In this document: positions 1 through 36,583 of the stretch, in pieces
How positions within the stretch are numbered: position 1 is the stretch's first letter
How the letters are laid out: each line of letters begins with the position of its first letter
NCBI GenBank assembly: GCA_018812525.1
Contig: JAHJDE010000185.1
Span: forward strand, 1-36,583
Source: Gammaproteobacteria bacterium
GTDB lineage: Bacteria > Pseudomonadota > Gammaproteobacteria > Chromatiales > Chromatiaceae
Direction of reading: 5' to 3'
DNA length: 36,583 nt
Notes under the pieces: generated by a model
Databases searched by the model: none
The model's input: the letters and a program-made list of their open reading frames with translations, nothing else
What the model was told of the DNA's origin: nothing
Translations under genes and position numbers: made by a program

Positions 1-1
1 C

Positions 2-115
2 TTTTACAAGCGCCTGAACGCCAGGGAGCGGGCAATGGAGATCATCTGCGCCAAGGGCCAGCCCCTGGAACTGATGGATTACCTGCACATCGACCATGCC
101 ATCCCGGTCCTCTGA
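2..115 (+). CDS. C-terminal fragment of an unrecognised protein
   Basis: An open frame enters from the left edge and stops with TGA at 113-115. It gives 37 residues ending in DYLHIDHAIPVL. Third codon positions are strongly G/C, as in the other genes here, and the residue composition looks protein-like, unlike the other two forward frames. I do not recognise the family and there is too little to assign a function. It runs toward murU (convergent), and the palindrome at 133-213 lies between the two genes and could terminate both transcripts. Confidence 0.6.
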   Translation, partial: FYKRLNARERAMEIICAKGQPLELMDYLHIDHAIPVL

Positions 116-132
116 GTCGCCAAGGGAAATTA

Positions 133-2133
<2,001 letters not shown>

Positions 2134-2299
2134 AGGGATTTTTGAAATTCTGAGGGGATAAGGTCTATCGCGAACGCGATGACTTGAGGGTTGCCAAGGT
2201 TATTGGGGGTACTTGCTCGGGTGGAGGATCCCGATCACAGCTTGGCTTTGGAGTTTAGCACCAACGGTTTTTATTTCACAAGCGGCGCTGTCCGGCGGT

Positions 2300-2334
2300 G
2301 TTCGCGCCGCGCACGGAAGGCGCGGCAGGCGAAC
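2300..2334 (-). terminator. GC-rich stem-loop between trxA and rho
   Basis: Arms 2300-2310 and 2322-2334 form an 11-bp stem with a 2-nt bulge (GTTCGC/GCGAAC, GCCGC/GCGGC) about 20 bp after the trxA stop. No T-run follows on the minus strand, so it is either a weak or Rho-dependent trxA terminator, an mRNA-end stabiliser, or part of the rho leader. The rest of the 2134-2354 gap shows no further structure I can name. Confidence 0.4.
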
Positions 2335-2354
2335 GGACCGCTTACGAGGTCAAA

Positions 2355-2681
2355 TCAAAGATTGCTGTCGATGAAGGCCGTCAGTTGCGACTTGGAAACG
2401 GCGCCGACCTTGGTGGCTTCCACCTCGCCGTTCTTGAACAGCATCAGGGTGGGGATGCCACGAATCCCATAACGGGGTGGGGTCTGGGGATTGTCGTCAA
2501 TATTGAGTTTGGCGATCTTGACTTTGCCATCATAATCGCCGGCGATTTCGTCCAATACGGGCGCAATCATTTTGCAGGGACCGCACCATTCGGCCCAGTA
2601 ATCCACCAGTACGGGAACATTGGACTTCAGCACTTCGGTTTCGAAGCTATCGTCAGACAACTGAACTATATGCTCGTTCAC
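2355..2681 (-). CDS. trxA: Thioredoxin 1
   Basis: A 108-aa cytoplasmic disulfide reductase that keeps ribonucleotide reductase, PAPS reductase and other proteins reduced. The active site WCGPC lies at residues 32-36 in the typical setting [18 protein letters not shown], with the cis-proline of [11 protein letters not shown] at residue 77. The length equals the family norm (E. coli 109 aa). The start is GTG at 2681; the ribosome site GGAGAG lies about 6 nt upstream and no in-frame ATG fits the conserved N-terminus. It precedes rho, as in many gammaproteobacteria. Confidence 0.97.
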
Positions 2682-2786
2682 TATCCACTCTCCAGGTTAA
2701 GCCGAGCCAATGGCAGCTCTTATTATTTCGTGACAGGTCTATTTGAGCCCAAGATAACAACCAATGCAACAGAGGAGCGGTCTTGT

Positions 2787-3344
2787 TTACTCTCGCCACT
2801 TGATGGAGCACCCCATGCCGGGGATCTGCTGCTCCGGACCATGCCCCGTCAGTGCCACTTGCCGCATGGCCTCGAATAGATCGCGACGGACGGCCTCGGG
2901 CGCAGTCTCCTTGCGGCTCTCGTCCAAACGCCCTCGGTATTGCAGTTGCAGGTCGGCGTTGTAGCCAAAGAAATCCGGTGTACAGACCGCCCCATAGGCC
3001 TTGGCGACCGCCTGGCTCTCGTCCAGCAGATAGGGAAAGGGAAAGGCATTGATTTCCGCTACCCGTTGCATATTCTCGAAGGAGTCCTCCGCATAGAGGG
3101 TTGGATCATTGGACATGATGGCGACACTCTTGACCCCATATTCCAGCAGCCCACGCGTATCCCGCACCATGCGCTCAAGCACCGCCTTGACGTAGGGGCA
3201 GTGATTGCAGATGAACATCACCAGCAGCCCCTTCTCGCCCCGGCATTCCTCAAGGGTCCAGATCATGCCGTCCACGCCGGGCAGGGCGAACCCCAGGGCC
3301 GGTCTGCCGAATTCACAGAGTGGCGTCTCTAAGGAAACCATCAT
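2787..3344 (-). CDS. Thioredoxin-fold protein (AhpC/TSA-like, CNHC motif)
   Basis: 185 aa with a thioredoxin/peroxiredoxin fold: GLLVMFICNHCPYVKAV carries a CNHC pair (C46, C49) at the usual CxxC position, and FPFPYLLDESQAVAKAYGA and CTPDFFGY match the redoxin family often annotated as 'thioredoxin family protein'. There is no signal peptide, so it is probably a cytoplasmic peroxide or disulfide-handling protein with unknown substrate. GAGGAG stands just upstream of tandem ATGs at 3344 and 3341; either may be used. It lies 105 bp upstream of trxA on the same strand. The exact function is not established. Confidence 0.8.
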   Translation of the reverse strand: MMVSLETPLCEFGRPALGFALPGVDGMIWTLEECRGEKGLLVMFICNHCPYVKAVLERMVRDTRGLLEYGVKSVAIMSNDPTLYAEDSFENMQRVAEINAFPFPYLLDESQAVAKAYGAVCTPDFFGYNADLQLQYRGRLDESRKETAPEAVRRDLFEAMRQVALTGHGPEQQIPGMGCSIKWRE

Positions 3345-3454
3345 TTGCTCCTCGTCAATGAAAGTCTGAAAGATATTTTCTCAAGCATTTTGAAGAGGGA
3401 GGCATTAGAATGCCAGCCTTTTCATTTTTTGATCGACCCACAGGGAATCCGTCC

Positions 3455-4624
3455 ATGGCAAAAGAGTTCATTTTCACCTCCGAGTCCGTTTCCGAAGGCC
3501 ATCCCGACAAGATGGCCGATCAGGTTTCCGATGCCATCCTTGACGCCATTCTGGCCGAGGACCGGCACGCGCGCGTGGCTTGCGAAACCCTGTTCAAGAC
3601 CGGCATGGTCATGATCGCGGGCGAGATCACCACCACCGCCAAGCCCGATTATGAAAGGATCATGCGCCAAACCATCAAGGAGATCGGTTACACCAGTTCC
3701 GAGATGGGCTTCGATTGGGAGACCTGCGCGGTCATGACCGCGCTGGGCGTGCAGTCCCCCGACATCGCCCAGGGCGTGGACCGTTCCAAGCCCGAAGATC
3801 AGGGAGCAGGGGACCAGGGACTGATGTTCGGCTACGCCACCAACGAGACCGAGATGCTGATGCCCGCCCCCATCTACTATGCCCACCGGCTGGTCCATCG
3901 CCAGGCCGAGATGCGCAAGAAGGGTGTGCTCTCCTGGCTGCGTCCCGACGCCAAGAGCCAGGTCAGTTTCCATTATAAAGATGGCAAGCCCGTCTCCATC
4001 GACGCCGTGGTGCTTTCCACCCAGCATTCGCCTGACATCGAGCACAAGGAGCTGCAAGAGGCCATCATGGAGCACATCATCAAGCCCGTGCTGCCCTCCG
4101 AATGGCTGACCGCCCAGACCCGTTACCACATCAACCCCACCGGTGCCTTCGTCATCGGCGGCCCCATGGGTGATGCCGGCCTGACCGGGCGCAAGATCAT
4201 CGTCGATACCTACGGCGGCATGGCCCGTCACGGCGGCGGCGCCTTTTCCGGCAAGGACCCCTCCAAGGTGGACCGTTCCGCCGCCTACGCCGGCCGCTAC
4301 GTTGCCAAAAACATCGTCGCAGCCGGCCTGGCCGAACGTTGCGAGATCCAGGTCTCCTACGCCATCGGCGTGGCTCAACCCACCTCGATCATGATCGAGA
4401 CCTTCGGCACCGGCAAAATCTCTGACGAACTGATCGTGGAGCTGGTCCGCAAGCATTTCGACCTGCGCCCCTACGGCATCGTCAAGATGCTCGACCTGCT
4501 CAACGCCGACAAGATCAAATACCAGAAGACCGCCGCCTATGGCCACTTCGGCCGCGAGCACGAGGGTTTCACCTGGGAATTGACCGACAAGGCCGAAGAG
4601 CTGCGCGACGCCGCCGGGCTCTGA
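3455..4624 (+). CDS. metK: S-adenosylmethionine synthetase
   Basis: A 389-aa enzyme that makes SAM from methionine and ATP. It follows E. coli MetK closely: N-terminal [17 protein letters not shown] with the active-site HPDK at residues 16-19, [17 protein letters not shown]-type segment, [20 protein letters not shown], the P-loop-like [16 protein letters not shown], and C-terminal [10 protein letters not shown] chose ATG 3455 because [11 protein letters not shown] is the conserved beginning. An in-frame ATG at 3410 has a stronger ribosome site (GAGGGAGG) and would add 15 non-conserved residues. It begins the methyl-cycle cluster metK, ahcY, metF. No SAM riboswitch is evident in front of it. 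Confidence 0.97.
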
Positions 4625-4645
4625 TCCAAGCGTTTACCCATCCCT

Positions 4646-4721
4646 CCCCTTTGAGGAGCGTTGCGACGGGCAAAGGCCCGCCAGGCTCGAAGGGGAGTTC
4701 TTCAATCTAGCAACGGCGCTC
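4646..4721 (+). promoter_or_regulatory. S-adenosylhomocysteine (SAH) riboswitch
   Basis: The gap between metK and ahcY matches the SAH riboswitch class found upstream of ahcY. The P1 stem pairs 4646-4655 (CCCCTTTGAG) with 4686-4695 (CTCGAAGGGG), one G-T wobble. A P2 hairpin uses CGGG 4667-4670 and CCCG 4677-4680. The conserved core reads GAGGAGCG, then GCCAGGCTC. The downstream segment CAACGGCGCTC can form the pseudoknot, with GAGCG 4656-4660 pairing to CGCTC 4717-4721. Members of this class switch on ahcY when SAH builds up. It lies 25 bp before the ahcY ATG, so it controls ahcY and probably metF but not metK. Confidence 0.93.
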
Positions 4722-4746
4722 AACACAACCTTCTGGAGAGATACCA

Positions 4747-6162
<1,416 letters not shown>

Positions 6163-6199
6163 TCCTGAACCGCAAAGGGCGCCAAGAAATCATTGGTTT

Positions 6200-6273
6200 G
6201 TAGGCCGGCCTTCAGGCCGGCATGTTGGGCTAAAGCCAGACCTACGGGCCTTCGCCTACAGGGAAGTAGGCGA
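6200..6273. repeat. Compound inverted repeat after ahcY
   Basis: 6200-6245 is bounded by GTAGG and CCTAC and contains a GCCGGCC/GGCCGGC hairpin and a GGGCTAAAGCC hairpin. Immediately after, TCGCCTAC (6252-6259) pairs with GTAGGCGA (6266-6273) around 6 bases. The GTAGGCCGG...CCTAC style resembles dispersed repeats seen in many gammaproteobacterial intergenic regions. It may serve as the ahcY terminator or separate ahcY from metF, but no T-run is present. Confidence 0.75.
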
Positions 6274-6302
6274 GGGACGTGGGCTGGGAACGGCAAGTTT
6301 CG

Positions 6303-6340
6303 CGCCCCCCCTCCCCAACCCTCCCCCGGAGGGGGAGGGG
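6303..6340. repeat. C-rich/G-rich inverted repeat before metF
   Basis: CCCTCCCCC at 6319-6327 pairs with GGGGGAGGG at 6331-6339 around GGA, preceded by another C-rich stretch at 6305-6316. This is the widespread 'CCCTCNCCCCAACCCTC...GAGGG' type of bacterial intergenic repeat, placed 41 bp before the metF start. It could form a stable hairpin between ahcY and metF and lower read-through. Confidence 0.75.
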
Positions 6341-6380
6341 GCAATCGAGCGCTTCGCGTATTTTAGTAACGAGGGGATTT

Positions 6381-7223
6381 ATGAGCCAACCGATCAGCAT
6401 CGAGCTATTCCCGCCCAAGACCGAGCCGGGGATGGAAAAACTCAAGGAAGCGGTCAGGGAACTGTCCCTGCTGGGGCCGGAATATGTGTCCGTGACCTAT
6501 GGCGCCGGCGGCTCCACCCAGGGCGGCACCTTCGCTACCCTGGACTGGCTGGTGCAACAGGGTATAGAAACGGCGCCCCATCTCTCCTGCATCGGTTCCA
6601 GCCGTGAAGAGATCAGGGAGATCCTCGGCCGCTACAAGGCCCAGGGCATCCACCGCATCGTCGCCCTGCGCGGCGACCTGCCCTCCGGCGCCGGTCTCGG
6701 CGGCCTGGGCGAACTGAACTACGCCAACGAGTTGGTGACTTTTATCCGCGAGGCTTTCGGCGACCATTTCCATATCGAGGTGGCTGCCTATCCCGAATGT
6801 CACCCCCAGGCCGCCAACCTCCAGTCCGATCTGAATAATTTCCGCCGCAAGGTGCAGGCCGGAGCGAACGGGGCCATCACCCAGTATTTCTTCAACCCCG
6901 ACGCCTACTTCCACTTCGTCGAGAGTTGCAACGGCATGGGACTGGACCTGCCCATCGTCCCCGGCATCATGCCCATCACCAACTTCAGCCAGTTGGCCCG
7001 TTTCTCCGATGCCTGTGGCGCTGAGATTCCGCGCTGGGTCCGCAAGCGGCTGGAGGGTTTCGGCGACGATCTGGAAGGCATCCGCGCCTTCGGGCTGGAC
7101 GTGGTCACAGACCTGTGCGAGCGGCTTCTGGAGGGCGGTGCGCCCAGCCTGCACTTCTACACCATGAATCAGTCCGCCCCGACCCTGGAGATCATGCGCA
7201 GGCTAAGGGGCCAGGGGCTCTAA
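6381..7223 (+). CDS. metF: 5,10-methylenetetrahydrofolate reductase
   Basis: A 280-aa FAD enzyme that reduces methylene-THF to 5-methyl-THF, the methyl donor for remaking methionine from the homocysteine released by AhcY. The TIM-barrel family signatures are in order: SIELFPPKTEPGME with the catalytic Glu at residue 8, VSVTYGAGGSTQGGT, ALRGDLPSG, VAAYPECHPQA, and ITQYFFNPDAYFHF, then IVPGIMPI. Length is slightly below E. coli MetF (296 aa). The ATG at 6381 is chosen because GAGGGG lies 5 nt upstream and the conserved barrel begins at once; a longer upstream reading frame runs through the repeat and is not coding. It is probably under the same SAH-riboswitch transcript as ahcY, unless the intervening repeats terminate it. 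Confidence 0.97.
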   Translation: MSQPISIELFPPKTEPGMEKLKEAVRELSLLGPEYVSVTYGAGGSTQGGTFATLDWLVQQGIETAPHLSCIGSSREEIREILGRYKAQGIHRIVALRGDLPSGAGLGGLGELNYANELVTFIREAFGDHFHIEVAAYPECHPQAANLQSDLNNFRRKVQAGANGAITQYFFNPDAYFHFVESCNGMGLDLPIVPGIMPITNFSQLARFSDACGAEIPRWVRKRLEGFGDDLEGIRAFGLDVVTDLCERLLEGGAPSLHFYTMNQSAPTLEIMRRLRGQGL

Positions 7224-7246
7224 TCCCCCTGGAGTTACCCTGTGCC

Positions 7247-7990
7247 ATGCGCAACCCTCGCATCCATACCCCGCAGCCCCTGGCCGCCAATGTCGAGATA
7301 CGGCTGGAGGCCGAGGCATCCCAGCATCTCGTTCAGGTCCTGCGGCTGAGGACAGGGGCGGAAATCACCCTCTTCAACGGCGACGGGCGGGATTATCCGG
7401 CGATCCTGCTCAATGAGGGCAAGCGGGGGTGCCGGGCATTGATCCAGGTCCAAGGCCCCGAGGAGCCGCCCGCCTCGCTTAACCTTTCCCTCGCCATCGG
7501 CATCTCCAAGGGGGAGCGCATGGACATGGTCATGCAGAAGGCCGTCGAGCTTGGCGTTTCTCGGATCAGGCCCCTCTTTACCCGCCGATCCGTCGTCCAA
7601 CTGGCGGGGGACCGGCTGGAAAAACGGATGGGCCACTGGCACAAGGTCATGCTCGGCGCCTGCGAACAATCTGGCAGGAGTCGGTTGCCCGAGCTGGGGC
7701 CGGCAATGGGGTTCGACGACTGGTTAGGAGAGGAGAAGGTAGAGGGTCTGGGTCTGTTGCTCCATCCCGACGGAAAGGAGACCCTCTCATCCCTCACCCC
7801 ACCCAGACCCGGCCAGGCGGTCGAGATTCTCGTCGGCCCGGAGGGGGGGCTGACCGAGGAGGAGTCGAGCCAAGCCATCGCAGCCGGTTTCTTGGCGGTA
7901 CGCCTCGGTCCCCGCGTCCTCCGCACGGAAACGGCCCCGCTGGCTGCCATCGCGGCCATGCAGATGCTCTGGGGCGATTTCAGGGACTGA
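7247..7990 (+). CDS. rsmE: 16S rRNA (uracil1498-N3)-methyltransferase
   Basis: A 247-aa SPOUT-class (trefoil-knot) methyltransferase that uses SAM to methylate U1498 of 16S rRNA. It has the N-terminal PUA-like part (HLVQVLRLRTGAEITLFNGDG), the MDMVMQKAVELGVSRIRPLFTRRSV core, and the C-terminal knot EILVGPEGGLTEEE and RLGPRVLRTETAPLAAIA that binds SAM. Length fits (E. coli 243 aa). Start ATG 7247 follows GGAG 12 nt upstream; longer frames overlap metF. It lies 23 bp after metF and consumes the SAM made by this cluster. Its TGA stop coincides with the edge of the hairpin string at 7990-8142. Confidence 0.95.
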   Translation: MRNPRIHTPQPLAANVEIRLEAEASQHLVQVLRLRTGAEITLFNGDGRDYPAILLNEGKRGCRALIQVQGPEEPPASLNLSLAIGISKGERMDMVMQKAVELGVSRIRPLFTRRSVVQLAGDRLEKRMGHWHKVMLGACEQSGRSRLPELGPAMGFDDWLGEEKVEGLGLLLHPDGKETLSSLTPPRPGQAVEILVGPEGGLTEEESSQAIAAGFLAVRLGPRVLRTETAPLAAIAAMQMLWGDFRD

Positions 7991-8142
7991 GAGGTTTTTT
8001 CACAACCTCTTGCGGTTCAGGGATGAACCGCCATTTTCAATGGCCTAAGCCATTGAAAATGAAGAAAACGAAAATCGCATTTTTCGTTTTCGTCTTGCAA
8101 AATGGCCAGGAAGGCCATTTTGCAAGTTCCTCCTCTGAGAGG
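7990..8142. repeat. String of five to six consecutive hairpins
   Basis: Back-to-back inverted repeats: 7990-7996/8004-8010 (7 bp); 8012-8019/8024-8031 (8 bp, loop GGGA); 8032-8044/8049-8061 (13 bp, loop CTAA); 8064-8074/8081-8091 (11 bp, loop 6); 8094-8107/8113-8126 (14 bp, loop AGGAA); and a short 8132-8142 hairpin (4-5 bp). All the listed stems are perfect, with 0-5 bases between neighbours. An 8-bp direct repeat CTGAGAGG (7987-7994 and 8135-8142) marks both ends. The first hairpin, read on the minus strand, matches 19 of 21 bases with the left end of the element at 18172. The rest of the gap to 8234 shows nothing clear. Confidence 0.95.
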
Positions 8143-8234
8143 CGCAATCCGGCTCGTCGAACCGACACATAGCCCAAAGCACCATCCTTGACTACATTAC
8201 CAGTGACAGCTTTCATTATTTGGTCAGGTTGAAC

Positions 8235-9155
8235 ATGGTCCATCCCGAGATCGAGCGCCCCCAACTACAGGATTGGCAAGATGTCTTGGACCTTGTCCTG
8301 GACATCTGTCCCATCCCGGCCGCACTGATTCTCCATCAGGGGGAGGAGGACGCTGAGGTTATTCTGGCCGCTGGCAAGGAGGTATCCCTTCAAATCGGAC
8401 AGGTTGCCGGGGGCCTCGCTGCAGTGTTGGACAACCCCTCACCGGAAGGCGAGGCACCAGAATGGAGCCTCTGCCGGGACCGGGGACTGGGCTTCGACTT
8501 TTTCTACGGCATTCCCATCCGCTGGCCCGATGGAATCCCCTACGGGCTGATCTGCATCCTCGACCGAGAGGCCCGTTCGATCAGTGGCAGGGAGCGCCGG
8601 CTCATTTCCCAGTCCGTCCGGTACATGGAGGCTGGACTTGCCCTGCTGGCCGCCAGGCAGGCGTTGATCGAGGCGACAAACCAGGATGGATTGACGAAAA
8701 TCGCGAACCGCGAGTATTTCGTCTCGCGCCTTCAGGGGGAGTTCAGCCGCGCCAGGCGATATGGTCAGCCCCTTTGCCTGGCTGCTCTGGATATCGATGG
8801 ACTGAAAGGGATCAATATCGAACGGGGACATGATGTGGGAGACCTTGCCCTTCGATTCTTCGCCTCCGTGCTGGCGGAAAGTATCCGCAAGGGCGACTTG
8901 GCTGCCCGAACGAGTGGCGGGCAGTTCGCCCTACTTTCCCCCAGCGTCAAGGTCGAACAGGCGGCGCAGTTCGTCGAGCGCATTCGCCAATTGATCGAGC
9001 AGCGGGTGGGGGATTGCCCCGTTTCAGGGCTTAGTTTCAGCGCCGGCATCGCCGAGCTTGGCATGAGCGACAAGAGTGCGCTGACTCTGTTGAAGCGGGC
9101 GGACAATGCCCTCTTCACGGCAAAGGGAAGGGGGCAGGGTCAGACCTGTTATTGA
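8235..9155 (+). CDS. GAF-GGDEF protein with degenerate active site
   Basis: 306 aa: an N-terminal GAF-like sensor part (about residues 15-145, with FFYGIPIRWPDGIPYGLICILD) and a C-terminal GGDEF domain (about 155-306, beginning DGLTKIANREYF, with the ALDIDGLKGIN and RGHDVGDLALRFFA motifs). GGDEF domains make cyclic di-GMP, but the signature loop reads ARTSGGQFALL where an active enzyme has GG(D/E)EF, and the usual ND of the metal/substrate helix is NI. It is therefore probably catalytically inactive and may bind nucleotide or partner proteins instead. ATG 8235 is preferred over an upstream TTG at 8220; only a weak AGG precedes it. It overlaps the convergent DUF3108 gene by 7 bp. Confidence 0.85.
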   Translation: MVHPEIERPQLQDWQDVLDLVLDICPIPAALILHQGEEDAEVILAAGKEVSLQIGQVAGGLAAVLDNPSPEGEAPEWSLCRDRGLGFDFFYGIPIRWPDGIPYGLICILDREARSISGRERRLISQSVRYMEAGLALLAARQALIEATNQDGLTKIANREYFVSRLQGEFSRARRYGQPLCLAALDIDGLKGINIERGHDVGDLALRFFASVLAESIRKGDLAARTSGGQFALLSPSVKVEQAAQFVERIRQLIEQRVGDCPVSGLSFSAGIAELGMSDKSALTLLKRADNALFTAKGRGQGQTCY

Positions 9156-10063
9156 AATCCCTCCCAGTTCTTGCACTGGATGTTATGGATGCCGGTCTTG
9201 CCAATCCGGGTCAGGCGGATATCGAAATCGCCGAAGGAATAGCTGCTGGCCAGACGCAGGGGGATGCGAGCCGCATCCCGGCTGAACCAGATATCGACCG
9301 GGGGATGAGGAGGCATGTCCTTGATGGGGTCGAAGGTCTCGAAACGCAGACGGTAGGCCTTCCATTTCTTCCCGAGCAGGCTGACCTCGTCATTGGAGAT
9401 GTCCACCCAATACTCCAGCATCCTTGTGCCGTCACTGACGGGGAGACTGACCACCCGGCCCGACTTGAGTTTCATGGTGCGTAGGTGCTGGACCATGCTG
9501 ACCCTGTCCAGCAGGATATCCGGCAGCAAAAAGCTCTTCTGTGACCTCACCTTCCAACTGGGAGATGCGGCTTGAGCCGATCCATGAAAGGCATCGAAGG
9601 GATTGAGGGAAACCCCGGGCATTTCGGCCCTGGCGCTGCTGCTTCTCAATATCCTCTTTTTCCAGTCGAAATTGGCCGAGACGTATTCGAGCTGCTTCCT
9701 GGCCCGCTGGTAGTTCTCGAATCCCAGAGATCGCTGGGTCTCAGGGTTGTAGGTCGCCCGGTAGCAATAGCGGAAGGGAAACATGAGTTCCAGCTTCATG
9801 AACTTCTCGCTGCTGATGCGCACACTGACTTCGGATGTGTCCCCTGAGCTCGGTTTGGGAGCGACCCAGACCACCCTGGAGATATCCAGCGGCTTATTGG
9901 AGGAGACCGACCCCGTGTAGGTGACGAGGTATTCGAACTGCTCGCGCTCGGTCCCGGCCAGCAGGTTGTCGGTCACCAGCACGAATATCAAGCCCAGTAG
10001 CCATGGGGACCACCGTGCGCAGGGCGCCATCCTTATTAAATTTGACATGCTCCCGCGATACAT
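9149..10063 (-). CDS. DUF3108 domain exported protein
   Basis: 304 aa with an N-terminal signal-like segment (WSPWLLGLIFVLVTDNLLAG, ending near residue 37) and a beta-rich body matching DUF3108: YLVTYTGSV near the mature N-terminus, YCYRATYNPETQRSLGFENYQ, the central DILLDRVSMVQHLR, and the C-terminal DIWFSRDAARIPLRLASSYSFGDFDIRL. Family members are periplasmic or lipid-facing proteins of unknown role, often described as lipoprotein-like beta-barrel folds. ATGs at 10063 and 10048 (and 10030) are all possible starts; GGGAG lies just before 10048. Its 3' end overlaps the GGDEF gene by 7 bp on the opposite strand. No partner gene suggests a pathway. Confidence 0.75.
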   Translation of the reverse strand: MYRGSMSNLIRMAPCARWSPWLLGLIFVLVTDNLLAGTEREQFEYLVTYTGSVSSNKPLDISRVVWVAPKPSSGDTSEVSVRISSEKFMKLELMFPFRYCYRATYNPETQRSLGFENYQRARKQLEYVSANFDWKKRILRSSSARAEMPGVSLNPFDAFHGSAQAASPSWKVRSQKSFLLPDILLDRVSMVQHLRTMKLKSGRVVSLPVSDGTRMLEYWVDISNDEVSLLGKKWKAYRLRFETFDPIKDMPPHPPVDIWFSRDAARIPLRLASSYSFGDFDIRLTRIGKTGIHNIQCKNWEGFQ

Positions 10064-10157
10064 TGCTTCTGCTTCGGATTCGGTTCTCTTGGACGGCGGG
10101 CGGGCAACCCCCTTGGGGAAAGGGTGGCTGCCGGAATATGGGCCTAATATATCACCT

Positions 10158-10306
10158 AAATTTCTCAGATTAACCGCAAAGTACGCTAAGAATACAATGA
10201 CTTATCTGTAATTCCTGTCAAACCCGACAGTGAATCAACAGGTGGATGTAAATCAATGTTTTCCTTCGTGTTCTTTGCGTCCCTGGCGGTTAAGATGAGA
10301 TTTCTG
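10158..10306. repeat. Inverted repeat with AACCGC...GCGGTT ends
   Basis: The 395-bp gap 10064-10458 holds no credible gene. The left copy TTAACCGCAAAGTACGCTAA begins at 10170; the reverse complement of 10261-10293 reads TTAACCGCCAGGGACGCAAA followed by GAACACGAAGG. The two arms also share similar outer flanks (TTTCTCAGAT versus AATCTCATCT). This is the common bacterial 'AACCGCnAAGnACGCnAAGAA' intergenic repeat in head-to-head pairing. The remainder, 10307-10458, shows no clear element beyond possible promoter sequence for the cupin gene. Confidence 0.75.
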
Positions 10307-10458
10307 GGTATCAGTTAGGCTCTGGGGGAGAAGATGTCTCCTTCACATTGCGCGGGAGGCAGCAGGGCCAGCCCGAGAGCCGCGTTCGAGTATATAGTAG
10401 CAACTGAAGAAAAGCTTGACGCACCCGTCATCATTGCCACATCAAAGCGGAAACGCGG

Positions 10459-10959
10459 ATGATCAAACTCCTGGATTCAGCCCTGGCTGAGGCGCTTTGC
10501 CACGCAGCCAAGGAAAGCCCGCGCAAGCGCAGCCATCACAACCTGCATCCTGAACTCACCGATCCCGTGCAGCGCCTCTGCATCGCCCTGGAGCCGGGGA
10601 CCTACCTGCGTCCCCACCGGCATCCCCAGTCCAACAAATGGGAGTTGATGCTGATCCTGGCTGGGCGGGTCGGCCTACTGCTGTTCGATGATGAAGGCGA
10701 GGTGGTCCGGCGCATCGAACTGGCGGATGGGGGCAGGGTCCGTGGCCTGGAGATCCCACCCAACACCTGGCACAGCCTGTTTCCGATCGACGATCCGGCA
10801 CTGATTCTGGAAATCAAGGAGGGGCACTATCTCCCCACAGCCCCAGTAGATTTCGCCCCCTGGTCGCCCGTGGAGGGGAGTCCATCGGCCCCCGCCTTTG
10901 TCGCCTGGTCAGGGGAGGCGGTGGTGGGCGACCGCTATACGGGCGCCCTCCACCTCTGA
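10459..10959 (+). CDS. WbuC family cupin metalloprotein
   Basis: 166 aa, single cupin domain. The first cupin motif PGTYLRPHRHPQSNKWELM supplies H53, H55 and E62, and the second motif PPNTWHSLF supplies H105, giving a 3-His/Glu metal site. The N-terminal KRSHHNLH segment and overall length fit the WbuC family, named for a gene in E. coli O-antigen clusters, whose biochemical role is unknown. No polysaccharide genes are nearby, so here it is a stand-alone copy. The start ATG 10459 has no strong ribosome site. It is convergent with apbC, 17 bp apart. Confidence 0.8.
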   Translation: MIKLLDSALAEALCHAAKESPRKRSHHNLHPELTDPVQRLCIALEPGTYLRPHRHPQSNKWELMLILAGRVGLLLFDDEGEVVRRIELADGGRVRGLEIPPNTWHSLFPIDDPALILEIKEGHYLPTAPVDFAPWSPVEGSPSAPAFVAWSGEAVVGDRYTGALHL

Positions 10960-10976
10960 CGACCGACTCCCCGCAA

Positions 10977-12068
10977 TCAGTTATTCTGGATAACGATATT
11001 GGGGAACTTGGCGGCGTAGCTCTTGGCCTGCAACGACAATTTAGCCGAGGTCTTGCGGGCGATCTCGCGGTAGATCTGGGAGATGCGCGACTCCGGCTCG
11101 GCCGCCACCGTGGGCTTGCCGCCGTCGGTCTCCTCGCGGATGCGGATGTCCAGCGGGAGTTGACCCAGCAGCTCCACGCTGTACTGATCAGACATGGATT
11201 TGCCACCACCCTGACCGAAGATGGACTCTTCGTGGCCACAGTTGGAGCAGATATGGATACTCATGTTCTCGACGATCCCCAGCACCGGCACCTCGACCTT
11301 CTCGAACATCTTCAACCCCTTGCGGGCATCGAGCAGGGCGATATCCTGCGGCGTGGTGACAATGACCGCGCCCGCGACAGGGACCTTCTGCGCCAGGGTC
11401 AATTGGGTGTCGCCTGTGCCGGGGGGGAGGTCGATGACAAGGTAATCCAGCTCGGACCAGTTGGTGTCGTTGAGGAGCTGCTCCAGTGCCTGGGTCACCA
11501 TGGGACCGCGCCAGATCATGGGCGTCTCCTCGTCGATCAGGAAGCCGATGGACATGGCCTGAATGCCGTGCGCCTCCATCGGCTGCAAGGTGCGACCGTC
11601 CAGGGATTCCGGCTTGCCGGTGATACCCAGCATGCGCGGCTGGGAGGGGCCGTAGATATCGGCATCCAAGAGGCCGACCTTGGCTCCCTCCAGGGAGAGG
11701 GCCAGGGCCAGGTTGACGGCGGTGGTGGATTTGCCGACGCCGCCTTTGCCAGAGGCCACTGCGATGATGTTTTTGACGTTGTCGATGGGCTTCAGGGCCT
11801 TCTGCACGGAATGGGCAACCACCTTGGTATCGACCACAACCTCGCAGGAGGTGACGCCGGCAACCGCTTCGACCTTCTCCTTCACTGCCGCCTCGATCTG
11901 GTCATGGACGCTCTCGGCGGGGAAGCCCAGCATTACATGGACCCTGACCTTGCCGCCCTCGATATCGATGCCCTTGATGGATTTCGCGGTTACCAGATCC
12001 TTGTGGAGATGGGGTTCAACGTAGCCCTTGACGGCTTCTTCGATCTGCTCTTTGGTGATGTCAGCCAT
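10977..12068 (-). CDS. apbC: Mrp/ApbC family Fe-S cluster carrier ATPase
   Basis: A 363-aa P-loop ATPase that binds and delivers 4Fe-4S clusters to apo-proteins in the cytoplasm. It has an N-terminal MIP18/DUF59-like domain (about residues 1-85, ending TSCEVVVDTKV), the deviant Walker A GKGGVGKST at 107-115, DADIYGPSQPRMLG, the DLPPGTGDTQLTL region, and the cluster-binding CxxC at C274/C277 (HICSNCGHEESIFG). Length is standard. Start ATG 12068 (MADITKEQ) fits the family; ATG 12077 with AGGAG just upstream is an alternative, and the reading frame open to 12194 is non-conserved. Possible clients in this window are LipA and the FNR-like regulator, both Fe-S proteins. Confidence 0.93.
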   Translation of the reverse strand: MADITKEQIEEAVKGYVEPHLHKDLVTAKSIKGIDIEGGKVRVHVMLGFPAESVHDQIEAAVKEKVEAVAGVTSCEVVVDTKVVAHSVQKALKPIDNVKNIIAVASGKGGVGKSTTAVNLALALSLEGAKVGLLDADIYGPSQPRMLGITGKPESLDGRTLQPMEAHGIQAMSIGFLIDEETPMIWRGPMVTQALEQLLNDTNWSELDYLVIDLPPGTGDTQLTLAQKVPVAGAVIVTTPQDIALLDARKGLKMFEKVEVPVLGIVENMSIHICSNCGHEESIFGQGGGKSMSDQYSVELLGQLPLDIRIREETDGGKPTVAAEPESRISQIYREIARKTSAKLSLQAKSYAAKFPNIVIQNN

Positions 12069-12280
12069 TTGCTTCATTTCTCCTGCGCAGGACCGGGACA
12101 CCCCGATCCATTGAAACCTTGTAGTGAATGAGAGAGCTTGCCGTTTTGCAAGAACCTCGGGCGGTTGGCAATTGTACACCAATTGCCGCGCCATTCACCA
12201 AGCGCAACAGTCGGTCTTTTGAGGGCAAGATTCAATCCCACAGAGATCGCTGGAATTGACCCTGGGCTGTATCAAATCTT

Positions 12281-12326
12281 GTAACTATTCAGGTCGACCG
12301 GCTTTTTGGGCGATCTGAATGGTTAC
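12281..12326. repeat. 46-bp palindromic repeat, copy 1
   Basis: Begins GTAACTATTCAGGTCGACC and ends GGGCGATCTGAATGGTTAC; the arms are imperfect reverse complements around a T-rich centre. Its sequence equals the reverse complement of the copy at 31348 with one base changed. It lies 20 bp upstream of the heat-shock-type promoter of the hsp20 gene. The rest of the gap 12069-12416 holds the promoter and ribosome site, and nothing else I recognise. Confidence 0.95.
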
Positions 12327-12345
12327 CAAATCTTTAGGCTTTCAC

Positions 12346-12375
12346 CTTGAAAGAATGCCCGCCGGCTCCCACACT
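12346..12375 (+). promoter_or_regulatory. Sigma-32-type heat-shock promoter
   Basis: CTTGAAA (12346-12352), a 15-base spacer, then CCCACACT (12368-12375) resembles the sigma-32 consensus CTTGAAA-N(13-17)-CCCCATnT. It lies about 40 bp before the first small heat-shock gene, the position expected for such a promoter. The assignment is by consensus match and context. Confidence 0.65.
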
Positions 12376-12416
12376 TAAGAGTGCCCAGAATCTTTAATTC
12401 GAGGAGGGAATGAACC

Positions 12417-12860
12417 ATGTTTACCGGCATGAATGACATCGATGGCGATTTGTTGGAGCAATTCAGGCATTTGGAGCGGGAGATGGACAGTCTTTACGGC
12501 CCCGGTCTCACCCCGGCCGCCCTCCGCGCCACGGCGGGGCGGGGATTTCCCGCAATCAACGTGGGGGCCACGGCGGACCAGATCGATATCTATCTCTTTG
12601 CCCCCGGCATTGACCCCAAGGCGGTGGAGATCAGCATCCAGCAGAATGTCCTGATGGTCTCGGGTGAGCGTCGGGTTATTACCGAGACCGGGGCGGATTA
12701 TTACCGTAAGGAACGCTACGACGGCCCCTTCCGCCGTGTGCTGACCCTGCCCGACGGGGTCAACCCCGACAAGGTCGAGGCCCGTTACAGGGAGGGCGTC
12801 CTGCATATCACGATCGGCCGCCTGGAAACCGCCAAGCCACGTCGGATCGAAGTGAAGTAA
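12417..12860 (+). CDS. Small heat-shock protein (Hsp20 family)
   Basis: 147 aa. An ATP-independent holdase that binds unfolding proteins. The alpha-crystallin domain covers about residues 44-142: FPAINVGATADQIDIYLFAPG at its start, then QQNVLMVSGERR, the YYRKERYDGPFRRVLTLPDGVNPDKVEARYREGVLHI block, and the terminal KPRRIEVK that usually docks between dimers. The start ATG 12417 follows GAGGAGG. It sits behind a sigma-32-like promoter and 19 bp ahead of a second, divergent hsp20 paralogue, so heat induction of both as an operon is likely. Confidence 0.95.
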   Translation: MFTGMNDIDGDLLEQFRHLEREMDSLYGPGLTPAALRATAGRGFPAINVGATADQIDIYLFAPGIDPKAVEISIQQNVLMVSGERRVITETGADYYRKERYDGPFRRVLTLPDGVNPDKVEARYREGVLHITIGRLETAKPRRIEVK

Positions 12861-12879
12861 CAGCAGAGGAGTGTTAGAG

Positions 12880-13272
12880 ATGACCGAGAACAATCCGATG
12901 ACCAAACAACAGGAACAGGCACCGGTTGCAGCGGACGCCACGCGCGTCATTCGTCCTGCGGTGGATATCTTCGAGGACGATACCGGCATTACCCTCCAGG
13001 CCGATATGCCCGGCGTCACCAAGGAGCGACTGGATGTGCGGGTCGAGAAGGAAACCCTCAGCATCGCCGGGGACCTCAAGATCGATATGCCGGAGGGGGT
13101 GGAGCCCGTCTATGCCGACATCCGCTCCCACCGCTATCAGCGCAGCTTCTCGCTGAGCCGGGAACTGGCCACGGACCAGATCGAGGCGACCCTTCACAAT
13201 GGGGTCCTGATCCTGCGGATTCCCCTGCGCAAGGAACTGCAACCCTGCAAGATCGAGGTCCGCGTCGAATAG
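12880..13272 (+). CDS. Small heat-shock protein, second paralogue
   Basis: 130 aa, Hsp20 family. A short N-terminal arm rich in Gln and Ala leads into the alpha-crystallin domain (about residues 25-130): [63 protein letters not shown], and a C-terminal [11 protein letters not shown] 12880 is preferred over GTG 12871 since AGGAG lies 8 nt upstream. It differs clearly from the adjacent copy, so the pair probably forms hetero-oligomers or has divided client sets, as tandem sHSPs do elsewhere. A GC-rich hairpin follows. Confidence 0.95.
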
Positions 13273-13283
13273 TCCAACCCCAC

Positions 13284-13313
13284 CCCCTGCCCCTGGAACA
13301 AACAGGGGCGGGG
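13284..13313 (+). terminator. GC-rich hairpin after the hsp20 pair
   Basis: GCCCCTG (13289-13295) pairs with CAGGGGC (13303-13309) around GAACAAA, extended by CCCC/GGGG with one bulge. It is 11 bp past the second hsp20 stop. No T-tract follows, so it may act with Rho or protect the mRNA end. Confidence 0.5.
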
Positions 13314-13393
13314 CATCCGCCGCACTCATCTCCTCAGCGAACTGTGGGATAATCCCGCCCCCAGCGACCCCTATCCGATCAGGACCCAGAGAG

Positions 13394-15442
13394 ATGAGCG
13401 ATCAGCGGAAAATCCTTGTCACCAGCGCCTTGCCCTATGCCAACGGCCCCATCCACATCGGCCACCTGGTGGAATATATCCAGACCGATATCTGGGTCCG
13501 CTTCCAGAAGATGCGCGGCCACGAATGCTGGTATGTCTGCGCCGACGACGCCCATGGCACCCCCATCATGCTGCGCGCCCGCCAGGAGGGGATAGAACCG
13601 GAGGCCCTGATCGCCCGCGTCGCCCAGGAACACAAGGCCGACTTCGCCGCCTTCCGCATCGGTTTCGACAACTATCATTCCACCCACTCGGATGAAAACC
13701 GCGCCATCTCGCGCCTGATCTACGAGCGGTTGCGCGACGGCGGCCACATCGCCCAGCGCGAGATCACCCAGGCCTACGACCCGGTGGAAAGCATGTTCCT
13801 GCCGGACCGCTTCATCAAGGGCGAGTGCCCCAAGTGCGGCGCGGCGGATCAGTACGGCGACAACTGCGAGGCCTGCGGCGCCAGCTATTCGCCGGCCGAG
13901 CTGAAGAACCCGGTCTCCGCCGTCTCCGGGGCGACCCCAATCGAGAAGGCATCCACCCACTACTTCTTCAAACTGGCCGATTTCGAGGCCATGCTGCGCG
14001 ACTGGACCCGCGCGGGCCATGTGCAGAAGGAGATGGCCAACAAGCTGGGCGAATGGTTCGAGGCGGGCCTGCAAGAGTGGGACATCTCCCGCGATGCCCC
14101 CTACTTCGGCTTCGAGATCCCCGACCACCCCGGCAAGTTCTTCTATGTCTGGCTCGATGCCCCCATCGGCTACATGGCCAGCTTCAAGAATTTATGCGTG
14201 CGTAGCGGCCTGGATTTCGATGCCTTCTGGAACAGCGATTCCACCGCCGAGATCTATCACTTCATCGGCAAGGACATCGTCTACTTCCACTGCCTGTTCT
14301 GGCCCGCCATGCTGGATGGCGCCGGCTTCCGCAAACCGAGCGCGGTCTTCACCCACGGCTTCCTAACCGTGGACGGGCAGAAGATGTCCAAATCGCGCGG
14401 CACCTTCATCAAGGCCCGCACCTACCTGGACCACCTCAACCCCGAGTACCTGCGTTACTACTTCGCCGCCAAGCTGGGCAGCGGGGTGGACGACATCGAC
14501 CTCAACCTGGAAGACTTCGCCCAGCGGGTCAACGCCGATCTGGTGGGTAAAGTGGTCAATATCGCCTCCCGCAACGCCGGTTTCATCGAAAAGCGCTTCG
14601 GCGGCCGACTCTCCGGCACCCTTGCGGAACCGGAACTCTTCGCCGGATTCGTCGCCGCCGGCCAGGCCATCGCCGATTTCTACGAGCAACGGGAATACGG
14701 CCGCGCCGTGCGGGAGATCATGGCCCTGGCCGACCGGGCCAACCAGTACATCGACGAGAAGAAACCCTGGGCCATGGCCAAGGAGGCGGGCCGAGAGGAG
14801 GAACTGCACCAGGTCTGCTCCATGGGCCTCAACCTCTTCCGTCTCCTGATCGGCTACCTGCGTCCCATCCTCCCCGCCACCGCCCAAGCGGCGGAGACCT
14901 TCCTGCAAGTGGCGCCGCTGACCTGGGATGCGCTTGTCTACCCCTTGCTCGGCCACCCCATCGGCAAATTTTCTGCCCTCATGACCCGCGCCGAAGCCAA
15001 GGATATCGAGGCCATGGTGGCTGCATCGAGGGAAGATCTGAAGGTCATCGATGTCAAAAAGACCAAATCCATGGAGACCGCGACCGAGGGCCATCTGGCC
15101 AAGGACCCCATCGCCGCGACCATCGACTACGCCGACTTCGCCAAGGTGGACCTGCGCATCGCCCGTATCGCCAAGGCCGAGCCGGTGGAGGGGGCCGACA
15201 AGCTGCTCCAGCTCACCCTGGACCTGGGCGGCGAGACCCGCAGCGTCTTCGCCGGCATCAAGTCCGCCTACGAACCCCAAGACCTGGAAGGAAAGCTTAC
15301 GGTCATGGTCGCCAACCTGGCTCCCAGAAAGATGCGCTTCGGACTCTCCGAGGGCATGGTGCTGGCCGCCGGCCCTGGCGGGAAGGATCTATTCATTCTC
15401 AACCCCGATGAGGGCGCCGAGCCGGGGATGAAGGTGAAGTAA
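13394..15442 (+). CDS. metG: Methionyl-tRNA synthetase
   Basis: A 682-aa class I synthetase that charges tRNA-Met. It has HIGH at residues 21-24 ([10 protein letters not shown]), the zinc knuckle with C145, C148, C158 and C161 (CPKCG and CEACG), the KMSKS loop at 329-333, an alpha-helical anticodon-binding part, and a C-terminal EMAP-like tRNA-binding domain (about 580-682, [20 protein letters not shown]). Overall length matches the E. coli enzyme (677 aa). The start ATG 13394 gives the conserved N-terminus [13 protein letters not shown]. It lies 121 bp after the hsp20 pair with a hairpin between, and no partner gene is evident. Confidence 0.98.
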
Positions 15443-15506
15443 CCACGGGCCTCCCGGCCATGAATATCCCCTTTGATAATTGTCACATTCCGACTAGGAT
15501 TGGGGC

Positions 15507-15923
15507 ATGGCAACGCATGAAAATGAAACCCTCAAGCAGAGGGAGATCCCTTTCTGCAAACTCCACCCCGATACCGATCAGGCGGGCACGGCCGCTCTGC
15601 TGCTCCAGGACATCCCTGGCGTCCAGCATGTGAAGCAGCTCTCCCCCACCCTGCTCAGCATCCGCTACGATCTGGCCGAGATTGGCATCCGGCAGATCGA
15701 GGAATTGCTCGTCGAACTCGGCTTCCACCTGGCGGGCAATCTCATGCAGCGTCTGATGCGCGCGCTCCATTACTATGCCGAAGAGACGCAACTGGCCAAC
15801 ATGGCCATGGGCTGTGTTGACTGCGACTCGGCCCGAACCCGCAAGATCTTTATCGAGCGCTATGCCCGCCTCTGTCACGGTTGCCGGGACCCGCATTCCG
15901 AGATCTGGCGTCATTACCGCTAA
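15507..15923 (+). CDS. Unknown Cys-rich protein paired with moeB
   Basis: 138 aa, family not recognised. The first 75 residues look like a small beta-alpha-beta (ferredoxin-like, HMA-type) fold: LLLQDIPGVQHVKQLSP, SIRYDLAEIGIRQIEELL, then LGFHLAG, with no metal CxxC in the HMA position. The C-terminal part carries two pairs, C103/C106 (CVDC) and C123/C126 (CHGC), spaced like a zinc or Fe-S binding site. GGGG precedes the ATG, and a possible promoter (TTGATA, 16 bases, TAGGAT at 15495-15500) would start transcription at or near that ATG. It ends 2 bp before the moeB-like gene, so the two are almost certainly co-expressed and may act together in sulfur transfer or metal-cofactor work. Confidence 0.8.
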   Translation: MATHENETLKQREIPFCKLHPDTDQAGTAALLLQDIPGVQHVKQLSPTLLSIRYDLAEIGIRQIEELLVELGFHLAGNLMQRLMRALHYYAEETQLANMAMGCVDCDSARTRKIFIERYARLCHGCRDPHSEIWRHYR

Positions 15924-15925
15924 AT

Positions 15926-16675
15926 ATGGATGACCCCCAACTCCTGCGCTACGGCAGGCAGATCCTTCTGCCCGAGATCGGTATCGAAGGCCAGGAGAGA
16001 TTGCTCGACTCCCGCGTCCTGATTATCGGCATGGGGGGGCTGGGCTCCCCGGTTGCCATCTACCTGGCTGCGGCCGGTGTCGGTCGCCTCAGCCTGGTGG
16101 ACCACGACCGGGTGGAGCTCTCCAACCTGCAAAGGCAGATCGCCCATAGCGCCGAGGATATCGGCGTCGCCAAGGTCGAATCCGCCCGTGCCGCCATCCA
16201 CCGCATCAACCCCGAATGCCAAACCCGCCTGTTTCAAGAAAAGGCCGATCCGGCCCTTTTGGACCGGCTCTTGCCGGGCCTGGACCTGGTAGTGGACGCC
16301 TGTGACAACTTCGCCACCCGCTTTGCCATCAACCAGGCCTGCGTCCGTCATGGGGTGCCCCTGGTCAGTGGCGCGGCGGTGCGATGGGAGGGACAGATCA
16401 CGGTCTTTTCCGGCAAGGCGGGAGAAGGCTGCTACCGCTGCCTCTATCCGGAGGATGGCGAGGACGAAAACACATGCAGCACCACAGGGGTCGCCTCGCC
16501 CCTGGTGGGTATCATCGGTAGCCTGCAAGCCATGGAGGCCATCAAGGTCCTGACCGGCGCGGGCGAGCCGCTTTTCAGTCGCCTGTTGGCCTACGATGGT
16601 TTGGCCGCTACCTGGCGCACCCTCAGGCTTCGCTCCGACCCCCAATGTCCGGTCTGCGGCGCGGTAAGCCCCTGA
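15926..16675 (+). CDS. moeB: MoeB/ThiF-type adenylyltransferase
   Basis: A 249-aa E1-like enzyme that adenylates the C-terminal Gly of a ubiquitin-like sulfur carrier (MoaD or ThiS). It has the ATP-binding GMGGLGSP at 35-42, the NLQRQ loop near 67-71 with Arg70, the catalytic Asp region DACDNFATRF at 125-133, a zinc site from C169/C172 (CYRC) and C241/C244 (CPVC), and C184 in the crossover-loop region. Length equals E. coli MoeB. ATG 15926 gives the conserved MDDPQLLRYGRQILLPEIG start. Neither moaD nor thiS is adjacent, so the partner (molybdopterin or thiazole pathway) is open; the upstream Cys-rich protein is the only close neighbour. Confidence 0.88.
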   Translation: MDDPQLLRYGRQILLPEIGIEGQERLLDSRVLIIGMGGLGSPVAIYLAAAGVGRLSLVDHDRVELSNLQRQIAHSAEDIGVAKVESARAAIHRINPECQTRLFQEKADPALLDRLLPGLDLVVDACDNFATRFAINQACVRHGVPLVSGAAVRWEGQITVFSGKAGEGCYRCLYPEDGEDENTCSTTGVASPLVGIIGSLQAMEAIKVLTGAGEPLFSRLLAYDGLAATWRTLRLRSDPQCPVCGAVSP

Positions 16676-16681
16676 TGCATC

Positions 16682-16765
16682 GGGTGGCGCCGGGATCCAC
16701 CACCCTTTTCAGTCGCTTATCTGCGACTGAGAATGGGAGATCGAAAATCACCTTTACGATCTCCC
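16682..16765. repeat. Three consecutive hairpins after moeB
   Basis: Three inverted repeats in a row: GGGTGG/CCACCC (16682-16687/16700-16705), TCAGTCGC/GCGACTGA (16709-16716/16723-16730, loop 6) and GGGAGATCG/CGATCTCCC (16735-16743/16757-16765, loop 13). They begin just after the moeB stop and could terminate transcription, but their serial arrangement resembles the hairpin string at 7990-8142. Confidence 0.85.
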
Positions 16766-16816
16766 CCTGTCGCAACGTCCATGAAGGCTCGTTGTGGCAA
16801 TTTCTTATAAAAATAC

Positions 16817-16862
16817 GTAACTATTCAGATCGCCCCGGTTTTTGGGCGATTTGAATAGTTAC
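16817..16862. repeat. 46-bp palindromic repeat, copy 2
   Basis: GTAACTATTCAGATCGCC at one end and GGGCGATTTGAATAGTTAC at the other; arms pair with few mismatches around a T-run. It is the most symmetric of the three copies and has the same length. It lies 39 bp upstream of the DUF3365 haem protein start. Confidence 0.95.
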
Positions 16863-16901
16863 AAAAATTCTTATCCGTATCCTAAGACCGAGGAGAGACC
16901 C

Positions 16902-17471
16902 ATGAAACTCGCTACCACCCTTGCCGCTACCGCCTGCCTGATGAGCACCCCCCTCTTCGCCATGGACAACGAACAGCGCGCGGCCGACAGCCGCGCGGCC
17001 GTACAGGCCTTGGTGGGACAACTCAAGGGCGAACTTCAGGCCGCCATGGAACAGGGCGGCCCGGTTGCCGCCATACAGGTCTGCAACACCAAGGCCGACA
17101 CCATCGCCGAAAATCTATCGCAGGAGAAAGGCATGGAGATCGGCCGTACTAGCCTGAAGGTCCGCAACACCAAGAACGAGCCCGACACCTGGGAACGGGC
17201 TGTGATGGAAAAGTTCGAGGTGCGCAAGATGGCTGGCGAGGACCCCACGAAGATGGAGTTTTTTGAGGTCGTCGAAGCGAACGGCAAAAAGAGCTTCCGT
17301 TACATGAAGGCCATCCCCACGGCAGAAAAGCCCTGTCTGGCCTGCCACGGTGCCGAGCTGAAGCCGGAGGTATCCGCCAAGCTGGATGAGCTTTACCCCG
17401 CCGACAAGGCCCGCGGTTTCAAAGCCGGAGACATTCGCGGGGCCTTCACCATTACCAGCTCGGCGGAGTAA
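16902..17471 (+). CDS. DUF3365 (Tll0287-like) periplasmic c-type haem protein
   Basis: 189 aa. A Sec signal peptide (about residues 1-20, MKLATTLAATACLMSTPLFA) leads into a DUF3365 / Tll0287-like haem-binding sensor domain with one CxxCH motif, CLACH at 145-149, plus the family features VQVCNTKAD-like AIQVCNTKAD (C61) and SLKVRNTKNEPDTWE. Members covalently bind one c-type haem in the periplasm and are thought to sense redox state or gas ligands. ATG 16902 has AGGAG 6 nt upstream. It is a single-gene unit between the repeat copy 2 and a GC palindrome, so its partner is not evident. Confidence 0.88.
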   Translation: MKLATTLAATACLMSTPLFAMDNEQRAADSRAAVQALVGQLKGELQAAMEQGGPVAAIQVCNTKADTIAENLSQEKGMEIGRTSLKVRNTKNEPDTWERAVMEKFEVRKMAGEDPTKMEFFEVVEANGKKSFRYMKAIPTAEKPCLACHGAELKPEVSAKLDELYPADKARGFKAGDIRGAFTITSSAE

Positions 17472-17502
17472 TCCCTTCCGCGGACTCCCCTGCCAACCTT
17501 GT

Positions 17503-17520
17503 CCGCCCCGCGCGGGGCGG
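17503..17520 (+). terminator. Perfect GC palindrome after the haem-protein gene
   Basis: CCGCCCCGC/GCGGGGCGG (17503-17511/17512-17520) is fully self-complementary, effectively a 7-bp stem with a GCGC loop, about 30 bp past the stop. No T-run follows; it may be a weak or factor-dependent terminator. Confidence 0.5.
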
Positions 17521-17563
17521 GCATCCCCCCGAGACTTCTTTGCAACCCTAATGATATAGAATC

Positions 17564-18172
17564 GTGCTACCCGAGAATCTCACCACTGATAAACGCGCCT
17601 GGCTGGAAGGCCTCCGTAAAGACATCGTCTTTGCCGAGCGACTACGCGACCAGGAACTGACCTTCCACTCCACCTGGGGCCTCTTCTCCCCTAAGGCCAT
17701 CGATGAAGGGACAAGACTCCTGCTGGATTACATCGAGATCGGGGAGGATGATGACAGTGCCGATCTGGGCTGCGGCTACGGCCCCATAGGCCTGACCCTG
17801 GCCCGCCTGGCGCCCCGAGGGCGCCACACCCTGCTGGACAAGGATTTCATGGCGGTCGAATACAGCCGTAAGAATGCCCGGCTGAACCGGATCGAAAACT
17901 GCGAGGTCGTATTAAGTAACGGCTTCGACCAGCTCGACCAGCGGCGTTTCAACCTGATCGCCTCCAATCTGCCGGCCAAGACCAGCAAGGAGCATTACTA
18001 CCTCTACTTTTACGAGGCCCTGGCCCGGCTGGAGCCCGGCGGCCGCTGCTATGTGGTCACCATCAACGGCCTGCGGGAGTTCATCAAGAAGGCCTTCAAT
18101 GAGATCTTCGGCAACTACGACAAGCTGAAGCAGGGGCGCGCCTACACGGTCGCCGTGGCGGAAAAGGGCTGA
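17564..18172 (+). CDS. RsmC-like SAM-dependent methyltransferase
   Basis: 202 aa, one class I methyltransferase domain of the MTS small type. Motif I is DLGCGYGP at 67-74, followed by LARLAPRGRHTLLDKD (acidic end of strand 2 at 92/94) and motif IV SNLPA at 134-138. In the RsmC/PrmC group the motif IV reads NPP; here NLP suggests a related but distinct target. LTFHSTWGLFSPKAIDEGTRLLL is the typical substrate-side entry of RsmC-type rRNA guanine N2 methyltransferases. It is half the size of RsmC and corresponds to its catalytic half. The start is GTG 17564, since a stop lies just upstream in frame. The stop TGA abuts the element at 18172. Confidence 0.8.
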   Translation: MLPENLTTDKRAWLEGLRKDIVFAERLRDQELTFHSTWGLFSPKAIDEGTRLLLDYIEIGEDDDSADLGCGYGPIGLTLARLAPRGRHTLLDKDFMAVEYSRKNARLNRIENCEVVLSNGFDQLDQRRFNLIASNLPAKTSKEHYYLYFYEALARLEPGGRCYVVTINGLREFIKKAFNEIFGNYDKLKQGRAYTVAVAEKG

Positions 18173-18416
18173 GAGGCTGTGAAAAAACCTCCCGCCTACT
18201 GCGAACGGCTCTGAACGCGGCGGGCTGTGTTGCAACGACCACAATAAACCGCCGGGAGCGGTTTTTCGCGCAAGCCCCGAAGGGGTGAGGCGCAGGAAGC
18301 GCCGCACAATACGGGTCATGTAGACTCGCTACACTCCCAGATATTGTGGTCGCCGCGCCTTGCCCACCACGCCCTGTGCCGCCTTCGCTACGGCGGGAGG
18401 TAATTTCACAGCCTCT
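18172..18416. repeat. 245-bp element with 74-nt inverted arms
   Basis: It fills the space between the methyltransferase and gatB stops. The outermost 25 bases (18172-18196 and 18392-18416) match with 2 differences; the inner 10 bases (CGACCACAAT 18236-18245 and ATTGTGGTCG 18343-18352) match perfectly; the middle 39 bases are diverged but exactly equal in length. The 97-base centre has hairpins at 18246-18264, 18275-18285, 18289-18303 and 18319-18333. The terminal sequence also occurs at 7990-8010. It looks like a MITE-like element or a family of structured RNA; it carries no gene. Confidence 0.9.
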
Positions 18417-18418
18417 GA

Positions 18419-19864
18419 TCAGCCCCCAAGCTTGGCCATGAGCAATTCGTTGACCTGCTGTGGGTTGGCCTTGCCTTGGCTCCTCTTCATCACCTGGCCG
18501 ACGAAGAAGCCGAGCATCTTGGGGCGCTTGGCTTCATCGGCAGCACGGTAGTTCTCCACCTGCTGCGGATTGGTTGCCAGTACCTCGTCCACGGCCGCCT
18601 CGATGGCCCCGCTGTCGGTGATCTGCCGCAGCCCGCGCGCCTCGATGATAGCATCGGCATCCCCTTCGCCAGCCCACATGGCCTCGAAAACCTGCTTGGC
18701 GATCTTGCCGCTGATGGTGTCGTCCTTGATGCGGGCCACCAGCCCGCCGAAGGACTCGGCCTTGACGGGGCAATCGAGGATATCCAGCCCCTCCCTGTTG
18801 AGGGCGGCGCCCAGCTCCACCATGACCCAATTGGCCGCCAGCCGGACATCCCCCGAGGTCTTGGCCACGGTCTCGTAATAATCGGCCAGGGCTCGTCCCG
18901 CGGTCAGGGCCTCCGCATCCGCGGCGGAAAGCCCGTAGTCCTTCATGAAGCGATGTCGTTTGGCATCCGGCATCTCCGGCAGGCCAGCGGTGATGGCAGC
19001 GATGAAGTCCTCGTCAAGCTCTACCGGCAACAGGTCGGGATCGGGGAAGTAACGGTAGTCGTTGGCCTCCTCCTTGCTGCGCATGGAGCGGGTCTCGTCC
19101 CTGTTGGGATCATAGAGACGGGTCTCCAGCACGACCTTGCCGCCCGATTCGATGAGGTCGATTTGCCGTTCCACTTCGAAATTGATCGCCCGCTCCAGGA
19201 AACGAAAGGAGTTGATGTTCTTAAGCTCGGCGCGGGTGCCGAACGCCTTTTGCCCCATGGGACGTACCGAGACGTTGGCGTCGCAGCGGAAGGAGCCCTC
19301 CTGCATGTTGCCGTCGCAGATGCCCAGATAACGAACGATCTGGTGGATGCGCCGGGCATAGGCCACCGCCTCCTTGGCAGAGCGCATGTCGGGCTCGGAA
19401 ACGATCTCCAGCAAGGGGGTCCCGGCTCGGTTGAGATCGATGCCGGTCTGACCGTGGAAGTCCTCGTGCAGCGACTTGCCGGCGTCCTCCTCCAGGTGGG
19501 CGCGGGTCACGCCGATCAGCTTGGCGGAGCCATCCTCCAGCAGGATCTCCACATGACCCCTGCCGACGATGGGCGATTCGAACTGGCTGATCTGGTAGCC
19601 CTTGGGGAGATCGGGATAGAAGTAGTTCTTGCGGGCAAAGACCGAGCGCCGCCCGATCTCGGCCTCGATGGCGGTGCCGAACCGGACCGCCATGGTCACG
19701 GCCTCGCCGTTTAGCACCGGCAGCACCCCCGGCAGACCCAGGTCTACGACGCAGGCCTGGGTATTGGGCTCGGCGCCGAAGGCGGTGGAGGCCCCGGAGA
19801 AGATCTTCGATTTAGTTGCCAGTTGGGCGTGGATCTCCAGCCCGATTACGGTTTCCCACTGCAT
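18419..19864 (-). CDS. gatB: Aspartyl/glutamyl-tRNA amidotransferase subunit B
   Basis: 481 aa. GatB binds the mischarged tRNA, activates Asp or Glu with ATP, and receives ammonia from GatA. Visible signatures: [22 protein letters not shown] at the start, [20 protein letters not shown], the kinase-site [44 protein letters not shown], and the C-terminal YqeY-like tail PQKVENYR-type ([14 protein letters not shown]). Length is typical (about 480 aa). It follows gatA after 8 bp (start ATG 19864). The gatC-gatA-gatB order with divergent mreB is the one seen in Pseudomonas. Its product lets the cell make Asn-tRNA(Asn) and/or Gln-tRNA(Gln) indirectly. Confidence 0.98.
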
Positions 19865-19872
19865 TTTTCCAC

Positions 19873-21327
19873 CTAATCAATATCGGCCGGAGCGGCCAGG
19901 TGCCAATCGGTCGCCTGCTGGAACCGGTGTGCCGCGTTGAGGAGGCGGCCCTCGTCGAAATAATTCCCGATCAATTGCAGACCGACCGGGAGGCCATTCG
20001 CCGGCCCGACCGGGATCGACATGCCGGGCAGCCCGGCCAGGTTGACCGCGATCGTATAGATATCCGACAGGTACATGGTGACCGGATCGTCGATCTTCTC
20101 GCCAATGGCGAAGGCCATCCCCGGCGTCGCGGGGGCTGCGATGAGGTCCACCTGCTCGAAGGCCCGGCGAAAATCGCTGGCGATCAGTTGCCGGATCTGT
20201 TGCGCCTTGAGGTAATAGGCATCGAAATAGCCGGCAGAGAGGGCGTAGGTGCCGATCAGGATACGGCGCTTCACTTCCATGCCGAAGCCCTCCGCCCGCG
20301 AGCGCTTGTAGAGATCCTCCAGATCCTTCGGCCCTTGGCAGCGATGGCCGAAGCGAACGCCGTCGAAGCGGGCAAGATTGGAGGAACACTCGGCCGGCGC
20401 CACCACATAGTAGGCCGGCACCGACAGATGGTTGTTGGGCAGACTGATCTCCACCACCTCGGCGCCGAGTTTCCGGAACTCCCCGATGGCGGCCTCGATG
20501 GATGCCGCGACCTTGGCATCCAGGCCCTCGGCGAAAAACTCTCGGGGCAGGCCGATACGCAAGCCTCCGATGTCCCCGTCCAGCCCGGCCCCATAGTCCG
20601 GCACTGGCTGATGCACGCTGGTGGAGTCCCTGGGGTCGAAGCCCGCCATCACGCCCAGCATCAGGGCCGCATCCTCGGCGCTACGGGCCATGGGGCCTGC
20701 CTGATCCAGGCTGGAGGCGAAGGCGATCATGCCATAGCGGGAAACCCTGCCATAGGTCGGCTTCAGTCCGCTAATGCCACAGAGGGCCGCCGGCTGGCGG
20801 ATGGAACCGCCGGTATCGGTACCCGTGGCGCCGGCGCAGAGCCGCGCCGCCACGGCGGCAGCCGATCCTCCGGAGGAGCCGCCCGGCACCCGCGCCCGAT
20901 CCCAAGGGTTGCGGACCGGTCCGTAGAAACTGGTTTCATTGGATGAGCCCATGGCGAACTCATCCATGTTGGTCTTGCCCAGCATGACGGCGCCAGCCTC
21001 CTTGAACCGGGTCACCACCGTCGCATCGTAGGGTGAGATGAAGTTATCCAGCATGCGAGAGCCGCAACTGGTGCGAACACCCTGGGTGCAAAAGATGTCC
21101 TTGTGGGCAATGGGAATGCCGGCCAAGGGGGATGCGGCGCCATCACGTAGCATCCTGTCGGCGGCCCCGGCCTGGGACAGGGCTCGCTCGGCATCGACGG
21201 TGATATAGCTGTTGAGACCGGAATCAAGCCGCTCGATTCGTGCCAGATAGGCACGGGTCAACTCGACGCTGGAGTAGTCGCCGTTGCGCAGGCCGGCGGC
21301 CAGCTCGGAGATCGATTTTTCGTGCAT
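19873..21327 (-). CDS. gatA: Aspartyl/glutamyl-tRNA amidotransferase subunit A
   Basis: 484 aa, amidase-signature enzyme that releases ammonia from glutamine (or asparagine) for the amidation done by GatB. The Ser-cis-Ser-Lys triad is complete: K76 ([10 protein letters not shown]), S151 in [12 protein letters not shown] and S175 in [11 protein letters not shown], with the spacing of known GatA. Start ATG 21327 ([13 protein letters not shown]) matches the family N-terminus; a GTG at 21348 overlaps the gatC stop and would add 7 residues. It is translated in tandem with gatC and gatB. Confidence 0.97.
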
Positions 21328-21344
21328 GTTCGTCACAGCTTGCC

Positions 21345-21632
21345 TCACTCGATGACCTTGGGCACCAGATACAGGCCCGCCTCGGCCTCCGGGGCGATGG
21401 ACTGGAAGCGTTCCCGCTGATCCTGCTCGGTCACCTGGTCGGGCCGCAGGCGCTGGGCCATATGCAGGGGATGGGCCATGGGCTCGACGCCCTGGGTATC
21501 CACGGCGCTCATCTGCTCCACAAAGTCGAGGATGCCGGAGAGGCTCCTCGCCAAGGCATCCATCTCCGCCTCGCCGACCGCAATCCTTGCCAGATGCGTG
21601 ATCTTCTCAACCTCTTGTCGTTCGAGCGACAT
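21345..21632 (-). CDS. gatC: Aspartyl/glutamyl-tRNA amidotransferase subunit C
   Basis: 95 aa, the small belt-like subunit that ties GatA to GatB. It has the characteristic [13 protein letters not shown] start, an internal [25 protein letters not shown] segment, and a YLVPKVIE C-terminus (family norm VPKVIE). ATG 21632 gives the typical 95-aa length; GTG 21638 is a longer option. The 189-bp gap to mreB holds divergent promoters, for which I see no strong consensus. Confidence 0.96.
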
Positions 21633-21719
21633 ACCCACCCCGGATCTTTCACCAAAGCTTGGAAAACTATCACAGACCCAATCTATCTTGCTATATGAAC
21701 AACGGATCGACTGGGATAG

Positions 21720-22868
<1,149 letters not shown>

Positions 22869-22969
22869 CCTCGGCAAGGCCTTCCGGGCCCTGTCGCCTC
22901 CTGTCGCAGCCGCAAGGGTAAAGAGCCATTAACCCCTTATTCAGAGCAGGCCCTTCCACGACCACCCGC

Positions 22970-23815
22970 ATGGTGATCGTCACGGTATTGTCCTTGGTGC
23001 TGCTTAATATCGAGCGCCGCGACAACTATCTGGAGATAGTCCGCACCGGCATATCAACCCTGACCTATCCGCTGCAATTCCTTGCGGACCTGCCCTCGAG
23101 GATATCCGGATTCCTTTCGGAGACCTTCGCCTCGCGGGACCTGATGCTGGGGGAAATAGAGAAAACACGGCAGGAAAACAGCCTCCTGCAAGCCCGGTTG
23201 CAGAAATTCGATGCCCTGGAGATGGAGAACATGCGTCTCCGCAGCCTCCTGGGTTCTTCGTACAAGCTGAGCGATCAGATCCTGGTCAGCGAACTGATGC
23301 AGGTGGATCTGGACCCCTTCCGGCACCAGATCCTTATCAACAAAGGCAGCCAGGCGGGTGTCTATGTCGGCCAGCCCGCCCTCGATGCCCACGGTGTCAT
23401 GGGCCAGGTCATCCACATCACCCCCTGGAGCGCATCGGTCCTCCTGATCACTGACAGCAGCCACACCATGCCCGTCCAAGTCAATCGCACGGGCTTGCGC
23501 ACGATCGCGGTCGGCACCGGCGATATCAGTTCCCTGAGGCTACCGTTTCTTCCCAACAATGCCGATATCCAGGAAGGTGACCTGTTGGTCACCTCGGGGC
23601 TCGGCGGTCGTTTCCCCGCAGGCTATCCGGTAGCCGCCATCGACAAGATAGAACGCAACCCAGGCGCCCATTTCACGGAGGCCACGGCAACGCCCAGGGC
23701 ATTTCTTGACCGGACCCGCGAGGTCCTTCTGGTCTGGACCGCTTCGACGACGGGGCAACCCGCCAAGGAGGCGCCGCCCGCATCTGCTCCCACGCCGACT
23801 AAAGGAGAGAACTGA
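22970..23815 (+). CDS. mreC: Rod-shape determining protein MreC
   Basis: 281 aa from ATG 22970. MreC crosses the inner membrane once and its periplasmic domain binds PBP2, activating the elongasome. Visible: a membrane helix at the N-terminus (MVIVTVLSLVLLNI), a coiled-coil (about residues 55-85), and the beta domain with ILINKGSQAGVYVGQP, GVMGQVIHITPWSASVLLITD and LLVTSGLGGRFPAGYPV. The conserved MreC start NPLFRAGPSTTTR is encoded just upstream in the same frame from 22931, preceded by ATT at 22928 and no ATG, GTG or TTG. The true start is probably ATT 22928 (295 aa). The C-terminal PAKEAPPASAPTPTK tail is low complexity. Stop overlaps mreD start (TGATG). Confidence 0.94.
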   Translation: MVIVTVLSLVLLNIERRDNYLEIVRTGISTLTYPLQFLADLPSRISGFLSETFASRDLMLGEIEKTRQENSLLQARLQKFDALEMENMRLRSLLGSSYKLSDQILVSELMQVDLDPFRHQILINKGSQAGVYVGQPALDAHGVMGQVIHITPWSASVLLITDSSHTMPVQVNRTGLRTIAVGTGDISSLRLPFLPNNADIQEGDLLVTSGLGGRFPAGYPVAAIDKIERNPGAHFTEATATPRAFLDRTREVLLVWTASTTGQPAKEAPPASAPTPTKGEN

Positions 23816-24309
23816 TGCTCATGCCCAGCAAGCAAGGGGGCGGCGGCGTAATCCTGCTGACCCTCATCATTGCCCTCTATCTCGCCATTCTGCCCATCCC
23901 CGCCTGGGCCGCAGGGTTTCGCCCCCCGTGGGCCAGCCTGGTTTTGATTTACTGGTGCCTGGCGACGCCGGAGCGGGTTGGCGTTCTAACGGCCTGGGTT
24001 CTCGGCCTGACCCTGGACTCCCTGACCGGCAGCCTGTTGGGAGAGAACGCCCTGTCCCTGGCTATCGTCGCCTACATCTGCCTGCATATCTTCAACCGGG
24101 TGCGCGTCTTTCCCCTCTGGCAGCAGGCGCTGATCGTCTTTTCCCTGCTCCTGCTGCAATACATGGCCTCTTTCTGGGTACGCAGCAGCCTCGGCCATAT
24201 GCCGACCACATTCCTCTTTTGGGTACCCCCGCTCGTGGGCGCCCTGATCTGGCCCTGGCTATTCATCGTGCTCCGTGACACCCGGCGCCGCTTCAATGTT
24301 GTGCGATGA
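23815..24309 (+). CDS. mreD: Rod-shape determining protein MreD
   Basis: 164-aa polytopic inner-membrane protein with about five hydrophobic segments (ILLTLIIALYLAILPIPAW, SLVLIYWCLA, GVLTAWVLGLTLDSLTG, LIVFSLLLLQYMASFWV, LVGALIWPWLFIVL). The family mark is the LGLTLDSLTGSLLGENALSLAIVAY stretch (central D-x-L-x-G). Start ATG 23815 overlaps the mreC stop and has AAAGGAGAG upstream. MreD works with MreC and RodA/PBP2 in side-wall synthesis. Confidence 0.94.
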   Translation: MLMPSKQGGGGVILLTLIIALYLAILPIPAWAAGFRPPWASLVLIYWCLATPERVGVLTAWVLGLTLDSLTGSLLGENALSLAIVAYICLHIFNRVRVFPLWQQALIVFSLLLLQYMASFWVRSSLGHMPTTFLFWVPPLVGALIWPWLFIVLRDTRRRFNVVR

Positions 24310-26162
24310 GCCAACCCACGACCTTCAAGAACTACCAGCGGGAGAGCCGGCTATTTACCAGCCGCATCATTGCTTCGACGGTGATAGTGGCCCTGATGGT
24401 CCTGTTGCTCCTCGGTCATATGTACCGGCTTCAGGTCCTGGAACATGAGAAATACCGTACCGATTCGCGCGAGAATCGGGTCAAGCTTCGTCCCCTTCCG
24501 CCCACCCGCGGCCTGATATACGACCGCAACGGTGTCTTGCTGGCCGACAATCGCCTGACCTTCAGCCTGGAGATCACCCCCTACCAGGTGAAGAACCTGG
24601 AAGAGACCATTGCCCGCATCTCCAAGATCGTCACCATCAGCGAGAAGGACCGGCAGCGCTTCAACCGCCTGCGGCGGCAATATCGCCGCTTCGACAGCGT
24701 CCCCATTCGTATCAACCTGAGCGATGAGGAGCTGGCCCGATTCGCCATAGAGAGCCATCTCTTTCAGGGTGTCGATATCAACGCCTTCCCGGTGCGGGAG
24801 TATCCCCTCAAGGAGTTGACCTCCCATGTGGTCGGCTATGTGGCCCGCATCAGCGAGCGGGATCTTATGACGCTCAATGAATCGGAATACAGCGGTTCCA
24901 CCCACATCGGCAAGACGGGGCTGGAGCAGAGCTACGAACAGGTGCTGCACGGCAAGGTGGGCGTACAGCAGGTCGAGGTCAACGCCGCTGGCCGCCCCAT
25001 ACGGGTGTTGAGTCGCAACCCGCCGCAAAGCGGCCGCAACCTCTATCTGAATCTGGATACCCGTATCCAGGAGACCGCCATGGCGGCCTTCGGAGAACAC
25101 AACGGTTCCGCGGTCGCCATTGATCTCGCCACCGGCGGCATCCTTACCATGGTCAGCAAGCCCGGCTTCGACCCCAACCTCTTTGTCGACGGCATTGCCC
25201 ATGATATCTACCAGGCCTTGCTCAAGTCCCCCGACAAGCCTCTCTATGACCGCGCCATCAAGGGCCAATATCCCCCCGGCTCCACGGTAAAGCCGTTTGT
25301 GGCATGGGCTGGTCTTTCCAGTGGCGTTGCCCAATTCTCGGGCAGGACCTATTGCCGGGGCTACTACACACTGGCAGGCCAGTCGCACCAGTACCGCTGC
25401 TGGAAAAAGAGCGGCCACGGCTCCGTCGATATGGGCGTTGCCATCACCCAATCCTGCGATGTCTTTTTCTACGACCTGGCGCAAAGAATGGGTATCGAGC
25501 GTTTTGGGAAGTTCATGTCACCCTTCGGATTCGGGCAAAAGACGGGGGTCGATCTGGTCGGTGAACGGAGCGGCGTCCTCCCCTCGCCCGAGTGGAAGCG
25601 GGGTGCCTTTGGCCAGGTCTGGTATCCCGGCGAGACCGTGATCTCCGGTATCGGCCAAGGCTTCTTCCTGGTTACCCCCTTGCAACTCGCGACCTCCGCG
25701 GCGACCATGGCTACAGGCGGGATCCGCAAGACACCCCGGCTGGTTGCCCATACCCAGCTTGCCGATGACGAAAAGACCCGAACCCCCGTCCCTGCAGAGA
25801 CCTTCCAATTCAAGATGTCCGCAGGTAAGGGGCATGACCAGATCGTTGACGCGATGACCATGGTTGTGGAGGGTGCCGGGGGAACGGCTCGCCGGATCGC
25901 CAGCGATGCCTATCGCATCGCCGGCAAGACCGGCACTGCGCAGGTATTCACCGTCAAGCAAGGCCAGCGTTATGACGAAGACAAGGTATCGAAATACATG
26001 CGCGACCACGCCCTCTTCATCGCCTTTGCCCCGGCCGACAAGCCGCGCATAGCCGTGGGCGTGATCGCGGAAAACGCCGGGCACGGCGGTTCGGTCGCCG
26101 CGCCCATTGCCAAGGAGATCATGGACGCCTACCTGCTCTGGGGGAACGATGATAGGTGGTAG
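24306..26162 (+). CDS. mrdA: Penicillin-binding protein 2 (elongation transpeptidase)
   Basis: 618 aa, class B PBP: an N-terminal membrane anchor (about residues 20-42), the pedestal domain beginning RENRVKLRPLPPTRGLIYDRNG, and the transpeptidase domain with S326-T-V-K329 (PPGSTVKPF), S383-C-D385 and K541-T-G (IAGKTGTAQ). It crosslinks peptidoglycan in the side wall together with RodA. ATG 24306 overlaps the mreD stop (ATGA). Length matches PBP2 (E. coli 633 aa). The C-terminus overlaps rodA. Confidence 0.98.
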   Translation: MSQPTTFKNYQRESRLFTSRIIASTVIVALMVLLLLGHMYRLQVLEHEKYRTDSRENRVKLRPLPPTRGLIYDRNGVLLADNRLTFSLEITPYQVKNLEETIARISKIVTISEKDRQRFNRLRRQYRRFDSVPIRINLSDEELARFAIESHLFQGVDINAFPVREYPLKELTSHVVGYVARISERDLMTLNESEYSGSTHIGKTGLEQSYEQVLHGKVGVQQVEVNAAGRPIRVLSRNPPQSGRNLYLNLDTRIQETAMAAFGEHNGSAVAIDLATGGILTMVSKPGFDPNLFVDGIAHDIYQALLKSPDKPLYDRAIKGQYPPGSTVKPFVAWAGLSSGVAQFSGRTYCRGYYTLAGQSHQYRCWKKSGHGSVDMGVAITQSCDVFFYDLAQRMGIERFGKFMSPFGFGQKTGVDLVGERSGVLPSPEWKRGAFGQVWYPGETVISGIGQGFFLVTPLQLATSAATMATGGIRKTPRLVAHTQLADDEKTRTPVPAETFQFKMSAGKGHDQIVDAMTMVVEGAGGTARRIASDAYRIAGKTGTAQVFTVKQGQRYDEDKVSKYMRDHALFIAFAPADKPRIAVGVIAENAGHGGSVAAPIAKEIMDAYLLWGNDDRW

Positions 26163-27291
26163 CTCCTTCAACGCGGACATGAGCCGTGGTGGGGGGGGCT
26201 TGAAGCGGAGGAACCTTGCCGAGCTGCTTCGCCTGGACCTGCCCCTCTTTACCGGACTCCTTCTCCTGAGCGGCCTGGGACTGATCGTCCTCTACAGCGC
26301 CAGCGGCGAAGACATGGGCCAGGTGAAGGCCCAGATCATTCGCCTCTCCCTGGCCTTCGGCGTCATGTTGGCCCTGGCGCAAGTCCCGCCCCAGGCGATG
26401 TGCCGCTGGAGCCCCGTGCTCTTCGGCATCGCAGTCATCCTGCTGATCGCAGTGCTCATCACCGGTCATGTCGGCAAGGGGGCGCAACGCTGGCTCAATC
26501 TGGGGCTGTTCCGTTTCCAGCCCTCCGAGATCATGAAGATCGCCCTGCCCATGATGCTGGCCTGGTTCTTCTCCCTGCGCGACCTGCCGCCAAAGCTCCT
26601 GTCCCTGTCTGTCGCCGCCGTCATCATGCTGGTGCCCGTCCTGTTGATCGCCAAGCAACCCGACCTCGGCACCGCCCTCTTGGTTACCAGCTCCGGGGTC
26701 TTCGTCCTCTTTCTGGCCGGCATCAGTTGGCGCCTGATTATCGGTCTTGCCCTAGCCATTGCGGGTGGCGCTCCCTTGGCTTGGTCCCTCCTGCATGATT
26801 ACCAGAAACAGCGGGTGCTCACCTTCATCGATCCCTCAAGCGACCCACTCGGCTCCGGCTACCACATCATCCAGTCCAAGATAGCCATCGGCTCGGGCGG
26901 CCTCTATGGCAAGGGCTGGCTCAACGGCACGCAGTCCCATCTGGAGTTCATTCCTGAGCGCCATACTGACTTCATCTTCTCGGTCTTTTCCGAGGAGTTC
27001 GGCCTGACCGGCGTTGTCCTGCTCATGTGCCTCTATCTGTTCATCATCTTCCGCGGCCTCTATATCGCCAGCGCAGCCCAGAACAGCTACAACCGCCTTC
27101 TCGCCGGTAGCCTGTCCCTGGCCTTCTTCGTGTATCTCTTCATCAACACCGGCATGGTCAGCGGCCTCCTGCCGGTGGTCGGCGTCCCGCTTCCCCTGGT
27201 CAGTTATGGCGGCACCTCGGTAGTGACTATTTTGGCGGGCTTCGGTATTCTTATGTCAGTTCATTCACACAAAAAACTATTATCGATATAG
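26149..27291 (+). CDS. rodA: Rod-shape determining protein RodA (glycosyltransferase)
   Basis: 380 aa, SEDS-family polytopic protein that polymerises lipid II into glycan strands with PBP2. About ten membrane segments begin LDLPLFTGLLLLSGLGLIVL; the family signature GVPLPLVSYGGTSV is present near the C-terminus, with KQPDLGTALLV and LNLGLFRFQPSEIMKIALP earlier. Start ATG 26149 has GGGGGA 4 nt upstream and overlaps mrdA by 14 bp; ATG 26179 is an alternative. Also known as mrdB. Followed 4 bp later by mltB. Confidence 0.96.
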   Translation: MIGGSSFNADMSRGGGGLKRRNLAELLRLDLPLFTGLLLLSGLGLIVLYSASGEDMGQVKAQIIRLSLAFGVMLALAQVPPQAMCRWSPVLFGIAVILLIAVLITGHVGKGAQRWLNLGLFRFQPSEIMKIALPMMLAWFFSLRDLPPKLLSLSVAAVIMLVPVLLIAKQPDLGTALLVTSSGVFVLFLAGISWRLIIGLALAIAGGAPLAWSLLHDYQKQRVLTFIDPSSDPLGSGYHIIQSKIAIGSGGLYGKGWLNGTQSHLEFIPERHTDFIFSVFSEEFGLTGVVLLMCLYLFIIFRGLYIASAAQNSYNRLLAGSLSLAFFVYLFINTGMVSGLLPVVGVPLPLVSYGGTSVVTILAGFGILMSVHSHKKLLSI

Positions 27292-27295
27292 TCTT

Positions 27296-28342
27296 ATGGG
27301 CTGTTCATACAGCAGACTGTTACTGGTTGGCGTACTCCTCCTTCAGATCCCGGCCGTCTTGGCGGGATTGACGCCCGAGGCCATGGCATTTGTCGACGAA
27401 GTCGTCGCCGAGCATGCCCTTTTCAAGGAAGAGGTCGTCCGCCTCCTGGAGCAGGCGCAACACAAGCAGGACATCATCGACAAAATCACTGGCCGGGCCG
27501 AGAAAAAGGGCTGGTACCAGTACAGACCCATCTTTCTCAACGATTCCCGCATCGGCAAGGGCGTGGAATTCTGGCGGAGCAACAGCGCGCTGCTGCATGA
27601 GGCCGAGGAGACCTATGGCGTTCCCCCGGCGATCATCGTCGCCATCTTGGGGGTGGAGACCTATTACGGCGAGCGGGCCGGCAATACCAGGGTGTTGGAT
27701 GCCCTCTACACCCTGGCCTTCGGTTACCCGCAACGGGCGCCCTTCTTTCGTGAGGAACTGAAGCAGTTTCTCCTGCTGACCAACGAATCCGCTTTCGATC
27801 CAGCCACCGTTGCCGGTTCGTACGCCGGCGCGATGGGGGCCTCGCAGTTCATTTCCAGCAGCTACCGCAACTATGCCGTCGATGGCGATGGCGATGGCCA
27901 TATCGACCTCTGGAAGAACAAGGGCGACATTATCGCCAGCGTTGCCAACTATTTCGCCGTCCATGGTTGGCGGACCGGGGAGCCTGTCGCCATTGAGACC
28001 CTGCAGGTCGATAAAAACAAACATGGAAGATTTTTCTTCAGCGACCGCGATCGTCTCCTGAAAGAGGTGTTCGAACCCGAAGATCTCCCCAATCATGCCA
28101 TTGCGGATCTCACCGGGGCCGGGATTCGATTGAAATCGCCGGCCGGTAGCGCGTCCATGGCCTATCTCATGCCCTTTGAGGCCGCTCAGGGGACGTTCGA
28201 ATACTGGGCCGGCATGCATAATTTCTATGTGATCACCCGCTATAATCGTAGCCCGCTCTACGCCATGGCCGTTTATCAACTGAGCCGTGAAATCGAGGCC
28301 CGTCTACAGGCCAGGGAGGAAGGATCCGTTGCCACCCACTAA
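27296..28342 (+). CDS. mltB: Lytic murein transglycosylase B
   Basis: 348 aa, GH103 family. It cleaves the MurNAc-GlcNAc bond with formation of 1,6-anhydroMurNAc. The catalytic Glu is E121 in AIIVAILGVETYYGERAG. SYAGAMGASQFISSSYRNYAVD is the substrate cleft, and the DGDGDGHIDLW loop next to it corresponds to the Ca-binding EF-hand of E. coli Slt35. An N-terminal signal sequence (about 1-23, ending VLAG) lacks a lipobox, so it appears soluble in the periplasm rather than a lipoprotein like E. coli MltB. It starts 4 bp after rodA. Confidence 0.95.
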   Translation: MGCSYSRLLLVGVLLLQIPAVLAGLTPEAMAFVDEVVAEHALFKEEVVRLLEQAQHKQDIIDKITGRAEKKGWYQYRPIFLNDSRIGKGVEFWRSNSALLHEAEETYGVPPAIIVAILGVETYYGERAGNTRVLDALYTLAFGYPQRAPFFREELKQFLLLTNESAFDPATVAGSYAGAMGASQFISSSYRNYAVDGDGDGHIDLWKNKGDIIASVANYFAVHGWRTGEPVAIETLQVDKNKHGRFFFSDRDRLLKEVFEPEDLPNHAIADLTGAGIRLKSPAGSASMAYLMPFEAAQGTFEYWAGMHNFYVITRYNRSPLYAMAVYQLSREIEARLQAREEGSVATH

Positions 28343-29117
28343 CATCCCCTCGAACACCGGCCTCGGGAACCTCGCCAGAGCGGGGCTGCTCCTGGCCTTG
28401 TCTAGTCTCCTGAGCGGCTGCCTCGGCTTTCTCAACCCTTTCGGCTCCAGCGATAGCGACAAACCCCGCAGCAGCGGCAAGGGTTCCAGGGGCAATCCCC
28501 CTGTCTATGAGGTGTTTGGACAGCGTTACTACACCATGACCTCCACCAAGGACTACGTCGAACGCGGCATCGCCTCCTGGTACGGAGGCGAGTTCAATGG
28601 CCGCAACACCAGCAGCGGCGAGGTCTACGACATGCACTTGATGACGGCCGCCCATACGCGGCTGCCGATTCCCTGCTACGCCCAGGTCACCAATCTGGAA
28701 AATGGCCGCACCACCGTTGTGCGCATCAACGACCGGGGGCCCTTCAAAAAGAACCGGCTCATCGACCTCTCCTACGCCGCAGCCAGGGAACTGGACATCC
28801 TGGGCAAGGGCACGGGCCTGGTGGAGGTGCGGGCCCTTCCTGCCAAGGAGGCGCCACGACCGGTCGCGCCCCTGGACCCTGCCAAGGGCGATATCTATAT
28901 CCAGGTGGGCGCCTTCGGCAATCAGGACAACGCCTCCCTCCTGAAGGACCGGCTGGCCAGCAGCCTGCAACAGCCGGTTCGCATTGCCCAATCCGTGCAA
29001 AACGGCCAGGCCCTGTTCCGCGTGCAGGTGGGTCCGTTGCAAGATGTCGAGATGACCGACAGATTGGCGGTGCGCATCGCGGCCCTTGGTATGGGTACTT
29101 ATATCGTTATCGATTAG
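28329..29117 (+). CDS. rlpA: RlpA-like lipoprotein (septal/side-wall lytic transglycosylase)
   Basis: 262 aa from TTG 28329, which has GGGAGGAAGG just upstream; GTG 28287 would add 14 residues and lies within mltB. A lipoprotein signal (LLALSSLLSGC, lipid Cys C31) leads into a double-psi beta-barrel (about 72-165) with GIASWYGGEFNGRNTSSGE and RINDRGPF, whose Asp135 equals the catalytic Asp of P. aeruginosa RlpA, which cuts denuded glycan. The C-terminal SPOR domain (about 186-262, DIYIQVGAFGNQDNASLL) binds denuded glycan at the septum. A 5-bp GCCGG/CCGGC hairpin overlaps the stop. Confidence 0.93.
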   Translation: MPPTNIPSNTGLGNLARAGLLLALSSLLSGCLGFLNPFGSSDSDKPRSSGKGSRGNPPVYEVFGQRYYTMTSTKDYVERGIASWYGGEFNGRNTSSGEVYDMHLMTAAHTRLPIPCYAQVTNLENGRTTVVRINDRGPFKKNRLIDLSYAAARELDILGKGTGLVEVRALPAKEAPRPVAPLDPAKGDIYIQVGAFGNQDNASLLKDRLASSLQQPVRIAQSVQNGQALFRVQVGPLQDVEMTDRLAVRIAALGMGTYIVID

Positions 29118-29249
29118 CCGGCGCTGGGGACCGGCCCGACATTCAAGGGTGGATACTCTCGACCGCCGCTGTAGAATAGGGTCACACCAGATCAGGCATC
29201 ATCGCTCTCCGAGCTATCTTCATGCCTTCAAGCGATAGAGAACCGGATT

Positions 29250-30392
29250 ATGAGCTCGAAAACCTTAACAAGACTATTCGCCAGCCTCCTCGCCCTCGCG
29301 ATCTCCCAGGCTACGGCCGCGTTCAGCATCCCTCCGCCCGATGTCAAGGCCGAGGGGTATATCCTGATCGACGTACAGGGCGGCGATGTCCTGGCCGAGA
29401 AAAACGCCGACAAACCCCTGGAACCGGCCAGCCTGACCAAGATCATGACGGCCTATGTGGTCTTTCACGAACTCAAGGAGGGAAACATCAAGCTCCAGGA
29501 CCTGGCCACGATCAGTGAAGCCGCCTGGCGGACCGGCGGCTCGAAGATGTTCGTCGAGGTCGGCAAGCAGGTGAGCATCGAGGATCTGATCATGGGGATG
29601 GTCATCCAATCGGGCAACGACGCCTCCCTCGCCCTGGCCGAGCACATCGGCGGCAATATGGGCACCTTCGCCCGGCTCATGAACGAGCATGCCAAACGGC
29701 TCGGCATGACCAACTCCAACTTCCTCAATCCCGAGGGACTGCCAGAGCCGAACCACCTCACCACCGCGCGCGACCTGGCCAAGCTCACGGCGGCGATGAT
29801 CCGTGAGTTTCCGGAATACTATGCCTGGTTCGCCATCAAGGAGTTCACCTATCACGGCATCACCCAGCCCAACCGCAACAATCTGCTGTGGAAAGACCCG
29901 AGCGTCGACGGGGTAAAGACCGGGCACACCGAGGCGGCCGGCTACTGTCTGGTGGCCTCCTCCAAACGGGAGGATACCCGCCTGGTCTCCGTTCTGCTCG
30001 GGGCCAAGAGCATCAAGCAGCGCGAGTCCGAGAGCCAGGCCCTGCTCAACTACGGCTTCAATTTCTTCGAGAACAGCAAGGTCCTGGCGGCCAACCAGCC
30101 CGCAGGGAAGGCCACCCTCTGGAAGGGTGAAAAGGCCACCGTCGACGCAGGCGTGGCCAAGGACCTGCTCGTCACCCTTCCCCGCCGCCAGAAGAAGAAG
30201 CTGGAAACCGTCCTCAAGTTGGCAGACCACATCGAGGCCCCCATCACCAAGGGGACTGCTGTCGGCGAAATCGAAGTCATGATCGACGGCAAGCTGGTAA
30301 AGACCGCGCCCCTCATCGCCCTGGAGGATGTCAAGGAAGGAGGCATCTTCACCCGCATGGCCGACGGCCTGATACTCTGGTTCAAGAAATAG
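29250..30392 (+). CDS. dacA: D-alanyl-D-alanine carboxypeptidase (PBP5/6 type)
   Basis: 380 aa. It removes the terminal D-Ala of peptidoglycan pentapeptides in the periplasm. Signal peptide MSSKTLTRLFASLLALAISQ to about residue 24; penicillin-binding motifs S61-L-T-K64, S121-G-N123 and K223-T-G225; a C-terminal beta domain and an amphipathic tail (GGIFTRMADGLILWFKK) that anchors it to the outer face of the inner membrane. The start ATG 29250 has no strong ribosome site. The 132-bp gap before it may hold its own promoter. Directly followed by the D-amino-acid aminotransferase gene. Confidence 0.97.
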   Translation: MSSKTLTRLFASLLALAISQATAAFSIPPPDVKAEGYILIDVQGGDVLAEKNADKPLEPASLTKIMTAYVVFHELKEGNIKLQDLATISEAAWRTGGSKMFVEVGKQVSIEDLIMGMVIQSGNDASLALAEHIGGNMGTFARLMNEHAKRLGMTNSNFLNPEGLPEPNHLTTARDLAKLTAAMIREFPEYYAWFAIKEFTYHGITQPNRNNLLWKDPSVDGVKTGHTEAAGYCLVASSKREDTRLVSVLLGAKSIKQRESESQALLNYGFNFFENSKVLAANQPAGKATLWKGEKATVDAGVAKDLLVTLPRRQKKKLETVLKLADHIEAPITKGTAVGEIEVMIDGKLVKTAPLIALEDVKEGGIFTRMADGLILWFKK

Positions 30393-30396
30393 CGGG

Positions 30397-31263
30397 ATGC
30401 ACGAACCTCTGGTCTATCTCAACGGGGACTTCCTCCCCCTCAGCCAGGCACGGATCTCGGTCCTCGATCGTGGATTTCTGTTCGGTGACGGTGTCTACGA
30501 GGTGATTCCCGTCTATGGCGGCCACCCCTTCCGCCTCCGGCAGCACCTGGACCGGCTTGGCGACAGCCTGCGGGGGATTCGCCTGGAACCCCCATTCGGC
30601 CACGACGAATGGGAGCGGATAGCGGCAGGGTTACTGGATGGCAGGGAGGCTGATCAATCCCTATATCTGCAAATTACACGGGGAGCCGCCGGCAATAGGG
30701 ACCATGCCTTTCCGGTGGCTGTAACGCCGACCGTCTTCGCCATGGCCTCCCCCATCCCCTCACCCAATACCGAGAAGCTGCAAAAGGGGATTGCCGTTGT
30801 CACCCTCGACGATGTGCGCTGGCAGCTCTGCCATATCAAGAGCATCACCCTTTTGGCCAATGTGCTCCTGCGGCAACAGGCAACCGATGAAGGGTGCGAC
30901 GAGGCCATCCTGATCCGCGATGGCCAGGCCACCGAGGGCACTGTCAGTAATCTCTTCATCGTCAAGGACGGCCTGATCCTTACCCCACCGAAGAGCCACC
31001 ATCTGTTGCCGGGCATTACCCGCGATCTGGTACTGGAACTGGCCGCTAGCGCAAACCTCCCCTGTGCGGAGGCGCTCATTGGCCTGCCCGATCTGGAGAG
31101 CGCCGACGAGATCTGGCTGACCAGCTCGACCCGTGAGGTCATGGCCGTCACGACCCTGAACGGCCGCGCAGTTAGCGACGGTACCCCCGGCCCCCTATGG
31201 CGCCGCATGATCCAGCTCTACCAGGCCTGCAAGGAGCGCCTCCGCACGGGGGCCGACTATTGA
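30397..31263 (+). CDS. dat: D-amino-acid aminotransferase (fold IV PLP enzyme)
   Basis: 288 aa, branched-chain/D-amino-acid aminotransferase fold type IV. ISVLDRGFLFGDGVYEVIPVYGG is the family start, K148 in CHIKSITLLANVLLRQQA is the PLP lysine, and EGTVSNLFIV plus ITRDLVLELA bind the PLP phosphate region. Interconverts D-Ala and D-Glu through pyruvate and 2-oxoglutarate. It lies 4 bp after dacA, in a position where Pseudomonas and E. coli have no such gene; coupling to D-Ala released by DacA is an inference. A 4-amino-4-deoxychorismate lyase or branched-chain enzyme cannot be excluded without comparison. Confidence 0.85.
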   Translation: MHEPLVYLNGDFLPLSQARISVLDRGFLFGDGVYEVIPVYGGHPFRLRQHLDRLGDSLRGIRLEPPFGHDEWERIAAGLLDGREADQSLYLQITRGAAGNRDHAFPVAVTPTVFAMASPIPSPNTEKLQKGIAVVTLDDVRWQLCHIKSITLLANVLLRQQATDEGCDEAILIRDGQATEGTVSNLFIVKDGLILTPPKSHHLLPGITRDLVLELAASANLPCAEALIGLPDLESADEIWLTSSTREVMAVTTLNGRAVSDGTPGPLWRRMIQLYQACKERLRTGADY

Positions 31264-31276
31264 GCAGACCACCCCC

Positions 31277-31346
31277 AAAAACTTCGCTTCGCTTCGTTTT
31301 TGTCCCCTCAAGGGGCAAGAAACACTTGGGGCGTCCCTGCGTGTTT
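31277..31346. repeat. Three hairpins in the dat-ybeD gap
   Basis: AAAAAC/GTTTTT (31277-31282/31296-31301, with TTCGC repeats in the loop), CCCCT/AGGGG (31304-31308/31311-31315) and AAACAC/GTGTTT (31320-31325/31341-31346) follow one another just before the third palindrome copy. They may terminate dat transcripts, the first having a T-run on its 3' side. Confidence 0.7.
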
Positions 31347-31347
31347 C

Positions 31348-31393
31348 GTAACTATTCAGATCGCCCAAAAAGCCGGTCGACCTGAATAGTTAC
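31348..31393. repeat. 46-bp palindromic repeat, copy 3
   Basis: GTAACTATTCAGATCGCCC to GTCGACCTGAATAGTTAC. Reverse-complemented it equals copy 1 (12281-12326) except for one base, and it shares its frame with copy 2. It ends 15 bp before the ybeD start. Confidence 0.95.
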
Positions 31394-31408
31394 CCTGTTT
31401 CTTGAGAG

Positions 31409-31696
31409 ATGAACATGCGGACCGGGCAAGAACAGCAGGAGATGGAGATACTGAGTTTCCCCTGCGAGATCATGGTCAAGGCCATGGGGCTAGCCGAGGA
31501 GGGGTTCGAGCTGCTGGTGGTGCAATTGGTGCGAGTCCATGCGCCGAACCTGGGCGAGAACGCCGTGACCAGCCGTCCCAGCAGCGGCGGCAAATACCTC
31601 TCCGTCTCGGTGCGGGTGCAGGCCGAGAGCCGCGTCCAGATGGACGCCATCTACCGGGACCTGAGCGCTCATCACAGGGTCCTGATGGCCCTGTGA
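31409..31696 (+). CDS. ybeD: YbeD/DUF493 family protein
   Basis: 95 aa, ferredoxin-like ACT-type fold family conserved upstream of lipB in gammaproteobacteria. LSFPCEIMVKAMG, the SSGGKYLSVSVRVQAESRVQMDAIYRDLSAH block and the terminal VLMAL fit. Role not known; proposed to regulate lipoate or other pathways. Start ATG 31409 or 31415. The TGA stop overlaps the lipB GTG (GTGA). Confidence 0.9.
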   Translation: MNMRTGQEQQEMEILSFPCEIMVKAMGLAEEGFELLVVQLVRVHAPNLGENAVTSRPSSGGKYLSVSVRVQAESRVQMDAIYRDLSAHHRVLMAL

Positions 31697-32340
31697 TCCG
31701 CCCCCTGCTGATTCGCCGCCTGGGACTGCAACCCTACCGGCCGGTGTGGGATGCCATGCGACACTTCACCGAAACCCGCGGCGAAGGGACCCCCAGCGAA
31801 CTCTGGCTGCTCCAGCATCCGCCCATATTCACCCTGGGCCTGGCGGGCAGAGAGGAACACCTCCTCTCCCCCGGCGACATCTCCCTGTTGCATATCGACC
31901 GGGGCGGCCAAGTCACCTACCATGGCCCCGGCCAACTGGTGGCCTATATGCTGTTCGACCTGAAGGAGGCAGGTCTCGGGGTGCGTGTGCTGGTGCAGCA
32001 GATGGAGGAGTCCGTCATCGACCTGCTGGCCGACCATGGCATAGAAGCCAAGTCACGCCGCGAGGCCCCCGGTGTCTACGCGGGTGGGGCCAAGATTGCC
32101 GCCCTGGGATTGCGGGTCCGCAGAGGCTGCTGCTACCACGGTCTGAGCCTCAATGTGGATCTGGACCTGGAGCCCTTCTCCCGCATCAACCCCTGCGGCT
32201 ACCCGGGGCTGTCCGTCACCAGCATGCGACAACTCGGCTGCCCAGCACCCCTGAACAGAATCCAGGAAGAACTGTCGGCCCATCTCTGCGCCCGGCTGGG
32301 CTACACTGCCCAAGACGCTGAAGACAGCCTGCCCCTTTAA
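31693..32340 (+). CDS. lipB: Octanoyltransferase
   Basis: 215 aa. It transfers octanoyl groups from acyl carrier protein to the lipoyl-domain lysine of 2-oxoacid dehydrogenases and GcvH. RGGQVTYHGPGQLVAYML is the family signature; K134 (YAGGAKIAALGLR) and the acyl-thioester Cys C168 (NPCGYPGLSVTSM) are both in place. The GTG start 31693 overlaps the ybeD stop; the open frame reaches upstream to 31402, but that part is non-coding for LipB. Length equals E. coli LipB (213 aa). Confidence 0.96.
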   Translation: MIRPLLIRRLGLQPYRPVWDAMRHFTETRGEGTPSELWLLQHPPIFTLGLAGREEHLLSPGDISLLHIDRGGQVTYHGPGQLVAYMLFDLKEAGLGVRVLVQQMEESVIDLLADHGIEAKSRREAPGVYAGGAKIAALGLRVRRGCCYHGLSLNVDLDLEPFSRINPCGYPGLSVTSMRQLGCPAPLNRIQEELSAHLCARLGYTAQDAEDSLPL

Positions 32341-32346
32341 GGACCC

Positions 32347-33342
32347 ATGCCCATGTCTCCATCCCCGCCCGGCAATTACGATGCCCCATCCCGCTCCGCC
32401 CCCGAATCCCATCAGCGCGGGGCGGACAAGCTGGCACGCATCCCGGTAAAGGTCGCGCCGACGCGGGAGATGCCGCGCAAGCCCAAGTGGATAAGGGCCA
32501 AGGCCCCTTCGGGGGAGGGGGTGCGGCACATCAAGAGAATACTGCGCGAGCATGGCCTCAGTTCCGTCTGCGAGGAGGCCCAGTGTCCCAATCTGGGTGA
32601 ATGCTTCAGCCATGGCACCGCCACTTTCATGATCATGGGCGACATCTGCACCCGCCGTTGTCCCTTCTGCGACGTAGCCCATGGAAAACCGAATCCCCTC
32701 GATCCCGATGAACCCCGGCTGCTGGCTGAGGCCGTCGCCGCGATGGGGCTGCGCTATGCGGTCATCACCTCGGTCGATCGGGACGACCTCCGCGATGGCG
32801 GGGCAGGCCACTACGCGGCCAGTATCCGCGCCATTCGCACGAACCGCCCCGCCACCCGTATCGAGATCCTGACCCCCGACTTTCGCGGGCGCCTGGAGCA
32901 GGCACTCGATTGCTTCGATGACGCCATGCCCCATGTCTTCAACCACAACCTGGAGACCGTGCCCCGTCTCTACCGGAAGTGCCGTCCCGGCGCCGATTAT
33001 GCCGGCTCCCTCAAGCTGCTGAGACTCTTCAAGGAACGTCACCCCCAGGCAGTCACCAAGTCCGGCCTGATGCTCGGCCTTGGAGAGACTGCCGCTGAGA
33101 TCGAGGACGTACTCCGGGATCTACGTACCCAGGGCTGCAACATGCTGACCCTGGGCCAGTACCTGCAACCCTCCAGGGACCACCTGCCCCTGGAGCGTTT
33201 CCTTAGCCCCGCGGAGTTCGACGAGCTGGGCGAACTGGCCAGATCGCTCGGATTCACCGGCGTCGCCAGCGGCCCCATGGTGCGATCCTCCTATCACGCC
33301 GATCTCCAGGCGAGGGGTGCGTTATCGAAGGACGTGCCATGA
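32347..33342 (+). CDS. lipA: Lipoyl synthase
   Basis: 331 aa, radical SAM enzyme that inserts two sulfurs into octanoyl chains. The auxiliary cluster uses C75, C80 and C86 ([12 protein letters not shown]); the radical SAM cluster uses C101, C105 and C108 (CTRRCPFC); the RSSYHAD serine motif near residue 315 completes the auxiliary site. Lies 6 bp after lipB. The first 40 residues are Pro/Ser-rich and non-conserved; ATG 32353 is an alternative start. Confidence 0.98.
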
Positions 33343-34133
33343 CCGGCTTCCTCTACGCCCTTGCCAAGTCGCTGTTGTTACCGCCCGGTCTCTTCGTCCT
33401 TCTGCTGCTCCTGGCCTTTCTCTTGCGGCGCCTCTCCTTCGTCATCCTGACCCTGGTCACCCTCTACCTCTTCAGCACCCCCTATGTGAGCAGCCATCTC
33501 ATTGGCCTGCTGGAGACCTACCCCGCCCTGACAGAGGTGCAAATCTCCAGCGCCAAGGCGGAGGCCATCGTCGTCCTGGGCGGCGGGCGCCACCCCTCGG
33601 CACCGGAATATGGCGGCGACACGGTCAGCGAGGCCAGCTTGACCCGCGCCCGCTATGCTGCACATCTGCACCGCAAGACCGGCCTAAGGCTCATTGCCAC
33701 CAGCGGCAGCGTCTTTGAAGAGGAGAAGATCCCGGAGGCGGCATTGATCAAGCAGGTTCTGGAAAATGAATTCAGGACAGGCCCGGTCCTGACCGAGGAC
33801 AAGAGCCGTAACACCCGGGAGAACGCCCAATTCACCGCCCAGTTGCTGCAACGGGAGGGAATCCGCAGGATCTTCCTGGTGACCCATGCCAACCACATGC
33901 AACGCGCTGCCATGGAATTCAAACGCGCCGGGGTCGATGTCATCCCCGCACCGACCCATTTTTCCGCCGGCATGGAGATACAACCCCGTTATCTGCAATG
34001 GTTCCCTGGCTCGGGCGCCCTCACCAGGTCCCGCTCCTTCCTGCATGAATTCATGGGGCAGGCCTGGTACAGCCTGAAGACCCGTTGGCATGGCTTCCAG
34101 GGGAGCCCAGGGGCGCAACCCACACCCCATTGA
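33339..34133 (+). CDS. DUF218 (YdcF/ElyC-like) membrane protein
   Basis: 264 aa. Two N-terminal membrane helices ([18 protein letters not shown] and [12 protein letters not shown]) are followed by a DUF218 domain with [47 protein letters not shown] and [20 protein letters not shown]. ElyC is needed for cell-envelope integrity and enterobacterial common antigen/undecaprenyl balance in E. coli; SanA and YdcF are relatives. ATG 33339 overlaps lipA (ATGA). The precise role here is unknown but an envelope function fits the neighbourhood. Confidence 0.88.
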
Positions 34134-34279
34134 ACAAACGGAATCGGCTCCTAAAACCCGGTCTTTTCCATGGCAATCCCGGATTACATCAATTCTCCAA
34201 GCCCGTTTAATCGGTAGGATTCGCCCTAAGCTCATGCGTAACTTCGCGCGCTTGGATGTGATTTTTGGCGGACCCGAAC

Positions 34280-35062
34280 ATGATGAACAACCCACCCCTC
34301 CGGCTGAGCCCGAAAATATCCCGTGCCGGCTGCGCATTGGCTCCCTCCAGAGAGAACGAGAGCGAGGTCGAATGCAATCTCTGCGACCTGGACCCTATCT
34401 GCGAGCTCCTCGACTACGGCGCCGAGACCGCCGTACTGGCCAAGGGGACCCTCTTTCGCCGGCAGCGGGTGGCAAAGGGCGAGACCCTGTTCCGCGACGG
34501 CGATCCCTTCCACTCCCTCTTTGCGGTAAAGTCAGGCTCCTTCATGTCTGTCCTCAAAAGAGGGAAGGACACCGACCAGGTGGTTGGCTTCCATTTCGCT
34601 GGCGACCTGATCGGGGCCGACGGCATGGCCCAGGATTGTTACCAAGGCACGGCCCGCGCACTTGAACCGAGCAGCGTTTGCGTCCTGCGCATGGCGCGGC
34701 TGGATCAGCCCGGACGATCCCTCGAAACCTTCCAGCGCGGCATCATCCGGATACTGGGACAGGAGATCGCCTTCCGTCACAACCTGCACAGCGCCCTGAT
34801 TCGCCAGAACGGCGAGCAACGCCTCGCCGCCTTCTTCCTCAGTCTCGCCTCCCGACACCGGGCACGCGGCATGCCGGATAGCGAATTCAAGCTGCACATG
34901 ACGCGCACGGACATTGCCAGCTACCTTGGCCTGTCGCGCGAGACAGTGACGCGGGGCCTTTCCAGTTTCCAGAAAGAAGGGCTGATCAGGGTCAGTGGCA
35001 GGTTGTTCCGGCTGGAAAAGGTCGAACGGTTGGAAGAGTTGGCGGGGAATCACCCCTCCTGA
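34280..35062 (+). CDS. fnr: FNR-type 4Fe-4S transcription regulator
   Basis: 260 aa, Crp/Fnr family. Four cysteines match the FNR oxygen-sensing cluster: C32, C35 and C41 (CNLCDLDPIC) plus C134 (SSVCVL), with the 93-residue spacing of E. coli FNR (C29 to C122). Cyclic-nucleotide-like domain about 55-135, a dimer helix, then the HTH (MTRTDIASYLGLSRETVTRGLSSFQKEGLI, 207-236). The recognition helix has E221, T224 and R225, where FNR has E, S and R. The protein probably turns on anaerobic genes; extra C18 and C120 are of unknown use. TTG 34265 is an upstream alternative start. Overlaps the convergent menE-like gene by 13 bp. Confidence 0.88.
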   Translation: MMNNPPLRLSPKISRAGCALAPSRENESEVECNLCDLDPICELLDYGAETAVLAKGTLFRRQRVAKGETLFRDGDPFHSLFAVKSGSFMSVLKRGKDTDQVVGFHFAGDLIGADGMAQDCYQGTARALEPSSVCVLRMARLDQPGRSLETFQRGIIRILGQEIAFRHNLHSALIRQNGEQRLAAFFLSLASRHRARGMPDSEFKLHMTRTDIASYLGLSRETVTRGLSSFQKEGLIRVSGRLFRLEKVERLEELAGNHPS

Positions 35063-36438
35063 GCCAGCGCCATGACATGCCGCATCAGGCCCTGCCGGTC
35101 GATCTTGCCACTGGAGAGCCAGGGCAGGCGATCCAACCGGACGAATTGCCTTGGCCGCATCGCCCCCTGAAGATTTTCCCGGCACCAGGCATCGACCGCT
35201 GAGGGAGGAAGCGACCCTTCGTAGCAGGCACAGAGCCTCTGTCCCCACAGGGGGTCCGCGAGGCCGATCAGGGCGGCGTTCAGGATGCCGGGGCAACCGA
35301 GCAATTGGCGCTCAACCTCCCCCGGCGCCACCTTCTTCCCCCCGCTGATCAATATTCCGTCAGCACGGCCCGTCACCACCAACCTTCCCTGCCCATCCTT
35401 GCGGCCGAGGTCGCCGGTCTGGAACCAGCCCTCCCCATCCAGCCCCTCGCCCGGTCGGCCTTCGGGGTGGACGTAGCCCGACATCAGGCCATTGCCCCGT
35501 AGCCGTATGCGGCCGATATCCTGGGTACAGCGCCCGGCATCCTCGACCACTCGGCACTCGACTCCCTCGACAAAATCCAAGGGAGGTGACAAACAACTCG
35601 CCTCAACCCGGCTCGCCGCCACCAGCGCGGCCGTTTCGCTCATTCCGTAGCTGACCCAGAGCGGCCAGCCCGCCTCCAGGGCTCGGGCGGCCAGCCCCTC
35701 ATTCAGGGCATCGCCTCCGATCAGGATTACCCGGAGCCGTGCCGGTGGAGGGCCGACAGCGACATCGAGCAGGCGTGACAGCATGGCCGGTACCAGGGAA
35801 AGGTGGGTGACGGGGAAGGCATGGAGATCACGCCACAGCCGCATGGCATCGAAACCCTCATACAGAATGAGCGAAGCCCCGGCAAGGGCGGCACGGCAAG
35901 GGATCGCCAGGCCCCCGATATGGCAGAGGGGGAGGCAATCCAGCCAACAGTCCCCTTTCCGGAATCCCAGCAGGGCATTGGCCGCCAAAGCGCTTGACCG
36001 CATTGCCTCGGCACTGAGCATGACCCCCTTCGGCTCACCTGCGGAACCGCTGGTGGCAACGATCAAGGCCGCATTCAAATGCCTTGCTTGCACCCCCGGT
36101 GGAGGTTCCAGCGCGCGGAGGCTCAACAGGGCCGGGTCGAATCCCCGATCTGGAACTGGCCCTCGGTAGGAGATGAGAAAATCGACCCCGGCCTGTTGCA
36201 ACAGGCCGATTCGACGCGACTGCGGCATGGCGGGATCGAGTGGGAACAGGGTGACGCCCTGCCGGAAACAGGCTGGCAACAGAAGCGCCGTCAGCGTCGA
36301 GGAAGGGGTGTCGACAGCCAGAACCGCCCCCCGGCCGATCCCCCTACGCTCCAGATAGGATGCCAGCCTATCCGTCAACCCCTGTAGATCCACCCCCTCG
36401 GCGGTCAAGATGGCCGATATACGGGAGGCGAAAGGCAT
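35050..36438 (-). CDS. menE: MenE-like o-succinylbenzoate-CoA ligase
   Basis: 462 aa, AMP-binding (ANL) acyl-CoA ligase. IVATSGSAGEPKGVM at 127-140 is the phosphate-binding motif; WVSYGMSETAALVA is the A5-type motif; GWFQTGDLGRKDGQGRLVVTGRADGILISGGKKVAPGEVE covers motifs A7-A8; LSSGKIDRQ has the A10 lysine. The short length and GDCWLDCLPLCHIGGLAIP resemble MenE, which activates o-succinylbenzoate in menaquinone synthesis. No other men gene is in the window, so a different acyl substrate remains possible. It starts at ATG 36438 and its upstream region holds the inverted repeat at 36489. Confidence 0.75.
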   Translation of the reverse strand: MPFASRISAILTAEGVDLQGLTDRLASYLERRGIGRGAVLAVDTPSSTLTALLLPACFRQGVTLFPLDPAMPQSRRIGLLQQAGVDFLISYRGPVPDRGFDPALLSLRALEPPPGVQARHLNAALIVATSGSAGEPKGVMLSAEAMRSSALAANALLGFRKGDCWLDCLPLCHIGGLAIPCRAALAGASLILYEGFDAMRLWRDLHAFPVTHLSLVPAMLSRLLDVAVGPPPARLRVILIGGDALNEGLAARALEAGWPLWVSYGMSETAALVAASRVEASCLSPPLDFVEGVECRVVEDAGRCTQDIGRIRLRGNGLMSGYVHPEGRPGEGLDGEGWFQTGDLGRKDGQGRLVVTGRADGILISGGKKVAPGEVERQLLGCPGILNAALIGLADPLWGQRLCACYEGSLPPSAVDAWCRENLQGAMRPRQFVRLDRLPWLSSGKIDRQGLMRHVMALAQEG

Positions 36439-36488
36439 CTTATAAGGCGTCGAGCAAAAATAACTTGAACAATATTGCGCTCGGATTT

Positions 36489-36581
36489 AGGTCAGATTTG
36501 GTCGAACCGATTGAGCAAAACCGCAGGCGTAGCAGCGCTACGTCGAGGATTTTGCGATTGAGGTTCGGCCAAATATGGCCT
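36489..36581. repeat. 93-bp imperfect inverted repeat at window end
   Basis: About 45-base arms (36489-36533 and 36537-36581) pair at roughly 30 positions: AGGTCAGATTTGG opposite CCAAATATGGCCT, then CGAACC/GGTTCG, CAAAA/TTTTG and CGTAGC/GCTACG. Between the CGAACC and CAAAA blocks, both arms have GATTGAG in the same orientation (36509-36515 and 36556-36562), forming a symmetric internal loop. It lies upstream of the menE-like gene. Confidence 0.85.
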
Positions 36582-36583
36582 GA

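Follow-up and report, generated by a model that had tools for sequence, protein, structure and literature searches.

Bacterial MITEs are usually regarded as decayed IS ends around junk. The described families (Correia/NEMIS, ERIC, Chunjie, QMITE1/2) are shorter than 500 bp, carry terminal inverted repeats and target duplications, lack a transposase of their own and occur intergenically at high copy number (PMC10969869, PMC2229807). The element described here has these features in common with them; most bacterial MITEs, however, form one long stem-loop from both ends (PMC2229807), whereas this element consists of five separate tandem hairpins, kept in one order across many families and with conserved loops. 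Coxiella QMITE1/2 were set aside as counterparts on account of size and duplication length, the duplications of QMITE2 being 7–11 nt compared with 4 nt here. The CIR repeats of Caulobacter are likewise intergenic, with a conserved motif in a hairpin loop and separate 5′ and 3′ arms, but they are alphaproteobacterial, two-armed and marked by a GANTC methylation motif (PMC2229807). REP/BIME sequences also provide many intergenic palindromes, yet they are single palindromes of 20–40 bp with GTAG/CGTC tags and without IS5-type duplications (PMC3733652), whereas the present element measures about 150 bp and has five different hairpins and IS5-like ends. With CsrB/CsrC and RsmX/Y/Z it shares GGA in several hairpin loops and the CANGGANG/CAGGAUG motifs; those RNAs, in contrast, are single-copy transcribed genes with promoters, while the element is a dispersed mobile repeat, known from DNA and without an Rfam match. 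No Rfam match at gathering score was obtained for the window element or 20 related loci, E-value mode returned chance-level hits only, and neither Rfam nor the open literature searched was found to describe a class-wide MITE with five hairpins, conserved loops and CsrA-type sites. The initial annotation had tentatively placed this form outside all known mobile elements, which, by these searches, holds for the five-hairpin, loop-conserved architecture but not for the kind of element, the IS5-type MITE; given the MITE features, the term 'categorically new' is unwarranted.

The window, i.e. the whole analysed stretch of 36,583 nucleotides (contig JAHJDE010000185.1, assembly GCA_018812525.1), belongs to a 3.5 Mb Chromatiaceae genome in 215 contigs, referred to as G000. 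The element was located at 7991–8132 (+) and is 97–98% identical to dozens of copies in the same genome. The left target-site duplication CTGA (7987–7990, +; read directly) includes the rsmE stop codon TGA, and the right CTGA (8135–8138, +) follows a 2-nt CT at 8133–8134. A CTGA stop codon is the insertion site of both the window copy and copy L002, and these two also share a variant left end, which is the chief difference of the window copy from the consensus. In the same-genus genome G001, rsmE ends at the same codon and the element is absent; since the two genomes are not syntenic downstream of the gene, this counts as an absence rather than a proven empty site.

Five tandem perfect stems of 7–14 bp had been reported behind rsmE, and this was borne out, with 100% complementarity in each stem between 7990 and 8126 and gaps of 0–2 bases. 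H1 (7990–8010, +, 7 bp) reads AGAGGTT-TTTTCAC-AACCTCT in the window and GAGGTTCTTGCA-AAAC-TGCAAGAACCTC in the consensus, and corresponds to the left terminal inverted repeat with its own inverted copy. H2 (8012–8031, +, 8 bp; GCGGTTCA-GGGA-TGAACCGC) carries the loop CAGGGATG (8018–8025), which matches CANGGANG; H2 together with CATTTT was considered as an intrinsic terminator and discarded as weak. It is followed by H3 (8032–8061, +, 13 bp; CATTTTCAATGGC-CTAA-GCCATTGAAAATG) and by H4 (8064–8091, +, 11 bp, read directly; GAAAACGAAAA-TCGCAT-TTTTCGTTTTC), the loop of which is mostly kept among copies as TCGCA/TCACA/CCACG-type. H5 (8094–8126, +, 14 bp; CTTGCAAAATGGCC-AGGAA-GGCCATTTTGCAAG) holds GGA within CCAGGAAGG (8106–8114), and its 3′ arm is the inner portion of the right terminal inverted repeat (8118–8132, −; consensus GAGGAACTTGCAAAA, read inward). 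The folding energy of the stretch was −83.9 kcal/mol compared with −43.7 ± 4.4 for 200 shuffled sequences (z = −9.1; none equally stable), so the hairpin string is not a product of chance. The proposed sixth hairpin at 8132–8142 (CCTC-TGA-GAGG) was dropped, its four pairs being made mostly with flanking DNA outside the repeat. The string CTGAGAGG noted at both ends is best interpreted as the duplication CTGA beside the element end GAGG, together with a flank fortuitously starting with GAGG; at its position copy L002 has only CTGAGA in common with the window copy. Elsewhere in the window, a second, degenerate copy at 16684–16799 (+) was detected with covariance model R1 (52 bits, E = 5e-14) and retains GGGA in the H2 loop, and a left-end remnant (GAGGTTCTTGCAAAACGGCAAGC) lies upstream of apbC/mrp at 12136–12158 (−). 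A SAH riboswitch (Rfam RF01057, 64 bits) was found between metK and ahcY at 4647–4728 (+).

Within G000 the element is dispersed and about 152 bp long. Its H3 core occurred at 178 places, compared with 0 for the reversed control, and dozens of copies are 95–98% identical to the window copy (best about 97–98%), with the consensus GAGGTTCTTGCAAAACTGCAAGAACCTC TT GCGGTTCAGGGATGAACCGC CATTTTCAATGGCCTAAGCCATTGAAAATG AA GAAAACGAAAAATCGCATTTTTCGTTTTC GC CTTGCAAAATGGCCAGGATGGCCATTTTGCAAG TTCCTC. Two matches from an exact scan of genome contigs for the H3 core were rejected, as they held the core without the other hairpins. Dozens of contigs start or stop inside a copy (e.g. L003, L005, L008, L012, L017), which makes the copy count for this genome approximate; element copies probably help to account for the fragmented assembly, in which multicopy ISs and the true copy number of the element may be under-represented. 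A variant form at L025 and L032 has an insertion of about 44 bp within the H4 region. The sequence GTCCAACTTATTTCCGGA.AGC.CCTAAG recurs beside copies at L004, L006, L037 and L194 as a second dispersed repeat, sometimes inverted. At L192 1501 (C75:5494), a MITE of about 107 bp was recorded with ends GAGG..CTTGCAAAA like those of the element, an ATTT duplication and an unrelated interior.

The structural features identify the element almost certainly as an IS5-type MITE. Its size ranges from about 142 to 205 bp, a transposase gene is absent and at least five hairpins fill it. The ends are imperfect terminal inverted repeats of about 15 bp (GAGGTTCTTGCAAAA/GAGGAACTTGCAAAA in G000) that vary by genome, reading GAGG(TT/AA)CTTGCAAAA in G000, GGG(C/G)ACCTTGAAAAA in the complete relative G033 and GGAAG(C/G)TCTGAATAA in G158. 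Direct repeats, for the most part of 4 bp, border the intact copies. The initial 1.6 Mb of G158 hold 52 full copies (28 of 153 bp and 24 of 205 bp); exact 4-bp target duplications were present at 45, and 36 of these 45 fit YTAR, the 4-bp target of IS5. Target duplications were further recognised for 19 of 30 copies in G033 and 11 of 18 in G000. At least 40 copies are present in G033, where the ends differ (GGGCACCTTGAAAAA) and the 4-bp duplications are clear; this genome also contains degenerate ISs whose 17-bp left end GGGCACCTTGAAAAATT is identical to that of its element and which have TTGA duplications. The transposase of these ISs, a protein read jointly from two degenerate copies, scored 234 bits against NCBIfam NF033581 ('IS5 family transposase'). 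G158 encodes an intact IS5-family transposase of 318 aa (353 bits) with related flanking ends and TTAG or TTAA duplications. The element thus shares the 4-bp YTAR duplication and related terminal repeats with IS5-family ISs but has an unrelated interior and no transposase gene. An intact cognate IS5 transposase was not found in G000 when searched by transposase family and terminal repeat, which returned only other small MITEs and fragments.

In G158 and G033, solo palindromes of 27–28 bp were observed that are made up of two terminal repeats joined together, some of them flanked by target duplications (G158 C1 396610, 1448475 and 226737; G033 L172), and other MITEs have the same ends around unrelated interiors. 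The solo palindromes are possibly the smallest mobile form; their duplications indicate that the terminal ends are probably enough for movement, which makes the interior a passenger needing its own explanation.

Three further observations concern mobile DNA in these genomes. Genome G026 holds another MITE family (loci L051, L191–L206) with ends GAGGTTCTTGCAAAA, an interior rich in CCCTCTCCC and 21 end matches. An intact IS5-family IS with a TTAA duplication lies within a CRISPR array (repeat GTGTTCCCCGCGCACGCGGGGATGAACCG) around 728600–729770 of G158 C1. At G158 C1:1455490–1456959, an insert that splits a five-hairpin element between H3 and H4 encodes a transposase-like protein of about 413 aa, putatively of the ISL3 family.

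A covariance model was built on H2–H5 and used for searches at E ≤ 1e-5. Of 369 genomes drawn from the whole class, 71 showed the same hairpin order, corresponding to 53 of 272 genera, as did 41 of 96 genomes of the family sample, with many copies per genome often seen among carriers; plasmids, phages, E. coli genomes and viral contigs gave no match to the element. Covariation was assessed on 48 copies from about 40 genomes. Of all stem cells 97.8% were paired, and 23 of the 30 modelled pairs had changes on both sides. Double-change cells numbered 230, compared with 55 after shuffling and no more than 39 after sliding of the alignment, and the covariation score was 0.50, compared with 0.17 and at most 0.11, respectively; the alignment was fitted to the model and so favours pairing, but both controls nonetheless differ greatly. 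Most positions of the interior stems differ between genera while pairing stays, and the terminal repeats differ between lineages and are more diverged than the loops. The very strong covariation across genera upholds the earlier suggestion of selection on structure, and a single-genome feature without compensatory changes, named in advance as the outcome that would speak against it, is not what the related genomes and the covariance model revealed. Recent formation, which had also been suggested, applies to the nearly identical G000 copies, i.e. to a recent amplification, but not to the architecture, which is old and class-wide. When stems were re-extracted by Watson–Crick rules only, G-T and A-C cells stood at 52:12, or 16:12 by distinct events, which leaves strand polarity suggestive only. 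It is highly likely that the interior is under selection for single-strand structure.

The CsrA site is described by the SELEX consensus RUACARGGAUGU, the CsrB repeats CAGGA(U/A/C)G and an ANGGAN hexaloop (PMC7652899). Among the 48 copies, the loops of H2 and H5 are kept as CANGGANG/CA(N)GGANG. H2 loops contained CANGGANG in 43/48 and GGA in 47/48 copies; for H5, GGA was present in 46/48 and the full CANGGANG in 18/48. GGA was found in only one of the 48 H3 loops and in none of the H4 loops. As the covariance model was drawn from GGA-loop copies, recruitment favours such loops, although the H3 loops recruited by that model vary freely. The commonest H2 (GCACAGGGAUGUGC) includes ACARGGAUGU of the SELEX consensus, with an ANGGAN hexaloop closed by C-G, and among H5 loops the CsrB repeat CAGGAUG is seen most often. 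On the same strand, the 205-bp subtype of G158 carries two additional hairpins, with loops CACGGATG and CAGGGAGG that both conform to CANGGANG, and the csrA product of this genome is 80% identical to E. coli CsrA. Against a CsrA role stand the H2 stems of 7–8 bp, whose stability exceeds that of most SELEX ligands (PMC7652899). A promoter-like site was not found in the window copy, and the insert at L025 and L032 holds a palindrome resembling H2 (GGTACAGGGATGTACC), but on the other strand; both points were counted against function as RNA. Judged from the sequence evidence, the case for CsrA/RsmA binding as a main function is evenly balanced.

Genomic context was evaluated with gene calls from codon-usage scoring. 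Intergenic copies made up 43/45 in G158, of which 84% is coding, and 32/35 in G033, and both seemingly intragenic G000 copies are located at stop codons. Orientation bias relative to neighbouring genes was absent among the copies examined in G000, G033 and G158. Singleton mutations in G033 copies comprised 21 G-T, 18 A-C, 40 other and 12 re-paired events. Resident copies thus appear to decay neutrally, with pairs broken freely in singletons, and individual copies seem dispensable to the host. Given this decay, the intergenic placement and the missing orientation bias, the target of selection seems to be the propagating lineage; retention of structure and loops in that lineage speaks for an advantage to the element itself rather than for its domestication as a regulator of the host.

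Taken together, a MITE moved by an IS5-type transposase whose hairpin array acts as a CsrA-binding RNA is the best explanation and is considered fairly probable. An IS5-type transposase would act on the terminal inverted repeats of about 15 bp and move the element, generating a 4-bp duplication, mostly YTAR where tested. RNA of the + strand would arise through read-through from neighbouring genes, and the array may then work as single-stranded RNA, showing two GGA hairpins (four in the 205-bp subtype) to CsrA/RsmA. The transposition step is drawn from sequence evidence, and we infer this RNA and CsrA step from motif and covariation only. The element would accordingly resemble a dispersed CsrB/RsmZ fragment, a mobile, multicopy CsrA-binding RNA, and its candidate gain could be CsrA titration, or protection or destabilisation of transcripts bearing it. 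The wider proposal of a class-wide transposable family with a CsrA/RsmA-binding RNA array as cargo, whose bursts sow hundreds of CsrA sites per genome and so engage the global post-transcriptional regulator of the host, is put forward tentatively.

Alternatively, the array might work as single-stranded or cruciform DNA in transposition, for instance as an enhancer or host-factor site for the IS5-type transposase; the loops would then be recognised as DNA, and their likeness to the CsrA site would be coincidental. Neutral-looking resident copies beside a structured propagating lineage are what is expected if structure matters for mobility only, the absent orientation bias is in keeping with this, and the terminal repeats fold locally as part of H1 and H5. 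This DNA role is nevertheless unlikely: the solo palindromes with duplications and the same-end MITEs with other interiors indicate that the array is unneeded for movement, and the loops, including those of the two additional hairpins, match the CsrA site very closely. Matched pairs could also be made without selection through template switching between arms (quasipalindrome correction), and within G033, 12 of the 91 singleton events are indeed double changes; the same data, however, contain 79 uncorrected mismatches, and loops kept across genera in a fixed hairpin order are left unexplained, which renders a mutational origin improbable. It is more doubtful still that the hairpins are bidirectional terminators or insulators rendering insertions harmless: nearly all copies are intergenic and the window copy contains two terminator-like matches, but a T-run is absent after the strongest stems, orientation bias is lacking and the conserved GGA loops are not accounted for. 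An ordinary IS5-derived MITE with an interior conserved through recent common descent and horizontal spread alone would fit the high identity within genomes, but is very improbable, as stems differ between genera at most positions and are still paired, and the terminal repeats have diverged beyond the loops.

The element also lends itself to testing, as natural insertions whose orientation and neighbours are known number in the hundreds. Compensatory evolution keeps the multi-hairpin interior across dozens of genera while the ends change, so that the interior is the conserved part of the element. If the loops bind CsrA, transposable elements would be tied to a major global regulator of gammaproteobacteria and would supply new CsrA sites, much as eukaryotic transposons spread transcription-factor sites; genes could then be placed under CsrA control, or CsrA could be titrated, by the element.
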